From positions 1 through 64,000 of IMG/VR virus record IMGVR_UViG_3300028666_000022: a stretch of DNA of 64,000 nt, one strand, 5' to 3'. Positions 1 through 64,000 of the stretch are shown piece by piece; the stretch's first letter is position 1; every line of letters starts with the position of its first letter. Origin of the DNA: a virus. Made by a program: the position numbers and the translations under genes. The notes below the pieces were generated by a model, which was not told the DNA's origin, ran no database searches, and saw nothing but the letters and a program-made list of their open reading frames with translations.

Positions 1-15
1 TTTAATATAAATACT

Positions 16-63
16 TAAACAACGTACAATTATTAATACGATTAATTAATCATTTTTGTTACA
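16..63 (-). promoter_or_regulatory. ECF-type promoter reading out of the window
   Basis: On the minus strand TGTAAC (58-63) and CGTATTA (from 40 down) are separated by 17 bases. It would drive a gene left of the window start. It matches the motif found in front of many plus-strand genes here. Confidence 0.55.
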
Positions 64-66
64 AAT

Positions 67-1260
67 TTATTTAAAATCTTCAACAAAGATTTCAATATTA
101 TTATAATTACGAAAACTATATATTTTCTTTTCTTCTGTTTCTTTAATTGATTTTATGAAATCTGGAAGTAAAGAAATTTTACCAATGTTAGAATCAACAA
201 CAAATTGTGGACAAGCTAATCCAGATGTATGTCCTCTTAATGAGTCAATAATCTCTAATCCTTTTGATATGGGTGATTGAAAATGTTTACTGCCCGGTAT
301 TTTATCACAAGAAAAAATATAATATGGTTTCACTCTAAGTTTAAGTAAACTTTTATATAATTTTCTAAATATTTCTTTATTATCATTAATATTCTTAAGT
401 AATACACTTTGTGAACCTAATGATATTCCAGCATCAGCTAACATGTTACAAGCTTTTTGTGTTTCTATAGTTAATTCATCTGGATGAGTAAAATGTATAT
501 TTATAAACAAAGGATGATATTTTTTTAAAATATTAGTTAATTCAGTTGTTATTCTCATTGGTAACACTACTGGTGTCTTAGTTCCAATACGTATAATTTC
601 TACATGTTCAATACTTCTTAATTTTTTTAAGATATATTCAATTTGATCATCCCTTAAAGTTAAAGGATCACCACCAGAAATAATCACATCTCTAATGTTT
701 TTATTATTCTTAATATATTGAAAACCCTTCTCCCATTCTTTTTCTGAAGAAATAATTGAATTTTTCTTAGAAACTGCATAACTTCTACTACAAAATCTAC
801 AATTAATTGAACAAAAATTAGTTACTAAAAATAATGCTCTATCTGGATATTTATGTACGATATTTGAAACAGGAGAATATTTTCTTTCATCTAATGAATC
901 TTCTTTTTCTCCTTCACTTAAATCTAATTCATGAATAGTAGGAATTACTGTTTTACATAAAGGATGATTATTTGGTAATGTACTTAATAAGTAAGTAAAA
1001 TAAGGTGTAATTCTAAAAGGTAAATGATTTTTTGGTAAATCAAAAATAATATTATCTTCTTTATTTTTTAATATTTTGGTTAATTTTTCAACATTAGTAA
1101 TACTGTTTTTTATTTGCCAATTCCAATCATTCCAATCTTCAATTGTAGTATTTAGAAAATTATTATTAATAAAATTATTTAAAGAAATATTATTAACTAA
1201 AAGCGGCACATCAGATTCTTCTGATTCAATAAGGATAGGGGTTGTTGACTGTTCGTTCAT
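67..1260 (-). CDS. KamA-like radical SAM aminomutase
   Basis: Radical S-adenosylmethionine protein of the lysine 2,3-aminomutase / EpmB family, about 397 residues. The N-terminus has the family signature DWNDWNWQIKN (near residue 42). The 4Fe-4S motif is C150-x3-C154-x2-C157 (CSINCRFC). It is followed by IISGGDPLTL and by VEIIRIGTKTPVVLP, both family signatures. A lysine in VVDSNIGKISLLPD fits the PLP-binding position. The family moves the alpha-amino group of lysine or modifies EF-P lysine; which substrate is used here cannot be read. An upstream ATG at 1341 is possible, but the ATG at 1260 follows the AAACGATAAAAACAAA leader typical of this genome and aligns with the family start. It is the only minus-strand gene for 2.5 kb. 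Confidence 0.8.
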   Translation of the reverse strand: MNEQSTTPILIESEESDVPLLVNNISLNNFINNNFLNTTIEDWNDWNWQIKNSITNVEKLTKILKNKEDNIIFDLPKNHLPFRITPYFTYLLSTLPNNHPLCKTVIPTIHELDLSEGEKEDSLDERKYSPVSNIVHKYPDRALFLVTNFCSINCRFCSRSYAVSKKNSIISSEKEWEKGFQYIKNNKNIRDVIISGGDPLTLRDDQIEYILKKLRSIEHVEIIRIGTKTPVVLPMRITTELTNILKKYHPLFINIHFTHPDELTIETQKACNMLADAGISLGSQSVLLKNINDNKEIFRKLYKSLLKLRVKPYYIFSCDKIPGSKHFQSPISKGLEIIDSLRGHTSGLACPQFVVDSNIGKISLLPDFIKSIKETEEKKIYSFRNYNNIEIFVEDFK

Positions 1261-1434
1261 GTTTTTGTTTTTATCGTTTATAAATAGAAAATTATATGTA
1301 AAAATCAAATAAATACAACGCTTTTTAATGATTATTTTCATTTAATTTTCGAAAACAAAAATATATTTAAATTTTAAATAAACAAAACAAATTAAATATT
1401 TTTTAAATTTATTATTATTTATGAATAATTTAGT

Positions 1435-1442
1435 TATATTTG
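1435..1442 (+). promoter_or_regulatory. Host-type -7 box TATATTTG
   Basis: This TAnnTTTG box lies 31 bases before the ATG at 1474 and matches the Bacteroidota primary-sigma -7 element. Confidence 0.5.
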
Positions 1443-1473
1443 TAAAAATAATTTTATATAAAATATATTCACA

Positions 1474-1950
1474 ATGAATTATTCATTTGTTTCGTTTTTT
1501 GTTATGTTAGTGGTATTTGTTTCATATGTATTATTTATTTGGATTAAATATGGTGTACAAGAATCAATATCAGACAGTTATTATAGACTTCCAAATAATT
1601 ATAATTTTATTTTTACTTTATTTTGTTGGGGATTTGCAATTCCAGCAATATTAGCTGGTAATACATTACTCATGTTTTTAGCTGGAAGTGGTATTGCTTT
1701 TGTTGGTGCTGCAGCTAGATTTAAAGAAATTATGACAAAACAAGTCCATATGATTGGAGCATTTTGTGGAGTAATATTTAGCCAATTATCAATATTTTTT
1801 GATTTTAAAATGTGGTATATTAATGTTGTGTTTATTGTTGGAGCGTTAATAATAATTTTATTGAAAAAACAAATAAAAAATTACACTTGGTGGATTGAAA
1901 TACTTGCTTTTTCTTTAATTTGTTATGCATTAGGAAGTAAATTATTGTAA
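1474..1950 (+). CDS. Multi-pass membrane protein
   Basis: 158 residues with about five hydrophobic segments (residues 5-25, 46-68, 85-105, 110-130 and 138-156). The loop after the first segment contains ISDSYYRLP. I do not recognise a catalytic motif. It is the first gene of a short run with the next two genes, 18 bases apart. Function unknown; an inner-membrane location is inferred from the hydrophobicity only. Confidence 0.7.
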   Translation: MNYSFVSFFVMLVVFVSYVLFIWIKYGVQESISDSYYRLPNNYNFIFTLFCWGFAIPAILAGNTLLMFLAGSGIAFVGAAARFKEIMTKQVHMIGAFCGVIFSQLSIFFDFKMWYINVVFIVGALIIILLKKQIKNYTWWIEILAFSLICYALGSKLL

Positions 1951-1968
1951 ATTGTAAAATAATATGTT

Positions 1969-2688
1969 ATGTTAATATTATCTAAAAAGAAAGATTTTTA
2001 TGATGGAGTAGTCAATTCTACTGGTATTGACAAAACTATTATATATGATCGAGAATTGATTGAACTTGAGGAAAATAATTTTCCTGATTTGTTTAAACAC
2101 AAGTCAATATTCTCATATAAAAAAGATAAATCAATTTTAAGTGAATTAGAACATTTGAAAATAAAAAAAGAATATTCAAAAACATATCAACATCATAATT
2201 ATTTTGTTGTTGGATTCTGTGGAAAACTATACGTTGGTTGGAAAATCTATACATTAATAAAAAAACAATATAACGATGAATTGATTACAACAATTACTTA
2301 TGATAAAAATTTTATTAATTCAATATTAGAAAACAAATATTCGAAATCCAGTATTATTAGTATAATTAATCAAATTCAAGATTATGACTGTCTTCAATAT
2401 TTTAGAGACTTGAAAACACCCATATTTATTTTTGATAATGATTTTGGAAGAACTAATATCGATAGATTTAGAAATAATCAAAAATTCATTGTTAATCCAA
2501 ATCTAAAAGAATATGAATTTTATAAAATTTTTGATACTTTTCAAGCATTTCAAGAAATAGAAATGTTTTTAAGCGGTGTATTAGGATCTTCAGAAAAAGA
2601 AATCATAGAAGTTGCAGATAAATACAAGATTCAACAGTATGGTTTTAATAAATGGTCATTTAGGAAAGAAGGAAAAAATAGTAAATAA
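1969..2688 (+). CDS. Conserved phage protein, VGFCGKLY / KWSFRK type
   Basis: 239 residues, soluble. It carries FVVGFCGKLYVGWKIY (near residue 77) and a C-terminal block FDTFQAFQEIEMFLSGVLGS ending in KIQQYGFNKWSFRKEG. I recall this arrangement from many large phages, where it is annotated only as hypothetical. The start ATG lies just after the previous stop. No enzymatic role can be assigned. Confidence 0.75.
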   Translation: MLILSKKKDFYDGVVNSTGIDKTIIYDRELIELEENNFPDLFKHKSIFSYKKDKSILSELEHLKIKKEYSKTYQHHNYFVVGFCGKLYVGWKIYTLIKKQYNDELITTITYDKNFINSILENKYSKSSIISIINQIQDYDCLQYFRDLKTPIFIFDNDFGRTNIDRFRNNQKFIVNPNLKEYEFYKIFDTFQAFQEIEMFLSGVLGSSEKEIIEVADKYKIQQYGFNKWSFRKEGKNSK

Positions 2689-2689
2689 T

Positions 2690-3178
2690 ATGAAAAAATT
2701 AGAAACTAATTTAATTAAAGAATGTAAAAAAGCAATTAGAAAAGAAATTGCCAAACAATATTATAAAGAATCGTATTTAATCATCGAATTAACTGATGAT
2801 AAAAATAGAAATGATTTTCTTAAATATCACAATGAAGATAAAGGTAATATTTGTTGTTTGGTTCTTGATTTTGCAAAACAAAAACTTGTTACAGAAGGAA
2901 AATTAGAACAAAATAAAGAAGATACTTTTGGTAAAGGACCATTTATACTTAAAGATACTTCAAAAAATAAAGAATTAAGTGAAATGGGAGATTTAATATC
3001 TAAAGAACTTGATTCAGATTTATTAGAAAAATTAGATCTAAATCTACATTCAGAACTATCATTAGTATTAGAGGAAGATATAATATTGGATTTAGAATCA
3101 GAACAAATTTCTGAATTAGATCCAGAATTAGAAGAGTTTTTAAAACTAGAAGAAAAATATAAAAATGAAAAACAATAA
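2690..3178 (+). CDS. Two-part protein with C-terminal x-x-E-L repeats
   Basis: 162 residues. The N-terminal 95 residues are mixed charged (MKKLETNLIKECKKAIRK start). The C-terminal 60 residues fall into a phase of four with L or I in last place, for example EKLDLNLHSELSLVLEEDI, about ten repeats. This is the same tetrapeptide pattern as the microprotein family at 38-62 kb, here attached to a longer protein. The ATG at 2690 directly follows the previous stop. Confidence 0.65.
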   Translation: MKKLETNLIKECKKAIRKEIAKQYYKESYLIIELTDDKNRNDFLKYHNEDKGNICCLVLDFAKQKLVTEGKLEQNKEDTFGKGPFILKDTSKNKELSEMGDLISKELDSDLLEKLDLNLHSELSLVLEEDIILDLESEQISELDPELEEFLKLEEKYKNEKQ

Positions 3179-3257
3179 TAAAACAAAAGAAGATTGCAAG
3201 TGTGGTAAATCATTAAAAATTAATGATCCGAGAAAAATAATTAAGAAACAAAAATAA
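3165..3257 (+). CDS. Small basic CxC peptide
   Basis: A possible 30-residue ORF beginning inside the end of the preceding gene (ATGA-type overlap) with KEDCKCGKSLKIND, then a lysine-rich tail. Coding is uncertain. Confidence 0.3.
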   Translation: MKNNNKTKEDCKCGKSLKINDPRKIIKKQK

Positions 3258-3284
3258 ATCGTATTTTTTAATAAATTTAAACAT

Positions 3285-3311
3285 ATGAAAAAAATTTTTA
3301 ATTTCTTGTAA
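3285..3311 (+). CDS. Possible 8-residue leader peptide
   Basis: ATG AAA AAA ATT TTT AAT TTC TTG TAA encodes MKKIFNFL. Its stop lies inside the left arm of a strong hairpin that ends exactly at the next start codon, so translation of this peptide would melt the hairpin. Confidence 0.3.
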   Translation: MKKIFNFL

Positions 3312-3336
3312 GTTGCTCTAATGCAACACAAGAAAT
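3301..3336 (+). promoter_or_regulatory. Hairpin abutting a start codon
   Basis: ATTTCTTGT (3301-3309) plus GTTGC (3312-3316) pair with GCAAC (3323-3327) plus ACAAGAAAT (3328-3336), leaving a two-base bulge and a six-base loop. The ATG of the next gene starts at 3337. There is no T-run, so it looks like translational control rather than a terminator. Confidence 0.55.
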
Positions 3337-3561
3337 ATGAAAGCAAAAAAAATTTCAGAAACAACTACTAATTGTGGTGAATTTAATCGTGCTTATAAAC
3401 ATTATTTAGAAAGAAAAGGTGAAATTCATTGTTCTTATTGCAAATATCATCAAAATGAAAATTGTACAGGTAAATGGTATGATGGAATTATTTACGATGA
3501 TATGGAAAATGTTGTGGTAAAAGAAAAGGAACCAATACCAGATTTCCTAATTGGAAATTAG
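3337..3561 (+). CDS. Small Cys-rich phage protein, likely frameshifted 3' end
   Basis: 74 residues with HCSYCKYHQNENCTGKWYDG (near residue 31), which looks like a metal-binding knuckle found in small phage proteins. The reading frame stops at 3561. The -1 frame then continues with NWKLVSKNRKQWMKKP, which fits the expected basic C-terminus of this type of protein. The end of this ORF (IPDFLIGN) is therefore probably out of frame. See the neighbouring pseudogene entry. Confidence 0.6.
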   Translation: MKAKKISETTTNCGEFNRAYKHYLERKGEIHCSYCKYHQNENCTGKWYDGIIYDDMENVVVKEKEPIPDFLIGN

Positions 3562-3659
3562 TTTCAAAAAATAGAAAACAATGGATGAAAAAACCGATTA
3601 AAGTCATTGAAGAAAAATCGAAATACAATAACAATGTTTATATCGATATTAAACTCTAA
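3504..3659 (+). pseudogene. Frame-shifted 3' portion of the Cys-rich protein
   Basis: In the -1 frame an open stretch runs from about 3504 (just after an in-frame TGA) to TAA at 3657-3659. It encodes NWKLVSKNRKQWMKKPIK and an acidic tail. It has no good start of its own. A frameshift between 3504 and 3558, by mutation or by programmed slippage, would join it to the preceding ORF. Confidence 0.45.
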
Positions 3660-3681
3660 AAACACGATTAAATGGAAAAAG

Positions 3682-3718
3682 AAAAGAGGATGACTAAAAA
3701 ATGTTTCATCCTCTTTTT
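3682..3718 (+). terminator. Intrinsic terminator
   Basis: AAAAGAGGATGA pairs with TCATCCTCTTTT around a 12-base loop and is followed by a T-run. It separates the plus-strand run from the convergent minus genes. Confidence 0.75.
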
Positions 3719-3757
3719 AATTTAAAAATGATCTAATTGCTGAAAAATAAAAATATA

Positions 3758-4273
3758 TTAAACTTCAGGAATTTCTATTTCTTCTTCACCAGATGTTTCA
3801 GGTTCTTCTTCAGCATCCATTTCACGATTTGGTCCTTCTACATTACCTTCTTCTTCCTCTTCTTCACCATGAAGCCATTCATTAATGTCATTAAGGTGTT
3901 CTTTGGCTATAACAATTTTATCTGAAACCCATGATGGTAATTCACCCTCTGGAAGATTTTCATAAGCAGTTTTAGCTAATTCAACTAATTCTTCTAATTT
4001 AGCTTTGTATGATGCACCCTCTAATTCTTCATTTTCTTTAAGAACTGACTTTTCATCAATACCTTTCTTAAATGTTTTTGCTAATGCTTTACGTTTAGGT
4101 GTACACGTTGGTTTAGTCATTGGACTGCAAAAACCTTTGTGTTCAGGATCTACTGCTTTTTGAATCCATTTTTTATCTTCTTTCTCTTCATTTAATGGTT
4201 TAGTATTAAAATTAGGAGCCACCCTTTGCATTACTTCGAAAAGTCTTTCTTTACTATCTTTTTTATTTATCAT
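3758..4273 (-). CDS. Conserved phage protein with acidic tail
   Basis: 171 residues. The N-terminus reads KERLFEVMQRVAPNF. A central block is KGFCSPMTKPTCTPKRKALA, a Cys-Pro-Thr motif I recall from phage and giant-virus hypotheticals. A helical block ELVELAKTAYENLPEG follows with LPSWVSDKI. The last 35 residues are almost all Glu and Asp. A virion or DNA-associated role is possible but not shown. It is co-directional with the next gene upstream (4307-4738). Confidence 0.65.
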   Translation of the reverse strand: MINKKDSKERLFEVMQRVAPNFNTKPLNEEKEDKKWIQKAVDPEHKGFCSPMTKPTCTPKRKALAKTFKKGIDEKSVLKENEELEGASYKAKLEELVELAKTAYENLPEGELPSWVSDKIVIAKEHLNDINEWLHGEEEEEEGNVEGPNREMDAEEEPETSGEEEIEIPEV

Positions 4274-4306
4274 CTTATTTAAAATTTATATAATATTTAT
4301 CTTATT

Positions 4307-4738
4307 TTAAAAACTTACTGAACATGTTTGATTCTTAAAATCAAAAACTAAAGCACTTATATATAATGCACCACCTTTTGCAAGATTAGCATCACCAACA
4401 ATATATTTCCATTTATAATCATTAATATTTTTATCGTTTTCTTGTTTTAATTCATCACTATGTTTATCAAACAATTGCATTTTAAATGTACCTTCAAGAC
4501 TTTCAACATTAATTATAAGATTCTCAATACCAGCATCGTTTAGCCAAAAAGAAATACTCCAATTAACAACAACATTACTTTCTGTTACCTTACTATCGAA
4601 ATCAGCGGTGAAATTTTCATAATTACTAAATGTTGAATTATTTATTACTTGTTTAAACTTAAATCTTTCATCGTTCATTACATAACCTTCATTAAGAAAT
4701 TTATTCAACTCTTCACTAATAATAGTATTTATGTTCAT
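4307..4738 (-). CDS. Hypothetical with N-terminal IIxEEL helix
   Basis: 143 residues, rich in predicted beta strands after an amphipathic N-terminal helix, MNINTIISEELNKFLNEGY. The same kind of leader opens the proteins at 9935 and 24869, whose bodies are unrelated. Function unknown. It likely shares a transcript with 3758-4273. Confidence 0.6.
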   Translation of the reverse strand: MNINTIISEELNKFLNEGYVMNDERFKFKQVINNSTFSNYENFTADFDSKVTESNVVVNWSISFWLNDAGIENLIINVESLEGTFKMQLFDKHSDELKQENDKNINDYKWKYIVGDANLAKGGALYISALVFDFKNQTCSVSF

Positions 4739-4787
4739 GATATAATATTTTTTTATAAATACTTAAAAATAATATAAAAAATTATTG

Positions 4788-4795
4788 TATATTTG
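4788..4795 (+). promoter_or_regulatory. Host-type -7 box TATATTTG
   Basis: This box is 20 bases before the RNA ligase ATG. Translation starting upstream of it (TTG at 4785) would be inside the promoter, which argues for the ATG at 4815. Confidence 0.5.
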
Positions 4796-4814
4796 TGAAA
4801 ATAAAAATCATGTT

Positions 4815-5906
4815 ATGAAATACGATCCTACCATATTAGAAAAAGTCGATTGGAATATAATCAACAAATATATTGAAATCGATAATATTATGCTTAATAA
4901 ACATCCCGATTATGATATTTGGATTTTGAATTATACCAAAAAATGCCAATATGAAAAACATTGGGATCTATATACTACTAGCTGCAGGGGATTAGTTATA
5001 GATAAAGAAGGGAATATTTTAGCTCGTTGTATGAAAAAATTCTTCAATTATGAAGAGCATGATCCTTCTGAAATAGATATGAATCAAGAATTTGAAATAT
5101 TTGAGAAATTAGATGGTTCAATGATTGAAATATTTTATTATGAAGAAGTAAATGAATGGATTATTGTTTCTAGGGGTTCATTTATATCTGATCAAGCATT
5201 AGAAGCTAAGAAAATGATTGATTCTAAACCAAATGTTTTAGATAATTTAGATAAGAAATATACTTTTGTGTTTGAAGTGCTTTTTAAAAGTAATCAAATA
5301 GTTATAAATTACGGTAATACTTATGATTTAGTTTTACTTACTACTATTGAAACTAAAACAGGAAAAGAATTATCTTATGATGATTTAGTTGAAAAATATT
5401 CAAAATGTTTTACTATTGTTAAAAAATATGATTTAAATAACATTACTGATTTATCTGATTTGAAAAAACTAGAAGAAGATAATAAAGAAGGTTTTGTAGT
5501 TAAATTTCCTAATTTCAGAACAAAGGTAAAATATAGCACCTATGTTAAACTTCATAAAATCATAACTGGTGTTTCTAATCTTGGTGTTTGGGAATACCTT
5601 AAAGAAGGTAAGAATTTTGATGAAATAATTAACAATGTACCTGATGAATGGTTCAACTGGTTAAATAAAACAATAAATTCATTAAAAGTCCAATATAATG
5701 CTATTGAAACCGAAGCACTTAATGAATACATTAGAATTTATCAAATCAATGATATTGTTAATGGTAAAGAATTTGCTGCAGAAGTGAAAAATCATAAATA
5801 TAAAACAATAATATTTAACATGTTTAATAAAAAACATTATGAAGATATTATTTGGAATATGATTCGTCCAAAATTCTGTCGGGGTTTTGGTGGTGAGGAT
5901 TTATAA
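4815..5906 (+). CDS. T4 Rnl1-like RNA ligase
   Basis: 363 residues; ATP-dependent nucleotidyltransferase that seals RNA ends. Motif I is EKLDGS with the adenylated lysine at about residue 98. Motif III is FVFEVLF, motif IV EGFVVKF and motif V KVKYSTYVKLHK, in the correct order and spacing. The C-terminal third is helical, as in T4 RnlA. Phage RNA ligases typically repair tRNAs cut by host anticodon nucleases; two tRNA genes are in this window. No polynucleotide kinase gene is seen nearby. The gene stands alone between its own promoter and terminator. Confidence 0.88.
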   Translation: MKYDPTILEKVDWNIINKYIEIDNIMLNKHPDYDIWILNYTKKCQYEKHWDLYTTSCRGLVIDKEGNILARCMKKFFNYEEHDPSEIDMNQEFEIFEKLDGSMIEIFYYEEVNEWIIVSRGSFISDQALEAKKMIDSKPNVLDNLDKKYTFVFEVLFKSNQIVINYGNTYDLVLLTTIETKTGKELSYDDLVEKYSKCFTIVKKYDLNNITDLSDLKKLEEDNKEGFVVKFPNFRTKVKYSTYVKLHKIITGVSNLGVWEYLKEGKNFDEIINNVPDEWFNWLNKTINSLKVQYNAIETEALNEYIRIYQINDIVNGKEFAAEVKNHKYKTIIFNMFNKKHYEDIIWNMIRPKFCRGFGGEDL

Positions 5907-5930
5907 AATTACTGTTTTTATTTAATTTTT

Positions 5931-5957
5931 AGAGGCACTTTTGGGTGTCTTTTTTTG
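5931..5957 (+). terminator. Intrinsic terminator after the RNA ligase
   Basis: AGGCAC pairs with GTGTCT (one G-U pair) around a short TTTTGG loop and is followed by a long T-run. Confidence 0.7.
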
Positions 5958-6084
5958 TTAATTCTTTCAGAATAAAATACTTAAAAATTCTTTAAAATAT
6001 TTTCATTTATTTTTTAAAACACTTGTATTTATTATTGTTATTTAATATTTTTACTAAAATAATTTTATAAAAATTTATTATTTC

Positions 6085-9000
6085 ATGGAAGAAAAAATCG
6101 TAAAAACTTACACAAAAACAGAAGTTCATAAAGCAACTTTAGAATATTTTAATGGTGATGAACTTGCAACAGATGTATGGATTAAAAAATATTGTTTAAA
6201 AGATTCAGAGGGTAATCTATATGAAAAAACTCCTGATGATATGCATAAAAGACTTGCAAAAGAATTCTATAATGTTGAAAAAACATATAGTAATGATTCT
6301 AGTGAAAATTTATCGGATTATGGTAAAAAAAGAGAAGTTTTAACAGAAGAAAAGATTTTTAATTATTTTAGAAATTTTAAATACATTTCCCCCCAAGGTT
6401 CAATAATGAATATTTTGGGTAATAAAAATGTAATTGGTTCATTATCTAATTGTGTTGTTTTACCAAAAGTTTTTGATAGTTATGGTGGTATTATGTATGC
6501 TGATCAACAATTAGCACAATTATTTAAAAGAAGATGTGGAGCAGGAATTGACATATCTACTTTAAGACCTAAAGACACTAAAGTAACAAATGCTGCTGGT
6601 TCAACAACTGGTGCAATATCTTTTATGGAGAGATATTCCAACACCACTCGTGAAGTAGGACAATCGGGCAGACGTGGTGCTCTAATGATTTCTATAGATG
6701 TTAGGCATCCAGATATTGAAGATTTTATTAAAATAAAAAGAGACTTAAAAAAAGTAACAGGTGCTAATATCTCAATTAAATTGCGAGATGATTTCATGCA
6801 AGCAGTTGAGAAAAATGAAAAATATATACTAAGATTTCCTGTAGATTCAACACCCGAAAATGCTAAATATACTAAAGAAATTAATGCTATTGACATTTGG
6901 AATGAGATAATAAAGTCTGCCCATAGTAGTGCTGAACCGGGTTTGATTTTTTCAGACAGACAACACATGTATTCAACATCATCAATATATCCTAATTGGG
7001 AAAATATTAGTACAAATCCGTGTTTTCCCTCATCAGAATATTTACTAACAAAAAATGGATATTGTTCTTTTGGAGACTTATTTGATTCAAAAAAAGAAAA
7101 TGAAATTATAGCAGATGGAAGAATTTCATATGTTGATGATGGTATTGAAAAACCTAGAAATTGGATCATCGGAAATAATGATAACAATACTTTAATTAGA
7201 AATGCTTCACCCGTATTTAAAACTCAAGAAAATGCTCAATTATTAGAAATAAAAACAGAAATTGGTTTTAATGTTAAATGTACTCCAGAACATCATTTTG
7301 CAACAAAAAGAGGTATGGTTGAAGCAAAAAATTTAGATGTTAACGAAGATGAAATATTAATTTCTCAACCAGAAACATATGATTCTATAATAAACAGAGA
7401 ACCTGAAACATCAGAAGAAATTTCAGCATTTTTAATGGGATTAATTACTGGTGATGGTACATTTAGTGATAGAAGTGGATCATATTCTGTGTGTGTTGAT
7501 ATTTGGGGTGAAGATAAAAATAGATTATTGGATTTATGTAAAAAATATATTAATAAATTATATGTTGAAAATTATGATAAATTAACATATTCAAAAAAAT
7601 GGAGTAATCGAAAATTATCACCATATTATGTCACTCATATAGAGAAATCAGATAAAATAAGAATTATGTCAACATGGTTATATATTTATTTAAATGAAAC
7701 ATATGGATTTAAAAAAGAAACTAAATTTATTGTTCCCAAAAAAATTATGAATAATAGTAGAACAACAATCGGAAAATATTATGTTGCTGGATTTTCATAT
7801 GCTGATGGAACAGTTAATATTTCACAAAAGAAAAAACAAATTTCAGTTAGATTTGGACAAATACATAAAAAATTATTAGATGATATACAATTAATTTTAC
7901 ATTCTAATGGTATTTTAAGTAAAGTATATTTAAGAAAAAAAGAAGGTACTACTGTTATATGGGGAAAAACATATAACACTAAAGCATTTTATGAATTAAT
8001 AACTATCAATAGTTCACATGTTAAATATTCTAAATTAATTGGATTTTTTAATCATCCAAAAAAAGATGATAAGTTAAATGAATATCTCAAAACACATGAA
8101 ACATATACAAAGAATTCATTTTATTCCAAACCAATAGAAATAAATGTAATTAAGAAAAAAGAAGATGTTTATTGTCTTAAAGAAGATATTGGACGAAATA
8201 TTATTGTTAATGGTTGTTCTGTTAGAAGATGTTCTGAAATAGCTATGAATGACGATAGTTGTAGATTAATGGTTGTTAATTATTTTAATTGTGTTGAAAA
8301 TCCATTTACAGAATCAGCAAAATTTAATTATGATAAACTATATGAAATTGTATATGAAGCACAAAGATTAATCGATGATTTGGTTGATTTAGAATTAATT
8401 GCTGTTGAAAAAATAACTGAAAAAATAAAAAGCGATCCTGAACCAGAACACATAAAAAAAATAGAATTAGATACATGGGAAAATTTATATAATAAAGGAA
8501 AAGCAGGCAGACGAACTGGATTAGGATTTACTGCACTTGGAGATACATTAGCAGCATTAGGACATAAATATGATTCTAATGATGCAATGAATGTTATTGA
8601 AAAAATATCTAAAACTAAATTTATTGCTGAATTTGATTCATCAATTGATATGGCAATACAAAGAGGTAAATTTGAAGATTTTAATCCAATATATGAAAAT
8701 AAATCAGACTTTGTAAAAATGATAAAAAATGAACACAATGATTTATATAATAGAATGATGAAATTTGGAAGAAGAAATATTTCAATTAGTACTGTTGCAC
8801 CCACTGGAAGTCTTAGCATTCTTACACAAACTTCCTCCGGCATAGAACCAATTTATCAAATTGGATATAAAAGAAGAAAAAAAATAAACCCACAAGATAA
8901 AGATGCTAAAATTGATTTTGTTGATGATTTGGGTGATTCTTGGACCGAATTTGATGTTTTACATTATAGAGTAAAACAATGGTTAAATATTAATAATATT

Positions 9001-9855
9001 AATAACATTAATGTTGCATATGAAAAAAGTCCATATGTGGGTTCAACAGCTCCAGAAATTGATTGGATTAAAAGAGTTAAGATTCAATCAATAGTTCAAC
9101 GTTATGTGACGCATAGTATAAGTTCTACAATTAATTTATGTGAAGATGTGTCAGTTGAGAAAGTTAGTGAAATATATTTAGAATCATGGAAACAAGGATT
9201 AAAAGGAATTACAGTATATCGTGATGGTAGTCGTAGTGGTGTTCTAGTAAGTAATAAAACAGAAAAGAAAGAAAATAATATTAATTTTCATGAAGACGTA
9301 CACGCACCAAAACGTCCCAAGAGATTAAAAGCTGAAATATATCGTTTTCAAAATAATTTAGAAAAATGGATTGCTGTTGTTGGAATGCTTGATGGTAGGC
9401 CATACGAGATCTTCACCGGGAAACTCATTAATGGGTTAAGTAAACTACCTAATAATATCAAGGATTGTGAAGTGGTAAAAAATATTATTGAAGATGAAAA
9501 TGGTAATAAAACAAAAAGATATGATATTGAATATACAGATGCCGATGGTATTAAACAATCTCATACTGGTTTAAACCATGCTTTTAATCCTGAGTATTGG
9601 AATAATGCCAAACTTATTTCGGGAATCTTGAGACATCGAATGCCGCTAATATCATTATATGAATTAATAAATTCTTTAAATTTCAAAGAAGAAACTATTA
9701 ATACATGGAAAAATGGCGTTGTTCGCGTAATTAAGAAATATATTAAAGATGGTGAAAAAATTAAAGGAAAATGTCCTTCTTGTGGTGGAGAGCATCTTGA
9801 ATTCAAAGAAGGATGTATGACGTGTATGGACTGTGGAGGATCGTTATGTTCTTGA
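6085..9855 (+). CDS. nrdJ: Class II ribonucleoside-diphosphate reductase with intein
   Basis: 1256 residues: an extein of about 853 residues interrupted by a 403-residue intein. B12-dependent reductase making deoxynucleotides. Family blocks are GSLSNCVVLP (first redox Cys), GRRGALMISIDVRHPDIEDF, NISTNP + CSEIAMNDDSCRLMVV (active site N-x-C-x-E, with the thiyl-radical Cys directly after the intein), NYFNCVENPF, GRRTGLGFTALGD and STVAPTGSLSIL. The C-terminus has two Cys pairs (CPSCGG and CMTCMDCGG), the usual zinc or electron-relay tail. Without removal of the intein the active site would be split. No class I small subunit or class III activase is nearby, which agrees with class II. Confidence 0.92.
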   Translation: MEEKIVKTYTKTEVHKATLEYFNGDELATDVWIKKYCLKDSEGNLYEKTPDDMHKRLAKEFYNVEKTYSNDSSENLSDYGKKREVLTEEKIFNYFRNFKYISPQGSIMNILGNKNVIGSLSNCVVLPKVFDSYGGIMYADQQLAQLFKRRCGAGIDISTLRPKDTKVTNAAGSTTGAISFMERYSNTTREVGQSGRRGALMISIDVRHPDIEDFIKIKRDLKKVTGANISIKLRDDFMQAVEKNEKYILRFPVDSTPENAKYTKEINAIDIWNEIIKSAHSSAEPGLIFSDRQHMYSTSSIYPNWENISTNPCFPSSEYLLTKNGYCSFGDLFDSKKENEIIADGRISYVDDGIEKPRNWIIGNNDNNTLIRNASPVFKTQENAQLLEIKTEIGFNVKCTPEHHFATKRGMVEAKNLDVNEDEILISQPETYDSIINREPETSEEISAFLMGLITGDGTFSDRSGSYSVCVDIWGEDKNRLLDLCKKYINKLYVENYDKLTYSKKWSNRKLSPYYVTHIEKSDKIRIMSTWLYIYLNETYGFKKETKFIVPKKIMNNSRTTIGKYYVAGFSYADGTVNISQKKKQISVRFGQIHKKLLDDIQLILHSNGILSKVYLRKKEGTTVIWGKTYNTKAFYELITINSSHVKYSKLIGFFNHPKKDDKLNEYLKTHETYTKNSFYSKPIEINVIKKKEDVYCLKEDIGRNIIVNGCSVRRCSEIAMNDDSCRLMVVNYFNCVENPFTESAKFNYDKLYEIVYEAQRLIDDLVDLELIAVEKITEKIKSDPEPEHIKKIELDTWENLYNKGKAGRRTGLGFTALGDTLAALGHKYDSNDAMNVIEKISKTKFIAEFDSSIDMAIQRGKFEDFNPIYENKSDFVKMIKNEHNDLYNRMMKFGRRNISISTVAPTGSLSILTQTSSGIEPIYQIGYKRRKKINPQDKDAKIDFVDDLGDSWTEFDVLHYRVKQWLNINNINNINVAYEKSPYVGSTAPEIDWIKRVKIQSIVQRYVTHSISSTINLCEDVSVEKVSEIYLESWKQGLKGITVYRDGSRSGVLVSNKTEKKENNINFHEDVHAPKRPKRLKAEIYRFQNNLEKWIAVVGMLDGRPYEIFTGKLINGLSKLPNNIKDCEVVKNIIEDENGNKTKRYDIEYTDADGIKQSHTGLNHAFNPEYWNNAKLISGILRHRMPLISLYELINSLNFKEETINTWKNGVVRVIKKYIKDGEKIKGKCPSCGGEHLEFKEGCMTCMDCGGSLCS
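7021..8229 (+). mobile_element. LAGLIDADG intein in nrdJ with altered C-terminus
   Basis: 403 residues inserted between P312 and C716 of the precursor. It begins CFPSSEYLLTKNGY (block A Cys1). Block B is CTPEHHF (TxxH). The homing endonuclease has two LAGLIDADG motifs, LMGLITGDGTFSD and VAGFSYADGTVNIS. The C-terminal blocks read GRNIIVNGCSVRR and then C+1 SEI. Inteins here normally end in His-Asn; this one ends in Arg-Arg, so the Asn cyclisation step has no obvious residue. It inserts at the most conserved point of the reductase. Confidence 0.85.
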
Positions 9856-9878
9856 TAATCAGATGATTATAAAAATTA

Positions 9879-9917
9879 TTATGTTAAACGTATTTATATT
9901 GAATACGTTTAACATAA
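9879..9917 (+). terminator. Intrinsic terminator after nrdJ
   Basis: A perfect 16-bp stem (9879-9894 with 9902-9917) around a 7-base loop is followed by TTTT. The ORF running through this hairpin from 9833 is therefore not taken as the start of the next gene. Confidence 0.75.
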
Positions 9918-9934
9918 TTTTAAAATTAATTAAC

Positions 9935-10549
9935 ATGAAAAATATAAAAGAAATTATTAATGAAGAGATTGAAAATTTAAATGAAATTTTTGATTCGAAG
10001 ATTAAAACTGAATATAAAATAATAACTAGTACCAAATATGATGCTGTTACATATCAATTCAGTACGAAAAGTGGTGTTGTATATGATTTAGAATTTTATA
10101 GAAATGAAATAAGTAATCAAACTAAATTAGAAAGAAAATTTAGGTTATGTGATATTATTAAAGCTAATTGTAATGATAATACTTATGCTGTTGATATTAG
10201 TTTTACTATTGATGATAGATTAAAAAATGATGATGATATTTCTGATGATGAATATAATAAATTAACAAACAATAATGAAACTGTTGAATTAATGGGAAAA
10301 ATTTCATATCTAGTCGATATTTTCATGAGAAGACATTCAGATATTAAAATATATTGTATTGGTGTTGATAGTAATGAAGATAATAGAGGTGAGGATAAAT
10401 TAATTGTTTATTCTAGAATGTTTGAAAATATATTTCGTAATAATTTTAAAAAATTTAAAGGTGATTCCGAAAATTATAAAGATAAAGATGATAATAATAT
10501 TGATACTGGAATTTATTTTATTAATAAAAATATACTAAAACAACAATAA
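9935..10549 (+). CDS. Hypothetical with IIxEEI leader, paralogue of next gene
   Basis: 204 residues. The N-terminus is MKNIKEIINEEIENLNEIF, similar to two other proteins here. The C-terminal 70 residues (ISYLVDIF, IKIYCIGVD, GIYFINKNILK) align with the end of the following protein, so the two genes share a domain. Function unknown. Start chosen at the first ATG after the nrdJ terminator. Confidence 0.65.
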   Translation: MKNIKEIINEEIENLNEIFDSKIKTEYKIITSTKYDAVTYQFSTKSGVVYDLEFYRNEISNQTKLERKFRLCDIIKANCNDNTYAVDISFTIDDRLKNDDDISDDEYNKLTNNNETVELMGKISYLVDIFMRRHSDIKIYCIGVDSNEDNRGEDKLIVYSRMFENIFRNNFKKFKGDSENYKDKDDNNIDTGIYFINKNILKQQ

Positions 10550-10551
10550 AT

Positions 10552-11193
10552 ATGTCACGTCCTAGTCGAACTCCGATACCATATTCAGATGGAAAAAAAT
10601 TCTTATATAAGAATGAATTAAATATTATATTATATGCATTAAATATTAAATATAAATATCAAAAAATAGAGACAGAATATGAAAATTTATATAACATATT
10701 TGATAGATATTATAATAAAATATCAATATATCGATTCAACACAAGTTTCAATAAATTATTTGATTTAATGTTTTATAATGTTGATACAGATCACAAAATT
10801 ATGTTAAATAATGAAACAAGCATAACAGATATTGTTGATGAAAAAATATTGAATGAATCAATTGATAATACTTATGACATTTCATTAATAACCACACTAG
10901 AGAACAGATATTTTAAAGAATATCATGGACATAATAAGAAAGAATGTAATGAAATCATACGTAAACTATCATATTTAATTAATGAATTTATTAAAGATAA
11001 CCCAGAAATTAATATTTATGTTATTGGTAAAAACATTGATTTAGAATTACTAGAAAGATATAAAGAAGTGTTTGGTGGCATTTTTTCAGATGGATTTGAA
11101 GTTTTTGAAGGTACATCAAAAGGTTATACTGAAGGCGCAATATATTTCATCAATAAAAAAGTTTTAAAACCTTTGGAAAATAAAATTATTTAA
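10552..11193 (+). CDS. Hypothetical sharing C-terminal domain with previous gene
   Basis: 213 residues. It starts 2 bases after the preceding stop. The C-terminal domain has LSYLINEFIKD, INIYVIGKN, VFGGIFSDGFEVFEGTSKGY and AIYFINKKVLK, clearly related to the neighbour. The N-terminal halves differ. Likely a duplicated domain on different front ends. Function unknown. Confidence 0.65.
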   Translation: MSRPSRTPIPYSDGKKFLYKNELNIILYALNIKYKYQKIETEYENLYNIFDRYYNKISIYRFNTSFNKLFDLMFYNVDTDHKIMLNNETSITDIVDEKILNESIDNTYDISLITTLENRYFKEYHGHNKKECNEIIRKLSYLINEFIKDNPEINIYVIGKNIDLELLERYKEVFGGIFSDGFEVFEGTSKGYTEGAIYFINKKVLKPLENKII

Positions 11194-11203
11194 TATATCT
11201 TTG
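11172..11203 (+). promoter_or_regulatory. Host-type promoter of an orphan small RNA
   Basis: TTTG (11172-11175), 20 bases, TATCTTTG (11196-11203) is an exact match to the host-type promoter layout seen before genes here. No ORF with a start follows before the terminator at 11309. Confidence 0.65.
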
Positions 11204-11209
11204 AATTGA

Positions 11210-11316
11210 AGAATTCTGCGATTGATTGTATCTTTTGGCGAGGATCTTCTTAATCAGATTAAACCCAAGGCACTGGATTTTCTCCTTTAAGTAAAAGTTT
11301 AATCTGATTTTTTATT
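11210..11316 (+). ncRNA. Candidate small RNA with own promoter and terminator
   Basis: About 107 bases between a complete host-type promoter and an intrinsic terminator. The terminator stem is AATCAGATTAAAC (11252-11264) with GTTTAATCTGATT (11297-11309), perfect over 13 bp, then a T-run. The 32-base loop would be exposed. No ATG is present in the transcribed part. The exact start is inferred from the -7 box. Confidence 0.55.
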
Positions 11317-11342
11317 TAATATTTGTATTTATATTCGACAGT

Positions 11343-11431
11343 ACTTAAATGTTTACCATAAGAACAGCATTTAAGTCATTTTAATACACCCTTCATGCCT
11401 CTCATAGAAGCACACTTGGAGGGTTTTCTTT
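11343..11431 (+). ncRNA. Two-hairpin RNA element, second terminator
   Basis: ACTTAAATG (11343-11351) pairs with CATTTAAGT (11368-11376). ACCCTTC (11388-11394) pairs with GGAGGGT (11418-11424) and a T-run follows. It could be a second small RNA or a back-up terminator facing the minus-strand gene. No clear promoter. Confidence 0.35.
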
Positions 11432-11728
11432 TTAATCGTATTTCTCCATTAATGGCTTAATCATCAAATATATTACATAACATAATAAACTACAAATAAA
11501 ACCATAATTAACAACTGGTAAAACATTTTTGAAAACCATAACAATACCTATTGACCAGAAACCAAAGCACATTGGACATGATATTAATTTTCCAAGATAT
11601 TTATTTTTCGACAACAAATATTCTCTTAGGGGTTTAAATAAAAAAGATTGGGTAACTATAATAGTCAACCCAATCGAGGCAATAATATCGGCAAAGCTAA
11701 CAACCATTTGAACAGTGTGAGGTTGCAC
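11432..11728 (-). CDS. Membrane protein with CPMCFGFW motif (DUF1360-like)
   Basis: 98 residues. Three hydrophobic segments (about residues 8-28, 52-70 and 72-92) and the motif LISCPMCFGFWSIG, which is typical of DUF1360-type small membrane proteins of phages and Gram-positive bacteria. Role unknown. It is a single minus-strand gene facing the RNA elements at 11.2-11.4 kb. Confidence 0.65.
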   Translation of the reverse strand: MQPHTVQMVVSFADIIASIGLTIIVTQSFLFKPLREYLLSKNKYLGKLISCPMCFGFWSIGIVMVFKNVLPVVNYGFICSLLCYVIYLMIKPLMEKYD

Positions 11729-11856
11729 GATTCATCCATTGAATTAAAAGAACATATTTTCTCATAGTTAAATAATTTTCATATAAATACTGTTGGTGGT
11801 TATAATATTTTATAAATTTATTTTTAATTTTACTAAAATAATTTAAATTTATTTCT

Positions 11857-11864
11857 TATATTTG
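11857..11864 (+). promoter_or_regulatory. Host-type -7 box TATATTTG
   Basis: It lies 32 bases before the zinc-ribbon gene and probably starts the transcript that carries tRNA-Arg and the glycan genes. Confidence 0.5.
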
Positions 11865-11896
11865 AAATCTGATTATTTATATTAAATAATATCATT

Positions 11897-12034
11897 ATGA
11901 TTATTTGCCCGAAATGTGGTCAACCATTACCCATCCCAATAAATAAAGATTATGTTATTTGTTGTGGAGAAGTATTATTCATTATAGATAAGCCAAAGAA
12001 AATTGATGATTTAATTAATAAAAAGTTAAAATAA
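11897..12034 (+). CDS. Small zinc-ribbon protein
   Basis: 45 residues with C-x2-C (CPKCGQPL) and a CC pair (VICCGEVLF), enough for one zinc site. The start follows a promoter box at the usual distance. Function unknown. Confidence 0.5.
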   Translation: MIICPKCGQPLPIPINKDYVICCGEVLFIIDKPKKIDDLINKKLK

Positions 12035-12039
12035 TATAT

Positions 12040-12113
12040 GCATCTGTAGCTCAATTGGATAGAGCATCTGATTACGGATCAGAAGGTTAAAAGTTCGAGT
12101 CTTTTCAGGTGTG
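12040..12113 (+). tRNA. tRNA-Arg (ACG)
   Basis: Cloverleaf of 74 bases: acceptor GCATCTG with CAGGTGT (G-U at the first pair and one inner G-U), D arm AGCTCAATTGGATAGAGC, anticodon stem TCTGA/TCAGA with loop TTACGGA (anticodon ACG), T arm AAAAG-TTCGAGT-CTTTT. CCA is not encoded. ACG would read CGN codons, which are scarce in this AT-rich genome. Confidence 0.9.
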
Positions 12114-12142
12114 CAGAATAATAACATTTAAATATTAAAATC

Positions 12143-12313
12143 ATGAATTCTGCAGAAGAATTACTAAATTTTTTAAGTAAATGGGGAGCTGATAATGGGT
12201 TTGATTTTGTAGTACCCAAGGATGATACTTTTATTAATTTCATTAAAATTGATTTAAATTCGAGAAGAATTTTTGTTAATGAAATTGATGAACTAACTGA
12301 TTATATTGAATAG
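12143..12313 (+). CDS. Small hypothetical
   Basis: 56 residues, starting MNSAEELLNFLSKWGADNGF and ending in an acidic stretch. It sits 3 bases before the glycosyltransferase start, so it is probably co-translated. No recognisable domain. Confidence 0.5.
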   Translation: MNSAEELLNFLSKWGADNGFDFVVPKDDTFINFIKIDLNSRRIFVNEIDELTDYIE

Positions 12314-12316
12314 TTA

Positions 12317-13678
12317 ATGATTCTAATTCCAAAAATAATTCATCAGGTATGGGAAGGTAAATCTGAACCTTTACCAGAAAATTTAGCTGTATTAGCTAAA
12401 TCATGGAAAAAATATAATCCAGATTGGGAATATAGACTTTGGAATAAAGAACAAATGGAAGATCTGGTTTCAAAAGAATTTCCTGATTTGTTAGAAACAT
12501 ACTATTCTTTTCCTCAAGATGTACAACGTTGGGATGCAATTAGATATATGATATTATATCATATTGGTGGAGTATATGCTGATTTAGATTCCGAGTGTTT
12601 AGATTCTCTTGATGAATTATTAGATGATAAATCTTGTTGTTTTGGTTTAGAACCACCTGAACATGCAGAGGATTTAAACTCAAAATTTGTTATTAGTAAT
12701 GCTATTATGGCAACTAAGCCCAAACAATTATTTCTAAAGAAAGTAATTACTGAATTAAATAATTTTAAATCATTTGAAAATGAATCTTATTATGTTGTTA
12801 AATCAACTGGTCCATTATTATTAAATAGAGTTTATAAAACTTTTACACAAAAAAATAAAATAGATTTAATTGATTATAAATTAGTTACTCCACTTACAAA
12901 ACATGAATCAGATTTAATTTTTCAAGGTAAAGAAACTAACGAAATTGCTGAAAAATTTGATGCTGCTTATGTTGTTCATTATTTTTTTGGTTCTTGGTAT
13001 ACTCCAAAAAATAATATAATTAACAATAAAATCATAGTAAATACATCAATTTCACATAATACTTTTAGTACTAGAATAGTTATTGCGCATTATAATGAAG
13101 ATTTAAGTTGGATTAATAATCTAAATATACCATATTCAATCTATACACACGATAATTCTTTATTAACACATAATAATATTTTTGTTGAAAAAAATAAAGG
13201 AAATGAAGCAACATTATATTTGAAATATATAATCGATAATTATAATAATTTACCAGATAAAATATTATTTGTACATGGACATCAAAATTCATATCATCAA
13301 GAAAATGATACTAATTATATTGCAAATAATTTAAATTGGGGCTTGAATGAATATTTTAATATAGGTAAAAGAAGTGGTTATACTACGATGGATAGTGAAC
13401 ATTGGGAAAAAGAATTTAATTGGTTAATATCTAACTACGAAATTTTTGAAAAATATTTACCGAAGCCCAAAATTTTAAAATTATATCCATGTGCTCAGTT
13501 TGTTGTTTCTAAAAATTTAATCAAACAATATAACATTGAATTTTATGTTACATTATTTGATTGGTTACAAAACACTGAATTAGATAATTATGTTTCGGGA
13601 AGAATTTTTGAGTATATGTGGAATTATTTGTTTACTAAAAATGAAATAGAAAAAGAATTTGATAATATTTTAAAATAA
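12317..13678 (+). CDS. Two-domain glycosyltransferase (Gly_transf_sug + DUF3431-like)
   Basis: 453 residues. Residues 1-220 are an OCH1-like sugar transferase: IPKIIHQVWEG, NPDWEYRLWN, and RWDAIRYMILYHIGGVYADLD with the DxD metal motif. Residues 240-450 resemble DUF3431: TRIVIAHYNEDLSWI, FVHGHQNSYHQ and CAQFVVSKNLI. Together with the next gene (stop and start are adjacent, TAAATG) it suggests assembly of a galactofuranose-containing glycan, perhaps decorating virions or DNA, or altering host surface sugars. That link is inference. Confidence 0.8.
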   Translation: MILIPKIIHQVWEGKSEPLPENLAVLAKSWKKYNPDWEYRLWNKEQMEDLVSKEFPDLLETYYSFPQDVQRWDAIRYMILYHIGGVYADLDSECLDSLDELLDDKSCCFGLEPPEHAEDLNSKFVISNAIMATKPKQLFLKKVITELNNFKSFENESYYVVKSTGPLLLNRVYKTFTQKNKIDLIDYKLVTPLTKHESDLIFQGKETNEIAEKFDAAYVVHYFFGSWYTPKNNIINNKIIVNTSISHNTFSTRIVIAHYNEDLSWINNLNIPYSIYTHDNSLLTHNNIFVEKNKGNEATLYLKYIIDNYNNLPDKILFVHGHQNSYHQENDTNYIANNLNWGLNEYFNIGKRSGYTTMDSEHWEKEFNWLISNYEIFEKYLPKPKILKLYPCAQFVVSKNLIKQYNIEFYVTLFDWLQNTELDNYVSGRIFEYMWNYLFTKNEIEKEFDNILK

Positions 13679-14818
13679 ATGAATTTTACTGGTTGTAAAT
13701 ATATTATTGTTGGTTCAGGTATATTCGGCTCAGTTTTAGCGGAACGAATTACTAATATTTTAAACGAAAAGGTTATTGTTATTGAAAAACGTAATCATAT
13801 TGGTGGAAATTGTTATTCTGAAATTGATTCAGAAACCGGAATTGAATATCATACATATGGAACTCACATTTTTCATACCTCAAATCAAGAAGTATGGAAT
13901 TATATAAATAGATTTACTGGTTTTAATTCTTATATTCATCAAGTTCTTACAACATATAAGAATAAAGTTTATCAAATGCCAATAAATTTGGAAACTATAA
14001 ATTCATTTTATAATATTAATTTAAAACCATTTGAAGTACAAACTTTTCTGAACGAAGAAATTAATAAAGAAAATATTAAAAATCCTTCGAATTTTGAAGA
14101 AAAGGCAATTTCTTTAGTGGGAAGATCTCTCTATGAAGCATTTTTGAAAGGTTATACACAAAAACAATGGCAATGTGATCCTAAAGAATTACCAGTATCA
14201 ATATTAAATCGTTTACCGTTTAGAACTGATTATAATGAAAGTTATTTTCACGATAAATGGCAAGGAATTCCTGAAATTGGATATAATGCATTATTTAATA
14301 AATTATTAAATAATCAAAATATTAAGATTTTATTGAATACTGATTTTTCTTCAATTAAACATTTAATTTCTCCTGAAACTAAAATCATTTATGGTGGTTC
14401 AATTGATCAATATTTTGATTATTGTTATGGTAAACTTGAATATAGAAGTTTAAAATTTGAAAAAGAAATTATTGACGTATCTGATTATCAAGGTACATCA
14501 GTTATGAATTATGCCGAAAATTTTATTCCTTATACAAGAATACATGAACCTAAACATTTACATCCTGAAAGAAATTATGTAAAAGATAAAACATTAATAA
14601 TACGAGAATATTCAGTTGTTAACGAAAATGAACCATATTATCCAATTAATAATTTAAAAAATCAACAATTATATGATCAATATGATTTACTTACTAAAGA
14701 TTTAAAGAATGTTATTTTTGGTGGAAGATTGGGAAATTACAAGTACTACGATATGTGCCACGCAATTGAGAATTCATTAAATTTGTTCAAAAAATTAAAA
14801 ATAAACTACAAATTTTAG
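13679..14818 (+). CDS. glf: UDP-galactopyranose mutase
   Basis: 379 residues. It converts UDP-galactopyranose to UDP-galactofuranose using reduced FAD. The Rossmann motif is IIVGSGIFGSVLAERI near the N-terminus, followed by VIEKRNHIGGNCY and THIFHTSNQEVWNYINRF. Further blocks are FLKGYTQKQW, SVMNYAE, RIHEPKHL and FGGRLGNYKYYDMCHAIE. Length and blocks match the full family. The last 25 codons use TAC, TGC, CAC and GAG, which are rare in the surrounding DNA, and a second copy of this end lies beyond the TnpB gene. Confidence 0.92.
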   Translation: MNFTGCKYIIVGSGIFGSVLAERITNILNEKVIVIEKRNHIGGNCYSEIDSETGIEYHTYGTHIFHTSNQEVWNYINRFTGFNSYIHQVLTTYKNKVYQMPINLETINSFYNINLKPFEVQTFLNEEINKENIKNPSNFEEKAISLVGRSLYEAFLKGYTQKQWQCDPKELPVSILNRLPFRTDYNESYFHDKWQGIPEIGYNALFNKLLNNQNIKILLNTDFSSIKHLISPETKIIYGGSIDQYFDYCYGKLEYRSLKFEKEIIDVSDYQGTSVMNYAENFIPYTRIHEPKHLHPERNYVKDKTLIIREYSVVNENEPYYPINNLKNQQLYDQYDLLTKDLKNVIFGGRLGNYKYYDMCHAIENSLNLFKKLKINYKF

Positions 14819-14837
14819 AATTTTTTGTAGTTTATTA
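14803..14837 (+). terminator. Hairpin overlapping the glf stop
   Basis: ATAAACTACAAA pairs with TTTGTAGTTTAT around an A/T loop that holds the glf stop codon. It may be a terminator or part of the left end of the TnpB element. Confidence 0.5.
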
Positions 14838-14849
14838 GTATTTATAGTT

Positions 14850-16028
14850 GTGAAAACAATTTATAAAGCTTATAAGTTTAAATTAGAACCTAATAATTCT
14901 CAAAAAGAATTGTTACATAAACATTTCGGATCATGTAGGTTTATTTATAATTATTATCTTAACTTAAGAAAAGAAAACTATTTAAATAATAAAACAAGTT
15001 TAAACTATTATGATAATTCTAAAGATCTAACTCTTTTAAGGAAAAAAGAAGAATATATTTGGCTAAATGAAATTAACGCTCAAAGTTTACAACAATCCTT
15101 AAGACATTTAGATACTGCTTATAATAGATTTTTTAGAAAACAAGGTAAATTTCCTAGATTTAAGAAAAAGAGTGATAGACAGAGTTTTATTATACCACAA
15201 TCTATTATATTAAAAAATAATAAGCTTTTTATTGCTAAGTTTAGAGAAGGAATTAGTTTGAATTTATATAAAGCAATTGAGGGTAAAATATTATTTGCAA
15301 CAATATCGAAATCGCCAGTTGGTAAATATTATGTTTCAATTACTTGTGAGGTACAATATGAACCATATTCTAAAACTAATTCTAAGATAGGTATTGATAC
15401 TGGTATTAAGGATTTAGCTATCTTATCTGATGGTAAGATCTATAAAAATATTAAGGTTTTAAAAACTAATTTAAAAAAAATTAAATATAATCATAGACAA
15501 TTAAGCAAGAAGGTTAAAGGTAGTAAATCAAGGTTAAAACAACAAAATAAATTAGGTAGAATACATGAAAATGTAACAAACATAAGATTAGATTATCTAC
15601 ATAAAGTCAGTACAGAAATCGTCAAAAACCACGATGTTATATGTATTGAAGACTTAGCAGTAAAGAATTTAATGAAAAACCATAAATTATCACAAGCCTT
15701 TTCAGATGTGGCTTTAGGTACGTTTTATAATATGCTTACTTATAAAGCTAATTGGAATGATAAGACTGTTGTAAAAATTGATCGTTGGTTTCCAAGTAGT
15801 AAGACATGTTCAAATTGTGGTTACATAAATCAAGATTTAACTTTAAGTATAAGAGAGTGGGTTTGTCCTGACTGTGGGATAAAACATGATAGGGATTTAA
15901 ATGCTTCAAAAAATATCCTAATACAAGGGTTGAATGTATTGTCTGGTTCAGGGATTGAGTCGGACACTAAACAAAAACAGGTGGAGTCGTTGTCAAAAGG
16001 CGAGGCTATGAAACCTGAAGCAAATTAA
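14850..16028 (+). mobile_element. tnpB: TnpB (IS200/IS605-type RNA-guided nuclease)
   Basis: 392 residues with GTG start. The N-terminus YKFKLEPNNSQKELLHKHF is the usual opening of the family. RuvC residues are D in IGIDTGIKDLAILSDG, E in VICIEDLAV and D in HDRDLNASKNIL. The zinc finger is CSNCGY...CPDCG. All catalytic parts appear intact. There is no TnpA transposase next to it, so it is an orphan tnpB. It is placed at the 3' end of glf with a duplicated glf tail downstream, as expected from homing or gene conversion. The guide RNA would come from the 3' end of this gene and the flank near 16048. Confidence 0.88.
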
Positions 16029-16047
16029 TATTATTTAATTTGTATTT

Positions 16048-16119
16048 CATGATATGCATCATGCAATTGAAAGTGCATTAAATATATTTAAAAAAATTAA
16101 AAATAATCTTAATAACTAA
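16048..16119 (+). pseudogene. Displaced 3' end of a second glf allele
   Basis: 23 codons plus TAA encode HDMHHAIESALNIFKKIKNN, which aligns with the true glf end YDMCHAIENSLNLFKKLKIN (13 of 23 positions identical). It has no start. It is most simply the original glf tail left behind when the TnpB-bearing segment supplied a new one. Confidence 0.75.
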
Positions 16120-16142
16120 TAAGCAAATAATTTCCATAAACG

Positions 16143-16173
16143 TTGCAAACAAATATTTTTTTATTTACATTTG
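16143..16173 (+). promoter_or_regulatory. Host-type promoter
   Basis: TTG (16143-16145), 20 bases, TACATTTG (16166-16173), 38 bases before the next ATG. Confidence 0.6.
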
Positions 16174-16210
16174 TTTTTATTAAAAATAATTCTATTTAAA
16201 CATTAATTTC

Positions 16211-16390
16211 ATGTGGGAATTTAAAAGAGTTGAATATAGTATTCATATAGATACTATTGTTGATATGATGAAAAAAATAAATAAAATGGGTGGTGATGGT
16301 TGGGATATCGTTTATTATAATGAAGAAAAATGTAAAAATTTTGATTCAACAGTTAAAATTGTTGTTTTATATAAAAAGTTAAAATCATGA
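16211..16390 (+). CDS. DUF4177-like small protein
   Basis: 59 residues: MWEFKRVEY...INKMGGDGWDIVYYNEE. The W-E-[FY]-K-x-V start and the GxxGWxIV core match small DUF4177-type proteins. It overlaps the next gene by ATGA. Confidence 0.6.
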   Translation: MWEFKRVEYSIHIDTIVDMMKKINKMGGDGWDIVYYNEEKCKNFDSTVKIVVLYKKLKS

Positions 16391-16863
16391 TAAATTTAAA
16401 AGATCATTATTATATCATAGGACTTGATGACAATGAAAAAATTACATTAGATCCAACAGATGTGGTATTATATCAAGGCAAAACTTCTGAAATCACAGAA
16501 GAATTGGCTACATTATATGTAAAATCTAAGACTCACAAAGATTGGAAAGAAGATTGTATTATTTATATTGATTATAATGATTCAATAGGTTGTTTTCATA
16601 TGGCCAAGGAGTCCATTTTGTCGGCCTGTAAAAAAGAAATGTGTGTGTTGATTGAACGCAAAGGTGAAATTGAACAACTTGTTATGAATCACCTAAAGAT
16701 CAACAATCGTACAATATTTGAAGAATATGGACTGATATGGCAAAACAAATCGATTTTATTCGGTGTCTATAAAAATTATGCTTTGTCAAAAGTTGAAGAA
16801 TTAACACCAACTACACGTGATGCTGAAAATATTGGATTGGAACAAGAATATGAACCAGAGTAA
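16387..16863 (+). CDS. Hypothetical
   Basis: 158 residues, soluble, starting MINLKDHYYIIGLDDNEK. No motif recognised. Translationally coupled to the upstream gene through ATGA. Confidence 0.6.
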   Translation: MINLKDHYYIIGLDDNEKITLDPTDVVLYQGKTSEITEELATLYVKSKTHKDWKEDCIIYIDYNDSIGCFHMAKESILSACKKEMCVLIERKGEIEQLVMNHLKINNRTIFEEYGLIWQNKSILFGVYKNYALSKVEELTPTTRDAENIGLEQEYEPE

Positions 16864-16881
16864 AATTTTAAACTATAGTTT

Positions 16882-16912
16882 TGTAACAAAATAAATGAAC
16901 ATTTCGTATAAT
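16882..16912 (+). promoter_or_regulatory. ECF-type promoter
   Basis: TGTAAC (16882-16887), 17 bases, CGTATAAT. The only clear plus-strand copy in the first half of the window; it precedes the gene at 16936. Confidence 0.6.
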
Positions 16913-16935
16913 AAACATATTAAAATGTTTAAATC

Positions 16936-17232
16936 ATGGAAAAGCAAGATGATGAAAATTCAAATTTTAAAATAACCGAACTATTTCTAGTTAAAGCAGA
17001 TTGGTTTAGAACATTTATTGGACAAATTTTAAAAGAAAAAACAGAAGACAATAATTTAATTCTTCGAGGAAATGTTATTGTTAATGAAGGAAAAATTTGG
17101 AGTGTTGCAGATTCTGAGCAACAACTCGGAAAAAATCTTGATGAATTATGTAAACTAAAATTAGATTATTATATCAATGCTGTTGGTGGAATAAAAGAAA
17201 CTGTAGTAGAAATACCCTTTTATTTAAATTAA
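16936..17232 (+). CDS. Hypothetical
   Basis: 98 residues, MEKQDDENSNFKITELFLVK, with a beta-rich body. Own ECF-type promoter 24 bases upstream. No motif recognised. Confidence 0.55.
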   Translation: MEKQDDENSNFKITELFLVKADWFRTFIGQILKEKTEDNNLILRGNVIVNEGKIWSVADSEQQLGKNLDELCKLKLDYYINAVGGIKETVVEIPFYLN

Positions 17233-17263
17233 ATATTACTTGCTAATTAAAATAATTTAATTT

Positions 17264-17271
17264 ATATTTGT
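17264..17271 (+). promoter_or_regulatory. Host-type -7 box TATATTTG
   Basis: It lies before the gene at 17316 with a TTG-like -33 region around 17240. Confidence 0.45.
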
Positions 17272-17315
17272 CGTAAACGATTGTAATTTTTATTGTTAAA
17301 TTTAATCAATTGAAA

Positions 17316-17561
17316 ATGAACGCAAATGAATTCATTACTAGTAAATATGGTAAAGATGTTACTAATGAAAATCATATTTGTTTTTACATTAGTAAAAAAG
17401 AAGTTATTGATTTTTTAAATGAATATGCTAAATTGAAATGTAAAGAACAGCGACATCTTTGGCAAGTAGAATTTAATAAAAGAAGTTATTTTGATGACGA
17501 AAACAATTGCTATATACATTGTGATGATATTTTAAATGCAAATGAACCTAATTTAGAATAG
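17316..17561 (+). CDS. Hypothetical
   Basis: 81 residues, MNANEFITSKYGKDVTNENH, ending acidic. The ATG at 17316 was preferred to an in-frame TTG at 17310. No family recognised. Confidence 0.55.
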   Translation: MNANEFITSKYGKDVTNENHICFYISKKEVIDFLNEYAKLKCKEQRHLWQVEFNKRSYFDDENNCYIHCDDILNANEPNLE

Positions 17562-17564
17562 AAA

Positions 17565-17786
17565 ATGAAAGAATTTTACCATCAACTAATTCCTAATAGT
17601 CAATACTTTAATAATATTAATCAAATTATTGAACTAGTAAAATTTAGTACGTTAACTGAAATAGAGAAAAAATATTTTCTAATAGCATTAGAAAATACAA
17701 AAACAAATGGATATGAAATAAAAAAATCTGAATGTTCTTGTATTGAATGTAATTGTATTGAATGTAATTGTAAAACTAAAAAATAA
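17565..17786 (+). CDS. Small protein with CxC repeat tail
   Basis: 73 residues. The C-terminus is CSCIECNCIECNCKTKK: Cys-x-Cys pairs produced by a direct repeat of TGTATTGAATGTAAT. This could bind zinc or copper. The N-terminal part is helical and unremarkable. Confidence 0.55.
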   Translation: MKEFYHQLIPNSQYFNNINQIIELVKFSTLTEIEKKYFLIALENTKTNGYEIKKSECSCIECNCIECNCKTKK

Positions 17787-17794
17787 TAAAATTT

Positions 17795-17920
17795 ATGAAA
17801 AAATTAGAACAATATATTGATAATATTAAAGAATTTTGGAGATATCATGGTTATGATACAAGTATAATTTTATTTATTATTATAGCGTTTTTTGTTGTTG
17901 GTTATATGGTGTGTCATTAA
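17795..17920 (+). CDS. Single-span membrane peptide
   Basis: 41 residues: a charged N-terminal helix, then a transmembrane segment IILFIIIAFFVVGYMV. Confidence 0.5.
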   Translation: MKKLEQYIDNIKEFWRYHGYDTSIILFIIIAFFVVGYMVCH

Positions 17921-17932
17921 TTTAAGTGTTAT

Positions 17933-18070
17933 ATGAAAAAACTTTGGAGTAAATTAAATGAATTTTCGGATCAAGTTTGGTTAAAATATCATTGGAATAT
18001 TTTAGGAATAGCTACACTTATAAATCTTATTTTAGTAATAATATTTTCATATATCATTTTTCATGGATAA
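17933..18070 (+). CDS. Single-span membrane peptide
   Basis: 45 residues, MKKLWSKLNEFSDQVWLKYHW followed by a hydrophobic span. The stop overlaps the next start (CATGGATAA). The layout resembles its upstream neighbour, so the pair may be diverged duplicates. Confidence 0.5.
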   Translation: MKKLWSKLNEFSDQVWLKYHWNILGIATLINLILVIIFSYIIFHG

Positions 18071-18422
18071 TATCGATTTAAATAATACTTATTGGGATAG
18101 GTTAAATGGTTATGTAACTGAACTTCGTGTTGATGCACGATGGTTATTACGTGGAGAAGCAGATGATAAACCATATGGTTCATTAAGAATAGTGTCTCAT
18201 CCTGATTTAAAACCCGGTTATCTTCGTGCATATTTTACTTATGTTACTTCAGTTGTTGCAAAAACAAAAGAAGAAAAATTAAAAACAATTGAAGATTATC
18301 AAATGGAATTAATTGAATTAGAAGTTTATTCAATTAATGATGATATTAAAACAGAAGAAAAAATATATGAAGCACCTTTTAAAGAACTTGAAGGTTTATT
18401 TGGTGTAAAAATTTTTGAATGA
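18063..18422 (+). CDS. Hypothetical
   Basis: 119 residues with DARWLLRGEADDKPYGSLRI in the first half and a helical second half. No motif recognised. Coupled to both neighbours by overlap. Confidence 0.6.
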   Translation: MDNIDLNNTYWDRLNGYVTELRVDARWLLRGEADDKPYGSLRIVSHPDLKPGYLRAYFTYVTSVVAKTKEEKLKTIEDYQMELIELEVYSINDDIKTEEKIYEAPFKELEGLFGVKIFE

Positions 18423-18691
18423 AATCAATAAAAAAATCATCTGAAGAATTAAAAAATTCACATGATCTATATATTTCAGATAAATATATTATGGAGTTAA
18501 ATAATATTATTTGCAAATTATACGAAAATAACATTCCGAATATAATTTTGAATAATAATTTAGAGTTTGTTGAACGTAAGTATTCAGATGAAGTTGAAAA
18601 TCTTGTAAGTAAAATTAAAGAATTGATTGATGAATATACTGAAAAATATTATAGTAATTTATTAATTAAAAAATATATTAATAATAATTGA
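18419..18691 (+). CDS. Hypothetical, helical
   Basis: 90 residues, largely helical (VENLVSKIKELIDEYTEKYY). It overlaps the upstream stop by ATGA. Confidence 0.5.
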   Translation: MKSIKKSSEELKNSHDLYISDKYIMELNNIICKLYENNIPNIILNNNLEFVERKYSDEVENLVSKIKELIDEYTEKYYSNLLIKKYINNN

Positions 18692-18730
18692 ATCATAATA
18701 TAATTAATTAATAATTTTTCACGTATTTAT

Positions 18731-19564
18731 ATGAAAAGAATTGAAATGAAATTAATTAATTATAGTGGTAATACAAAAGCAACTGGTATATATTGTATAA
18801 AAAATCTAGTGAATAATAAAATATATATTGGTAGCACAAAAAGATCATTTGCAACAAGAAAAACGAGACATTTACGTTTATTGAGAAATAATACACATTA
18901 TAATGAGCATTTACAGAATGCTTGGAATTATTATAAAGAAGAAAATTTTAGTTTTGAAGTATTGTATATTTGTTTACCAAATGAATGTGAAAAATATGAA
19001 GGAGAATTCATGAAATTATATAATTCAAATAAAAGAGAATTTGGATATAACATTGCATGTGTATCAACATTTTGTTTTGATTATAAAATTTCCGAAAATC
19101 ATAATATTGAAAAAAGTATTCGAAAAAGAAAAAAATCAATAGAATTGAATGGATTATATACAACCGAAAGGGGTATACAAAAACCGTTCAAATTATATGA
19201 TATTAATGGTAAATTTATTAAAGAATATAATAGTTTTAAAGATTTTTTTAGTGACAATAAAGGTTCAAAAGCACATGTATCAACTATTTTAAGTAATAGA
19301 AAACTTTTATATAAAAATAATAATATAATATTATTTTCTAACGACAATCTTTCTGATGAAGATATTTTAATCGCAAAAAATAAAATAAGGAATATAAAAA
19401 AAATTGATTTATTTGATTTAAATAATAATTATATTAAAACATTTAATTCAGCAATTGAATGTGCTAAATTTATTGGATGTAAAGATGCTGAAATTAGAAT
19501 GTGTTGTACAAATAGAAGAAGTAGAATTAAAAATTATGTAACTAAATATAAAAAAAATGAATAA
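18731..19564 (+). CDS. Free-standing GIY-YIG homing endonuclease
   Basis: 277 residues. The GIY-YIG core is TGIYCIKNLVNNKIYIGSTK with the catalytic Arg and the downstream Glu in YEGEFMKLY. Two NUMOD-like DNA-binding repeats follow: KPFKLYDINGKFIKEYNSF and KKIDLFDLNNNYIKTFNSAI. It is not inside another ORF, so it is a free-standing mobile nuclease. It ends overlapping the next gene, which could be its protected locus. Confidence 0.85.
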   Translation: MKRIEMKLINYSGNTKATGIYCIKNLVNNKIYIGSTKRSFATRKTRHLRLLRNNTHYNEHLQNAWNYYKEENFSFEVLYICLPNECEKYEGEFMKLYNSNKREFGYNIACVSTFCFDYKISENHNIEKSIRKRKKSIELNGLYTTERGIQKPFKLYDINGKFIKEYNSFKDFFSDNKGSKAHVSTILSNRKLLYKNNNIILFSNDNLSDEDILIAKNKIRNIKKIDLFDLNNNYIKTFNSAIECAKFIGCKDAEIRMCCTNRRSRIKNYVTKYKKNE

Positions 19565-20420
19565 AGTTGGTAAAGGTAGAAGATACAATAAAGGTAAATT
19601 AAGGTATGAATTAATATCAAACGTTGCTTTAAAAGAAATTGCAAAAATTTATACTGCTGGTGCAGAAAAATATACCATAAGAGATGATGATGGTAATATA
19701 ATTTCTGATGGTTCTAATAATTGGAGAAATGGACTTTCTTGGATGGATTGTATTGCTTCAACTAAAAGACATATAGAAAAATTTATTGAGGGAATTGATA
19801 TTGATGAAGAAACTAATACATTACATTTAGGTAATGCATGTTGGAATTTAATGACCATAATTGATTATTATAAATCGTTTCCTCAAGGAGATGATAGACC
19901 TAAAAGAATTCTTTCTTGTCCTAAAATTTCTTTGGATTTAGATGGTGTTCTCTCAGATTTTACTGGTTCTTGGAATAAAAAATTTCCTGATTCAAAATTA
20001 ATTACTTCTTCATGGTTTTTTGATAGAAAAATGAAAAAAAGATTTGAGGAAATGCAAAACAATGGAGAATTAGAACAATTCTATTTAGATATTGATCCAC
20101 TAATTAAACCAGAAGATCTTCCATTTGAACCACATTGTTATATTACTTCAAGGCCAGTACGAAAAGAAGTTACTGAAGAATGGTTAGATAAACATGGTTT
20201 TCCAGCAAGGCCAGTTCTTAGTGTTGAAATGATGGCAAGTAAGCTTGATGTAGCTAAACAAATGGAAGTAGAAATATTTATTGATGATTCATTTGAAAAT
20301 TTCATGGAATTAAATAATAATGGAATTTTTTGTTACTTATATTCTCAACCTTGGAATATGAAATATGATGTGGGTCACATGAGATTAAATTCATTAAATG
20401 AAATTCCATTATTGAAATAA
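19557..20420 (+). CDS. dATP/dGTP diphosphohydrolase-like + HAD nucleotidase fusion
   Basis: 287 residues. Residues 1-120 resemble DUF5664 (MazG-like phage dATP/dGTP diphosphohydrolases): GKGRRYNKGKLRYELIS, GAEKYTIRDD and SWMDCIASTKRHIEKF. Residues 122-285 are a HAD 5'-nucleotidase: ISLDLDGVLSDFTGSW, ITSRP and IFIDDSFENF. Both activities would remove or recycle deoxynucleotides. The fusion is notable. It follows a homing endonuclease and overlaps its end. Confidence 0.75.
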   Translation: MNKVGKGRRYNKGKLRYELISNVALKEIAKIYTAGAEKYTIRDDDGNIISDGSNNWRNGLSWMDCIASTKRHIEKFIEGIDIDEETNTLHLGNACWNLMTIIDYYKSFPQGDDRPKRILSCPKISLDLDGVLSDFTGSWNKKFPDSKLITSSWFFDRKMKKRFEEMQNNGELEQFYLDIDPLIKPEDLPFEPHCYITSRPVRKEVTEEWLDKHGFPARPVLSVEMMASKLDVAKQMEVEIFIDDSFENFMELNNNGIFCYLYSQPWNMKYDVGHMRLNSLNEIPLLK

Positions 20421-20421
20421 T

Positions 20422-21249
20422 ATGGAACCAAAAATAATTAGTGTTACACCTGCAGGAAGAAAACGATATTTAGAAATACTTGTACCATATTTATTATTAG
20501 AAAAATATAAAGGAAATATAAGTAAACATATTTTTTGGATAAATACTTTTAATGAAGATGACATAAATTATTTAAATGAAATATGTACCCAGCATTCAGA
20601 TTTTTTTGAACTTTTATATATGCCAGAAGAAGTTCGTGATTGTAATTGTAAATGCTTTACCCATTTTTATAAACATTGTTGTGAATCAAATACAATTTAC
20701 ATTAAAATTGATGATGACATTTGTTGGATTGATGATTATTGTATTAAAAACCTAATTCAATGTAGAAAAGAATATATTGAACCTTTATTGATAATTGCTA
20801 ATACAATAAATCATCCGATTTGTTCTCATTTACATCAACGTTTTAATATCTTGCCAATTGATTTTGGAATTGTTAAATATGATCCATATGATAATTATGG
20901 ATGGATGAGTGGAGAATTTGCTAAATTTGTACATGAATATTTTCTCAATAATTTGAAAAATAACAATACTAAAAACTATTATTTTTCAAATTGGTTTAAT
21001 TGGGAAAATATTCGTACTTCAATAAATATGATTTCTTGGTGGGGAAGTACAATGAAAAATGTGTATGATTTGATGGGTAATAATGATGAACAATCACTAT
21101 CAGTAGATATTCCTAATGCAATTAATACATCAACAATTATTGCTGGAAATGCTCTTGCTGTTCATTTTGCATATTTTACTCAACGAGAATATCTTGAATC
21201 TTCAACAAATTTACTCACAGTATATAAACAAATTTCAGAAAATTCATAA
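20422..21249 (+). CDS. Glycosyltransferase-like phage protein
   Basis: 275 residues, start MEPKIISVTPAGRKRYLEIL, with a metal-type motif YIKIDDDICWI and later WGSTMKNVYDLMGNNDEQ. These suggest a GT-A fold enzyme. I recall related hypotheticals in other large phages. Substrate unknown. It is 1 base after the preceding stop. Confidence 0.6.
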   Translation: MEPKIISVTPAGRKRYLEILVPYLLLEKYKGNISKHIFWINTFNEDDINYLNEICTQHSDFFELLYMPEEVRDCNCKCFTHFYKHCCESNTIYIKIDDDICWIDDYCIKNLIQCRKEYIEPLLIIANTINHPICSHLHQRFNILPIDFGIVKYDPYDNYGWMSGEFAKFVHEYFLNNLKNNNTKNYYFSNWFNWENIRTSINMISWWGSTMKNVYDLMGNNDEQSLSVDIPNAINTSTIIAGNALAVHFAYFTQREYLESSTNLLTVYKQISENS

Positions 21250-21252
21250 AAT

Positions 21253-21915
21253 ATGGTTTCAATTTGTATAATATCTGACACTCACAACAAACATAAACAA
21301 CTAATTTTACCACCAGCAGATATTATTATTCATTGTGGTGATTTTAGTTCAATGGGTTACGAGCATGAGATAAAAATTTTTATGAATTGGTTTTCAAATT
21401 TAAATCAATTTACATATAAGTTATGCATCGCAGGTAATCATGATTGGTTGTATGAAAGAAATCCTATTTTAGCTAGAAGTTTAGTTCCCGATAATGTAAT
21501 ATATTTGGAAGATTCTAGTGTTGAATTATTTGGTTTAAAATTCTACGGCACACCAGTTCAAAAAATATTTTATAATTGGGCATTTAATAGAAGTGAAGAA
21601 AAACTTGAACAACATTGGAAAGCAATTCCAGATGATACTGATGTCTTAATAACACATACTCCACCATATTCAATTTTAGATTATGTGCCACAAAGCAATT
21701 GTCACGAAGGTTCACCATCTTTATATTATGAAGTTTTGAATAGAATTAAGCCTTGTATTCATATGTGCGGTCATCTCCATAGCAATCATGGGGTTAAAGT
21801 AATTGAAAACACTACATTCATAAATGCTTCAAATTTAGATGAAGGGTATAAATGTGTTTACTCTCCAATACTAATAGAAATTGAAGATAGAAAAGTAAAC
21901 GTAGTTAATTACTAA
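21253..21915 (+). CDS. Calcineurin-like metallophosphoesterase
   Basis: 220 residues with all metal motifs in order: ISDTHNKH, IIHCGDFSSM, AGNHDWLYE, LITHTPP and MCGHLHSNHG. This family hydrolyses phosphoesters with two metal ions. Substrate unknown; nucleic acid, nucleotide or signalling dinucleotide are all possible. Confidence 0.85.
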   Translation: MVSICIISDTHNKHKQLILPPADIIIHCGDFSSMGYEHEIKIFMNWFSNLNQFTYKLCIAGNHDWLYERNPILARSLVPDNVIYLEDSSVELFGLKFYGTPVQKIFYNWAFNRSEEKLEQHWKAIPDDTDVLITHTPPYSILDYVPQSNCHEGSPSLYYEVLNRIKPCIHMCGHLHSNHGVKVIENTTFINASNLDEGYKCVYSPILIEIEDRKVNVVNY

Positions 21916-21969
21916 TTTTTCATAATGTTTACTATTTATTGAAAATAATTTTATTTAAAACATGGTTTT

Positions 21970-22290
21970 ATGAATATTAAGAATTTATTTGAATTTTTAG
22001 AAAAAAATTTAGTTGATGATATAAACGGTGAATTAGTATTAGATACTAATCAAATTGTTTGGACATTCGATCTCAATAAAGACTCTGAAGAAATTGATGA
22101 AGATAATGATTGCGATGAATTTAGTTATAATTTACAAAGCAATGAAGAAATACTTCAAGAAATATATGTTGAGGATCTTGATTGTATCGTAGAGTTGATT
22201 TCTGATTTTGATGATGAAAGTACATATACTTTTTCAGAACCAGAAATTGGTGAATATATAATTTCTTTTAAAATTTCTAAAGAAAAATAA
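21970..22290 (+). CDS. Acidic hypothetical
   Basis: 106 residues, strongly acidic (EEIDEDNDCDEF), with alternating strands. DNA mimicry is conceivable but unsupported. Confidence 0.5.
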   Translation: MNIKNLFEFLEKNLVDDINGELVLDTNQIVWTFDLNKDSEEIDEDNDCDEFSYNLQSNEEILQEIYVEDLDCIVELISDFDDESTYTFSEPEIGEYIISFKISKEK

Positions 22291-22298
22291 AATAATCA

Positions 22299-22329
22299 TT
22301 GCAAATTAAAATTAAATCATTTACATTTG
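22299..22329 (+). promoter_or_regulatory. Host-type promoter of tRNA-Gly
   Basis: TTG (22299-22301), 20 bases, TACATTTG (22322-22329), ending 9 bases before the tRNA. Confidence 0.65.
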
Positions 22330-22338
22330 TAATTATAA

Positions 22339-22410
22339 GCGAGAGTAGCACAGTGATAGTGCTTAAGATTTCCAATCTTAAGGTCGTGGGTTTGAATCCC
22401 ACCTCTCGCT
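22339..22410 (+). tRNA. tRNA-Gly (TCC)
   Basis: 72 bases: acceptor GCGAGAG/CTCTCGC, anticodon stem TAAGA/TCTTA with loop TTTCCAA (anticodon TCC), T arm GTGGG-TTTGAAT-CCCAC. CCA is not encoded. It would read GGA/GGG codons. Confidence 0.92.
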
Positions 22411-22438
22411 CAAAAAAATTTAATTAAACACATAAATC

Positions 22439-22894
22439 ATGAAATTATTTAAAGCACTTAAATTAAAAAAGAAATTAATTGGTGAAATCACCAAATTAAA
22501 AGAACAAATTAAAGAAAAAAATTCTTATATTGTTGGTTCACTAAATTCAGAAAAATTTGATGTTAACGAACTCTATTCTGAATTACAAATAAAATTAGAT
22601 GGATTAGTTAGTTTAAAATTTGCAATTAATGAAGCAAATAGAGAGATTCAATCTAAAATATTTGTGCTTTCTGAACAAAAAGCATTATTAAGTTTTTGGA
22701 ACGAAGTTTCTGTTGTCGAAGGAATGCAACAACTAGGATATTCAGATACCATAAGAGAATATAAAGTTCAGGTTGATGAACAAAAACGTAATGAAATGGT
22801 TAAAGAATTCCAAAAAAAGATTGATGCCTTGCAGGAAGAACTTGATATATTTAATTATAATACTGAAATACCTTGGGACTCTTTAACTGAATAA
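22439..22894 (+). CDS. Coiled-coil hypothetical
   Basis: 151 residues, nearly all helical with heptad-like stretches (LIGEITKLKEQIKEKNSYI and KEFQKKIDALQEELDIF). No membrane segment. Function unknown. Confidence 0.6.
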   Translation: MKLFKALKLKKKLIGEITKLKEQIKEKNSYIVGSLNSEKFDVNELYSELQIKLDGLVSLKFAINEANREIQSKIFVLSEQKALLSFWNEVSVVEGMQQLGYSDTIREYKVQVDEQKRNEMVKEFQKKIDALQEELDIFNYNTEIPWDSLTE

Positions 22895-22905
22895 TTATCT
22901 TATAT

Positions 22906-23073
22906 AGAAGTGTGATATTGAAAATTTAAAAGCATAATGAAAACAAGACTCAACGAAAACGATAGTGATTAGAATGTTCAAAATTTTTGTATTCATGTTT
23001 TTAAGATTTAAACTTTAAGATTCAAGACTTATTTTATCATTTAACTTTTGAATTAGATTTCACACTTCTTTTT
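22906..23073 (+). ncRNA. Candidate structured RNA or 3' UTR element
   Basis: AGAAGTGTGA (22906-22915) pairs with TCACACTTCT (23060-23069), followed by TTTTATTTTC. The pairing extends imperfectly inwards. The 145 enclosed bases have no good ORF. It may be the long terminator of the coiled-coil gene or a processed RNA. Confidence 0.35.
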
Positions 23074-23110
23074 ATTTTCTTATTATAAATTTCGTAATCA
23101 TAATTTCATT

Positions 23111-24142
23111 ATGAAAGATTCAGCAATTAAGTTCGATTTTAATGATATAACAATAATACCTACAGTTCTAAGTGACATTGATTCAAGAAGCGAAATAAAT
23201 CCATTTTTAGGTGTAAATTTACCAATATTTACTGCACCTATGGATATGGTAATCAATGAAAATAATATACATATATTTGAATCAAACAATATTAATATTT
23301 GTTTACCCAGAAATATTAAGTATGAAAAAATAAAAAATGAAAATTATTTTTATTCATATGGACTTGATGAAATTATTGAAAAATATAATGATGGTGTAAA
23401 ATTACCAAAAAGAGTATTGATTGATACTGCTAATGCACACATGTTAAAAACATTTAATATTTCCAAAGCATTAAAAGAAAAATTTGGTAATGAAATTGTA
23501 TTAATGGTTGGTAATATTGCAAATCCCGAAACATATAGAAAATATTGTGAAATTGGTGTTAATTGGCTAAGAGTTGGAATTGGCGGGGGTTCAGTGTGTA
23601 CAACTTCGGCTAATGTTTCTATACATTTTGCAATGGCTTCATTAATTAATGAATGTTATTTAATTTCCAAAGAATTTGAAAATCCAACAAAAATAATTGG
23701 AGATGGTGGATTTAAAAATTTTGCTGATATAATTAAAGGTCTTGCATTAGGATCATCAGCAATTATGCTTGGTGGAATTTTTAATAAAACATTGGAGAGT
23801 TGTAGTGATACGTTTATTTTAGATGATGAAAACGATTATATTAGAGTCGATTATGAAGAATCATTAAAACTTTTTAATGAAGGTTGTAATCTATATAAAT
23901 ATTATAGGGGGATGTCAACCAAAGAAGTTCAAAAAATTTGGAATAGAAAAGAATTAAAAACTAGTGAAGGTATAACTAAATTTAATAAAGTAGAATATAT
24001 TCTTCCTAAATGGTGTGAAAATTTTACTGATTATTTAAGAAGTGCTATGTCATATACTGGTGCAAGAACATTAAATGACTTTATTGGCAAAGTTGAATTT
24101 TGTCAAATCACAAAAAATGCATATGAGCGATTTAATAAATAA
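23111..24142 (+). CDS. IMP dehydrogenase / GMP reductase family enzyme
   Basis: 343 residues, TIM barrel. LPIFTAPMDMV near residue 38, RVLIDTANAHM, MVGNIANPETYRKY, GVNWLRVGIGGGSVCTT (catalytic loop with the nucleophilic Cys), IIGDGGFKNFADIIKGLALG and IMLGGIF. A CBS domain is absent, which favours a GuaC-like or short IMPDH form. It would alter purine nucleotide pools, in line with the reductase and nucleotidase genes. IMPDH and GMPR cannot be separated by eye. Confidence 0.85.
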   Translation: MKDSAIKFDFNDITIIPTVLSDIDSRSEINPFLGVNLPIFTAPMDMVINENNIHIFESNNINICLPRNIKYEKIKNENYFYSYGLDEIIEKYNDGVKLPKRVLIDTANAHMLKTFNISKALKEKFGNEIVLMVGNIANPETYRKYCEIGVNWLRVGIGGGSVCTTSANVSIHFAMASLINECYLISKEFENPTKIIGDGGFKNFADIIKGLALGSSAIMLGGIFNKTLESCSDTFILDDENDYIRVDYEESLKLFNEGCNLYKYYRGMSTKEVQKIWNRKELKTSEGITKFNKVEYILPKWCENFTDYLRSAMSYTGARTLNDFIGKVEFCQITKNAYERFNK

Positions 24143-24479
24143 AACTGATTATTCTGAATTAATTCAAAAATATAGTAATATATTAGAATTGATTAATGCT
24201 GGTGATAACATTTCAAACCTTGCTGTTGTTATTGATATTGGAACTAAATATATTAAAGAAAAACATAATGATTTAAATCCAGATTGGAAAACTTGGTCAC
24301 TGTTTTATTTACTTAAGAAATATTTGAAAAATAATGTTCAAAACAAATTTGAGATAAATAAAATTATCGATGAATTTGTTATTTATTATAAATTAGAATA
24401 TCAAAATTATAATAATGAATTAGAATTATATGTGAGTGATTTTGATAGAGATTATGAATTTGTTTATGAAAAACTTTGA
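24123..24479 (+). CDS. Hypothetical
   Basis: 118 residues, MSDLINKTDYSELIQKYSNI. The start lies inside the end of the purine gene. The middle has NPDWKTWSLFYLLKKYLK. Unknown. Confidence 0.55.
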   Translation: MSDLINKTDYSELIQKYSNILELINAGDNISNLAVVIDIGTKYIKEKHNDLNPDWKTWSLFYLLKKYLKNNVQNKFEINKIIDEFVIYYKLEYQNYNNELELYVSDFDRDYEFVYEKL

Positions 24480-24615
24480 AATAAACTCTGAATTACATGA
24501 TCAACTTAAATTAATACATTCTTTTCATAATGAATTAAAAAAAATTCGAAAAGAAATGGGAATTGATTCATATTTTGAATTATATAATGAACTTATATCT
24601 GAATTAAAAAATTAA
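24466..24615 (+). CDS. x-x-E-L microprotein (outlier copy)
   Basis: 49 residues, MKNFEINSELHDQLKL start and YFELYNELISELKN end, with three E-L steps four residues apart. The first member by position, 14 kb before the main arrays. It overlaps the end of the previous gene. Confidence 0.5.
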   Translation: MKNFEINSELHDQLKLIHSFHNELKKIRKEMGIDSYFELYNELISELKN

Positions 24616-24629
24616 TTAAATTTATAATA

Positions 24630-24824
24630 ATGAACGATAAGCTTGAAGAATTATATAATAAAGGTATTGAAATTTTTGGTACTGAAATAGATTTTAGTTT
24701 ATGGTTACATAAAAATTCTTATGGTTTAGGAAATGTAAAACCAATTAAATTAATTGTTACTTCAGAAGGTATTGATTTGGTATTAGATGCACTAACCTCA
24801 ATCGAATTTGGTACAACAGCTTAA
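24630..24824 (+). CDS. Lone MbcA/ParS/Xre antitoxin C-terminal domain
   Basis: 64 residues. GIEIFGTEIDFSLWLHKNSY, GNVKPIKLIVTSEGIDLV and TSIEFGTTA follow the DUF2384 pattern (A-x-x-[VL]FG ... WL ... LG...P ... G...V ... I..G). This is the toxin-binding half of antitoxins that pair with RES-domain NAD+-degrading toxins. No HTH half and no RES toxin is present. A role as phage-borne antitoxin is an inference. Confidence 0.65.
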   Translation: MNDKLEELYNKGIEIFGTEIDFSLWLHKNSYGLGNVKPIKLIVTSEGIDLVLDALTSIEFGTTA

Positions 24825-24868
24825 AATTTTAATTTAATTCAATTAACTATTTATAGAAAATAGTTTTT

Positions 24869-25402
24869 ATGAAATCATTACTACAATTAATAAAAGAAGA
24901 AATTCATGATTTTGTCTCAGATTATTGGGGAGACTCATCGGCTGAACCAACATTAGCAGATAAAGTGTATTTTAGAAATCAAGGAATAGAAACTAAACCT
25001 GCAGAAACTCAAGTAAGCGGTGAATTGATTGGTTATATTAAAAAACAAGTAGATAGACCACTAAGAGAAGCTGTTCCAGTGTATAAAAATCCAAAAAATC
25101 TTAATGGATATACTTCTAATACTAGAGGTGTTTTATTAACTAATGGTGATTTCTATGTGGCAAAAAGTTTTAATGCACTACATGATAGTATATTAGATTT
25201 ACTTGCTGAAAAAAATATAATACCGTTAGCATCTAAATTTGATTATGCTGAAAAATACCCCAAAGAATTTGTTGCGGTTCAGAGAATTGAAAATTCAAAT
25301 ACATTTGGTCAATCAAGTGCTTATGATAGTTTTCCAAATTATTATATTGAAATATTTGATAACGGAGAAGCAAAACAACCCTATGGTTTTAGTCAATATT
25401 AA
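24869..25402 (+). CDS. Hypothetical with IKEEI leader
   Basis: 177 residues. It starts MKSLLQLIKEEIHDFVSDYW, like the leaders at 4738 (minus) and 9935. The body has NTRGVLLTNGDFYVAKSF and an aromatic C-terminus (NYYIEIFDNGEAKQPYGF). Unknown; a packaged protein is possible. Confidence 0.6.
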   Translation: MKSLLQLIKEEIHDFVSDYWGDSSAEPTLADKVYFRNQGIETKPAETQVSGELIGYIKKQVDRPLREAVPVYKNPKNLNGYTSNTRGVLLTNGDFYVAKSFNALHDSILDLLAEKNIIPLASKFDYAEKYPKEFVAVQRIENSNTFGQSSAYDSFPNYYIEIFDNGEAKQPYGFSQY

Positions 25403-25434
25403 TATTTTTTTGTTTAATAAAAAATTTCTCGCAG

Positions 25435-25875
25435 ATGAAGGCAAGTATTGAAAGAATTAACAGAGAAAAGATTTTACTTATTTTAAACTGGTGTGAAAAA
25501 AAATTTGGAAAATCAAAATATTGGGAAACAATGCCAAGATTGAGGGTTTATAAAACAAATGGTCACACAAAAATAAAAAGATATAAAGAAGGAATATTTG
25601 GATATTTCATAGATAATGAAATTGTTATATTTGTTGGGAAACATAATTCAATAAAAAGTTTGTGTAGTACAGTAATTCATGAATATAAACATTATTTATC
25701 TGATTTTAGAGAATGGGAAACAATTCTTAATAAGAAAAATAATTCAACCGATAGCATTCACGATTCTAAATATGATGTATACAATTCTTCTTTTGAAAAG
25801 AAGGCCAGAAGATTTGAAAATAAATGGAAAGACGTTTGTTTTAATGAATTAAGAAATAAATTATATCAAAAATAA
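25435..25875 (+). CDS. HExxH protein, putative minimal metallopeptidase
   Basis: 146 residues. CSTVIHEYKHYLSDFREWE contains H-E-x-x-H in a helix (near residue 83). Ahead of it a beta segment ends in NEIVIFVGKHN. A third metal ligand cannot be chosen with certainty. A protease role is therefore tentative. The start lies 33 bases after the previous stop. Confidence 0.6.
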   Translation: MKASIERINREKILLILNWCEKKFGKSKYWETMPRLRVYKTNGHTKIKRYKEGIFGYFIDNEIVIFVGKHNSIKSLCSTVIHEYKHYLSDFREWETILNKKNNSTDSIHDSKYDVYNSSFEKKARRFENKWKDVCFNELRNKLYQK

Positions 25876-25879
25876 TTAA

Positions 25880-26017
25880 ATGGAAAGTCCATTAGATAAT
25901 AACAATCAATATTCTTTTATTCCTCAGGGATATGAGCATAACATTTTGGATGAATTAGAAAAAATTGTGAAAGAAGAAATTGAGAAATTAGCAGAAAAAG
26001 AAAACCTGAACAAATAA
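25880..26017 (+). CDS. Small acidic helical peptide
   Basis: 45 residues, ending LDELEKIVKEEIEKLAEKEN. It is 4 bases after the preceding gene. Confidence 0.45.
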   Translation: MESPLDNNNQYSFIPQGYEHNILDELEKIVKEEIEKLAEKENLNK

Positions 26018-26037
26018 TAATTATATTCAGGTTTTTA
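26003..26037 (+). terminator. Intrinsic terminator
   Basis: AACCTGAA pairs with TTCAGGTT and a T-run follows. It separates convergent transcripts and overlaps the end of the small peptide gene. Confidence 0.65.
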
Positions 26038-26067
26038 TTATCATATTATTTACTAATTTTTCTTATT

Positions 26068-26421
26068 TTAATATTTCTTAATTGTAAATTTAAATTCTTT
26101 ATTCTCTACATCCATAAACACATAATTCTCTTCACATTTTACTTTGTATTTTAAATCAATATTGAAAAATAAATTACCAATATTTTCTGGTAAATCACTT
26201 AAAATGGATGTTTTAATAAAAAAATTAATACTATTATCTAAATTAATCTTAGATTCGGTAACAGAAAAATTATCATCATCCTCCAATAGTTTTAATGCTA
26301 TTAGTAAATGTTTATAGAGTTCAATCTCTTCTTTATTTGCAAAATCATACTTAAGTGCCAAATCAAGAATATTTGTGCTTTCACAACATTCATCATCTTC
26401 GTCATCATCGAATTTTCCCAT
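26068..26421 (-). CDS. Acidic hypothetical
   Basis: 117 residues starting MGKFDDDEDDECCESTNILD. Strand-rich C-terminus. It follows the membrane gene in one minus-strand unit. Unknown. Confidence 0.5.
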   Translation of the reverse strand: MGKFDDDEDDECCESTNILDLALKYDFANKEEIELYKHLLIALKLLEDDDNFSVTESKINLDNSINFFIKTSILSDLPENIGNLFFNIDLKYKVKCEENYVFMDVENKEFKFTIKKY

Positions 26422-26486
26422 AAGTAAAAAATATAGATAATCAAATGTATGAAATATTATTTAATAAAAAAAGAAATTTAGAAAAT

Positions 26487-26918
26487 TTATGTGAATAATT
26501 TATCCGAAATTGTATGAACAGCAGCTCCTGACTCCAAACCAATAAAAATGAGAATAAATGTATGTGGATGAATAAATTTGAAAATAATATAAACATCATG
26601 ATTTAAAAATAGAATAACTAAAGGAATAATTGAGATATACAGAATTCTTATTATTGTACCAATAATTAAACCATGACTGAAAATACTTCTATGGTGAAAC
26701 ATCAACTGATATGGTATCCACACCATTTTCAATAGCCACCATCGGTTATATGGTTTTGAATTCATATCCAAATCTCCATTGAACATCAAAGATGAAAATA
26801 AATATAAACCAAAAATAATGCCTGTTGTTTTAATTTCTTTAGTTAAATAATAAGTAATAACTAAAACTACTGGTGAAACAACTAATGTAATAATGTCATG
26901 TGTTTTTCCGTTTGGCAT
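26487..26918 (-). CDS. DUF2227-like membrane protein
   Basis: 143 residues. MPNGKTHDIITLV at the start and FHHRSIFSHGLIIGT in the middle supply the His residues typical of DUF2227 putative metal-binding membrane proteins. Four hydrophobic spans. A minus-strand ECF-type promoter is 47 bases upstream. Confidence 0.7.
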   Translation of the reverse strand: MPNGKTHDIITLVVSPVVLVITYYLTKEIKTTGIIFGLYLFSSLMFNGDLDMNSKPYNRWWLLKMVWIPYQLMFHHRSIFSHGLIIGTIIRILYISIIPLVILFLNHDVYIIFKFIHPHTFILIFIGLESGAAVHTISDKLFT

Positions 26919-26958
26919 GATAATATGTATTTAATTCAACAATAATTATTATGGTTAT

Positions 26959-26988
26959 ATATTACGAAAATTATTAATGATTGTTACA
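26959..26988 (-). promoter_or_regulatory. ECF-type promoter, minus strand
   Basis: On the minus strand TGTAAC (26988-26983), 16 bases, CGTAATAT. It precedes the minus-strand genes at 26918 and 26421. Confidence 0.55.
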
Positions 26989-27009
26989 AGAAATATTTTG
27001 AAATTTTCA

Positions 27010-27040
27010 TTGCAAATAAAATAAATTAGTTTATCTTTGT
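27010..27040 (+). promoter_or_regulatory. Host-type promoter
   Basis: TTG (27010-27012), then 20 bases, then TATCTTTG (27033-27040). The following 140 bases hold no gene that I can support before the ATG at 27181, so a long leader is likely. Confidence 0.55.
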
Positions 27041-27180
27041 TCTCTAATAACAAATTTTTAATTCTTAAATGACAAATTAAAGTAAATAATCACATTAAAT
27101 AATGAAGATGATATAATATATCATTATTAAGCCAAATATCAAAAAATGGTAAGATAAACATACTTAAACATAAAAAATTA

Positions 27181-27333
27181 ATGAATACCAAACCATATAA
27201 AATTAGAAAATCCTATAAACTAACAAAGAAAGATTTAAAACTAATTGAAAAAAGATGTGAAGAAATTAAAAAATTTCTTGATGATTCAAGAAAAATTGAT
27301 TATGAACAACTGAATAAGCCAATGGATATATAA
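27181..27333 (+). CDS. Small basic hypothetical
   Basis: 50 residues, lysine-rich helical: LTKKDLKLIEKRCEEIKKFL. First gene of the 27-29.4 kb run. Confidence 0.5.
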   Translation: MNTKPYKIRKSYKLTKKDLKLIEKRCEEIKKFLDDSRKIDYEQLNKPMDI

Positions 27334-27345
27334 AAATATTTTATA

Positions 27346-27606
27346 ATGGAATATTCTCTTAAAATTGCCGAACTCCTAAAAAGAGAAAAGATTAGAAACG
27401 ATAAATCATTCGAATTCATGAATAGAATGAACAATATGGAAATCATTCAATTTGAAAGAGAAATAGAATTAATACTAACTGAAGAGAATGTAGAAAAAAA
27501 ATATCCTGATTGGAATTACGAATTCCTGAATAAACTAATTAACAGAGAAGCATTATATAAAATTTTTATAGAGAATGAAATTGATAAGAAATTTATCGTA
27601 AAATAA
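27346..27606 (+). CDS. Paralogue A of a small helical pair
   Basis: 86 residues. It aligns over its whole length with the protein at 28608: LKIAELLKREKIRNDKSFEF against LKISEIVNRKIIRNDKSEEF, and YPDWNYEFLNKLINR against FPDWNIAVLAKIIDR. Function unknown. Confidence 0.6.
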   Translation: MEYSLKIAELLKREKIRNDKSFEFMNRMNNMEIIQFEREIELILTEENVEKKYPDWNYEFLNKLINREALYKIFIENEIDKKFIVK

Positions 27607-27660
27607 CATTTAATTAATATATTATGAAAACATTAAAAGATAAAATCTTTAAACTAAGAA

Positions 27661-27921
27661 ATGAATAATAAATATATTTCAATAAAGCAAGATTTACATA
27701 ATCTAGGTTTTAACATAACCAAAAATATTGTTTTAGCTGATATTTGCGATCTCTTCGAAAATTCGGATATCACCACCAGAATTACCTATAGATACGGAAA
27801 TAAAAACTTTTGTTTAGAAAAACTAGATTTAAAAACAGATAAATGGATAACAATATTTAAGGGAATAGTAAATAATAAGAATGATTTAATGAAAATTCTA
27901 AAAAAACATGATAATAATTAA
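27661..27921 (+). CDS. Hypothetical
   Basis: 86 residues, MNNKYISIKQDLHNLGFNIT. A 14-codon ORF at 27624 overlaps its start and may be a leader. No family recognised. Confidence 0.5.
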   Translation: MNNKYISIKQDLHNLGFNITKNIVLADICDLFENSDITTRITYRYGNKNFCLEKLDLKTDKWITIFKGIVNNKNDLMKILKKHDNN

Positions 27922-27942
27922 TTTTAATTAAAACACAATTCA

Positions 27943-28287
27943 ATGAAAACAAAAGAAGAAACAAACAATCTTGACCCCAATATTAATCCACAACTTACAA
28001 ATCATGTTTATTTGGTAAAATATGATAGTGGTCTATGGGATACTTATGAGTGGAAAATAATTGGAATATTTTCAAACAGAATAGATGCACAAAAAGTTTG
28101 TGACGATATAAAAAGAAAAATTGAAGAAATTAAATTAATACCATGTCCAGTTGATGAAGAAAAAGAACTTGAATTTACAGAGGAAGAAGATGATCTGTAC
28201 TTTAAATGGTTATGTGAACTTAACGATGCAAAAGAATTCAATAAATGTGTTGTTGTAGAATTTGTACTAGATAAAATGGTGGAATAA
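27943..28287 (+). CDS. Acidic hypothetical
   Basis: 114 residues with HVYLVKYDSGLWDTYEWKII near the start, FSNRIDAQKVCDDI, and an acidic middle (EEKELEFTEEEDDLYF). It resembles small phage proteins describing a YxW-type fold, but no name can be given. Confidence 0.5.
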   Translation: MKTKEETNNLDPNINPQLTNHVYLVKYDSGLWDTYEWKIIGIFSNRIDAQKVCDDIKRKIEEIKLIPCPVDEEKELEFTEEEDDLYFKWLCELNDAKEFNKCVVVEFVLDKMVE

Positions 28288-28323
28288 AACTGTGACTTAA
28301 ATGTAATTAAAACTTAATATATT

Positions 28324-28566
28324 ATGAAATCAGAAAATATAGATTACCTCTTTAATGAAGGATTTATTCCACTAATTGATTATGAAACCAAATTTAATGA
28401 TAAATTATTAATTTGGTTCCCCTCTTCTAAATATAGAAAAAATAATATCATCGCAACTCCATATGAAAACCATATAATCTATTTTGAAATAACTAACGTT
28501 AATGTAAATCCTCTAACAGGATATAGAACACCTGATTTAAAAGAAATTAAATATAAAAATAATTAA
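28324..28566 (+). CDS. Hypothetical
   Basis: 80 residues, strand-rich, MKSENIDYLFNEGFIPLIDY. Unknown. Confidence 0.5.
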   Translation: MKSENIDYLFNEGFIPLIDYETKFNDKLLIWFPSSKYRKNNIIATPYENHIIYFEITNVNVNPLTGYRTPDLKEIKYKNN

Positions 28567-28607
28567 AATAAGAATTTAAATTTAATAGTATTAATAAATA
28601 AAACACA

Positions 28608-28883
28608 ATGATCCATACCCTTAAAATAAGTGAAATAGTCAATAGAAAAATCATTAGAAATGATAAGTCCGAAGAATTCCTTAATAAAATGACTGACGAG
28701 GAAATAGAAATCTATTTTAAAGAAATTGAACATAGTCTAAATGAAGAAGAGGTTGAACATAAATTTCCAGATTGGAATATTGCAGTTTTAGCTAAAATAA
28801 TCGATAGAAGTATTTTATATAATTTTTTCATTGACAATGATGTGGAAAAACATATTAATAAACCAATAATTATTACAAAATAA
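28608..28883 (+). CDS. Paralogue B of a small helical pair
   Basis: 91 residues, clearly homologous to the protein at 27346 with the same IRNDKS and PDWN landmarks. Three unrelated small genes lie between the copies. Confidence 0.6.
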   Translation: MIHTLKISEIVNRKIIRNDKSEEFLNKMTDEEIEIYFKEIEHSLNEEEVEHKFPDWNIAVLAKIIDRSILYNFFIDNDVEKHINKPIIITK

Positions 28884-28891
28884 AATTCAAC

Positions 28892-29056
28892 ATGATAACA
28901 AAAATAAAGGAAATTGGAAATTATTATGGTTCTTTACATGTAAAAAAAGACAATAGAAAATATTATATGAAAGTATTTTGTGAAGTATCAGAAAGAGAAT
29001 GGAAAGAAATAAGCAAAGAACTTTATGATTTGTTAATTATACTAAATTGTGAATAA
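28892..29056 (+). CDS. Small hypothetical
   Basis: 54 residues, MITKIKEIGNYYGSLHVKKD, ending YDLLIILNCE. It starts 8 bases after the previous stop. Confidence 0.5.
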   Translation: MITKIKEIGNYYGSLHVKKDNRKYYMKVFCEVSEREWKEISKELYDLLIILNCE

Positions 29057-29082
29057 AATAATTTTATATTAAAACTTTTATT

Positions 29083-29400
29083 ATGGGTGTAGATTATGAT
29101 GCCAACTTTGGAATTGGTTACAGGCTTAAGAACAAATTCTTCGAGGATGATGAAAACGGTGAAGAATTTGATATGGAATCATATCTTGATGATGTAATCA
29201 CTGATGATTTCAGATATTTTAAAACTGGAAGCGGTAGTTATACTGGTGAAGAAAATGAATATTATCTGGTCATAAAAAATCCTTTTGAAACAGGATTGGA
29301 TTTAACTGAGAAGAAAAAATTGCTTGATGATTTCCTTGCGAAAAATGATCTTGAAGTCGATGGTGATTTTGATGTAGTTGGTGGATTACATGTTTGGTAA
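29083..29400 (+). CDS. Conserved hypothetical, MGVDYDANFGIGY type
   Basis: 105 residues. The opening MGVDYDANFGIGYRLKNKFF and the acidic body are familiar from phage and bacterial hypotheticals. Codon use is somewhat less AT-rich than neighbours. No function. Confidence 0.6.
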   Translation: MGVDYDANFGIGYRLKNKFFEDDENGEEFDMESYLDDVITDDFRYFKTGSGSYTGEENEYYLVIKNPFETGLDLTEKKKLLDDFLAKNDLEVDGDFDVVGGLHVW

Positions 29401-29445
29401 TAATGTGTTGTGAAATATGTGCCTTAATGAAGGGGTTTTATAAAT

Positions 29446-29453
29446 TATATTTG
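29446..29453 (+). promoter_or_regulatory. Host-type -7 box TATATTTG
   Basis: It lies before the gene at 29514. Confidence 0.45.
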
Positions 29454-29513
29454 TCCAGTTTATTTACTAAAATACTGGACATTTAAATGATGGTATTATT
29501 AACAATAAATTTT

Positions 29514-29720
29514 ATGAAAGGTATCTCATCGAAACAATTTTGCCCTACAAATGATTTTAAGGTAGGAAAACCAGAAGGTAAATGCTGGAGCAATGGTAAT
29601 TATCATTGTAACGAATGTAAGTGGTTAAATCCATTCTTTTTAGATAAAGAGGTTTTAAATAATGCATTAAGTTCTCAAGGTGGAATTAGAATAACAACAT
29701 TTAATAATAGGTTTTTGTAA
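29514..29720 (+). CDS. Small Cys-rich hypothetical
   Basis: 68 residues, with CP, CW and HCNECKW motifs that could bind zinc. The ATG at 29514 was chosen; an in-frame ATG at 29487 would add nine residues. Confidence 0.5.
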   Translation: MKGISSKQFCPTNDFKVGKPEGKCWSNGNYHCNECKWLNPFFLDKEVLNNALSSQGGIRITTFNNRFL

Positions 29721-29750
29721 ATGGAGAAATTTTTTTATAAAATTTTTAAC

Positions 29751-29777
29751 AAGTCACTTTTAATAGGGTGACTTTCT
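29751..29777 (+). terminator. Intrinsic terminator
   Basis: AAGTCAC pairs with GTGACTT and is followed by TTCTTTTTC. Confidence 0.65.
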
Positions 29778-29862
29778 TTTTCTGGTTTTTATAAAAGAGG
29801 TTTTATTAAAACAGAAAAATTATTTTGAAAAAATTTTAACCTTTAGAAATATTACTTCTGTA

Positions 29863-29935
29863 GCACCCACAGGGGTTTTGACGGGAGGGACCGGCATCCC
29901 TAGAGCCGGAGGATACCCAATACCCATATACATGT
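29863..29935 (+). other. GC-rich island of unknown origin
   Basis: This 73-base patch is more than half G+C in a genome near one quarter. It holds CCGGC-N9-GCCGG. In one frame it reads VAPTGVLTGGTGIPRAGG then YPIPIYM and TAA, which looks like the Gly/Pro-rich end of a protein, but there is no start upstream after the TAG near 29767. It may be a decayed gene end or an imported fragment. Confidence 0.5.
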
Positions 29936-29962
29936 AAGTTAGTTTAGAATCATTCCATATAA

Positions 29963-30535
29963 CTAAATTAAATCAATACTATCTTTATTTACCTTAATAT
30001 TATCTACATTACCTATAATAAAATCCCTGAACTTATCTGATCTTAAGTCTAAGTATTTCTTAATGGCGTTCTTTGCAAGAGTCTTATCATTGCTCTTTAC
30101 TTCTTTATATTCACCCTTAACCAGAACAGTTTTATTAATAGCTTGACCAAAGATATGAAGCTCACAAGTTTCTTTATGCAGTCTTATAGCAGGAGTAAGA
30201 TTTATATAAGTATCACTTTGTGCTTTACTCTGTGTTGATCTTTCGTCAGGGTCTTTACTAAGGTTTTTTTCTGCACTGGATAAAAGTTCCTGAAGAGCAA
30301 GTTTACAAACTTCAATAGCAATATTAGATTTACCAGCTATTTCCTTTAGGTTTTCATCATTACAATTACTTAGCTTTTCAAAATCTGTTTGTTTAGCATT
30401 ATAAACACTAAGATTGACATTAATGATGTGATTAGCTATCTCACCAGTGCTTTTGCTTTTATAGTTGTTAAGGCTAATAAAAGAAACACCCTTAAGGGAT
30501 TGAAATTTGTTTATAAGTTCTTTAGTGTTTTTCAT
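29963..30535 (-). CDS. Conserved phage protein, TPAIRLHKET type
   Basis: 190 residues. The C-terminal half carries TPAIRLHKETCELHIFGQAI, KTVLVKGEYKEVKSNDKTLA and KYLDLRSDKFRDFIIGNVD. I recall this block from many phages of gut and aquatic Bacteroidota. No enzymatic motif; a nucleic-acid-linked role is possible. Last gene of the minus-strand cluster. Confidence 0.7.
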   Translation of the reverse strand: MKNTKELINKFQSLKGVSFISLNNYKSKSTGEIANHIINVNLSVYNAKQTDFEKLSNCNDENLKEIAGKSNIAIEVCKLALQELLSSAEKNLSKDPDERSTQSKAQSDTYINLTPAIRLHKETCELHIFGQAINKTVLVKGEYKEVKSNDKTLAKNAIKKYLDLRSDKFRDFIIGNVDNIKVNKDSIDLI

Positions 30536-30536
30536 T

Positions 30537-30761
30537 TTATTTTGCAGTTAAAGTATACGCATATTTTGGATCTATTATAATTTCTATTTCTGTTTTACCC
30601 AATTCTATTAATTTAGATGCAACCAATTTATTTGATAATCTTTCACCATCAGTATCAAATATATTTTGTGCAATACTAAATAAATCCATTGGTCTAAATT
30701 GTCTAACATCAATTACAGTAGAATTAAAAGTTATACCTAATTTTGTGTATGTTGTTTTCAT
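30537..30761 (-). CDS. Small hypothetical
   Basis: 74 residues, MKTTYTKLGITFNSTVIDVR. One base from the next gene downstream; same transcript. Confidence 0.5.
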   Translation of the reverse strand: MKTTYTKLGITFNSTVIDVRQFRPMDLFSIAQNIFDTDGERLSNKLVASKLIELGKTEIEIIIDPKYAYTLTAK

Positions 30762-30772
30762 TGTGTTATATT

Positions 30773-30892
30773 TTATTCAGTATCTAAAAAATCGGTTTTA
30801 GTATCATACATTTGTTCGTAGTTTGTATACGTGTATGTTTTGATTCCTGCTGCCTTTGCAGCTTCAATCATAAGTAATATATGTTCTTCCAT
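30773..30892 (-). CDS. Very small hypothetical
   Basis: 39 residues: MEEHILLMIEAAKAAGIKTY and an acidic end. It fits the gap between its neighbours and has the same A-rich leader. Confidence 0.4.
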   Translation of the reverse strand: MEEHILLMIEAAKAAGIKTYTYTNYEQMYDTKTDFLDTE

Positions 30893-30903
30893 GATGTTTT
30901 ATT

Positions 30904-31086
30904 TTATTGGTTTTTCATATCGTTAATTACCTCTTGAAACTTATTTTGCAAATAGGTTGCTTCTTGTTTTGTTAATCTATCTTTGGTTAATACAAAGAAT
31001 GCTGTTTCTTCGTCATTTATTACAACATCAATATTGTAGGTATTACCCTTAACTTTATTTCCTATTGACATTTCAATTGTATTCAT
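30904..31086 (-). CDS. Small hypothetical
   Basis: 60 residues, MNTIEMSIGNKVKGNTYNID, then a helix TKQEATYLQNKFQEVIND. It follows a full host-type promoter with the AAGTGTTAAA box. Confidence 0.5.
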   Translation of the reverse strand: MNTIEMSIGNKVKGNTYNIDVVINDEETAFFVLTKDRLTKQEATYLQNKFQEVINDMKNQ

Positions 31087-31102
31087 GTTATTTTGTTTTA
31101 AT

Positions 31103-31160
31103 TGGTTTATGAGAACAAATATAAACTATAGTTTATTGTTTTCCAAATTATTTAACACTT
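31103..31160 (-). promoter_or_regulatory. Early-type promoter with AAGTGTTAAA box, minus strand
   Basis: On the minus strand AAGTGTTAAA (31160-31151), TTTGG, then TATATTTG, and the leader ATAAACCAATTAAAACAAA before the ATG at 31086. Confidence 0.6.
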
Positions 31161-31350
31161 ATTTTAGTTTAGATTCAAACCAGTCTCTAAATTTAGTCAA
31201 ATATTTATCTGCAATAATAAAACTATATAATAGTAATATATAAAATGCTATGTTACCAAGTGTTGTAAATCCATATGTTGAAATTATTGCTATAGGTAAA
31301 TAGATAATTAATATCAATATTATTATGCAAAACCATTTAATTATTCTCAT
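31159..31350 (-). CDS. Small membrane protein
   Basis: 63 residues with two hydrophobic spans (residues 5-22 and 31-48) and a charged C-terminal tail DKYLTKFRDWFESKLK. Confidence 0.5.
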   Translation of the reverse strand: MRIIKWFCIIILILIIYLPIAIISTYGFTTLGNIAFYILLLYSFIIADKYLTKFRDWFESKLK

Positions 31351-31356
31351 AATGTT

Positions 31357-31575
31357 TTAGTTTTTATATACATTAAAATTTAGGTTTCTATTGTTTGGAT
31401 TAAGGGCATATTTAAAATCTATTTCTTCTGGAGGTAAAAGAGAATGATTAATTGTATTAAATTTGTTTGTGTTAGTTCTTAGAAATATTTCATTCATTTC
31501 CTTATTAGGAATTGGATTACTGTACATGATCATTTCTTCAAAAGAAATTACATAGTCTAAGGTTAATTTATTCAT
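31357..31575 (-). CDS. Small hypothetical
   Basis: 72 residues, MNKLTLDYVISFEEMIMYSN. Preceded by a promoter with the AAGTGTTAAA box. Confidence 0.45.
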   Translation of the reverse strand: MNKLTLDYVISFEEMIMYSNPIPNKEMNEIFLRTNTNKFNTINHSLLPPEEIDFKYALNPNNRNLNFNVYKN

Positions 31576-31594
31576 GGTTGTTTGTTTTTATTGG

Positions 31595-31650
31595 TTTATG
31601 ACAGTAAAGATATAACAAGAAAAATTTAAAACCAAATTATTTAACACTTA
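31595..31650 (-). promoter_or_regulatory. Early-type promoter with AAGTGTTAAA box, minus strand
   Basis: On the minus strand AAGTGTTAAA (31650-31641), TTTGG, then TATCTTTA (one mismatch to TAnnTTTG), and the ATAAACCAATAAAAACAAA leader. Confidence 0.55.
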
Positions 31651-31655
31651 TTATT

Positions 31656-31865
31656 TTAATAAACTTTATAACCCTTTTCTTTAAGATGAGAAATAGCTTG
31701 GTTATATTCTATTTCAGTTTCATATGATGTTAAATACATATAACCATATAGAGGATTGCTTTTATTCTCTGCTTCTTTCTTTGTTAATTGTCCATATATT
31801 TTATAATATGTTTTTTTTAACTGTATGTTATGTCTTTCACCTATGTAAAACTTTAACTTTTTCAT
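31656..31865 (-). CDS. Small hypothetical
   Basis: 69 residues, basic: MKKLKFYIGERHNIQLKKTY, later a helical segment EIEYNQAISHLKEKGYK. Confidence 0.45.
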   Translation of the reverse strand: MKKLKFYIGERHNIQLKKTYYKIYGQLTKKEAENKSNPLYGYMYLTSYETEIEYNQAISHLKEKGYKVY

Positions 31866-31882
31866 TGCTGTTTGGTTTTTAA

Positions 31883-32245
31883 TTAAGATTCATATTCATT
31901 ACATCTATGTTTGAGATTCCAAGTATATTTGTTTTGATTATAGTTAAATATTATTTCTTTTACGAAGGTAATTATTTCATCATAAGATAAATTATCTAAT
32001 TCAGGCAAATGTTTTTCATTAGGGTAATCTTTAATAAATTTTTTGTTTGATGAGAATTTAAATAAAATATTGCCAGAATATTTACCTAAGAAATTTAAAC
32101 CTACTATTATTATATGTGTTTCTAACTCAAAATTGTGATCATCTCTGATCCTTCTAATATAAACAGTATGATCAGATTCAATAATAGTTCTATTGAATTC
32201 TTTTTCTATTGTTGAGGTATTATTGAATAGGTTTAAAGTTTTCAT
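31883..32245 (-). CDS. Hypothetical
   Basis: 120 residues, MKTLNLFNNTSTIEKEFNRT. First gene of the minus cluster with an ECF-type promoter 26 bases upstream. Unknown. Confidence 0.5.
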   Translation of the reverse strand: MKTLNLFNNTSTIEKEFNRTIIESDHTVYIRRIRDDHNFELETHIIIVGLNFLGKYSGNILFKFSSNKKFIKDYPNEKHLPELDNLSYDEIITFVKEIIFNYNQNKYTWNLKHRCNEYES

Positions 32246-32270
32246 AATACTTTCTTTTTGGTTTACATCT

Positions 32271-32301
32271 ATATTACGTAAGTTGTATATGATTTGTTAC
32301 A
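32271..32301 (-). promoter_or_regulatory. ECF-type promoter, minus strand
   Basis: On the minus strand TGTAAC (32301-32296), 17 bases, CGTAATAT, then the gene at 32245. Confidence 0.5.
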
Positions 32302-32390
32302 AAGATGTTTATTTAATTCTATATATTATATGTCAGTGCATATAAATTAAGATTAATTTAGTTAATTATATTCTATTACATATAGTATTA

Positions 32391-32444
32391 TGTTCACTCT
32401 TTTTATCTGTTCATTGTAAATGAACATTAGATTATATTGAACAC
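32391..32444. promoter_or_regulatory. Operator-like GTTCA/TGAAC cluster
   Basis: TGTTCACT (32391), the palindrome TGTTCATT-GTA-AATGAACA (32408-32426) and TTGAACAC (32437-32444) lie in the 317-base gap between the divergent clusters. The spacing suggests a repressor or activator bound to both transcripts. Apart from promoters I see nothing else in this gap. Confidence 0.45.
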
Positions 32445-32523
32445 TTTTATTTAGATTTAATATAAATTATGATTTTATTTAAAAATAAACCTCTTTAAAT
32501 TTTTTTATTCTTATATGTTGACA

Positions 32524-32531
32524 TATATTTG
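32524..32531 (+). promoter_or_regulatory. Host-type -7 box TATATTTG
   Basis: First plus-strand promoter of the right-hand cluster, followed by the leader CATAAACCAAATAAAACAAA. Confidence 0.55.
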
Positions 32532-32562
32532 TATTCATAAACCAAATAAAACAAAAAACAAT

Positions 32563-32802
32563 ATGAAAACTTCAAAAGAAAACATTATTGACAATGCAAT
32601 TAAAGCAAAGTTAAGCAAATTGCTACCTGACAGTAATTTTGGTGTCTTTATTAGACAAACGATATTCTCAATAACTGTTTGGAATTGGGTTATTGTGGCT
32701 AAACGAATGCAAAATTACTTTCCAGAAGAAAAAGAAAACATTCAAAGAATATTAGATTTTAATTTATCAAATAACGAAATAAAAAGATTTGATTATGAAT
32801 AG
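32563..32802 (+). CDS. Small hypothetical
   Basis: 79 residues, MKTSKENIIDNAIKAKLSKL, with SNFGVFIRQTIFSITVWNWV. The ATG after the leader was chosen; the longer form from 32515 would begin before the promoter. Confidence 0.55.
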   Translation: MKTSKENIIDNAIKAKLSKLLPDSNFGVFIRQTIFSITVWNWVIVAKRMQNYFPEEKENIQRILDFNLSNNEIKRFDYE

Positions 32803-32809
32803 TATTTTA

Positions 32810-32838
32810 AGAGAGGTTCTAACACAACCTCTTTTTTA
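32810..32838 (+). terminator. Intrinsic terminator
   Basis: AGAGGTT pairs with AACCTCT, then a T-run. Confidence 0.7.
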
Positions 32839-32870
32839 TTTTACTATTATTTCATATTTTTTCTAAAAAT

Positions 32871-32915
32871 AAGTGTTAAATAATTTTTTTATTTCAAACC
32901 TTTGGTCTATCTTTG
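32871..32915 (+). promoter_or_regulatory. Early-type promoter of the sigma factor gene
   Basis: AAGTGTTAAA (32871-32880), a T-rich -33 region, TATCTTTG (32908-32915) and the ATAAACCAATAAACAAAA leader. This is host-type and not ECF-type. Confidence 0.65.
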
Positions 32916-32944
32916 TTTTCATAAACCAATAAACAAAAAACAAT

Positions 32945-33481
32945 ATGAAAAATTTTAACCAAATTTACGCTCAGTTCTACACTGTAGTATTGAACTTCAT
33001 TTCTTTTAAGCTACATAATTCTGAAGTAGCTGAAGAACTAACAAATGATGTGTTTATTAAGGTAAACAATCATTTAGAACAGTACAATGATAAGTACAGT
33101 TTTAAAACTTGGTTATTTGCAATTGTAAGAAATTGCATTATTGATTATTACCGAAGTGAAGGTAAAAGAAACAATCTTACTGTTAATGTAGGATCATTTG
33201 TTAACGATGAAGGTAAAGAGTTTTTTAGCTTTATCGAAAATGATAGTGCTTCGGACAATGTAGAAAACAACCAGCTCAGTAATAAAATTACTGAAGCACT
33301 TAACAATCTTAAAGGTAATTATAAGCTTGTGGCTGATCTTTTCTTTGTTCATGAAAAACAATATAGCGAAATAGCAGAGATTTTACAAATACCTATCAAT
33401 ACTGTTAAGGTAACATTAATGAGAGCCAAAGAAATGTTACAAACTGAATTAGTGCAGGAATATGAAAACATGTTAGCTTAA
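32945..33481 (+). CDS. ECF-type RNA polymerase sigma factor
   Basis: 178 residues. Region 2: AEELTNDVFIKVNNHLEQY and YSFKTWLFAIVRNCIIDYYR (core binding and -10 melting). Region 4: SEIAEILQIPINTVKVTLMR with a final helix RAKEMLQTELVQEY (-35 recognition). Regions 1.1, 1.2 and 3 are absent, as expected for ECF sigmas. It has its own host-type promoter and terminator, and the TGTAAC-N16/17-CGTATA sites begin right after it in this gene cluster. The most direct inference is that it directs the host polymerase to these promoters. No anti-sigma factor is recognised nearby. Confidence 0.9.
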   Translation: MKNFNQIYAQFYTVVLNFISFKLHNSEVAEELTNDVFIKVNNHLEQYNDKYSFKTWLFAIVRNCIIDYYRSEGKRNNLTVNVGSFVNDEGKEFFSFIENDSASDNVENNQLSNKITEALNNLKGNYKLVADLFFVHEKQYSEIAEILQIPINTVKVTLMRAKEMLQTELVQEYENMLA

Positions 33482-33510
33482 GAAAATTTAATAAAAAACT
33501 ATTATTTTTA

Positions 33511-33541
33511 AAGAGGTTATTTATTGACCTCTTTTTATTTT
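33511..33541 (+). terminator. Intrinsic terminator after the sigma gene
   Basis: AAAGAGGT pairs with ACCTCTTT with a T-run. Confidence 0.7.
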
Positions 33542-33558
33542 ACTATTTTTCATAAAAT

Positions 33559-33603
33559 AAGTGTTAAAAAATTTGGTTTTAAACCTTTCTTGACTTATCT
33601 TTG
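33559..33603 (+). promoter_or_regulatory. Early-type promoter, best copy
   Basis: AAGTGTTAAA (33559-33568), TTTG (33572-33575), 20 bases, TATCTTTG (33596-33603), then the leader. It is nearly identical over 60 bases to the copy at 36360. Confidence 0.7.
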
Positions 33604-33632
33604 TTTGTATAAACCAATAAACAAAAACTATT

Positions 33633-33941
33633 ATGAAAGCAAAAATTAAAACAATAGATATTCAAGCCAAAGAATGGTTTGATAAAGTAAACGGTAATTC
33701 TTATTTTTCTGCAACAGTAACAATAAACTTCGGTTTAAAAAGTGAAGAGAGTTTCTTTATTCCTTTGCATTATGGCTATGGTGATCAGTATAGCCACGAA
33801 GCATTTAAACAATTAATTGCAAAGGGATATTTTAAGAATGTTCCTAAAAATATTGCTTATTGTAATTTCTTTGAAGAAAATAAAATTATCTTTAGAGCCA
33901 GTATATATAAGAATTGCTTAAAACGTGAATTAAGTTATTAA
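33633..33941 (+). CDS. Conserved phage hypothetical
   Basis: 102 residues: MKAKIKTIDIQAKEWFDKVN, NSYFSATVTINFG, and IPLHYGYGDQYSHEAFKQL. I recall this from phages and plasmids. No function known. Confidence 0.65.
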   Translation: MKAKIKTIDIQAKEWFDKVNGNSYFSATVTINFGLKSEESFFIPLHYGYGDQYSHEAFKQLIAKGYFKNVPKNIAYCNFFEENKIIFRASIYKNCLKRELSY

Positions 33942-34021
33942 ATACTTATTGGAACATTTACCACAATTTAAAATAAAGTGGTGAATGTTCTCTTTTATTA
34001 ATTTTCTTAAACCAAACCACA

Positions 34022-34195
34022 ATGAATATAAAGGAATTACCTAAAGGCACTGCACTATATGAATATAATCAATTATCTTTGAGTGCTAAAGAAATAGCCA
34101 GAAAAGAAATAATTGCAATAGGACTACAATATTATAATATTGATTTAAATAAATATAAAGCAAAAAGTAAAAACGAATATTCATTTTTGTATTAA
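34022..34195 (+). CDS. Small hypothetical
   Basis: 57 residues, MNIKELPKGTALYEYNQLSL, then a helix SAKEIARKEIIAIGL. It follows a short A-rich leader. Confidence 0.5.
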   Translation: MNIKELPKGTALYEYNQLSLSAKEIARKEIIAIGLQYYNIDLNKYKAKSKNEYSFLY

Positions 34196-34217
34196 TTCAC
34201 CTCAATTTAGATATCTC

Positions 34218-34337
34218 ATGAGCAGAAAAATACAGATTAATAAATTAAATATACTTAAATATTGTGAGAACTATATAATTAGTAATGTTTCTCATTTTAC
34301 TGTAGAAGGGAATTACGTAACTTTTTTTATTAAATAA
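34218..34337 (+). CDS. Very small hypothetical
   Basis: 39 residues, MSRKIQINKLNILKYCENYI. It ends just before the first ECF-type promoter. Confidence 0.4.
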   Translation: MSRKIQINKLNILKYCENYIISNVSHFTVEGNYVTFFIK

Positions 34338-34348
34338 TACAGAATTTT

Positions 34349-34378
34349 TGTAACAAATAAGATTTAATTACGTATAAT
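34349..34378 (+). promoter_or_regulatory. ECF-type promoter
   Basis: TGTAAC (34349-34354), 16 bases, CGTATAAT (34371-34378). Drives the KH-domain gene. Confidence 0.65.
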
Positions 34379-34395
34379 ATTAAAACAAAACAACA

Positions 34396-34752
34396 ATGAA
34401 ATATAGATATAGAAAGACAAACTTTATGGTAAGGTTCTTTAAAAACTTTTTTAAAGAAAAAGGTAAAAAGTTATCTTCAAGTAAGGAAATGAGTTATAAA
34501 TTTCATATAAGATCTTTTTTTGATGGTTCAGAATATGTAGAACCTATGGTTAATGTTTCTTTATCTTCTTTAGGTATAACAAACCTTTCTTTTAGAAAGT
34601 TCAAGAAAGAAATTGTAATTACAATAACACTTGAAAGACCGGGGTTATTAATTGGTAAAGGAGGATCAACTATTAATAGATTAGAATCTTATCTTTCTAC
34701 TCCTGAATTGCCTGTAAATATAGAAATAATTGAGTCAAGGCTTTGGAATTAA
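34396..34752 (+). CDS. KH-domain RNA-binding protein
   Basis: 118 residues. Basic N-terminus (MKYRYRKTNFMVRFFKNFFK) and a KH signature LERPGLLIGKGGSTINRLES with the GKGG loop that contacts RNA. The remaining fold order is consistent with a type II KH as in ribosomal protein S3. It could steer ribosomes or mRNA decay during infection; that is inference. It has its own ECF-type promoter. Confidence 0.75.
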   Translation: MKYRYRKTNFMVRFFKNFFKEKGKKLSSSKEMSYKFHIRSFFDGSEYVEPMVNVSLSSLGITNLSFRKFKKEIVITITLERPGLLIGKGGSTINRLESYLSTPELPVNIEIIESRLWN

Positions 34753-34789
34753 AAATACATTCATAATATTGGTTTATTGGTTTGGTTTA

Positions 34790-34831
34790 AAAATCCCTTG
34801 ATTATAGAAATATATTTCAGGGGATTTTTAT
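34790..34831 (+). terminator. Intrinsic terminator
   Basis: AATCCCTTGA pairs with TCAGGGGATT and a T-run. Confidence 0.7.
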
Positions 34832-34903
34832 TTATAATGATTTTAAATTAAAACTTTATTAAAAATAAACCCTAATAAATTTTTTTATTCTAGGGTTTTG
34901 ATC

Positions 34904-34911
34904 TATCTTTG
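34904..34911 (+). promoter_or_regulatory. Host-type -7 box TATCTTTG
   Basis: It is followed by the ATAAACCAATAAACAAA leader. The AAGTGTTAAA box is not present here. Confidence 0.6.
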
Positions 34912-34941
34912 ATACCATAAACCAATAAACAAATAATAATT

Positions 34942-35751
34942 ATGAAAACAATTGAAACATACTTACCAATATTTCCGGGGTTTTATGAAACAATGTTTGA
35001 ACCCTATGAAGATAATGAGATCGATCATTTCAATGACTTAAGGATTGAAAACAAATTAACTCCAGTTACTTATGATCAATTTAAGTTTGATTATGAAGAG
35101 TATGAAAACTCAATAGGTAAACAATGTTGTGTATTTATTGAAAATCAATTAAGTTCTTACATAAGTGAAATTAAATTTCAATCAATTTGCTCACCAAGAG
35201 AATATAACTTCGCAAACGATTCAATTAACTGTGAAGTTCTTTTGTCTGATGAGAACATTTTATCAATCAAAAACTTTATAGAATCTCATTCAAAGGAATT
35301 CGAAACATACATAAAAGATAACTATAGTTCTTATGATGGTTTCTTTTCTCATTATTCTAATAATCCTAATGAATGGATTAACGAACTTGATAAGGCATTA
35401 GAACATAAACACCAATTAGGTAGTATTCTAAATTTCATTTGCTTGTGCTTAGATGTTAACGAAAGTGATATGTTTGAAGCTTGTAGCGATATTTATTTTC
35501 AACCTGAAAATAGTGAAGATTTAGAGTATAATGAATTTTGCCCGGTTTGTAAAGAGTTTGTTTCTGTAAATAGTTTTGCTGGTAATTGCTGTACAACTTG
35601 CAGGGATGAAAAAATATCTAATTTCGAGTTGTTCTTATGTTCTAAGTGTAAAGACGAGATAACCAATGTACAAGAAAAAAGACATTTAACATATCAATTA
35701 TTACACGGGCTAACATTGTACAGTGAAATACTATGCAATAAATGTCAATAA
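34942..35751 (+). CDS. Conserved hypothetical with C-terminal Cys motifs
   Basis: 269 residues. YLPIFPGFYETMFEP at the start and FQSICSPREYNFANDSINCE in the middle are family landmarks I recall from phages and plasmids. The last 75 residues contain CPVCK, CCTTC, CSKCK and CNKC, probably zinc ribbons. Function unknown. Confidence 0.7.
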   Translation: MKTIETYLPIFPGFYETMFEPYEDNEIDHFNDLRIENKLTPVTYDQFKFDYEEYENSIGKQCCVFIENQLSSYISEIKFQSICSPREYNFANDSINCEVLLSDENILSIKNFIESHSKEFETYIKDNYSSYDGFFSHYSNNPNEWINELDKALEHKHQLGSILNFICLCLDVNESDMFEACSDIYFQPENSEDLEYNEFCPVCKEFVSVNSFAGNCCTTCRDEKISNFELFLCSKCKDEITNVQEKRHLTYQLLHGLTLYSEILCNKCQ

Positions 35752-35757
35752 GATTAT

Positions 35758-35787
35758 TGTAACCTTATTCAATTAATTACGTATAAG
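35758..35787 (+). promoter_or_regulatory. ECF-type promoter
   Basis: TGTAAC (35758-35763), 16 bases, CGTATAAG. Confidence 0.55.
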
Positions 35788-35815
35788 AAATATAAACCAA
35801 TAAAAACAAAATATT

Positions 35816-36298
35816 ATGAGCAGTGATACTAAATTTTATACTCCGGTAAAACCTTCATTTAATGAAATAATGATCGTTTTAAAATTAGAATTCGAGAATG
35901 TAATGATAATTGACGATAACAAAAAAGATGAATTTCGCTTTTTTCGTGTTATGTTAACTTACCAAGGTGAAGAGAGAATGATGTGGGTTTTCTTTGATTC
36001 ACCTGATTTTGATAAAGAAAAACCTCATACATGCTTTGATTTAGGTGCATATAGTAATAGTGTTGAGATTATGCAAACCATTGCAAAGTATTTCGGCGGC
36101 TGGTTAATCGAAAATGATTGTAATGATAATATTAAACCTTATTACATTGAAAACAATTGTTCAATTGATAAGAAAAATTCAGATTATCTTTATGAAGCAC
36201 TTGCAAAAGAATTCAGCTATAAAGATGTTGAAAAACTCTGTAAGTTTATTCAGGAAAACAAAAAGCTTATTACCGATCTTAATTTTGGTTTAAAATAA
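35816..36298 (+). CDS. Hypothetical
   Basis: 160 residues. MSSDTKFYTPVKPSFNEIMI, then FFRVMLTYQGEERMMWVFFD. Soluble, no motif recognised. ECF-type promoter upstream. Confidence 0.6.
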   Translation: MSSDTKFYTPVKPSFNEIMIVLKLEFENVMIIDDNKKDEFRFFRVMLTYQGEERMMWVFFDSPDFDKEKPHTCFDLGAYSNSVEIMQTIAKYFGGWLIENDCNDNIKPYYIENNCSIDKKNSDYLYEALAKEFSYKDVEKLCKFIQENKKLITDLNFGLK

Positions 36299-36321
36299 AA
36301 TACTATAATAGATTGATTTTT

Positions 36322-36352
36322 TAAAGAGGTTCTAATAGACCTCTTTTTTATT
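36322..36352 (+). terminator. Intrinsic terminator
   Basis: AAAGAGGT and ACCTCTTT around TCTAATAG, then T-run; the same design as the terminator after the sigma gene. Confidence 0.7.
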
Positions 36353-36359
36353 TAAAAAT

Positions 36360-36404
36360 AAGTGTTAAAAAATTTGGTTTTAAACCTTTCTTGACTTATC
36401 TTTG
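36360..36404 (+). promoter_or_regulatory. Early-type promoter with AAGTGTTAAA box
   Basis: AAGTGTTAAA, TTTG-N20-TATCTTTG (36397-36404) and leader, a near copy of 33559-33603. Confidence 0.7.
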
Positions 36405-36428
36405 TTTGTATAAACCAATAAAAACAAA

Positions 36429-36659
36429 ATGATAATAATTGCAAACATAAGATATGCTGATGAACCAAGCGAATTGATTCCATTAACTAAAATGAATATT
36501 AAATTTGTTAAAAGATATGGCGATACAAAAATAGGTTATTATTCTCTTAATTATAATGATGTTAATAATTTTGGATATGCTTCATTAGGTAAAGAATTAC
36601 CCGAAAGTTATTTCTTAAATAAGAAAGTAAAATATATTAATTCAAAATACATTAAATAA
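36429..36659 (+). CDS. Small hypothetical
   Basis: 76 residues, MIIIANIRYADEPSELIPLT. Its stop codon overlaps the next AAGTGTTAAA box. Confidence 0.5.
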   Translation: MIIIANIRYADEPSELIPLTKMNIKFVKRYGDTKIGYYSLNYNDVNNFGYASLGKELPESYFLNKKVKYINSKYIK

Positions 36660-36702
36660 GTGTTAAATAATTTGGAATACATAAACTTTTGTTATATCTT
36701 TG
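36658..36702 (+). promoter_or_regulatory. Early-type promoter with AAGTGTTAAA box
   Basis: AAGTGTTAAA (36658-36667), TTTGG, TATCTTTG (36695-36702), leader. Confidence 0.65.
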
Positions 36703-36731
36703 ATAGCATAAACCAATAAACAAATAAGATT

Positions 36732-37220
36732 ATGAAAACTAAAGTAAATAATACCAGAAAAGAAATTACCTACAACAAAATAGTTAATTTTGAAAACAAT
36801 GAAATTACTGTCTTAGATGGTGTATTCAATTATGGTGACATACATAATGAAGGTAAAGTTTTTAAGGGTGCAACGGGTTCAAAATTTGAGGTTGTTTCAA
36901 AAAAACAGTATTGTAATACAATGCAAAAAAAGAACGTAATTGATAAATTGGAGGATCTTGAAATTCCTGAACATTTTGGCAAGGGTAAAAGTGCTTTAAA
37001 TAAATGTTATTTAGCAATGAAAGTAAATAATGAGATTGAAGATTTTATGTTTGATCTTAGTTATTTTGAATTGTGGGATTATTTAAGAGAAGAACTTAAT
37101 TTAAGTTTAGATCAGGCATATATTTTTAATTGTATTGGTGGTGGTCGTTGTTTTGAAAAAGATTTTCAGGGCAATATTAACCCTGAATTATCAGAAGTAA
37201 TAAGAGAATACGAAAGCTAA
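36732..37220 (+). CDS. Hypothetical
   Basis: 162 residues. The first half is strand-rich (EITVLDGVFNYGDI, GATGSKFEVVSKKQY), the second helical with FDLSYFELWDYLREELNLSL. I do not recognise it. Confidence 0.55.
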   Translation: MKTKVNNTRKEITYNKIVNFENNEITVLDGVFNYGDIHNEGKVFKGATGSKFEVVSKKQYCNTMQKKNVIDKLEDLEIPEHFGKGKSALNKCYLAMKVNNEIEDFMFDLSYFELWDYLREELNLSLDQAYIFNCIGGGRCFEKDFQGNINPELSEVIREYES

Positions 37221-37238
37221 TAATTAATGTACTTTTTG

Positions 37239-37264
37239 CCCTGCTCTGAAATAAAAGCAGGGTT
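37239..37264 (+). terminator. Terminator-like hairpin
   Basis: CCCTGCT pairs with AGCAGGG around an A-rich loop; the T-run is short. Confidence 0.5.
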
Positions 37265-37294
37265 TAGTTAGTAGAAACCAAAAGATATGATGTT

Positions 37295-37531
37295 ATGAAA
37301 AATATTATAATTGATAACTACCTAAAAGCTAAATCAGTGTTTAATAAGGCTGATGAAGATTTACACAAATATTTCAAAAAGAAACATGAGAAAAGTATTA
37401 ATGATGCAACCTCATTAGAAGAACTTAATCAAATAAAAGAACAATTGAGAATTATGCCAGAGAGTGTGGGAAAAGTTCTTTTGTTTAGAGAAATTATAAT
37501 TAAAGAAGAAAATATTAAACAATCTTTGTAA
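37295..37531 (+). CDS. Small helical hypothetical
   Basis: 78 residues, helical (INDATSLEELNQIKEQLRIM). The stop TAA is part of the TGTAAC of the next promoter. Confidence 0.5.
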   Translation: MKNIIIDNYLKAKSVFNKADEDLHKYFKKKHEKSINDATSLEELNQIKEQLRIMPESVGKVLLFREIIIKEENIKQSL

Positions 37532-37557
37532 CAAACAATGTCCAATGTACGTATAGT
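37527..37557 (+). promoter_or_regulatory. ECF-type promoter
   Basis: TGTAAC (37527-37532), 17 bases, CGTATAGT. Confidence 0.6.
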
Positions 37558-37585
37558 ATATATAAATCAATAAACAAATAATGTC

Positions 37586-37879
37586 ATGAGCTATAGAATA
37601 ACTAAAAAAGATATTGAAAGACAAGTTAATATTTTAGCTGAACTTTCAAATACAAAGAAAACCGAAGATTGTAAGCAATACCTTGCTATTGATTATGCAC
37701 CTGTTTATGGTGGTTATCGTTTGGTAATGGTAGGAAGTGAAAACGGTGCACATTACGGTGCATTTAATCAATCTTCATGCTGTAGTAGAATGAGTGCAAA
37801 AGAATTTAGTTTTTATCTTAGTGGTTTAATTTCTGGTATTGAATCAGTAAAGAAAAATAGTGTTATAGGAAATTTATAA
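37586..37879 (+). CDS. Conserved hypothetical
   Basis: 97 residues. IDYAPVYGGYRLVMVGSENG and a helical end FSFYLSGLISGIESVKK. Familiar from mobile elements of Bacteroidota, function unknown. Confidence 0.6.
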   Translation: MSYRITKKDIERQVNILAELSNTKKTEDCKQYLAIDYAPVYGGYRLVMVGSENGAHYGAFNQSSCCSRMSAKEFSFYLSGLISGIESVKKNSVIGNL

Positions 37880-37936
37880 TTAAGTTTCCTTCTTAAACAT
37901 TTTATTTTTATTATACATTTTTAAACCAAAACAATT

Positions 37937-38227
37937 ATGAACCAGTCAATAAAATACTTTGAAGTCTTTAGAAGTAAATTTGATAAGAAAAATAATATTG
38001 CTTCTATCAATACTATTGCTATTTTCACAGATACTTTTAAAAGAATTAGTGATAACTATACACAATGTTCATTTAAAAATTATGGGTATGAGTGCTTAAT
38101 GCCAATGGCTATGAAAAAATATGTAGCTATTAAGGCAGTAACAGCACAATTCATAAATGATTGTTGTAAAGAGATAACAGTTGATAAGGTAGATCAAATA
38201 TTAATACAGGAAGTTAACAAAAGATAA
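37937..38227 (+). CDS. Hypothetical
   Basis: 96 residues, MNQSIKYFEVFRSKFDKKNN, mixed fold. No motif. Confidence 0.5.
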   Translation: MNQSIKYFEVFRSKFDKKNNIASINTIAIFTDTFKRISDNYTQCSFKNYGYECLMPMAMKKYVAIKAVTAQFINDCCKEITVDKVDQILIQEVNKR

Positions 38228-38390
38228 AACGATCAATGTACATATTAATAACTGAGATTATGAAAATATAAATATTAATTTTTCATAAGGGATTTTTTAT
38301 AATTTTTTATAAAAAAGATTCTAAAGAAATAGAAAAGAGAAAAAAGTTTTGTGTGTAAGCCCCCAAAAAGTAATAATATTTACAAATAAT

Positions 38391-38492
38391 ATGAAAAACA
38401 AAGAACTAAGATCAAAACTAAATTTAGAACTAAATTCAGAACTATATTCAGAACTAAGATCAGAACTAGATTCAGAACTAACTTCAATATAA
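38391..38492 (+). repeat. Short Ser-Glu-Leu-x repeat ORF
   Basis: 33-residue ORF ending NSELYSELRSELDSELTSI, made of 12-bp units close to TTCAGAACTAAA. The 3' end TTCAATATAAGAATTAATAA is shared with the ORF at 38670, so they are recent copies. No promoter of either class is obvious. Confidence 0.6.
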
Positions 38493-38669
38493 GAATTAAT
38501 AAATTATCCCATACTACCAACAATATTTAATATTAATTATTGTTACAAACTCAGTATTAATGCTATTTATTGAAAGGTTCATTAACAGTATGTTTTACAT
38601 ATTTTTATATAGTTAAAGTACAATTAAAACATAATTAACTTGGTTAAAATCAAATTTAGAAAAAGCATT

Positions 38670-38855
38670 ATGAAAAACAAAGAACTATATTCAGAACTAA
38701 ATTCAGAACTATATTCAGAACTAAGATCAGAACTAGATTCAGAACTATATTCAGAACTAAATTTAGAACTAAGATCAAAACTATATTCAGAACTATATTC
38801 AGAACTAAATTCAGAACTAGATTCAGAACTAAATTCAGAACTATCTTCAATATAA
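38670..38855 (+). repeat. Long Ser-Glu-Leu-x repeat ORF
   Basis: 61 residues with 14 tetrapeptides such as YSELNSELYSELRSEL. The opening MKNKEL matches the microprotein family. Pure repeat and lack of drift suggest recent expansion by slippage or unequal crossing-over. The opposite strand is also open here but only as a mirror of the repeat. Confidence 0.65.
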
Positions 38856-38876
38856 GAATTAATAAATTAACCTTCC

Positions 38877-38906
38877 TGTAACAAAAGATATTTATTCTCG
38901 TATAGT
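38877..38906 (+). promoter_or_regulatory. ECF-type promoter
   Basis: TGTAAC (38877-38882), 16 bases, CGTATAGT. Confidence 0.6.
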
Positions 38907-38933
38907 ATTTTATAAACCAAAAATAAAACTATT

Positions 38934-39392
38934 ATGACACCAGAAGAAATAATAAACGGGAATATATTAATAGCTGAATTTTTAAATTGGGACACCTGCG
39001 AATATATTCAAAGAATAACTAACTCAAAACATCCTTTATATAAGATTAAAAAAGAACCAATAACAGTTTTTTGTTTACCAATTGATCACCCTATTGTTAA
39101 CGATATCTATACAGATAGACCCGGATTTAGTTGGAATTATGACAAAGAAGATGAAAACGGGAATACTATAATAAGATTAATATTCTTTAATGAAGATTTA
39201 ATTTTTCACTCTTCATGGAATTGGTTAATACCAGTTATTGATAAAATTACCTCAACAAATGATTATTTTGATTTTAAAGATAAAACAACTAGCATTGTAG
39301 ATGAAGGAGGTATTTTTATTAATTACAGGTTTATTGAAAACACATTTGAGCAAGTAATAGAGTTTATTAAGTATTATAATAGTATTCAATAA
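38934..39392 (+). CDS. Conserved phage hypothetical
   Basis: 152 residues. The C-terminal half has FHSSWNWLIPVIDKI, a landmark I recall in phage hypotheticals. The N-terminus is MTPEEIINGNILIAEFLNWD. Unknown. Confidence 0.6.
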   Translation: MTPEEIINGNILIAEFLNWDTCEYIQRITNSKHPLYKIKKEPITVFCLPIDHPIVNDIYTDRPGFSWNYDKEDENGNTIIRLIFFNEDLIFHSSWNWLIPVIDKITSTNDYFDFKDKTTSIVDEGGIFINYRFIENTFEQVIEFIKYYNSIQ

Positions 39393-39407
39393 TATTATTT
39401 TAAAAAT

Positions 39408-39452
39408 AAGTGTTAAAAAATTAGGTTTTAAACTTTTCTTGTTATATATTTG
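39408..39452 (+). promoter_or_regulatory. Early-type promoter with AAGTGTTAAA box
   Basis: AAGTGTTAAA (39408-39417), then TATATTTG (39445-39452) and the leader. Confidence 0.65.
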
Positions 39453-39481
39453 TACTCATAAACCAATAAATAAAAAACATT

Positions 39482-40063
39482 ATGGAAACCAATACAAATT
39501 TATTAAAAGCATTAGCCTTAATGCAATTCTTAGGTAATAATTATATTCTAATTAATGATACTGAAGATCCTGATCTTTTTCAGGCTTTTGAAGGTAATGA
39601 AATAGAAGAAAGAGATAAATATATTTTATATTGTTTCGAAAAAAATCTTACTGAAGAAGATTTTACCTTTCTTGAGTTCTGTAATGAAAACCTTACCGAA
39701 GTAGAAGGAATTGAAGGCGATGAAGAAAGAGAGAATTATATGGTTTTAACTGATGAAGAAGCTCAAGAAAAAGTAACCGAATATATAAAAGAATCTATTT
39801 GGGCTTTTAATGCTGATTTTATTATCGGTGAATGTGAATTGGATTTTTCAGGTGAAAAAAGTTTACAAAAAATGCAAAGTGATTCTTGTGAAAATTGTAA
39901 CGATTTTTTACTATCATTAGTTGAAAAAACCTGTGGTATTGAGACATTTGTTGACGATGCAATAAGATCAGATGGTAGAGGCCATTTTATGAGTTCTTAT
40001 GATAGTAATGAAAATGAAGAAACTGTAGAAGGTGAAACATTTTATATTTATAGAATAAATTAA
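39482..40063 (+). CDS. Acidic conserved hypothetical
   Basis: 193 residues. DKYILYCFEKNLTEEDFTFL, VTEYIKESIWAFNADFI and DAIRSDGRGHFMSSYDSNE. I recall the family from phages and plasmids. pI is low. Function unknown; inhibition of a host nuclease is only a guess. Confidence 0.65.
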   Translation: METNTNLLKALALMQFLGNNYILINDTEDPDLFQAFEGNEIEERDKYILYCFEKNLTEEDFTFLEFCNENLTEVEGIEGDEERENYMVLTDEEAQEKVTEYIKESIWAFNADFIIGECELDFSGEKSLQKMQSDSCENCNDFLLSLVEKTCGIETFVDDAIRSDGRGHFMSSYDSNENEETVEGETFYIYRIN

Positions 40064-40085
40064 GTTTTCCTGCTTAAACTTAATA

Positions 40086-40125
40086 AAACACCTTAGATAA
40101 TTGTAACATTGTTTAAGGTGTTTAC
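40086..40125 (+). terminator. Terminator hairpin nested with a promoter
   Basis: AAACACCTTA pairs with TAAGGTGTTT. The loop holds the TGTAAC of the following ECF-type promoter (40102-40107), so the two signals share DNA. Confidence 0.55.
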
Positions 40126-40132
40126 GTATAAT
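40102..40132 (+). promoter_or_regulatory. ECF-type promoter
   Basis: TGTAAC (40102-40107), 17 bases, CGTATAAT. Confidence 0.6.
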
Positions 40133-40155
40133 GTACAAACCAAAATAATATGATT

Positions 40156-40524
40156 ATGGAAACCAATAATATTAAATATGCTTTAACATTAAGAGAAATA
40201 TCTAACGATGCTTTTGTACGTATACCAATAAGAGAAATTAATAATTGGTATGTGGGTAATATTAATCCACTAACATTTTATAAGAATGTACTAAAGGAAT
40301 TTTTTAAAAAAGAATTAGAACCGATAAAAGAATCTAATTATTATAATTCAACTATTGATATATTAATTGCTAACGAAGTGAATATTTATAGTGATTTTTT
40401 TGGTTATTACAATAGTAGATTAATATATAAAAATGAATTTTTGTTTTTAAATCCAGAACCTTATAATGGTTCTCAGTCAGATTTTATGCTAAAATATGAT
40501 GAAACATTATTATCTTATTTGTAA
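40156..40524 (+). CDS. Hypothetical
   Basis: 122 residues, METNNIKYALTLREISNDAF. The stop TAA lies inside the next TGTAAC. An in-frame ATG at 40150 is an alternative start. Confidence 0.55.
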   Translation: METNNIKYALTLREISNDAFVRIPIREINNWYVGNINPLTFYKNVLKEFFKKELEPIKESNYYNSTIDILIANEVNIYSDFFGYYNSRLIYKNEFLFLNPEPYNGSQSDFMLKYDETLLSYL

Positions 40525-40550
40525 CAATATTCTAATTTAATACGTATAAT
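40520..40550 (+). promoter_or_regulatory. ECF-type promoter
   Basis: TGTAAC (40520-40525), 17 bases, CGTATAAT. Confidence 0.65.
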
Positions 40551-40578
40551 ATCAATGTACATAACTAATATTGTAATT

Positions 40579-40785
40579 ATGGAACCGAAATATATTGCAC
40601 AGGGTTTAGCTGAAACTTGGAAGAAAGAAAAATTAAAAGATAGTGAAAATAATAAAGTAGCTCCTTTAATGAGATTTTTAGAATTTAATTATAATGAGAG
40701 ATATGTTGCTCTTTGTTATAGATTAAATATTACTCCTGTTTCTTTAGGTAAATGGTTAAGGAAAGAAATTAAAGATGTAGTTTAA
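40579..40785 (+). CDS. Small helical hypothetical
   Basis: 68 residues, MEPKYIAQGLAETWKKEKLK, with LNITPVSLGKWLRKEI, which could be one helix-turn-helix. The ATG at 40579 was chosen because CAATGTACATAACTAAT upstream recurs as a leader elsewhere. Confidence 0.5.
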   Translation: MEPKYIAQGLAETWKKEKLKDSENNKVAPLMRFLEFNYNERYVALCYRLNITPVSLGKWLRKEIKDVV

Positions 40786-40823
40786 ATACAATGTACAAAT
40801 AGTTTAATTTAAAACATACTGAA

Positions 40824-41033
40824 ATGAAAAAGGGTTATGTAATTTACAAAATTTTTGATAAGACATATTTTTTTGGTGCTAATCCTAAACCGATCTTTTC
40901 TTCTGATAATTGGATTATATTTGATACAGAAGAACAAGCAATAAACAGATTAAAAGAAGAGTATGAACTATTTGAAACATATTTTGAAGGACAATATTTA
41001 ATTATTATTCCTATTATATATTTTGAATATTAG
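40824..41033 (+). CDS. Small hypothetical
   Basis: 69 residues, aromatic-rich: MKKGYVIYKIFDKTYFFGAN. Unknown. Confidence 0.5.
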   Translation: MKKGYVIYKIFDKTYFFGANPKPIFSSDNWIIFDTEEQAINRLKEEYELFETYFEGQYLIIIPIIYFEY

Positions 41034-41063
41034 ATCAATGTACATAACTAATACAATAATATC

Positions 41064-41321
41064 ATGTATAACTATAAAGAAGAAAGAGAAAAGATATTTA
41101 CAGAACAAGGTCAAAAATTGTTTATTAAAATAAGAGATAAATCTAAGGAATTATTATATATTTCTGGTGCTTTTAGATTAGATAAAGTAATTGAAGGTTG
41201 TTTGGGTAATAGTTGGGTTATGCTTGCTTGTATTGATTATTTAGTCGAAACAAAAGAAATTATAGAAGTAAATAAAGATCAGGAAATAGCTGCACAACAC
41301 AGAGTTTTTGTTAAAGGATAA
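41064..41321 (+). CDS. Conserved phage hypothetical
   Basis: 85 residues: YKEEREKIFTEQGQKLFIKI, GNSWVMLACIDYLVE, HRVFVKG. This pattern is frequent in phages and mobile elements and may be a small winged-helix protein. Confidence 0.6.
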   Translation: MYNYKEEREKIFTEQGQKLFIKIRDKSKELLYISGAFRLDKVIEGCLGNSWVMLACIDYLVETKEIIEVNKDQEIAAQHRVFVKG

Positions 41322-41337
41322 ATAAAACGTTTTCTAT

Positions 41338-41368
41338 TGTAACAATATCCATTAAACATACGTATAAT
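41338..41368 (+). promoter_or_regulatory. ECF-type promoter
   Basis: TGTAAC (41338-41343), 17 bases, CGTATAAT. Confidence 0.65.
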
Positions 41369-41404
41369 TAAAATAATAATATTAAATATAATAAATTTTA
41401 AAAT

Positions 41405-42379
41405 ATGAGACACATTAATAACCTTAAAAAAATTAACGATTTTCTTTTATCCTTAGATATTCCTTTTAGAAATGAAGGAAATATTTTTTATTTAAACGAA
41501 GACAAATTTCAAATTCGTTATGTAGATTCAGAAAATCATAAAATGGATTATGAGAAAAGATTTGGCATTAAAGGCATTCCACATAATTACTTTATTAACA
41601 TAACAAAAAAGAATAAAGAATTAGGCATTAGAACGATGTGGATCAAAGATTGGGAATTAGAGGAAACTAAAACAATTACTAGTATAGAAGGAAATGTATT
41701 GACTGATTATAACCGTAAATGGAATGTTTTACAGTCATATATTAAAACTGCAACGGGTAAAATTAATAACCGTGTCTTTGCCAGAGATTGTGAAATAAAA
41801 CAAATAACAAATAAAGAACTTAGACCGTTTTTAGATGAAAATTGTTTCTACGGTTATAGAAGTTCTAATATTAATTTGGGTTTATATCTTAAGAAAGATA
41901 AGAATAATGTTAAAGCTGGTACATTATTAATGTGCTATACATTTGGACACCCTTTCTTTGGAAAGGGTTTGTACGATGTTGAAATAATTAGGGTAGCTAC
42001 AAAACTAAATCACCAAGTAATTGGCGGTGCAAGTAAATTATTAACTAATTTCTTAAAAAATTATCCGGTTTTGAATATAGCTGGTAAAGAAGTTAATGTT
42101 AATAAAATAGTTTTTATAGTCGATGCTGATCACAATGATGCTAAATCTTTAGATACTTTAGGTTTTACTTTTGTCAGTCATTCTGGTAATGGTTTTATGA
42201 ATGTTGAGGCAGCAACAGGAAAAGTATTTCATCGTCAACCAATGCACCATAAACTTATCATGGAAAGAATGGCAAAGGGTGAAGTTTATAGCGTTGCTAA
42301 TGCTGGCTCAATTATTTATACAATAGATAAAAATGAGTATTTGAAAAAACTTGATAATAAAACAGAGGTTGAAAACTAA
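41405..42379 (+). CDS. Hef-like / Mom-like phage protein
   Basis: 324 residues. The C-terminal 200 residues follow the domain often called Hef-like homing endonuclease C-terminus: VFARDCEIKQI, CFYGYRSSNINLGLY, EIIRVATKLNHQVIGGASKL, VDADHNDAKSLDTLGF. That domain has a GNAT/Mom-like acyltransferase pattern rather than a nuclease active site. I see no nuclease motif in the N-terminal 120 residues. A DNA- or RNA-modifying role is possible. Confidence 0.6.
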   Translation: MRHINNLKKINDFLLSLDIPFRNEGNIFYLNEDKFQIRYVDSENHKMDYEKRFGIKGIPHNYFINITKKNKELGIRTMWIKDWELEETKTITSIEGNVLTDYNRKWNVLQSYIKTATGKINNRVFARDCEIKQITNKELRPFLDENCFYGYRSSNINLGLYLKKDKNNVKAGTLLMCYTFGHPFFGKGLYDVEIIRVATKLNHQVIGGASKLLTNFLKNYPVLNIAGKEVNVNKIVFIVDADHNDAKSLDTLGFTFVSHSGNGFMNVEAATGKVFHRQPMHHKLIMERMAKGEVYSVANAGSIIYTIDKNEYLKKLDNKTEVEN

Positions 42380-42411
42380 TTTGTAAAATAGAGAAATTTT
42401 ATAAATATCTA

Positions 42412-42441
42412 TTCTTACAATGTCCACTTAAGATCGTATAA
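42412..42441 (+). promoter_or_regulatory. Degenerate ECF-type promoter
   Basis: CGTATAAT (42434-42441) is intact; the -35 part reads TTCTTACAA instead of TTGTAACAA. Confidence 0.35.
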
Positions 42442-42468
42442 TGTACAAACAACTTAATAAAAACAATT

Positions 42469-42597
42469 ATGAATTACACTGAAATAGAAATTGAAACCAT
42501 TAAAGCTAATGCCTTTGATAAGGGCTGGAGATATGGTTTATTTACTGGTTTAACAATTGTATTAATATGTTTTATTGTTGCGTGTATTTTAATATAA
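42469..42597 (+). CDS. Single-span membrane peptide
   Basis: 42 residues, charged N-terminal helix followed by GLFTGLTIVLICFIVACILI. Confidence 0.5.
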   Translation: MNYTEIEIETIKANAFDKGWRYGLFTGLTIVLICFIVACILI

Positions 42598-42603
42598 CAT
42601 TAT

Positions 42604-42634
42604 TGTAACAATGTCCATAAAATATACGTATATT
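42604..42634 (+). promoter_or_regulatory. ECF-type promoter of a structured RNA
   Basis: TGTAAC (42604-42609), 17 bases, CGTATATT (42627-42634). Transcription would begin close to the first base of the helix at 42643. Confidence 0.65.
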
Positions 42635-42642
42635 ATAACATA

Positions 42643-42777
42643 GTTCATTCAAATGAATTAAGACTGGAGTTTAAGAGACTCTAATAAAGGATAAGCCAAC
42701 TAAAATAAAAATGGCTAAAGATAAAATGTCTTTCGAGAAGAAGAGAGGAAGCAGTCAATAAATTTGTTTGAATGAAC
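42643..42777 (+). ncRNA. Candidate structured RNA closed by a 17-bp helix
   Basis: 42643-42659 pairs with 42761-42777 over 17 positions (two G-U pairs). Inside, GACTG (42662) pairs with CAGTC (42752), and three hairpins follow: GAGT/ACTC (42667/42678), AGCCA/TGGCT (42694/42712) and AAAGA/TCTTT (42717/42729). A 16-codon ORF (42711-42761, MAKDKMSFEKKRGSSQ) lies inside. It directly follows an ECF-type promoter. Role unknown: decoy RNA, regulator or leader of the next gene. Confidence 0.55.
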
Positions 42778-42821
42778 GAATAATTAAAATATGTATTAGT
42801 ATAAATCAAACCAAAATTATT

Positions 42822-43106
42822 ATGTATACAAAAGGAAATTGGACAATAGACGGTTCACAAATAGTATCTGTAGAAAACCATAAAGAAATGGATCAATCAA
42901 ACGAAACTATTTGCGATTTTAATCCCGAAACAGAATATCCAACAGTACACGAAAGAAGTGTAAAAGAATCTTTTGAAAATGCTAAACTTATTTGTAAAGC
43001 TCCACAAATGTATGAAGCTATCAAAGAAGTATTAGATCTATTCGATGGTAATGGTGTTCCAAATATCGAATGGATTAAAAATCGACTTACTGAAAGTATA
43101 TCTTAA
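42822..43106 (+). CDS. Conserved phage hypothetical, NAKLICKAPQMYEA type
   Basis: 94 residues: YTKGNWTIDGSQIVSVENHK and ESFENAKLICKAPQMYEAIK. Common in phages of many hosts without known function. The ATG at 42822 follows the ATAAATCAAACCAAAATT leader; the longer frame from 42768 would start inside the RNA element. Confidence 0.65.
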   Translation: MYTKGNWTIDGSQIVSVENHKEMDQSNETICDFNPETEYPTVHERSVKESFENAKLICKAPQMYEAIKEVLDLFDGNGVPNIEWIKNRLTESIS

Positions 43107-43121
43107 AATAAATTAAATCTT

Positions 43122-43286
43122 ATGCGAAGACATAAATTATTATCTGAAATATTTGAACATGCTAAAGTTATTGGAGCAAATACAAATACATTAGCTTTTT
43201 TAATAGCAACAATGACAGATAAAGCACTTACAAAATTTCATAAAGAATTTATGAAAAAACAACCATATAAAGAAAATAACAAATAA
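43122..43286 (+). CDS. Small hypothetical
   Basis: 54 residues, basic helical, MRRHKLLSEIFEHAKVIGAN. Confidence 0.5.
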   Translation: MRRHKLLSEIFEHAKVIGANTNTLAFLIATMTDKALTKFHKEFMKKQPYKENNK

Positions 43287-43295
43287 TCTAATCTT

Positions 43296-43553
43296 ATGTC
43301 AAGATTCATCCTTAGAAACCAAGATAAAATATCAAAAGCTTTAGGTAAGGATTATGTTAAGCTTTTATTAGATAGCCTTAAGGATCATTTTAATTCTAAT
43401 AAGGAAATAGAAGAACATACATATGAGAATCTAAAGTATAAGATAATACACATACAGAATGTACAAAAGAATACTGATTCAATATTTGAGTTTGCAATAG
43501 TAAAGAAAACATTCGATGTTTATACTCTTGCTTATTATTCTTGTATGAGTTAA
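43296..43553 (+). CDS. Small hypothetical
   Basis: 85 residues, MSRFILRNQDKISKALGKDY. 9 bases after the previous gene. Unknown. Confidence 0.55.
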   Translation: MSRFILRNQDKISKALGKDYVKLLLDSLKDHFNSNKEIEEHTYENLKYKIIHIQNVQKNTDSIFEFAIVKKTFDVYTLAYYSCMS

Positions 43554-43574
43554 AAACCTAAAATAAATAATATC

Positions 43575-43760
43575 ATGACTGTAGATGAATTTATAATAGT
43601 ATTACAAAATCTGAATCCTGCTTTAAGAGCAAAGGAAATTGTAATAACTGCACCAAATGGATTACAGTTTGAACCAAAAGTAAAACAACAACTAATTGAA
43701 CCCTATAATATTTTTGGTGGTATTGAAAACGTTAAAAGCATGGTAATAACTTATGAATAA
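43575..43760 (+). CDS. Small hypothetical, TVDEFI type
   Basis: 61 residues: MTVDEFIIVLQNLNPALRAK and VITAPNGLQFEPKVK. A short form seen in phages; function unknown. Confidence 0.55.
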   Translation: MTVDEFIIVLQNLNPALRAKEIVITAPNGLQFEPKVKQQLIEPYNIFGGIENVKSMVITYE

Positions 43761-43799
43761 ATGTTTATTAACAATGTACATAATTAATACCATAAGAAA

Positions 43800-43976
43800 A
43801 TGAAATATAATTCAATTGTATTATTAAAAAATAATGAACCAGTTAAACTATTTGATAACTGGTTCAATGCAGGTAAATGGACTGATGAGAATATTAAATC
43901 AGAACATACTTTATATTCATTTAAAAAACTTAATTATTTTAAATCATTATTATACAAATTAGAAATATGGTTATGA
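43800..43976 (+). CDS. Small hypothetical
   Basis: 58 residues, MKYNSIVLLKNNEPVKLFDN. It overlaps the next start by ATGA. Confidence 0.45.
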   Translation: MKYNSIVLLKNNEPVKLFDNWFNAGKWTDENIKSEHTLYSFKKLNYFKSLLYKLEIWL

Positions 43977-44191
43977 ATAAAATAAACTTTTCCATGAGTA
44001 GAATGTACAATTATTTTATTTTTTCGAAAACACTAGATAAAATAAAATCAACACTAAGAAGAGATTTAGATTCAAAACTAGAATCAGATCTATTTACTGA
44101 ATTATACTTAAAACTAGATTCAGAATTAGAAGTAGAATTCTATGATGAACTAGATTCAGATATAGCAAGATCTATTTACAAAATTATTTAA
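43973..44191 (+). CDS. x-x-E-L microprotein
   Basis: 72 residues. SKLESDLFTELYLKLDSEL shows L at every fourth residue and the register runs on through EVEFYDELDSDI, about eight repeats. One of the clearest bridges between the pure SEL tracts and diverged members. Confidence 0.65.
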   Translation: MNKINFSMSRMYNYFIFSKTLDKIKSTLRRDLDSKLESDLFTELYLKLDSELEVEFYDELDSDIARSIYKII

Positions 44192-44201
44192 ATAAAACCA
44201 A

Positions 44202-44411
44202 ATGAAAAATATTTTATTAAAAATTGGCGATACTGTAGAATTATATAATGGAACTAAAGGTACTGTTAGTGCTTTGAACTTAGAAACATATGAAATTGAA
44301 ATATCTAATCCAAATTCATATCCACAATGGTTTCATAAAATGAATATTAAAACCTTAAATAGTAAAGAAGTACTAGCTCAAGATTTAATAATTGAACCTT
44401 ATTTTTTGTAA
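44202..44411 (+). CDS. Small SH3/KOW-like protein
   Basis: 69 residues: LLKIGDTVELYNGTKGTVSA is a KOW-like beta turn. Its stop TAA is inside the next TGTAAC. Confidence 0.55.
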   Translation: MKNILLKIGDTVELYNGTKGTVSALNLETYEIEISNPNSYPQWFHKMNIKTLNSKEVLAQDLIIEPYFL

Positions 44412-44437
44412 CATTTCAATCTTATCTCACGTATAAT
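44407..44437 (+). promoter_or_regulatory. ECF-type promoter
   Basis: TGTAAC (44407-44412), 17 bases, CGTATAAT. Confidence 0.65.
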
Positions 44438-44453
44438 ATAAAAACAATACTAT

Positions 44454-44705
44454 ATGAAAACAATAATTGTAATTTCAATAATTTATCTTATTAGTTTTGT
44501 CGGTGCTTATTTCTTTATTAAAAAAGCATATTCTAAAAATGGTAAATGGTTTGATCTTAATCCAGATTTTGTTGATTTTTTAATTGTTATTTTACCTTTA
44601 AGTAATACAATATTAGGTTTTATGTTTATCTTTGGTGTTTGGAGAAAAGATAGAAAGAAATATGATCATAACCTATCTAAATTCTTTGGAGTTAAAAAAT
44701 TATAA
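44454..44705 (+). CDS. Membrane protein
   Basis: 83 residues with two spans (residues 3-22 and 40-63) and a basic end. Unknown. Confidence 0.55.
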   Translation: MKTIIVISIIYLISFVGAYFFIKKAYSKNGKWFDLNPDFVDFLIVILPLSNTILGFMFIFGVWRKDRKKYDHNLSKFFGVKKL

Positions 44706-44745
44706 TGATATTTACTTTTTTCATAATTGTTTGTTTGGTTTGTTT

Positions 44746-44785
44746 AACTCCCCTTCGGTTATTGGTTTACCTAGGGGAGTTTTAC
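44746..44785 (+). terminator. Intrinsic terminator
   Basis: AACTCCCC pairs with GGGGAGTT around a 20-base loop, then a T-run. The same stem, in longer form, occurs at 60190. Confidence 0.75.
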
Positions 44786-44807
44786 TGTTTTAAAAAGATT
44801 TGATGAG

Positions 44808-44948
44808 ATGGTAAATATTGAATACAATAAAAATTTTAACCTTAATTTTATTTTCAATGTCATTGATAATTTATATTTTACTTTAGTTGATTTAGTGCAG
44901 CAAGAAGGTAGAATGATATTTGCTTCTGAATTAGATGAGATAATATAA
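44808..44948 (+). CDS. x-x-E-L family-like microprotein, weak register
   Basis: 46 residues, MVNIEYNKNFNLNFIFNVID. Start and acidic end (ASELDEII) fit the family, but the four-residue phase is poor. First member of the 44.8-47.6 kb array. Confidence 0.45.
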   Translation: MVNIEYNKNFNLNFIFNVIDNLYFTLVDLVQQEGRMIFASELDEII

Positions 44949-44959
44949 TAACATGTCTT

Positions 44960-45124
44960 ATGAAGAATAAAATATTAGTTGATGCTTTACATCAAAAAGG
45001 AAATTATCTTAATATGGAAAATATTAATTTAAATGTAGATTTAAAAATGAGTTTTGGTGAAGATTTAGAGACATTTCACAGAGAATTTGATGTGGCATTA
45101 TTAATTTCATTATATAATAATTAA
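44960..45124 (+). CDS. x-x-E-L microprotein
   Basis: 54 residues. INLNVDLKMSFGEDLETF keeps the register for five steps (NL, DL, SF, DL, TF). Confidence 0.5.
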   Translation: MKNKILVDALHQKGNYLNMENINLNVDLKMSFGEDLETFHREFDVALLISLYNN

Positions 45125-45132
45125 ATAATTTT

Positions 45133-45354
45133 ATGAAAAATATAATTATTGATATTCTACTAAAAAGAGAACTATGTAAGATGAAAAGTATTATTAATTC
45201 TGTTCGAATGAATGATGATAACATAGAGGATTATTTAAATACTAATTTATATTTAATATTGAAAGCAAACTTAATATTTGAAATAAATAATGACTTTGGT
45301 ATTAATTTAGATACAGAACTAAGTTCTGATATAGATACTGAGTTTTTAAACTAA
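45133..45354 (+). CDS. x-x-E-L microprotein
   Basis: 73 residues. The end GINLDTELSSDIDTEFLN is in register; the first half (IIIDILLKRELCKMKSIIN) is more hydrophobic than in other members. Confidence 0.5.
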   Translation: MKNIIIDILLKRELCKMKSIINSVRMNDDNIEDYLNTNLYLILKANLIFEINNDFGINLDTELSSDIDTEFLN

Positions 45355-45361
45355 TTGCTAA

Positions 45362-45712
45362 ATGAAAAAGTTTATAATAGACATATACAATAATAAGTTT
45401 CAGTTATATTTGGGTTTTACTTTGGTATCTGAGTCTGGTTTTAGTATTGAGCAACCAGATGAATTTTTTAATGAAAAATATTTTACACTATATGAATTAA
45501 AGACATTAGAGGAATTTCAGAGACAAGGATTTGCAAAATATTTATTATATCAGATATTTGATTATGTAAAGAATGAACTTAGGATTAATATTATTACATT
45601 AATTGTTTATAAAAATAATCATAGTGCAGTAAATTTATATTTAGATAGTGGATTTGAAATATATAATGACTATGATGATTCATATTCACTAATAAAAACT
45701 TTTGTCTTATGA
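45362..45712 (+). CDS. GNAT acetyltransferase
   Basis: 116 residues. Motif A is EFQRQGFAKYLLYQIFDYVK (acetyl-CoA loop Q/RxxGxA) and motif B is NNHSAVNLYLDSGFEIYND. It is the only recognisable enzyme inside this microprotein array and is coupled by TTATGA to the next small ORF. Target unknown. Confidence 0.8.
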   Translation: MKKFIIDIYNNKFQLYLGFTLVSESGFSIEQPDEFFNEKYFTLYELKTLEEFQRQGFAKYLLYQIFDYVKNELRINIITLIVYKNNHSAVNLYLDSGFEIYNDYDDSYSLIKTFVL

Positions 45713-45876
45713 AAAATGAAGTTTTAAATAATAGTAATATGTTCTCTAATTTACATATGTTTCATAGTGAATTAGGTACTGACTTAGATTCTGAATTATT
45801 TTATAAAGTTTCAATTAGAAATGAATATGTTGAATTAAATGTTATTTTTTATGAGGAGTTAAATTTTGATAATTAA
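45709..45876 (+). CDS. x-x-E-L microprotein
   Basis: 55 residues. HSELGTDLDSELFYKV in the centre; it starts inside the stop of the acetyltransferase gene. Confidence 0.55.
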   Translation: MKNEVLNNSNMFSNLHMFHSELGTDLDSELFYKVSIRNEYVELNVIFYEELNFDN

Positions 45877-45892
45877 TTAAAATAGATATTAT

Positions 45893-46078
45893 ATGAATAA
45901 TATTGAAAATTTAAATAGTTTGGAAAATAATTTATTTTTGTTACATAATAGTTTTAATATATTAACAAATAATACTCTAGATTTAGATTTATACTTTTTC
46001 GTTGATAAAACATTATGTGAAGAAATGGAAGTTGTTATATCATTAATTGAATTAGAATTAAAGTATGAATTACATTAA
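45893..46078 (+). CDS. x-x-E-L microprotein
   Basis: 61 residues. NNTLDLDLYFFVDKTLCEEM keeps register through five steps, ending ELELKYELH. Confidence 0.55.
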   Translation: MNNIENLNSLENNLFLLHNSFNILTNNTLDLDLYFFVDKTLCEEMEVVISLIELELKYELH

Positions 46079-46090
46079 ATAAATTTAGTA

Positions 46091-46267
46091 ATGGTAAATA
46101 TTGAAAAAGAAATTTATTTGAAGAATAGTTATAATTTGTTTATATACTTATTAGAATGTTCTTTAGATTTTAAATTAGATGTTTATTTAAATGATAATTT
46201 ATATAATAATTTGAATGATGAATTAAGAATTGAATTAAGTAATATATTAAACGATGAGTTAAAATAG
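46091..46267 (+). CDS. x-x-E-L microprotein
   Basis: 58 residues. NDNLYNNLNDELRIELSNIL then NDELK, seven steps in register. MVNIEKEI start as at 44808. Confidence 0.6.
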   Translation: MVNIEKEIYLKNSYNLFIYLLECSLDFKLDVYLNDNLYNNLNDELRIELSNILNDELK

Positions 46268-46271
46268 GTAT

Positions 46272-46478
46272 ATGAAAAACAAAGAGATTGTTTTAAAGAA
46301 GAAAGGAAAATTATATTATTCATTTGGTTCTAAAGATATTGATTTAAATGATGGGTTAAATAATATGATTAGAAAATCTATTAATAATAAGCTTTATTTT
46401 GAATTTAATGAATTATATTCTGATATTAATAACAACATAAATGATTTAGATGGTGATTTGTTTCGAGAATTGAGGTAA
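46272..46478 (+). CDS. x-x-E-L microprotein
   Basis: 68 residues. NNKLYFEFNELYSDINNNIN in the middle and DGDLFRELR at the end. The N-terminus VLKKKGKLYYSFGSKDIDL is unusually basic. Confidence 0.5.
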   Translation: MKNKEIVLKKKGKLYYSFGSKDIDLNDGLNNMIRKSINNKLYFEFNELYSDINNNINDLDGDLFRELR

Positions 46479-46494
46479 ATATAATATTCGTATT

Positions 46495-46683
46495 ATGATT
46501 AACAAAGTAGAGTTTATATTTCATCATTTAGATATTTTACGTAGTGATTTGACTATTGATTTAGATGATAAATTAAAGTATAATTTTTCTATATTATTAA
46601 GTAGGAATTTATATATTAATTTACGTTTAGATATGAGTAATGAATTTGATGTTGAAATAGAAAATGATATAAAACAATTATAG
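46495..46683 (+). CDS. x-x-E-L microprotein, long register
   Basis: 62 residues. From DLDDKLKYNFSILLSRNL on to DVEIENDI the fourth position is L, L, F, L, L, L, M, F, I, I: ten consecutive steps. Confidence 0.6.
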   Translation: MINKVEFIFHHLDILRSDLTIDLDDKLKYNFSILLSRNLYINLRLDMSNEFDVEIENDIKQL

Positions 46684-46685
46684 TT

Positions 46686-46868
46686 ATGCTTAATAAAGTA
46701 ATAAAACTAGAATTAGCTGAATTTTTTGTCTATGGTTTAGGAAACGAAATAGAAAAAGAATTATCTATGACGAACTTATCCTATTGTAATTTAAGTTTAG
46801 AATTATATGATACTATATATGATAATTATAATAATTTGGATGACGAATTAAAGAATGATTTAAATTAA
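46686..46868 (+). CDS. x-x-E-L microprotein
   Basis: 60 residues, MLNKVIKLELAEFF; register seen in SLELYDTIYDNY and again in DDELKNDLN after a one-residue slip. Confidence 0.5.
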   Translation: MLNKVIKLELAEFFVYGLGNEIEKELSMTNLSYCNLSLELYDTIYDNYNNLDDELKNDLN

Positions 46869-46877
46869 TATATTCAT

Positions 46878-47063
46878 ATGAAAAACAATAAAACATTAGA
46901 GTTTGAATTAAGAAGTAATTTATATGCTAGATTAAATTCTATGTTTGATTTTAAATTTGATTTAATATGTGAATTAGATAGAAAATATAATTTAGATTTG
47001 AGGCAGGAAATTTTTATTGAATTTGATGATGAATTGACATGGAATGAAATAAATATTATATAA
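46878..47063 (+). CDS. x-x-E-L microprotein
   Basis: 61 residues. EFELRSNLYARLNSMFDFKF is in register for five steps; the end is more tryptophan- and isoleucine-rich. Confidence 0.55.
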   Translation: MKNNKTLEFELRSNLYARLNSMFDFKFDLICELDRKYNLDLRQEIFIEFDDELTWNEINII

Positions 47064-47068
47064 ATTGT

Positions 47069-47242
47069 ATGAAAAACATTGAACTTATACATTCATATCC
47101 TTTTACTTATAAATTATATGATCTTACTGATGATTTAATTATAGATACAATAAGCAGTAATTTAAATCATAAAACGTTTGATGATATTAATATAATTGAT
47201 TTAGATGAATTAAGATCAGAACTATCTTTAATATTAGAATAA
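47069..47242 (+). CDS. x-x-E-L microprotein
   Basis: 57 residues, MKNIELIHSYPFTYKLYDL start; the end DELRSELSLILE is in register and resembles the SEL tracts at DNA level (TCAGAACTATCTTTAATA). Confidence 0.55.
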   Translation: MKNIELIHSYPFTYKLYDLTDDLIIDTISSNLNHKTFDDINIIDLDELRSELSLILE

Positions 47243-47250
47243 ATATTTAT

Positions 47251-47448
47251 ATGGTTAATAAGGAAATAATTGGAGTAAATATAATAGAATTTGATGATTT
47301 ACTTCTTGTTGATTTAAAACAATTAAGGTTTAATGAAATTGAATACGGGCTTGATGATTATATTTATATTAATTTAATTAGAGATGTTTATAATACATTA
47401 CATAATGAATTAGAGATTATATTATGGGATGAAATAGAAATTATATAA
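47251..47448 (+). CDS. x-x-E-L microprotein
   Basis: 65 residues, MVNKEIIGVNIIEFDDLLLV. The register is broken in the middle but returns near the end (HNELEIILWDEIEII). Confidence 0.45.
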   Translation: MVNKEIIGVNIIEFDDLLLVDLKQLRFNEIEYGLDDYIYINLIRDVYNTLHNELEIILWDEIEII

Positions 47449-47453
47449 ATGAT

Positions 47454-47636
47454 ATGAAAAATTTTGAAACATGTCTTTTGCTTGAAAGGAAAATAAATCT
47501 GGATATTTATGATTCTTTATATAAAGATATATTAGGTGAAATCAGTTCTGTTTTATATTTTTATACATATGATAATGATTTGAGAATTGAGCTAACAACT
47601 GAATTAAATCGAGAATTAAAGTTTATGTTAGAATAA
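47454..47636 (+). CDS. x-x-E-L microprotein
   Basis: 60 residues. The end NDLRIELTTELNRELKFMLE is five perfect steps. Confidence 0.6.
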   Translation: MKNFETCLLLERKINLDIYDSLYKDILGEISSVLYFYTYDNDLRIELTTELNRELKFMLE

Positions 47637-47652
47637 TAAAATAATATGTTTT

Positions 47653-48153
47653 ATGGTTAATAAAGAAATTAAATTAGAATCTATTTCAGAATATTTTAAA
47701 TGGGAAATCACATTAGATTTAGATTTTGCATTAGATTCAAAAGGTAATTTAGTTAAAGACTCTAATGAATTAACAAAAGAATTTAAGATTGAATATCTTG
47801 ATGATATACCTCAAAATTATACCAGAGTTTATCTTTATGGTGTATTTGAAGTAATTAAGGATTGTATTAGATCAAATAAGAAATTTATAAAGTTTAATGA
47901 AGAACCAATACGTGTAATGATTAAAACCACTGATGATTGGTCACCAAATTTTGACAACAACAAAGTAAAATTATCTTATCTTGGATTAATAGCTAAAAAT
48001 ACATATAGAGTATGTATTTGGGGTGCTGATGATTGTGGAATGGAATATGATACTCCAAATAAAAATGATGCAAAAACAATGTTTGAAAAATTAAAACAAC
48101 AAGGAATTGTTACTAAAAAGGAATTGGAAAAATTAAAATTTAATTTTTGTTAA
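47653..48153 (+). CDS. Hypothetical with microprotein-like start
   Basis: 166 residues. The opening MVNKEIKLESISEYF resembles the preceding microproteins, but the rest is a different, folded protein (KLSYLGLIAKNTYRVCIWGA, later DAKTMFEKLKQQGI). It may have captured a family start by recombination. Function unknown. Confidence 0.55.
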   Translation: MVNKEIKLESISEYFKWEITLDLDFALDSKGNLVKDSNELTKEFKIEYLDDIPQNYTRVYLYGVFEVIKDCIRSNKKFIKFNEEPIRVMIKTTDDWSPNFDNNKVKLSYLGLIAKNTYRVCIWGADDCGMEYDTPNKNDAKTMFEKLKQQGIVTKKELEKLKFNFC

Positions 48154-48161
48154 GATATAAT

Positions 48162-48317
48162 ATGAAAAATAAAATTCTGATTCTTTGTTTTGATTCAAGT
48201 CTTTTTAGTGAGTTAACTACTGAAACATTACATATTCAGGATCATATATTTGGTTTTAATATGTATGTTGAAATTAATGACTTTGATGATATTTTAGAAT
48301 TAGAATTAAATTTGTAA
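48162..48317 (+). CDS. x-x-E-L microprotein
   Basis: 51 residues, ending INDFDDILELELNL. Its TAA stop is part of a TGTAAC that has no -10 partner, i.e. a decayed promoter. Confidence 0.5.
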   Translation: MKNKILILCFDSSLFSELTTETLHIQDHIFGFNMYVEINDFDDILELELNL

Positions 48318-48348
48318 CAAACAAGATTTTAATTAAAAAACAAACATT

Positions 48349-48642
48349 ATGAAAACATTTGGAGAAATTGCTAAAAGTCATGGATTTGATTCTGTTAGTG
48401 ATTTTTATAATAATGTCAATAAAGAAATTAATGTGGCTAAAAATAAATCATTTAATGTTGGCGATAAAGTTAAACTAAAAACAATTTATAATGCCACACA
48501 TTTTGGAAAAGAAAATATATTATCTAAAAACACAACATTTATCATAACCGAAAAAAGTAATTTTACTTTAGATAGTTATAGTATAAAAATTGAAGGTTAT
48601 GATAATTGGTTTTGTGCATCTGTTTTTGAGCTTTGTGTATAA
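48349..48642 (+). CDS. Hypothetical
   Basis: 97 residues: MKTFGEIAKSHGFDSVSDFY then a KOW-like barrel FNVGDKVKLKTIYNATHFGK. Unknown. Confidence 0.55.
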   Translation: MKTFGEIAKSHGFDSVSDFYNNVNKEINVAKNKSFNVGDKVKLKTIYNATHFGKENILSKNTTFIITEKSNFTLDSYSIKIEGYDNWFCASVFELCV

Positions 48643-48692
48643 TAATTAATAATAGTTTTATTGTATTATTTTAATATTATATTCAATTATTT

Positions 48693-48722
48693 TGTAACAA
48701 CTAAAATTTATTCTCGTATACT
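48693..48722 (+). promoter_or_regulatory. ECF-type promoter
   Basis: TGTAAC (48693-48698), 16 bases, CGTATACT, then the ATAAACCAATAAAAACAAA leader. Confidence 0.65.
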
Positions 48723-48750
48723 ATAACATAAACCAATAAAAACAAAGGTC

Positions 48751-49083
48751 ATGATAAAGCTAGAAATTTCAAAAGATAAGAAAGAACTTAAGATTGTTCT
48801 ATTAAATAAAGAAGAATTTATTGAAAAATATGGAAATGACAATCCATATCCTGAAATTTGGGATCTATTAGAAGATAGCGGTTATTTAGGTAATGGATAT
48901 TTTGATCTTACAGATCAGGTTGGGTTAACATCTTCTCCAATTATTGGTTACGATATTGACATAGATGATAAAGGAAATTTTGTTGAAGGCGATGTATATT
49001 GGTATCCAGATTATCAAGTAATTAATCCCTTTAGAATTTTATTAGAACAAGGTAAAGTTGTATTTGTAAATTCAGAAAATTAA
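48751..49083 (+). CDS. Conserved hypothetical
   Basis: 110 residues: IWDLLEDSGYLGNGYFDLTD and GLTSSPIIGYDI, acidic. I recall this arrangement in phage and plasmid hypotheticals. Confidence 0.6.
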   Translation: MIKLEISKDKKELKIVLLNKEEFIEKYGNDNPYPEIWDLLEDSGYLGNGYFDLTDQVGLTSSPIIGYDIDIDDKGNFVEGDVYWYPDYQVINPFRILLEQGKVVFVNSEN

Positions 49084-49089
49084 ATTATT

Positions 49090-49323
49090 ATGAATAATAT
49101 ACCTTTTACACCTAATCAACAAATAATCTGGTGTTCAAGTTTTGGTTATGAGATTGGCTATTTTCTTAAAGAAGATCCTAATCAATATTATAAATATGTT
49201 GTTGATTTAGTTACTGGAGTAGTAATTGGTGAAGGTAGTTTTTCTCGATCTGAAATAAAACCATATTCAGAAGAATTAATTAATGAGTTAGCTAATGATT
49301 ATGGCTATATAAAGAAATTTTAA
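49090..49323 (+). CDS. Small hypothetical
   Basis: 77 residues, MNNIPFTPNQQIIWCSSFGY; strand-rich, ends helical. Confidence 0.5.
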   Translation: MNNIPFTPNQQIIWCSSFGYEIGYFLKEDPNQYYKYVVDLVTGVVIGEGSFSRSEIKPYSEELINELANDYGYIKKF

Positions 49324-49340
49324 GAAAAATAATTAATAAT

Positions 49341-49688
49341 ATGAAAAAATTTGATTTAATATTACCTGAAGATCCAGCTCCAATAAAAATTGGTTCTAAG
49401 GTTGTGTTTATTGATGGAAGTTTTACATTGTCCATCAATAAAGATTCATTTGAATTAACACATGATTCAGTTGGTTTATCCGAAGAAATTTATACTGTTA
49501 TTGCAGTTAATGTTCCATGTCCAACTAAGGAAAGTACAATTGATTGTTTGAATACTCTTAACAATTGTATAGTAAAATCAGATGATGGTGACATTGTTTT
49601 TTGTTCTGAAATAAACATAATGAATATTAGAAAAATTGGTAAATACGAACCACCATTTAATTCAATTTTACCAATTAAACATATATGA
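49341..49688 (+). CDS. Hypothetical
   Basis: 115 residues with PIKIGSKVVFIDGSFTLSIN and CIVKSDDGDIVFCSEINIM, likely a small beta barrel. It overlaps the next gene by ATGA-type coupling. Confidence 0.55.
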   Translation: MKKFDLILPEDPAPIKIGSKVVFIDGSFTLSINKDSFELTHDSVGLSEEIYTVIAVNVPCPTKESTIDCLNTLNNCIVKSDDGDIVFCSEINIMNIRKIGKYEPPFNSILPIKHI

Positions 49689-49927
49689 AAACAAACAATA
49701 ACATAAAAATTCAATTAGATAATACATTCTTTTATATTGAATCTAAAGAAGAAACATTCAAATGTTTACACCAACATGAATTTAAAGATTGTATTAATAT
49801 ACTCTTAACAAATAAGCAATACGAAGATTATATTTGTGAAGATATAAGAAAATTTGATGTTAATCAAAAGAAATTAGAAAAAATAAAAGAATATCTATCA
49901 GATAATATTTGGAGAAAAAATAAGTAA
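49685..49927 (+). CDS. Small hypothetical
   Basis: 80 residues, MKTNNNIKIQLDNTFFYIES; helical end KKLEKIKEYLSDNIW. Confidence 0.5.
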   Translation: MKTNNNIKIQLDNTFFYIESKEETFKCLHQHEFKDCINILLTNKQYEDYICEDIRKFDVNQKKLEKIKEYLSDNIWRKNK

Positions 49928-49930
49928 TAT

Positions 49931-49960
49931 TGTAACAAATTATGTTTTATTTCGTATATT
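49931..49960 (+). promoter_or_regulatory. ECF-type promoter
   Basis: TGTAAC (49931-49936), 16 bases, CGTATATT. Confidence 0.65.
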
Positions 49961-49989
49961 ATTGAAATAATCAATAAATAATTAATATT

Positions 49990-50274
49990 ATGAAAAACAA
50001 TAACAATTTACAGGTTGCATTAAATGATTATATTAATGATTTGGCTCAAATAAATAATACAATTGATCTTGATGCAGTAGCTAAAGGAGCAATTGAATTT
50101 GCTAACTCTAATGCAGTTAGAGAATATCACACGCAAGAAGATTTCAAGACAATGTACGATGCATTAGAATATCAATTAACTACAATTAAGAATTTGATTG
50201 CATCTAAGCCTGTGAGAGATCTGGATGAAACAATATTGTACAGTGAAAAACTTTTGGAAAAATATAAGAAATAA
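49990..50274 (+). CDS. Helical hypothetical
   Basis: 94 residues, almost all helical: NDYINDLAQINNTIDLDAVA, then a C-terminal helix. Unknown. Confidence 0.55.
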   Translation: MKNNNNLQVALNDYINDLAQINNTIDLDAVAKGAIEFANSNAVREYHTQEDFKTMYDALEYQLTTIKNLIASKPVRDLDETILYSEKLLEKYKK

Positions 50275-50278
50275 AATT

Positions 50279-50491
50279 ATGAAAAAAATAATAGCAATAG
50301 TAGGTTTATTAATGATGTTTTTATTAATTTTAGGTTATGTATTGTATGATATGTTCATTGAACCAATTATTACATTGTATAATAAATTTGGATTTAATGG
50401 CATAATAATATTTATTATCATGTGGATTGTTATTATAGTAATATATTACCTTATTTTTAAATTCATTAATTGGGCAATTGATAATGCATAA
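50279..50491 (+). CDS. Membrane protein
   Basis: 70 residues, two spans: IIAIVGLLMMFLLILGYVLY and IIIFIIMWIVIIVIYYLIF. The start was moved to 50279, after the stop of the upstream gene. Confidence 0.55.
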   Translation: MKKIIAIVGLLMMFLLILGYVLYDMFIEPIITLYNKFGFNGIIIFIIMWIVIIVIYYLIFKFINWAIDNA

Positions 50492-50666
50492 TATTCAAAC
50501 CACAGTATTTCTCGAAAATTATTTTCATAATATAGGATTTAATGATATTTCTTTTGATGATAATTTGGATATTGAAACCAATAATGAATTAAATCATTTT
50601 CTTTATATTGGTTTGACATTTGAACTTGCTTTTGATTTTGATGTTGCAATACAACTTGATTTATGA
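50484..50666 (+). CDS. x-x-E-L microprotein
   Basis: 60 residues. NNELNHFLYIGLTFELAFDF holds register for five steps. It starts inside the end of the membrane gene. Confidence 0.55.
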   Translation: MHNIQTTVFLENYFHNIGFNDISFDDNLDIETNNELNHFLYIGLTFELAFDFDVAIQLDL

Positions 50667-50833
50667 TAAACAAAGAAAATTTTGTTACGGATAATTCTAT
50701 TTTGCATAACCTTGATTTTGATTTGAAAATTCAAATTAATAATGACCTAGCATTAAATATTTCATCGCTTAAACGAAATGAATTAATAGAATTACATAAT
50801 GTTTTAATTCATGAACTTTTTTATTCCGAATAA
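50663..50833 (+). CDS. x-x-E-L microprotein
   Basis: 56 residues. FDLKIQINNDLALNI in register, then HNVLIHELF. ATGA coupling to the previous member. Confidence 0.55.
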   Translation: MINKENFVTDNSILHNLDFDLKIQINNDLALNISSLKRNELIELHNVLIHELFYSE

Positions 50834-50846
50834 AATATTATGATTT

Positions 50847-51044
50847 ATGATAAACGAAACGATGCAAGAAAATTTATGTCAAAAATATTTATATAATTTT
50901 GATAATGTCCTAATTTTAGATTTAAACAATATTTTGTGTGATTATACATATAGTAAGTTAAATAATTTATTAATTGATAACATCAATATAGAATTAAGTG
51001 AATTTAATGTGGAATTAAATCCAGTTTTTAAAGAATTTAAGTAA
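50847..51044 (+). CDS. x-x-E-L microprotein
   Basis: 65 residues, MINETMQENLCQKYLYNFDN; the end NIELSEFNVELNPVFKEFK has a one-residue slip in phase. Confidence 0.5.
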   Translation: MINETMQENLCQKYLYNFDNVLILDLNNILCDYTYSKLNNLLIDNINIELSEFNVELNPVFKEFK

Positions 51045-51050
51045 TGAAAT

Positions 51051-51215
51051 ATGAAAAATAATGTATTAGGTTCAGACGATGAATTAGAAGAGAAATTAAA
51101 TTATTCAATAGCCATGCCACTTGATGTATGGTTAAAAAATAGTATTTTCGATGAATTGGATGATGATGAATTTTTTATAAATTTTAATGATGAAATTGAA
51201 ATAATATTAAAATAA
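51051..51215 (+). CDS. x-x-E-L microprotein
   Basis: 54 residues, very acidic. MPLDVWLKNSIFDELDDDEF in the centre. Last member before the DUF6745 gene. Confidence 0.5.
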   Translation: MKNNVLGSDDELEEKLNYSIAMPLDVWLKNSIFDELDDDEFFINFNDEIEIILK

Positions 51216-51222
51216 TTTTACA

Positions 51223-51230
51223 TATATTTG
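51223..51230 (+). promoter_or_regulatory. Host-type -7 box TATATTTG
   Basis: It is 42 bases before the DUF6745-like gene. Confidence 0.5.
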
Positions 51231-51272
51231 CAACAACAAAAAATTTAATAATAACTTTAAACTTTTAAAAAA

Positions 51273-52304
51273 ATGAAAACATTAGAAGATTTAACGCCCG
51301 AAATTAAGGCAAAAATTCCTATGTACAAAGAAAGATGTACTAAAGATCTATATTCCGGCGTGGAATATGATAATTTTAATCCTGAACAAAGTACTGCTTA
51401 TGTAGATAAGTTGTATGAGATATGTGGATTTGAAAAACCAGTTGTAATCTTTGCTGATGATCCAAATGATTACAAAAAGAAGTTAAAAGAACTTGAAAAA
51501 GGTAAGAAACTTCAGAAGGTATATGAACAGTATCTTAAGAAGAATAACTTGGAAAACGATGGTACAGTATTCGAAAATTGCAAATATGAGAATAAGTCTC
51601 ATTGGCTTTTCTTGTGTTCATCTTATCATAGAGTGTACCTAATGTGGTACAAGTTTATTCAAGATGAATTTCAAATAGATCATAAGAATAAAGATATTCT
51701 TAATTGGTTGTATGAAAATGCCAATAACAATATCGCTCGTTGTTTCTTTACAAAGATGTTTGTTCTTGTTCTTAGAATGCCTAAATACATTCATAGAAAT
51801 GCAATAGGTTTCCACAGTATAGATGGTGGTGCAATACATTGGCCTAATTATAATATGTATTACATTAATGGTCGTAGAATACCTGAAGATTTGTTCTTAA
51901 AAACAATCAATAAGGAACTTACTTTCGATGAGTTTATTAAGTTAACTGATGAAAATGTTAAGGGTTCATTGATAACTCTTATGAAAGAAAAGTTCGGAAA
52001 TGAATACTTAATGGCATTTCTTAATGCCAAAGTAATTGATGAACAAACTATTAATCATAGTAGTGGTTATAGTGAAGTAGTTAAACTTTGGCACACCAAT
52101 GAGAAATTTAGTTTTCTTGTTGATATTAACGGTGTTGAAAATCAACCTTATTCTTGGTTGGAACTTCATTGCCCCTCAACTGGTTCGATGTTTTTAATTG
52201 ATACCAGTGCTCACTTTGATAATGCAATAGAAGCTTGTAAGTATCATAGACCTCAACAAATTCCTGCTGAATTGAAATATGATTTCAATGAGTTTAACAA
52301 CTAA
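51273..52304 (+). CDS. DUF6745-like conserved protein
   Basis: 343 residues. Landmarks: VYLMWYKFIQDEF, GFHSIDGGAIHWPNYNMYYI, NGRRIPEDLF and a C-terminal block SWLELHCPSTGSMFLIDTSA. I recall this as a widespread protein of phages and bacteria without known activity. Codon use is less A/T-biased than the flanking microproteins. Its usual partner gene is at 54599, beyond an inserted array. Confidence 0.7.
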   Translation: MKTLEDLTPEIKAKIPMYKERCTKDLYSGVEYDNFNPEQSTAYVDKLYEICGFEKPVVIFADDPNDYKKKLKELEKGKKLQKVYEQYLKKNNLENDGTVFENCKYENKSHWLFLCSSYHRVYLMWYKFIQDEFQIDHKNKDILNWLYENANNNIARCFFTKMFVLVLRMPKYIHRNAIGFHSIDGGAIHWPNYNMYYINGRRIPEDLFLKTINKELTFDEFIKLTDENVKGSLITLMKEKFGNEYLMAFLNAKVIDEQTINHSSGYSEVVKLWHTNEKFSFLVDINGVENQPYSWLELHCPSTGSMFLIDTSAHFDNAIEACKYHRPQQIPAELKYDFNEFNN

Positions 52305-52449
52305 AAAGGTGTTTGAAAATAAGGAATTGGATAATGATCTTAAGTTATCCAATTCCTTATTTGATAATTTAAGACTAATGGATGATTTTAATATGTTGAA
52401 TTATGAAGAGCATATTGAATTGGGTAGTGAATTATGTTCCGATATATAA
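52288..52449 (+). CDS. x-x-E-L microprotein fused to DUF6745 3' DNA
   Basis: 53 residues. It starts inside the last codons of the previous gene (MSLTTKKVFENKELDNDLKL). The start sequence is repeated at 52450, which marks a tandem duplication. Repeats: NKELDNDL, NSLFDNL. Confidence 0.5.
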   Translation: MSLTTKKVFENKELDNDLKLSNSLFDNLRLMDDFNMLNYEEHIELGSELCSDI

Positions 52450-52454
52450 TTTCA

Positions 52455-52658
52455 ATGAATTTAACAACTAAAATGAAATTTGAGAATATAGAACTGGATT
52501 ATACTCTTCTGGAATTATCCTCCAGTTCTATGCTCATTGATTTAACTGATACATTTTCTTCAGATTTAGAATTTAGATTATTAACTAAAACAATTATAAT
52601 GTCAAACAGTGAAGAGTTTGTTGAATTAGCCGATAATTTATTTAATGAATTAAAATAA
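52455..52658 (+). CDS. x-x-E-L microprotein, duplicate of the previous
   Basis: 67 residues. MNLTTKMKFENIELDYTL aligns with MSLTTKKVFENKELDNDL of the neighbour, including the DNA TTTCAATGAATTTAACAA copied from the DUF6745 gene end. Later FSSDLEFRLLTKTI is in register. Confidence 0.55.
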   Translation: MNLTTKMKFENIELDYTLLELSSSSMLIDLTDTFSSDLEFRLLTKTIIMSNSEEFVELADNLFNELK

Positions 52659-52665
52659 TATTATT

Positions 52666-52854
52666 ATGTTTGATAATAAAGAAATAGATAACAGTTTATT
52701 TATTAATATGTTTTCATTTGAAAATGAATTAAGATATAATAAAATATCTAATGATTTAGATAATGTAATAAAAGAATTTGTTTTAAATAGTTTAAGAATT
52801 GAAATGTCTGTTGTATTAGGTTTAGTGTTTTATCTTGAAATAATTAATAATTAA
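52666..52854 (+). CDS. x-x-E-L microprotein
   Basis: 62 residues, MFDNKEIDNSLFINMFSFEN; NDLDNVIKEFVLNSLRIEM in register. Confidence 0.55.
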   Translation: MFDNKEIDNSLFINMFSFENELRYNKISNDLDNVIKEFVLNSLRIEMSVVLGLVFYLEIINN

Positions 52855-52863
52855 ATTCATAAT

Positions 52864-53049
52864 ATGAAAAATAATGAAATTGCTAATGAACTAGATATTC
52901 CAATATCTAATATAATCTCTCTAAAGATATGTAAAGAAAACAATAGATTTAGTGCCAATATATCATACAGCAAAATATTTGATTTAATGAATGATGAAAT
53001 ATTTATAGATTTACGTAATGCAATTTATTCTAATATAAGACATGAATAA
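52864..53049 (+). CDS. x-x-E-L microprotein
   Basis: 61 residues. FDLMNDEIFIDLRNAIYSNI is five exact steps near the end; the N-terminal half has more Ser and Lys. Confidence 0.55.
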   Translation: MKNNEIANELDIPISNIISLKICKENNRFSANISYSKIFDLMNDEIFIDLRNAIYSNIRHE

Positions 53050-53052
53050 TAA

Positions 53053-53232
53053 ATGAAAAATAATATACTAATAGAAAATGAATTTATTGCTCTAAATAAC
53101 ATGGGTGATAATTTTATTAATGATTTAATAAGTGGATTAAATTTTCATGATGCATTAACTGAGCTACGGTTAATGATAAGAGTTAATGATTTAGAAGAAA
53201 TATTTTTTAAAGATTTTGATTTTTTTAATTAA
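53053..53232 (+). CDS. x-x-E-L microprotein
   Basis: 59 residues, MKNNILIENEFIALNNMGDN; FINDLISGLNF and DALTELRL partly in register. Confidence 0.5.
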   Translation: MKNNILIENEFIALNNMGDNFINDLISGLNFHDALTELRLMIRVNDLEEIFFKDFDFFN

Positions 53233-53248
53233 AAATATAATATAAATA

Positions 53249-53434
53249 ATGAAATTTCAGAATATTGAAATTGTTGATATGTTTTTTAAAAAATCAAATA
53301 TGTTCTTTCAAGATTTAAAATACTCAATTTTAGATCTTAAGTTAGATGGAGAATTATTTGATAAAATTATATTTGAGGGAGATACAACATTATTGAACGA
53401 AATTGCTAATGATTTAGAAGATGAATTAAAATGA
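53249..53434 (+). CDS. x-x-E-L microprotein
   Basis: 61 residues. YSILDLKLDGELFDKIIFEG, then NEIANDLEDELK at the end. MKFQNIEI start resembles the member at 52455. Confidence 0.6.
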   Translation: MKFQNIEIVDMFFKKSNMFFQDLKYSILDLKLDGELFDKIIFEGDTTLLNEIANDLEDELK

Positions 53435-53610
53435 TTACTGAAACTAAGAACGATATTGAATTAAGAAAAATAAAACTATTGATTGAATCATTATATAATG
53501 ATTTATATATTAATATTCATATTGATTTAATGTTTAAAACCACCGATGAATTATTTGATGGATCATTAGGTGGATTAGAAAATGATATTGATAATGAATT
53601 AAAACAATGA
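53431..53610 (+). CDS. x-x-E-L microprotein
   Basis: 59 residues. NDLYINIHIDLMFKTTDELF holds register; ATGA couplings on both sides. Confidence 0.6.
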   Translation: MITETKNDIELRKIKLLIESLYNDLYINIHIDLMFKTTDELFDGSLGGLENDIDNELKQ

Positions 53611-53789
53611 ATAATAGTGATATTGCATTAGATTATATGTTATCAAAAAATAATTTTATTTTTAATAATGATTTTAATGTTAAATTAGATATGACACTAC
53701 AACATCAATTAATAAATCAACTTAGAATTAGATTATTTAGTGATTTATTAAATGAAGTTTACGATGAAACAGAAATAATAACCATATGA
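53607..53789 (+). CDS. x-x-E-L microprotein, long register
   Basis: 60 residues. VKLDMTLQHQLINQLRIRLF continues to SDLLNEV, seven steps. More Gln and Arg than other members, so the acidic character is not universal. Confidence 0.6.
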   Translation: MNNSDIALDYMLSKNNFIFNNDFNVKLDMTLQHQLINQLRIRLFSDLLNEVYDETEIITI

Positions 53790-53956
53790 AAAATTATGAA
53801 ATAAGTAAAATATTATCTTTTAAATTAGAATTTATTTCTGATATAACAGATAGATTTAATTATCATACTCATAAAAATATATATTTAGATTCTCTTGAAT
53901 TAATTGAACTTTTATTAGATGATTTAAATAGTGAGTTACAATTAGATTTAAAATAA
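53786..53956 (+). CDS. x-x-E-L microprotein
   Basis: 56 residues. The end LELIELLLDDLNSELQLDLK has five steps in register. Confidence 0.6.
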   Translation: MKNYEISKILSFKLEFISDITDRFNYHTHKNIYLDSLELIELLLDDLNSELQLDLK

Positions 53957-53960
53957 TAGA

Positions 53961-54140
53961 ATGAAAAATGTTACTCTTGAAGATTTGGATGAAAAAATAA
54001 TATTTCTTGATAATGATTTCGGATTATTTATGATTGAAATTTGCTCATATGGTTTAAATGATTATTTATATAGAGAATTTAATGAACTATTTGCAGATTT
54101 ATTTATAGAGATTAATAACGAAATTCAAATAAATAATTAA
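53961..54140 (+). CDS. x-x-E-L microprotein
   Basis: 59 residues, MKNVTLEDLDEKIIFLDNDF; FADLFIEINNEIQINN at the end. Confidence 0.55.
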   Translation: MKNVTLEDLDEKIIFLDNDFGLFMIEICSYGLNDYLYREFNELFADLFIEINNEIQINN

Positions 54141-54149
54141 ATTCATATT

Positions 54150-54356
54150 ATGAAAAATATTGAAATTGCAAACCGAAGGCAAAATATTAAAGCAATTATT
54201 AATTTGGAAGATAAATTACACGATTTTTTATATTCTTTCTTTAATGAAAATGATGAAATAAATATTGATTTACTCAATGAATTAGATCCAATCTTAAAAA
54301 ATAATTTACGAGAAGAGTTATTTAGTTTAAATATTGAAATCTTTATAATAATATAA
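54150..54356 (+). CDS. x-x-E-L microprotein
   Basis: 68 residues. LNELDPILKNNLREELFSLN in register; N-terminus MKNIEIANRRQNIKAI. Confidence 0.55.
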   Translation: MKNIEIANRRQNIKAIINLEDKLHDFLYSFFNENDEINIDLLNELDPILKNNLREELFSLNIEIFIII

Positions 54357-54364
54357 TATTGATT

Positions 54365-54526
54365 ATGAAAAACATTGAAATGCTTTTAGATTTAGAGTTA
54401 AAATTAGATCCTAATTCAGGTACTATATTATTTTTAGAATTAAGATCAGCAGTAAATTCAAAATTATTTAATTTATTCCCTTTTACAGAACAAGAATTAA
54501 TACTATATTTAGATATTGATATTTAA
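54365..54526 (+). CDS. x-x-E-L microprotein
   Basis: 53 residues, MKNIEMLLDLELKLDPNSGT; LFLELRSAVNSKLFNLF in register. Last member before the DUF6745 partner gene. Confidence 0.55.
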   Translation: MKNIEMLLDLELKLDPNSGTILFLELRSAVNSKLFNLFPFTEQELILYLDIDI

Positions 54527-54561
54527 TTAAAATTTTTCTTGCGTATTTAAAAATAATAGTA

Positions 54562-54569
54562 TATATTTG
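54562..54569 (+). promoter_or_regulatory. Host-type -7 box TATATTTG
   Basis: It precedes the gene at 54599 and resembles the promoter of its presumed partner at 51223. Confidence 0.5.
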
Positions 54570-54598
54570 CTACATAAAAACAATTTAAAATTAAAAGT

Positions 54599-54970
54599 AT
54601 GAAAATTCTAAAACAAGTAGGTCATCAAGGTGACACACAATGGTTTGCAATAGATGCAGTACCAGAAAATGCTAAGTTGTGTAAGAAACAATTTATTGCA
54701 GCAAGTGAAAAATCAGGCAACGTACATGCTCTTAGTGGAAATTACGATATGTACGAGTATGAGGACGGATTCGTAATTGATGTGAAAGATGATTGCGCAA
54801 TGCTTAATCATACAGCAATATCAGAACTTAACGAAAAAACTTGGAATAATCCTCAAGTACTTCCTCCACGTGATCATAGAAGTTCTGAGATTAAGAAGGG
54901 TGTTTATTTTGTAGGCATTCAAAGAAGGTTTAATCCTTTGAGTAAGCTTATGGAGAAAGTTAAGGATTAA
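54599..54970 (+). CDS. Conserved partner of the DUF6745-like protein
   Basis: 123 residues: MKILKQVGHQGDTQWFAIDA, KQFIAASEKSGNVHALSGNY, and GFVIDVKDDCAMLNHTAI. I recall it directly beside DUF6745 genes in other phages. Here 2.3 kb of microprotein array lies between them. Function unknown. Confidence 0.65.
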   Translation: MKILKQVGHQGDTQWFAIDAVPENAKLCKKQFIAASEKSGNVHALSGNYDMYEYEDGFVIDVKDDCAMLNHTAISELNEKTWNNPQVLPPRDHRSSEIKKGVYFVGIQRRFNPLSKLMEKVKD

Positions 54971-55028
54971 GAATAACAAAAATTAAAAATTTAAAAGCTA
55001 TAATGGTAATTATATCATAATTATTGTT

Positions 55029-55241
55029 ATGGCTTTTGTTATTAAAAATGTAGGTATGAAATTTGAAAACTATATAGCAATTGATCAATTAGATAATATT
55101 TTATTTGATTATTTTAAAATATCGAAAGAAACCACATATAGTTTAGATAGATTTATTAATACTGAATTATTAATGGAGCTAAGAAATGAATTAGAAGATC
55201 AATTAGAAATTGAAACATATGAAAAATATTGTATTATTTGA
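55029..55241 (+). CDS. x-x-E-L microprotein
   Basis: 70 residues. NTELLMELRNELEDQLEIET is five steps. A start at 55056 (MKFENYIAIDQ) would match relatives better and give 61 residues. Confidence 0.55.
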   Translation: MAFVIKNVGMKFENYIAIDQLDNILFDYFKISKETTYSLDRFINTELLMELRNELEDQLEIETYEKYCII

Positions 55242-55383
55242 AGAATTAAATTCTAAGCTTATTATTGATGATGAATTAACTACATTAAATAATAAACTAA
55301 AATTTAATTTAAAACAAGCAATTAACCATCAAATTTTTGATGAATCATATTATTCATTAAGAAAAGAAATTATTAATGAATAA
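55219..55383 (+). CDS. x-x-E-L microprotein
   Basis: 54 residues, MKNIVLFEELNSKLIIDDEL; register moderate. It overlaps the previous member by 23 bases. Confidence 0.5.
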   Translation: MKNIVLFEELNSKLIIDDELTTLNNKLKFNLKQAINHQIFDESYYSLRKEIINE

Positions 55384-55390
55384 GAATAAC

Positions 55391-55522
55391 ATGAAAAATA
55401 CTATATTAAATAATAATTTGGATTATTCTTTAGATGGAGAATTACCAACAATATTAGTTGAAAATATTCACAATATATTAATGTTCGATGTTTTAATTAT
55501 TGATTTAGATATATTATTTTAA
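55391..55522 (+). CDS. x-x-E-L microprotein, short
   Basis: 43 residues. DYSLDGELPTILVENIHNIL in register despite a proline. Confidence 0.5.
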   Translation: MKNTILNNNLDYSLDGELPTILVENIHNILMFDVLIIDLDILF

Positions 55523-55523
55523 T

Positions 55524-55718
55524 ATGAAAAATATTGAAGCAGGAAATGTTATTACAGAAAATTCAATTTTTATTAATTTAATATTAATATCTTCTGATTT
55601 ATATAATACTTCGTGGAATGAACTAGATATAAAATTAATTAAATCAACTAGTTCTGATGATGAATTTAGAGGTGATCACATGAAAGAATTAAATGATGAA
55701 ATATCAGAAGAATTATAA
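55524..55718 (+). CDS. x-x-E-L microprotein
   Basis: 64 residues, MKNIEAGNVITENSIFINLI; SSDLYNTSWNELDIKLIKST in register. Confidence 0.5.
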   Translation: MKNIEAGNVITENSIFINLILISSDLYNTSWNELDIKLIKSTSSDDEFRGDHMKELNDEISEEL

Positions 55719-55722
55719 TAAT

Positions 55723-55908
55723 ATGAAAAATACAATATCTGTTGATGCATTAGATTATGTATTAACAAAAAAATATTTTGATGATATTTTATCTCAAAAA
55801 TTATCAATAAAATTATTTGGAGAAATTAATGAAAAATTATATGTTGAATTATTTACTGAACTAAATTTGGGTTTAGATCCAACAATTGGTTCAATTTTAG
55901 AAATATGA
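55723..55908 (+). CDS. x-x-E-L microprotein
   Basis: 61 residues. SIKLFGEINEKLYVELFTEL is five exact steps. The start at 55723 follows the previous stop; an upstream in-frame ATG at 55693 lies inside that gene. Confidence 0.6.
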   Translation: MKNTISVDALDYVLTKKYFDDILSQKLSIKLFGEINEKLYVELFTELNLGLDPTIGSILEI

Positions 55909-55912
55909 TTAT

Positions 55913-55943
55913 TGTAACAAAATGCATTTATTATTCGTATATC
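55913..55943 (+). promoter_or_regulatory. ECF-type promoter
   Basis: TGTAAC (55913-55918), 17 bases, CGTATATC. The only such promoter inside the 50-56 kb arrays. Confidence 0.6.
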
Positions 55944-55964
55944 AAAAGATAAAAATATAAAACT

Positions 55965-56153
55965 ATGAAAAATATTGAAATGGATCGGTGTGACATCATA
56001 GGAATTGAATTTCTATTAATGTCAACATTAAAAAATAATATATTTATTAATAGTAAGAATGCTTTATATTATGAAACAAAAAAAATTTTTATTTCTAACT
56101 TTAATGAAGATTTGGATATTATTCTTCGTGATGAATTACATAATAATCTGTAA
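55965..56153 (+). CDS. x-x-E-L microprotein with own ECF-type promoter
   Basis: 62 residues, MKNIEMDRCDIIGIEFLLMS, ending NEDLDIILRDELHNNL. It shows that at least one member is directly placed under this promoter class. The stop overlaps the next TGTAAC. Confidence 0.6.
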   Translation: MKNIEMDRCDIIGIEFLLMSTLKNNIFINSKNALYYETKKIFISNFNEDLDIILRDELHNNL

Positions 56154-56179
56154 CAAAATCATTCTTTTATTCGTATTAT
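56149..56179 (+). promoter_or_regulatory. ECF-type promoter
   Basis: TGTAAC (56149-56154), 17 bases, CGTATTAT. Confidence 0.55.
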
Positions 56180-56204
56180 AAACCAAATTTAAAACACAAA
56201 TTTT

Positions 56205-56768
56205 ATGAAAAAACAAGGCATTTATATTGAGAAACATTCAAAAACACAAACCAAGAAGTTATATAATAATGGTTATCTCACAATAAGATATTTGTTTCAG
56301 CCACATTCAATTAATTTCAAAAATGAAATGATTAATGATGACAATCAACATTTTTGTGGTGGATATAGTGTTAATAATATGGATTTATCTAACGATGCAC
56401 TTCTTAATCGAGTATTAGTCGGTAAGAAACCAATGGGTGTTATTTATGAAAGAGATGATGAAAAATTATATAATTATTTTAAAAATATTGACATAACTAA
56501 ATTTTTTGTTGAAGTATGTAAAAATACAATAACAAATTATAATTATATCATTGTTGCTTACAAAGGTAATTTTGATGATCTTTTTGATTTAGAAACATTA
56601 AAATCTGATTACAAAAATAGTGGAATTGATATAGATTTAAATGAAGTCAAAGGAAAAACACTCAAAGATTTTTTTGAAACTTGGGATGACAATCTTTGGA
56701 TTACTGGATTAATGTTAGGATATCCAATTGAAAATACTATTTCAATTTATAAAGATGGTGTGAGATGA
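56205..56768 (+). CDS. Hypothetical
   Basis: 187 residues, MKKQGIYIEKHSKTQTKKLY. The middle has FCGGYSVNNMDLSNDALLNR, the end NLWITGLMLGYPIENTISIY. No motif recognised. ATGA coupling to the next gene. Confidence 0.55.
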   Translation: MKKQGIYIEKHSKTQTKKLYNNGYLTIRYLFQPHSINFKNEMINDDNQHFCGGYSVNNMDLSNDALLNRVLVGKKPMGVIYERDDEKLYNYFKNIDITKFFVEVCKNTITNYNYIIVAYKGNFDDLFDLETLKSDYKNSGIDIDLNEVKGKTLKDFFETWDDNLWITGLMLGYPIENTISIYKDGVR

Positions 56769-56959
56769 AAACATTAAAAGTTAAATTTAAATATAGGTTA
56801 TTGGGACAATATTTTCCAATGATAACACAAGAATTAGTTAATGTTGAAAGTGATTCTAATGAAGAAGAAATGCAACAACAAATTAATTTTGCATATAAGG
56901 AATTTATTAAATATATTGGTAATAATGTTGTTGAAATATATCCATACGAAATTCTTTAA
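56765..56959 (+). CDS. Small hypothetical
   Basis: 64 residues, MKTLKVKFKYRLLGQYFPMI. Unknown. Confidence 0.5.
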   Translation: MKTLKVKFKYRLLGQYFPMITQELVNVESDSNEEEMQQQINFAYKEFIKYIGNNVVEIYPYEIL

Positions 56960-56972
56960 AATAAAAATTATC

Positions 56973-57170
56973 ATGAGAAACTACGATAGGGATTGGTTTG
57001 AAAAATATGATGAACCGGGAAATAAAATTCTCAATCTAATTGGATTTGATGAAAATGATATTGAAATTTGTCATGAATATTTATGTGACAAAGATGATTG
57101 TAATTGTTCTGGACATTGGAAGGTTGGTAATGATAAAAATGTTCACACTTGGATTGGTCGACCTGTTTAA
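56973..57170 (+). CDS. Small Cys-rich hypothetical
   Basis: 65 residues with HEYLCDKDDCNCSGHW, a possible metal site. Start at 56973 follows the A-rich leader; longer frames overlap the previous gene. Confidence 0.55.
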   Translation: MRNYDRDWFEKYDEPGNKILNLIGFDENDIEICHEYLCDKDDCNCSGHWKVGNDKNVHTWIGRPV

Positions 57171-57196
57171 AAATATTTTCATAATTATTTGGTTTA

Positions 57197-57236
57197 AATC
57201 CTTTGAAGCAATAAAATGTTTCAAAGGATTTTTGTT
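57197..57236 (+). terminator. Intrinsic terminator
   Basis: AATCCTTTGAA pairs with TTCAAAGGATT, then TTTT. Confidence 0.75.
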
Positions 57237-57239
57237 TTA

Positions 57240-57269
57240 TGTAACAAATTTATTTATTTTTCGTATAAT
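57240..57269 (+). promoter_or_regulatory. ECF-type promoter
   Basis: TGTAAC (57240-57245), 16 bases, CGTATAAT, directly after a terminator. Confidence 0.65.
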
Positions 57270-57303
57270 TTATTTTTAACTAACAAAACTAAAATTATAC
57301 GAT

Positions 57304-57498
57304 ATGTTAATCACTAAACTAGATTTAATCGAAGGCATAATAAACATGACCTTTGCTGATTCAATACCTAAGAGAAAGTATAATAAAATGATATTGAGAC
57401 TTTCAAAAGAAAGTAATTTTCTTTTAGCTGAGTCATATTATAAATCGACTGGTAAAAGATTAAGGCCAATCATGCATGACATTTTTATTGATGAATGA
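57304..57498 (+). CDS. Small hypothetical
   Basis: 64 residues, MLITKLDLIEGIINMTFADS, basic C-terminal half. Unknown. Confidence 0.5.
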   Translation: MLITKLDLIEGIINMTFADSIPKRKYNKMILRLSKESNFLLAESYYKSTGKRLRPIMHDIFIDE

Positions 57499-57512
57499 TT
57501 TTTTATTATGTT

Positions 57513-57544
57513 TGTAACAAACCAAATTATTTTTCGTATATTTG
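57513..57544 (+). promoter_or_regulatory. ECF-type promoter overlapping a host -7 box
   Basis: TGTAAC (57513-57518), 16 bases, CGTATATTTG. The last eight bases are also a TAnnTTTG box, so both sigma types might use it. Confidence 0.6.
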
Positions 57545-57565
57545 TTTAATCAAAACAATATTATC

Positions 57566-58225
57566 ATGAAAAAATTACAAAAAATAATAACAATAGATAC
57601 AGATAAAACATACCCAGAAACTTGTCTAATAAAGAAAGGTGATAAATATCATTATTGTTTAGCTGGTGGTGAGTTTAGAAGATTAGTTGCAAATGGTTGG
57701 CAACCTCAAGAATTAATATTAATATCTAATGAAGAAATAAAAGAAGGTGATTTAGTATTATATGAAATGAATAGTATTGAATATGCAACTATTGATTATA
57801 TTGAAGCAAATTCTTATAATGGTAAAATAATTGCAGCATATCCTCAAATTGAAAATCTTCCTTTATTTTCAAAGGAATTTCTTCAAGAATGGTGCAATAA
57901 TCCAGTTGAAAAGATTGGAGTACAATATGATGAGATAAGTACCAAAGTAAATAGAAATGGATTGTTAATTAGGTATATATTAAATTTAACATCAAATAAT
58001 GAAGTAATTTGTAATCTACCTCAAGATTTTAAAAGTGTTAAACTTCTTAAAGAATATTTAGAAGAAACGCCAAAAGAAGAATTAACTAAACATTGGAATG
58101 ATATTAATAAAACAAGATTATATAGTGAAGACGATTTACTTTCTTTAGCTAATTATATTAGTGATAGTAACACTTTTCATTATACCATTAAATCATTAGT
58201 TGAAAACTGGAAAAATCAAAAATGA
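57566..58225 (+). CDS. Conserved hypothetical
   Basis: 219 residues. FRRLVANGWQPQELILISNE, EGDLVLYEMNSIEYATIDYI and IAAYPQIENLPLFSKEF follow a phage/plasmid family I recall from Bacteroidota. The start ATG at 57566 follows the promoter; no function. Confidence 0.6.
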   Translation: MKKLQKIITIDTDKTYPETCLIKKGDKYHYCLAGGEFRRLVANGWQPQELILISNEEIKEGDLVLYEMNSIEYATIDYIEANSYNGKIIAAYPQIENLPLFSKEFLQEWCNNPVEKIGVQYDEISTKVNRNGLLIRYILNLTSNNEVICNLPQDFKSVKLLKEYLEETPKEELTKHWNDINKTRLYSEDDLLSLANYISDSNTFHYTIKSLVENWKNQK

Positions 58226-58383
58226 ATATATCAATAAATGATTCAAACAATAATTTCTTTAGAATTTTTGAGATTAAATTTTAAAATATTCTTTGGAATA
58301 ACTTAGACAATAATTTAATTTATTTAGATAATGATGAAAATGTTGATGTTGAAATTGCTATTTCAAGGGAATTAGAATTTTAA
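58222..58383 (+). pseudogene. x-x-E-L microprotein broken by a stop
   Basis: MNISINDSNNNFFRIFEIKF is followed by an in-frame TAA (58282-58284) and then NILWNNLDNNLIYLDND and SRELEF in the same frame. Total length without the stop (53 residues) fits the family. A nonsense mutation is the simplest reading. Confidence 0.6.
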
Positions 58384-58390
58384 AGTATTT

Positions 58391-58420
58391 TGTAACAAAC
58401 CAAATTATTTTTCGTATATT
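58391..58420 (+). promoter_or_regulatory. ECF-type promoter
   Basis: TGTAAC (58391-58396), 16 bases, CGTATATT. It shares 23 identical bases with the copy at 57513. Confidence 0.65.
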
Positions 58421-58450
58421 ATATCATAAAACAATTAAAAATTAAATATT

Positions 58451-58687
58451 ATGCAATTTACTGTTACAACCATTAGGCTAAACTCTAACACAAAAGAGTT
58501 TCAGAACACAGAAACAAATAATTTCTTGTTGTGTGAAGAAGTAGTAAAAGAACTAGAACGTATCAATTGTGATGATGAACAATTTGAAAAGTTCTTTTCT
58601 ATGAAAAGAGGTGAAAACATAACAATTGAAACTGTTGATGAAGATGAGAATAAATTGAGGTTTTGTTATATTTTTAGAGTTAGTTGA
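58451..58687 (+). CDS. Small acidic hypothetical
   Basis: 78 residues, MQFTVTTIRLNSNTKEFQNT; strand-rich. Unknown. Confidence 0.5.
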   Translation: MQFTVTTIRLNSNTKEFQNTETNNFLLCEEVVKELERINCDDEQFEKFFSMKRGENITIETVDEDENKLRFCYIFRVS

Positions 58688-58716
58688 TAAAAAGAAAAAA
58701 CACAAATAATAAAATC

Positions 58717-58977
58717 ATGATACTTGAAAAGAAATTAACAATCGAAGAACAAAATGAGATATTAGGTAATCTTTTTGGATTCCAATTAAAGGATTACGAA
58801 AACGATGGACGTTTTATTTTGTATGATGAAGAAGGACTTGAGTTTTACGGAAAAGATTCGAATTTAAAATATGATTTTTCAACCCTTTCGGGAATATTTC
58901 ATTATGTTAATCAAATTGGCATAGAAAGAGGTGAATATAATAAACAACTAGAAATAAAAAGAGCATTGGGTTTGTAA
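58717..58977 (+). CDS. Small hypothetical
   Basis: 86 residues: MILEKKLTIEEQNEILGNLF, RFILYDEEGLEFYGKDS. TAA stop lies in the next TGTAAC. The ATG at 58717 was preferred to a TTG at 58684. Confidence 0.55.
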   Translation: MILEKKLTIEEQNEILGNLFGFQLKDYENDGRFILYDEEGLEFYGKDSNLKYDFSTLSGIFHYVNQIGIERGEYNKQLEIKRALGL

Positions 58978-59002
58978 CAATTAGAATTTGTTTACGTATA
59001 AT
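58973..59002 (+). promoter_or_regulatory. ECF-type promoter
   Basis: TGTAAC (58973-58978), 16 bases, CGTATAAT. Confidence 0.65.
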
Positions 59003-59026
59003 ATTGTAAATTAAACCAAAAACATT

Positions 59027-59611
59027 ATGAAAACAACTGAAAACGAATTTAAAACCAATATTGAAACTTCGATTCAAAAAGAAATTAATGAAGCATCTCG
59101 AATTTTTGGTTATGAAAAGAAATTGATTATAAAAACAGCTAAAGAAATAGTTAAAGAAAATAATCAAGAATTAGAAGCTATTCATATTAGTTTAGCTATT
59201 ACTAAATTAGAAAAACAAAGAAGTGACATTCAATTAAAAATAAAAGAAAATATAAAACGAGTTGAGAGTATTCCTTATGAAACTCATTTAAAAAATTATG
59301 AGAATGCAATATCTGAATTAACTAAAGAAACAACTGTTGAAGGATTAAACAAATTATATTCTGAAATAGTCAATAAGCAAGAATTTATTGATATACCAGT
59401 TAATTTACAAATTGATTTAGCTGATGAAACAGATGAACTAGAACAAAAATTAATTAATCCGACAAAAGAAAGATATTATACTCTGTTTGATGAAACTGGC
59501 TACATTGTTAGAGATTCTCACGATAATAATAAAATTGTTTTCAAAGGTAAACATGTAAATGGTAATGACGCTAAGAAATGGGCCTACGAACATAATAATA
59601 AAATCGTTTAA
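59027..59611 (+). CDS. Coiled-coil hypothetical
   Basis: 194 residues, helical for the first 150 (ITKLEKQRSDIQLKIKENIK), then a small strand domain RYYTLFDETGYIVRDSHD. Unknown. Confidence 0.55.
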   Translation: MKTTENEFKTNIETSIQKEINEASRIFGYEKKLIIKTAKEIVKENNQELEAIHISLAITKLEKQRSDIQLKIKENIKRVESIPYETHLKNYENAISELTKETTVEGLNKLYSEIVNKQEFIDIPVNLQIDLADETDELEQKLINPTKERYYTLFDETGYIVRDSHDNNKIVFKGKHVNGNDAKKWAYEHNNKIV

Positions 59612-59614
59612 ATC

Positions 59615-59887
59615 ATGAATAAATTATTTAAAGCAAAGAATAAGAATAATAATTTTCAGTGGGTAATTGCTGAAAATGAAGAACAAGCATATGAAATTTG
59701 CATTAAATCTAAATTTGTAAAAAATATTAATAATTATACATTATATTTAGGTGATAAAGACACTCCTAATTTTTATGAGTATTTTAAAAATAAAAAAAAT
59801 GATATGACTGAAGTAGATAATAAAATTGGTGTTGGTTGTGTTTATATTAATAATGTTTCTTCGGTTTGGAAAGTAATGTGTGTTTAA
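59615..59887 (+). CDS. Small hypothetical
   Basis: 90 residues. NFQWVIAENEEQAYEICIKS resembles short phage domains that begin with a strand and a helix. Unknown. Confidence 0.5.
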   Translation: MNKLFKAKNKNNNFQWVIAENEEQAYEICIKSKFVKNINNYTLYLGDKDTPNFYEYFKNKKNDMTEVDNKIGVGCVYINNVSSVWKVMCV

Positions 59888-59903
59888 ATTTTAAAAAAAT
59901 AAC

Positions 59904-60158
59904 ATGAAAGACGATAACGGTAACACAATTAAAATTAAATCATACACATTGTATTGGCTTAATGGCAAACGTCAAGTAATTAAAGGTTTTGATTTTGTTA
60001 ATGCCTTTACTTTAGCTGGTTACAAACAAAAAGATTTATCTTCGGTTGATTTTACTAAAATGGGAAACTGTAATAAATATGTTTGGAACAAGAAAATAAT
60101 TAAGTGGGAATTAACCGAAAGGGCGAGAATGTATGAACACTTCAAACAAAGTATATAA
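59904..60158 (+). CDS. Conserved phage hypothetical, YTLYWLNGKR type
   Basis: 84 residues: KSYTLYWLNGKRQVIKGFDF, VNAFTLAGYKQKDLSSVDF. Familiar from phages; no function. Confidence 0.6.
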   Translation: MKDDNGNTIKIKSYTLYWLNGKRQVIKGFDFVNAFTLAGYKQKDLSSVDFTKMGNCNKYVWNKKIIKWELTERARMYEHFKQSI

Positions 60159-60189
60159 ACGTTTTTCATAATTGTTTTGTTTTGGTTTA

Positions 60190-60233
60190 ACTCCCCTTTG
60201 TTTATTGGTTTACAAAGGGGAGTTTTTTATTAA
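60190..60233 (+). terminator. Intrinsic terminator
   Basis: AACTCCCCTTTG pairs with CAAAGGGGAGTT, then six T. Longer relative of the hairpin at 44746. Confidence 0.8.
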
Positions 60234-60239
60234 TAATTT

Positions 60240-60269
60240 TGTAACAAATTTGAGTTATTTACGTATTAT
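60240..60269 (+). promoter_or_regulatory. ECF-type promoter
   Basis: TGTAAC (60240-60245), 16 bases, CGTATTAT, immediately after the terminator. Confidence 0.6.
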
Positions 60270-60301
60270 ATTTAAGGATATTAATTTAAACAAAATAATT
60301 T

Positions 60302-60478
60302 ATGAAAAATGTTGAACTAGAATTTAGTTTTGTTAATGATAAAAGAAAGTTATATGTTTGTTATTTACATGCATTTAGAACTGAAGATGGAGAAGCAAAA
60401 CTTACTACAGAATTAAAAACAGGAAATAAAATTTGGATTGATATTTCTGCTTTTACTACTGATGGATCGTTTAAATAA
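60302..60478 (+). CDS. Small hypothetical
   Basis: 58 residues, MKNVELEFSFVNDKRKLYVC, then a more ordinary beta-rich sequence without the four-residue register. The start resembles the microproteins, the body does not. Confidence 0.5.
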   Translation: MKNVELEFSFVNDKRKLYVCYLHAFRTEDGEAKLTTELKTGNKIWIDISAFTTDGSFK

Positions 60479-60509
60479 TACATTGTAATGAGTTAAAACT
60501 AACGGGTTT

Positions 60510-60701
60510 ATGAAAAATATTGAATATATCGTTGATTTAAATTTTATGCTTCCAAATAAAACAATTAAAATATATTGTATGAATAAAAATTTAACATTTA
60601 AATCATATAAAAAATTAAAAATTAATTTATTTGATGTATCTTATGATGAATTATATTTTGAATTATCAAGAATTTTCGAATTTGAATTAGATTATGAATA
60701 A
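60510..60701 (+). CDS. x-x-E-L microprotein
   Basis: 63 residues. YKKLKINLFDVSYDELYFEL in register; the opening MKNIEYIVDLNFMLPNKTIK is less acidic than most. Confidence 0.55.
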   Translation: MKNIEYIVDLNFMLPNKTIKIYCMNKNLTFKSYKKLKINLFDVSYDELYFELSRIFEFELDYE

Positions 60702-60891
60702 TGTTGAATTTGAATGTTATTTACTTAATAACATTAAGCTTCCATTTAATTATCCTCTAAATGATATTAATTTGACAAATCATTTATATGTTAATATAAA
60801 AACACAATTATTTGGTACATCATTTAATGAATTATTTTCTGATTTAAATAATGATATTGCTAATGATTTAAATTTAATTTATCGTTTGTAA
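60694..60891 (+). CDS. x-x-E-L microprotein
   Basis: 65 residues. FNELFSDLNNDIANDLNLIY; overlaps the previous member, and its TAA is in the next TGTAAC. Confidence 0.55.
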   Translation: MNNVEFECYLLNNIKLPFNYPLNDINLTNHLYVNIKTQLFGTSFNELFSDLNNDIANDLNLIYRL

Positions 60892-60916
60892 CAAAATGAA
60901 TTTTCATACGTATATT
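60887..60916 (+). promoter_or_regulatory. ECF-type promoter
   Basis: TGTAAC (60887-60892), 16 bases, CGTATATT. Confidence 0.65.
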
Positions 60917-60956
60917 ATAGAAACAAATATGTATTAACAATTAAAACAAAAATTTT

Positions 60957-61199
60957 ATGAAAACAAATACTATTGATCCAATAAAGTATTTTGATGATTT
61001 TTCAGATGAAGATTTATATACTATGGCAATGGAATTACAAGAACCATTTATTTCAAATGATGCTTTAATTAGAAAACATTCTGAAATTATCTACGGTAAA
61101 AGTAATTTAGTTAATTTCGTTGGTTTAGGAACAATATTGTGCAAAACATTAGCTTTTAGATTAAAAGAATATTCACCAAATTTAAATGAATTATTATGA
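60957..61199 (+). CDS. Small hypothetical
   Basis: 80 residues, MKTNTIDPIKYFDDFSDEDL; helical. ATGA coupling to the next gene. Confidence 0.5.
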   Translation: MKTNTIDPIKYFDDFSDEDLYTMAMELQEPFISNDALIRKHSEIIYGKSNLVNFVGLGTILCKTLAFRLKEYSPNLNELL

Positions 61200-61366
61200 A
61201 AAAACAATTTTCTCAATGTTTATTAATGTCGTTAGGACTTACAATAATATTTTTACCAATATTTTTTGGAATGATGTTGAATAAACCCTTTTTTGTTTTT
61301 GGTTTAGTGATTATAATGCCAATTGGATTACAAATTATTAATATAGCAATTAATGATGATATATAA
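61196..61366 (+). CDS. Membrane protein, tail possibly cut by a stop
   Basis: 56 residues with two spans (LLMSLGLTIIFLPIFFGMML and FVFGLVIIMPIGLQIINIAI). After the TAA the same frame stays open to 61429 and reads YLNKQISDLEERISELENED, a good coiled coil, so the C-terminus may have been lost by nonsense mutation. Confidence 0.5.
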   Translation: MKKQFSQCLLMSLGLTIIFLPIFFGMMLNKPFFVFGLVIIMPIGLQIINIAINDDI

Positions 61367-61459
61367 TACTTAAACAAACAAATATCTGATCTTGAAGAAA
61401 GAATTTCGGAATTAGAAAATGAAGATTAATACAATGTGCAACAAATAAAAACTAAAATT

Positions 61460-61726
61460 ATGGTAAGTCCAAAACTCTTCGAATCCCAGAAAACATCATG
61501 TTCTTGCTGTGGAGAACAAATGGAAAAAAATAATTGTTGTACCTATGAAAATGTATTGTATTGTGATAATTGTTTAAAAACAATAATAAAAAATGATCTT
61601 CAAAAATTAGAACAAAAAGTAAGTGAAGCAGAAAAGTTTGTAAGTTTAATTTATCCAATAAAATCAACTAATGTTTCATCTATTGACGATGTGATGTCAG
61701 GAACTACAATTAACATTAATCATTAA
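61460..61726 (+). CDS. Zinc-ribbon hypothetical
   Basis: 88 residues: CSCCGEQMEKNNCC and YCDNCLKTI supply a four-Cys site; a helix follows. The ATG at 61460 follows the AACAAATAAAAACTAAAATT leader. Confidence 0.55.
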   Translation: MVSPKLFESQKTSCSCCGEQMEKNNCCTYENVLYCDNCLKTIIKNDLQKLEQKVSEAEKFVSLIYPIKSTNVSSIDDVMSGTTININH

Positions 61727-61737
61727 AAATAATTTTT

Positions 61738-61893
61738 ATGAAAAAACAAACTTTATTTGCAATCGTTTGCGGTATTATGTTTGGTAACCTTACCAATGCA
61801 ATTGGACTTTCAATATTAAATCCCGGATTTTGGATTATTGTTCTTCTTGGTTCAGTACTTATGAATATCATTTATTTTAAATGTAAAAATTAG
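61738..61893 (+). CDS. Small membrane protein
   Basis: 51 residues, two spans, MKKQTLFAIVCGIMFGNLTN. It shares the MKKQ... start with the membrane gene at 61196. Confidence 0.5.
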   Translation: MKKQTLFAIVCGIMFGNLTNAIGLSILNPGFWIIVLLGSVLMNIIYFKCKN

Positions 61894-61899
61894 AATTCT

Positions 61900-61930
61900 T
61901 GTAACAATTGCAAGGATTTTTACGTATATT
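61900..61930 (+). promoter_or_regulatory. ECF-type promoter
   Basis: TGTAAC (61900-61905), 17 bases, CGTATATT. Confidence 0.6.
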
Positions 61931-61958
61931 ATATCATTAATAATTTAAAACCAAAGTC

Positions 61959-62234
61959 ATGCAAATAGAAGTAATAAAACAAATTGATGGTGAAAACAGA
62001 GAAACATATAGATTTAATATGTTTGATACAATTGCTGTTTTAGTTAGATATTTTAAAGAAAATAAACCAAAGGGCAAAAGAACATGGAAAATTGTAGCAT
62101 TTTGGGATACATATAATACTAGAGAATCTAAAATTGAAGAACCTGAGTTATCAGAATCAATTAGAAACGAAGCTTTAAATGAATTGTTTAAACTTTGTCA
62201 AGTAAAGACATGGGCAGAATGGAAATCTAAATAA
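61959..62234 (+). CDS. Small hypothetical
   Basis: 91 residues, YRFNMFDTIAVLVRYFKENK and a helical end. Unknown. Confidence 0.55.
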   Translation: MQIEVIKQIDGENRETYRFNMFDTIAVLVRYFKENKPKGKRTWKIVAFWDTYNTRESKIEEPELSESIRNEALNELFKLCQVKTWAEWKSK

Positions 62235-62243
62235 AGATATTAT

Positions 62244-62423
62244 ATGATTAATGATTATATTAGTTTAAATTATTGTTATAAAATTGATGGTGAAATTTAT
62301 AGAAAATTAGATTTTGAACTAGAATTTTCGTTAAATGTTTATTTAACAAATTCGTTAATTAATCAATTGCGCATTGAATTTGATAATGATTTAACTTCTG
62401 CTTTAATTAATGTAATGGAATAA
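62244..62423 (+). CDS. x-x-E-L microprotein, long register
   Basis: 59 residues. YRKLDFELEFSLNVYLTNSL continues INQLRIEFDNDLTSAL: ten steps in a row. The most distal member in the window. Confidence 0.6.
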   Translation: MINDYISLNYCYKIDGEIYRKLDFELEFSLNVYLTNSLINQLRIEFDNDLTSALINVME

Positions 62424-62425
62424 TT

Positions 62426-62953
62426 ATGAAAACATTAATCAATTTTTTTAAAAATATTTTTTGTGACATTGTTATTTTCATTCCTGCTCCAAAACAAATT
62501 TATTTTAAAATAAATACATTAAAAGATGTTCAACGGTATTTAAATAGTATTATATTCATCAACTCTGGTGGTTGTGGTATTGCTGCATTAGCAATGTTTA
62601 AGTGGCTTAAGAAAAACAATTTGATTGAAGAAAATACAACTAATTTTGTATTTCTATATAAATCTGACGATGGAACAGACTATTTAAACAATTCCTCTGT
62701 TTTAAAACAAAAATCAGGAATACCAGTAGCTCCAGCACATGTTATTTTATTTCATAAAGGTAATTATATTGATTCTGAAGGCATTGTTGAAGTTAACGAA
62801 TATCATTGGTTGCAAAATGTTAATGAAGAAAACTTTGTTGTAAGAGCTAATAATAATTTATTCACATGGTGCGGTTTCTTTGATAGAAACAATATTAAAG
62901 ATATTGAGAAAATGTTAGAAATTGATATGGACGATATTTTGATATTAAACTAA
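62426..62953 (+). CDS. Putative papain-like Cys/His protein
   Basis: 175 residues. INSGGCGIAALAMFKWLKKN places a Cys at the start of a helix, and VAPAHVILFHKGNYIDSEG places a His before a strand with a following Asp, in the order of NlpC/papain-like hydrolases. The signature is suggestive only. It might be an amidase or protease acting on a host target. Confidence 0.5.
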   Translation: MKTLINFFKNIFCDIVIFIPAPKQIYFKINTLKDVQRYLNSIIFINSGGCGIAALAMFKWLKKNNLIEENTTNFVFLYKSDDGTDYLNNSSVLKQKSGIPVAPAHVILFHKGNYIDSEGIVEVNEYHWLQNVNEENFVVRANNNLFTWCGFFDRNNIKDIEKMLEIDMDDILILN

Positions 62954-62956
62954 GAA

Positions 62957-62986
62957 TGTAACAAAATAAAATTATTTTCGTATAAT
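62957..62986 (+). promoter_or_regulatory. ECF-type promoter
   Basis: TGTAAC (62957-62962), 16 bases, CGTATAAT. Confidence 0.65.
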
Positions 62987-63010
62987 ATTTAAACGATAAA
63001 AATAATCAAT

Positions 63011-63169
63011 ATGAAAATAGTATTAAATAAATGTATGAATATCAACGAAATGGTTAATACTGTTAGTTCTTTTTCTAATATTGATACTGCTTTAGATATT
63101 ATTAATAAATTTAAACTGAATGAAAAAGTTGTTTTAATTTGGCATAATAATAAACTTATATTAAAATAA
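63011..63169 (+). CDS. Small hypothetical
   Basis: 52 residues, MKIVLNKCMNINEMVNTVSS. Downstream of an ECF-type promoter. Confidence 0.5.
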   Translation: MKIVLNKCMNINEMVNTVSSFSNIDTALDIINKFKLNEKVVLIWHNNKLILK

Positions 63170-63172
63170 ATC

Positions 63173-63400
63173 ATGGAAAAATTAACTGAATCTCAAGAAA
63201 ATAATCTTAAATGGTTAGAAGATTTTAGTGGAGCTGAAAAAGAAGTTACTTTTTCAGATGTTTCTAATATTAGTGATGCAATGAATAATATGTTTTTAAA
63301 CGCTTATCTATATTTTTCAAGCGAATTAGATTCTGAAGATAGAATTAATGAACTAATCGAAATATATAAATCAGGTTATAAATTAATTTTAAATGATTAA
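63173..63400 (+). CDS. Small acidic hypothetical
   Basis: 75 residues, helical, MEKLTESQENNLKWLEDFSG. Confidence 0.5.
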   Translation: MEKLTESQENNLKWLEDFSGAEKEVTFSDVSNISDAMNNMFLNAYLYFSSELDSEDRINELIEIYKSGYKLILND

Positions 63401-63403
63401 ATT

Positions 63404-63652
63404 ATGAAAGCTATATTGAAAATCGGTGATACTATAAAAATATCAAATAAAAACAAAAATCATTCAGATAATGATGTTTGTGCCTATGCAAATATGTGTG
63501 GTGTTGTAACCAATATTTGGGAAGATAATTCCTTTGCTTTATGTTGTGGAAATTCAACATTAATTGTACCAATGCGAAATGCGTTTAAGAAAAAAATAAA
63601 GGGTATTTGGATATATTTAAATGAAGAATTATTATTTCATAAAAGCAAATAA
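63404..63652 (+). CDS. KOW/SH3-like conserved hypothetical
   Basis: 82 residues: KIGDTIKISNKNKNHSDNDV, YANMCGVVTNIWEDNSFALC. The GxVxxI turn fits a small beta barrel seen in phage proteins. Confidence 0.6.
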   Translation: MKAILKIGDTIKISNKNKNHSDNDVCAYANMCGVVTNIWEDNSFALCCGNSTLIVPMRNAFKKKIKGIWIYLNEELLFHKSK

Positions 63653-63657
63653 ATTAT

Positions 63658-63876
63658 ATGCAAGAATATATTACCACACATAAAAAAGAAAATAAAAACA
63701 AATATATTTATTTTACACAAAAAGTAGAATTAGGTATTGAGAATGAAATTGGTTATGAATTAATGTGGAGTGGTAAAGTTAGTAAAGAAGAATGGAATTG
63801 GTCACAAGAAATTGCTAATGAACAACCAAATAGAGTAATAATAAATGAAAATAATGTTATTTGTATAAAAAATTAA
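63658..63876 (+). CDS. Small hypothetical
   Basis: 72 residues, MQEYITTHKKENKNKYIYFT. Unknown. Confidence 0.5.
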   Translation: MQEYITTHKKENKNKYIYFTQKVELGIENEIGYELMWSGKVSKEEWNWSQEIANEQPNRVIINENNVICIKN

Positions 63877-63878
63877 AC

Positions 63879-64000
63879 ATGACTGATTTACAAAATAAGA
63901 TATTAGAATTAATGAAATCTCAAGATGAATATGAAAAATGGGGATTTTGTTGTATGGGATATAGAGAAATTTCAAATATATTAAAACTAGAAGCTATATC
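63879..64000 (+). CDS. Partial ORF, runs off the window
   Basis: 40 residues visible: MTDLQNKILELMKSQDEYEK, then GYREISNILKLEA, which could be the first part of a helix-turn-helix. The 3' end is outside. Confidence 0.5.
   Translation, partial: MTDLQNKILELMKSQDEYEKWGFCCMGYREISNILKLEAI

What the first reader, a model, noticed from the sequence alone, without database searches (positions are those of the whole stretch)
38391..38855. Pure SEL-x tracts may be the birthplace of the microproteins
Two ORFs are nearly perfect 12-bp repeats (TTCAGAACTAAA-like) encoding Ser-Glu-Leu-x and share identical 3' ends. The other family members keep the 4-residue period but not the DNA identity. This fits a model in which 12-bp slippage makes new ORFs that then diverge.
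Basis: partly seen in the sequence, partly recalled or inferred. Interest (0 to 1): 0.72.

Follow-up and report, generated by a model that had tools for sequence, protein, structure and literature searches.

The report
Detached repeat microproteins of DUF6745 phages
A large phage carries dozens of tiny proteins built from a four-amino-acid repeat; related phages keep the same repeat either inside one larger conserved protein or as a swarm of separate mini-genes beside it, almost never both, and the repeat changes far faster than its neighbours, so a long-lived but uncharacterised repeat system can now be studied.

Summary
ORFs 38391-38492 (33 aa) and 38670-38855 (61 aa) are runs of the 12-bp unit NNN-TCAGAACTA (x-Ser-Glu-Leu), share a start and a 3' end, and about 45 other small ORFs in this 340-kb phage keep a strict 4-residue Leu period (z=15) with no memory of the 12-bp DNA. 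The birth-by-slippage reading is only partly right. The same tetrad tracts occur inside DUF6745-type proteins. The window itself encodes a tract-less DUF6745-type protein (51273-52304) and its usual partner (54599-54970) within the array. In about 45 related contigs the tract is either inside the DUF6745-type protein (0/14 clusters then have free microproteins) or free-standing beside a tract-less one (8/10; p=6e-5). So the microproteins are the detached form of that tract. Arrays grow by copying whole capped genes, while 12-bp units turn over inside them: two phages 97% identical around the locus have 6 versus 15 units between identical caps. Variation is confined to the x codon (D,R,G,Y,W,N,S,H,C = 98%), while four-fold synonymous sites are frozen. 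Function is unknown; a variable binding surface working with the DUF6745-type protein is the best guess.

The parts
38391..38492 (+). pure xSEL tract ORF, 33 aa
38670..38855 (+). pure xSEL tract ORF, 61 aa; hit at E=1e-12 by a profile built without it (with 14.5 bits of compositional bias)
38493..38506 (+). 14 nt after the stop (GAATTAATAAATTA) shared by both pure ORFs (repeated at 38856-38869): end of the duplicated cassette
43967..44191 (+). intermediate, partly decayed xSEL tract ORF, 74 aa
44808..48317 (+). array of diverged tetrad microproteins (44808, 44960, 45133, 45709, 45893, 46091, 46272, 46495, 46686, 46878, 47069, 47251, 47454, 48162) with a few other genes between
50484..51215 (+). 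four diverged tetrad microproteins directly upstream of the DUF6745-type gene
51273..52304 (+). tract-less divergent DUF6745-type protein, 343 aa
   Evidence: hhalign to DUF6745 proteins prob 98.2, E=3.7e-14; relatives L049 and L068
52279..54526 (+). about 12 diverged tetrad microproteins between the two conserved genes; this interval is empty in the related 334-kb phage G211
54599..54970 (+). HQGD protein, 123 aa, usual partner of DUF6745-type proteins in phages; distant relative of Ma-LMM01 gp175
55029..56153 (+). diverged tetrad microproteins (55029, 55219, 55376, 55524, 55693, 55965)
60302..62423 (+). further diverged tetrad microproteins (60302, 60510, 60694, 62244)
24454..24615 (+). outlying diverged member, weak profile score

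Best explanation
The two pure ORFs are the least-decayed members of a family of free-standing tetrad-repeat microproteins. The family is the detached (trans) form of the hypervariable x-[SDAN]-[EQN]-[LVI] tract that DUF6745-type proteins elsewhere carry internally, in front of their conserved C-terminal domain. In this phage the DUF6745-type protein (51273-52304) has no tract, and the tracts sit around it as dozens of small genes. Whole capped genes are copied in tandem. Inside young copies 12-bp units are gained, lost and reshuffled, which keeps the SEL codons homogeneous, while the x residue is kept diverse (inferred: selected as an exposed, variable face). Older copies lose all DNA identity but keep the 4-residue period under protein-level constraint. 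Inferred function: the microproteins supply the variable binding surface that in other phages is built into the DUF6745-type protein, and act with it and the HQGD protein. Shown: tract identity, cis/trans exclusivity, conserved locus, unit turnover, x-confined variation. Inferred: physical association and the role as a variable surface.
For: Tracts inside DUF6745-type proteins: L048-L051 (about 50 xSEL/xREL units between parts 53% and 37% identical to the window protein), L052, Manatee Spring phage xSSL, prophiGD102-1 gp38 x[GD]QL. Window 51273 family matches DUF6745 proteins over its length, E=3.7e-14. Locus [DUF6745-type, microprotein array, HQGD] conserved in G001 and the window; G005 contig ends before the HQGD end. 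Cis/trans exclusivity: 0/20 vs 16/23 contigs, p=9e-7; clustered at 90%, 0/14 vs 8/10, p=6e-5; at 70%, 0/11 vs 4/6, p=0.006. State changes at least 4 times on the tree; early branches of the phage clade are cis. Unit turnover: 6 vs 15 units between identical caps, flanking DNA 96-97% identical. Gene copying: junction DNA conserved; 215-bp self-match at 88.8%. x = D,R,G,Y,W,N,S,H,C in 97.9% of 579 units from 19 contigs. Diverged members: strict period 4 with background codons.
Against: No test of binding or expression. Pfam DUF6745 does not hit the window protein. Some tract-less relatives have few or no detected microproteins nearby (L131/L139 cluster; L088 has its array elsewhere in the genome), and Ma-LMM01 gp174 has neither tract nor known microproteins. 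The window's pure ORFs lie 12-13 kb from the DUF6745-type gene. Contigs are metagenomic assemblies, whose repeat counts can be wrong. The deep tree is unresolved, so the number of cis-to-trans switches is uncertain.
Confidence: 0.66

Rival explanations
1. One reading: 12-bp slippage creates new ORFs de novo from short tracts, which then diverge into the family; no link to a larger protein.
For: Pure, intermediate and diverged members coexist; unit number varies between close relatives.
Against: Members share caps and junction DNA, so genes are copied whole; x diversity with frozen synonymous sites is not what single-unit slippage makes; the same tract is an internal part of DUF6745-type proteins, exclusive with free ORFs.
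Confidence: 0.12
2. The tracts are DNA or RNA elements (iteron-like or protein-binding arrays) and the ORFs are incidental.
For: In pure tracts the 9-mer is invariant including synonymous positions.
Against: Each phage has a different 9-mer coding the same kind of peptide (TCAGAACTA, TCTGAATTG, AGCAGCCTC); diverged members keep the amino-acid period while the DNA is lost; tracts lie in frame inside large proteins; dN/dS 0.52 in diverged orthologs.
Confidence: 0.06
3. The microproteins act alone (for example as acidic decoys or inhibitors of host defence) and their nearness to the DUF6745-type and HQGD genes is shared ancestry, not shared function.
For: High copy number, fast change relative to neighbours (dN/dS 0.52 vs 0.14; L131 vs L139), acidic composition (D+E 18%, K+R 9%).
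Against: Cis/trans exclusivity and recurrent co-location predict a joint role; no hit to known families at trusted scores.
Confidence: 0.25

Closest known systems
DUF6745 domain proteins (PF20530) with internal tetrapeptide tracts (e.g. prophiGD102-1 gp38; cta39025 UOF77368)
   Same: Same tetrad tract with constant 9-mer and variable x; homologous N- and C-terminal parts; same HQGD-type neighbour in several cases.
   Different: Here the tract is absent from the protein and present as dozens of separate small genes; the window protein is below Pfam's detection.
Tandem-repeat (aaTR) proteins of Borg elements (PMC9879509)
   Same: Coding tandem repeats with units divisible by three, fast evolving; small repeat-only proteins suggested as de novo repeat peptides.
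   Different: Borg repeat units are reported as virtually all unique and near-perfect; here one tetrad logic recurs in many phages, is linked to one protein family, has an x-confined variable codon, and is copied as capped genes.
Ma-LMM01 gp174-gp175
   Same: DUF6745 protein next to an HQGD-like protein (hhalign E=1.6e-7).
   Different: No tract in gp174; no microproteins seen in the stretch read.

Membership tests
DUF6745 (PF20530), for window 51273-52304 | match above Pfam's curated cut-off | tested here: not met
   no hit; relative in G001 E=0.009, below cut-off
DUF6745 (PF20530), for window 51273-52304 | homology over the length of DUF6745 proteins | tested here: met
   hhalign prob 98.2, E=3.7e-14, 304 aligned columns
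DUF6745-type tetrad tract (working definition), for 38391-38492 and 38670-38855 | 4-residue repeat with constant last three residues and x from D,R,G,Y,W,N,S,H,C | tested here: met
   x = N, Y, R, D in 19 units; pooled set 97.9%
DUF6745-type tetrad tract (working definition), for 38391-38492 and 38670-38855 | lies inside a DUF6745-type protein | tested here: not met
   free-standing ORFs; detached form
Heptad coiled coil / ordinary amphipathic helix | hydrophobic periodicity at lags 3, 4 and 7 | tested here: not met
   lags 3 and 7 negative, lags 4, 8, 12 and 16 positive
Borg-type aaTR proteins | in-frame coding tandem repeat, fast changing in unit number | tested here: met
   for units; unit-number change between relatives; not claimed as homology
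Diversity-generating retroelement target | reverse transcriptase and template repeat with A-to-N variation | not tested
   no RT or template search was made; x changes are mostly at codon positions 1 and 2

The most novel reading that the evidence does not exclude
A split, combinatorial repeat system: a conserved tract-less DUF6745-type core works with a large, exchangeable set of separately encoded tetrad microproteins, each offering a different x face, and the x codon is diversified by a dedicated process (mutational targeting or strong diversifying selection) while the rest of each 12-bp unit is homogenised.
Probability: 0.22. Interest if true: 0.9.

Novelty: new variant of a known kind. 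Interest (0 to 1): 0.74.

Why it matters
It gives dozens of orphan small genes of a jumbo phage an origin and a likely partner, shows a repeat domain switching between an internal and a multi-gene detached form, and offers natural series (pure to diverged; 6 vs 15 units) for measuring how coding repeats are born, diversified and then fixed. The x-confined variation across many phages is an unexplained pattern that can now be tested directly.

Tried and rejected
Exact DNA pattern TCAGAACTANNNTCAGAACTA in IMG/VR: 16 hits, none a relative. Blastn/megablast of the region against GenBank phages: nothing useful. tblastn of pure tracts against phages and plasmids: no meaningful match, probably because of low-complexity masking. 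Short xSEL microsatellites in bacterial genomes and a few viral contigs (most of L055-L066) look like chance tracts and are not used. PF20530 search in 198 genomes of one phylum: no match and no control rang, so uninformative. Empty-site test for the pure ORFs failed because neither neighbour has a homolog in G211, G001 or G005. AlphaFold2: window 51273 pLDDT 75, no Foldseek match at E<=0.001 and no VIA-align Z of 5 or more; L049 with its tract gave pLDDT 49, the tract as low-confidence helix, not interpreted. HQGD and DUF6745-type profiles have no PDB sequence match of note. Repeat number was identical between L046 and L047 and among L048-L051, but these may be re-sequenced samples, so this does not show stability. 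CTA enrichment as a DNA memory in diverged members: absent. Literature: no paper found on DUF6745 in the held library; searches for phage microprotein arrays gave nothing on point.

Full report
Setting. The window is the first 64 kb of a 339,898-bp viral record with 24% GC. It carries genes such as an intein-bearing ribonucleotide reductase, and Bacteroides phages are among the closest reductase matches, so I read it as a jumbo phage, probably of a Bacteroidota host (inference). It has no near relative among GenBank phages at the DNA level.

38391-38492 and 38670-38855 are runs of the unit NNN TCA GAA CTA, read as x-Ser-Glu-Leu. The shared part begins exactly at the ATG and ends 14 nt after the stop; upstream DNA is unrelated. 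In 19 interior units the four-fold synonymous sites of Ser and Leu never change (0/38) while positions 1 and 2 of x differ from the mode in 13/38 (Fisher p=7e-5).

The rest of the family. About 45 small ORFs, mostly in 44-62 kb, commonly start M-[KVIN]-N-[IKN] and are rich in Leu, Asp/Glu and Asn. A profile built from them without the pure tracts finds the pure tracts at E=1e-12 and 1e-6, though with strong composition bias. The period test does not depend on alignment: Leu autocorrelation z is +15.4, +10.6, +7.6 and +6.4 at lags 4, 8, 12 and 16 and negative at lags 1, 3, 5 and 7; 138 other small ORFs show nothing comparable. A normal amphipathic helix or heptad coil would be positive at 3 and 7, so the constraint is on exactly four residues. 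Yet CTA, which makes up almost all Leu codons of the pure tracts, is at background in the diverged members (30/409 without 43967, vs 7.1%, p=0.84). The DNA has been fully rewritten and the protein period kept. 43967-44191 is halfway.

Relatives of the tract. A scan with the pure protein found phages with tandem xSEL ORFs built on a different 9-mer, TCTGAATTG. A scan with a tract alignment found free-standing arrays in G001 (128,957 bp) and G005, and also tracts inside large proteins. In L048-L051 about 50 units lie in a 573-aa protein whose ends are 53% and 37% identical to window 51273-52304. In L052 the tract precedes a Pfam DUF6745 domain (E=7e-26). A Manatee Spring phage (xSSL) and a Mycobacterium prophage (x[GD]QL) carry the same arrangement. 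The window 51273 family matches DUF6745 proteins over its length (hhalign prob 98.2, E=3.7e-14), although the Pfam model itself does not reach it.

The locus. In G001 the order is DUF6745-type gene, about 20 microproteins, then a 124-aa protein with the motif HQGD. The window has the same order (51273, array, 54599). G005 has microproteins on both sides of the DUF6745-type gene and then the contig ends. In the related 334-kb phage G211 the two conserved genes are 124 bp apart with nothing between, and diverged tetrad microproteins sit at 243-280 kb instead (lag-4 z=+9.0 and +6.1). The HQGD family is distantly related to Ma-LMM01 gp175, next to the DUF6745 gene gp174, and RQGD-type neighbours also occur by DUF6745 genes on a Deinococcus plasmid (E=2e-8) and, weakly, Streptomyces plasmids.

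Cis or trans, not both. Scans with the two conserved proteins gave about 45 distinct contigs. Where the DUF6745-type protein has a tract of 9 or more units (275-628 aa, some cut by contig ends), no contig has two or more free tetrad ORFs within 8 kb (0/20). Where it is tract-less, 16/23 do (p=9e-7). Related contigs are not independent, so I clustered: 0/14 vs 8/10 at 90% identity (p=6e-5) and 0/11 vs 4/6 at 70% (p=0.006). Exceptions are short contig ends, G211 (array elsewhere), L108 (diverged members seen by eye at 3696-5566) and the L131/L139 cluster. On a tree built without the tract the state needs at least four changes, two of which may be the tract-less Ma-LMM01 and Streptomyces rows; early branches of the phage clade are cis. 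Detachment from an ancestral internal tract, probably more than once, is therefore the simpler reading, but the deep branches are unresolved.

How it changes. In G001 and G005 the last codons of one gene and the first of the next form a conserved junction with overlapping stop and start, and a 215-bp segment repeats at 88.8%: whole capped genes are copied. Inside them units turn over. L142 and L143 are 97.1% identical over 5.6 kb on one side and 96.3% over 1.6 kb on the other, with proteins 94-100% identical close by, but have 4 vs 2 microproteins; the one before the next conserved gene has the same caps (ATGAAACAAATA AGTTCACAGCTC ... CAAAATACAAAATTATGA) with 6 vs 15 repeats counted over the 12-mers between start and end caps (5 vs 14 if only QL units are counted). 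In L131 vs L139 the DUF6745-type protein is 99.4% identical while the microprotein is 62% over 34 aa. Diverged arrays (L119 vs L120) keep most orthologs at 95-100% but gain, lose and reorder genes; dN/dS for such members (L118 vs L119) is 0.52, against 0.14 for other genes. Over 579 units from 19 contigs x is D, R, G, Y, W, N, S, H or C in 97.9% and a strong helix former (A, E, K, Q, L, M) in 1.2%, in genomes with different codons.

Reading. The pure ORFs are young or freshly homogenised members of an old family that is the detached form of a DUF6745 tract. Unit turnover explains the frozen synonymous sites. Turnover alone would also homogenise x, so x diversity must be selected or specially generated; I favour selection for a varied exposed face (inference). 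The likely role, a variable binding surface shared with the DUF6745-type and HQGD proteins, rests on exclusivity and co-location only.

Limits. All close relatives are metagenomic contigs; repeat counts may carry assembly errors. Structure prediction was uninformative for the tract. No function is known for either conserved partner. No paper on this arrangement was found in the held library, whose coverage is partial.

Noticed in passing
window 6085-9855: Ribonucleotide reductase large subunit with an in-frame intein carrying a LAGLIDADG domain.
   Followed up: no
window 14850-16028: IS605 OrfB/TnpB-like transposase with Cas12f1-like TNB domain in the phage genome.
   Followed up: no
window 41405-42379: HNH/homing-endonuclease-like ORF close to the microprotein array.
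   Followed up: no
L080 92-1932: On N. farcinica NCTC11134 plasmid 3 the DUF6745 tract runs through three reading frames (N-part, tract and C-part each in a different frame), so the gene is annotated as a shortened 269-aa protein; frameshift or assembly error.
   Followed up: no
L108 6732-8336: In a 324,744-bp phage a 310-aa ORF that looks like a homing endonuclease lies between the DUF6745-type gene and an HQGD gene with an altered start.
   Followed up: no
L042 390-677 and window 38668-38850: The antisense strand of pure tracts is also open and reads as a tetrad-like repeat, a by-product of the near-palindromic 9-mer.
   Followed up: partly
L081 1-339, L083 1893-3363: DUF6745 genes on Streptomyces and Deinococcus plasmids lie next to STM4011/STM4012/STM4015-family genes.
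   Followed up: no
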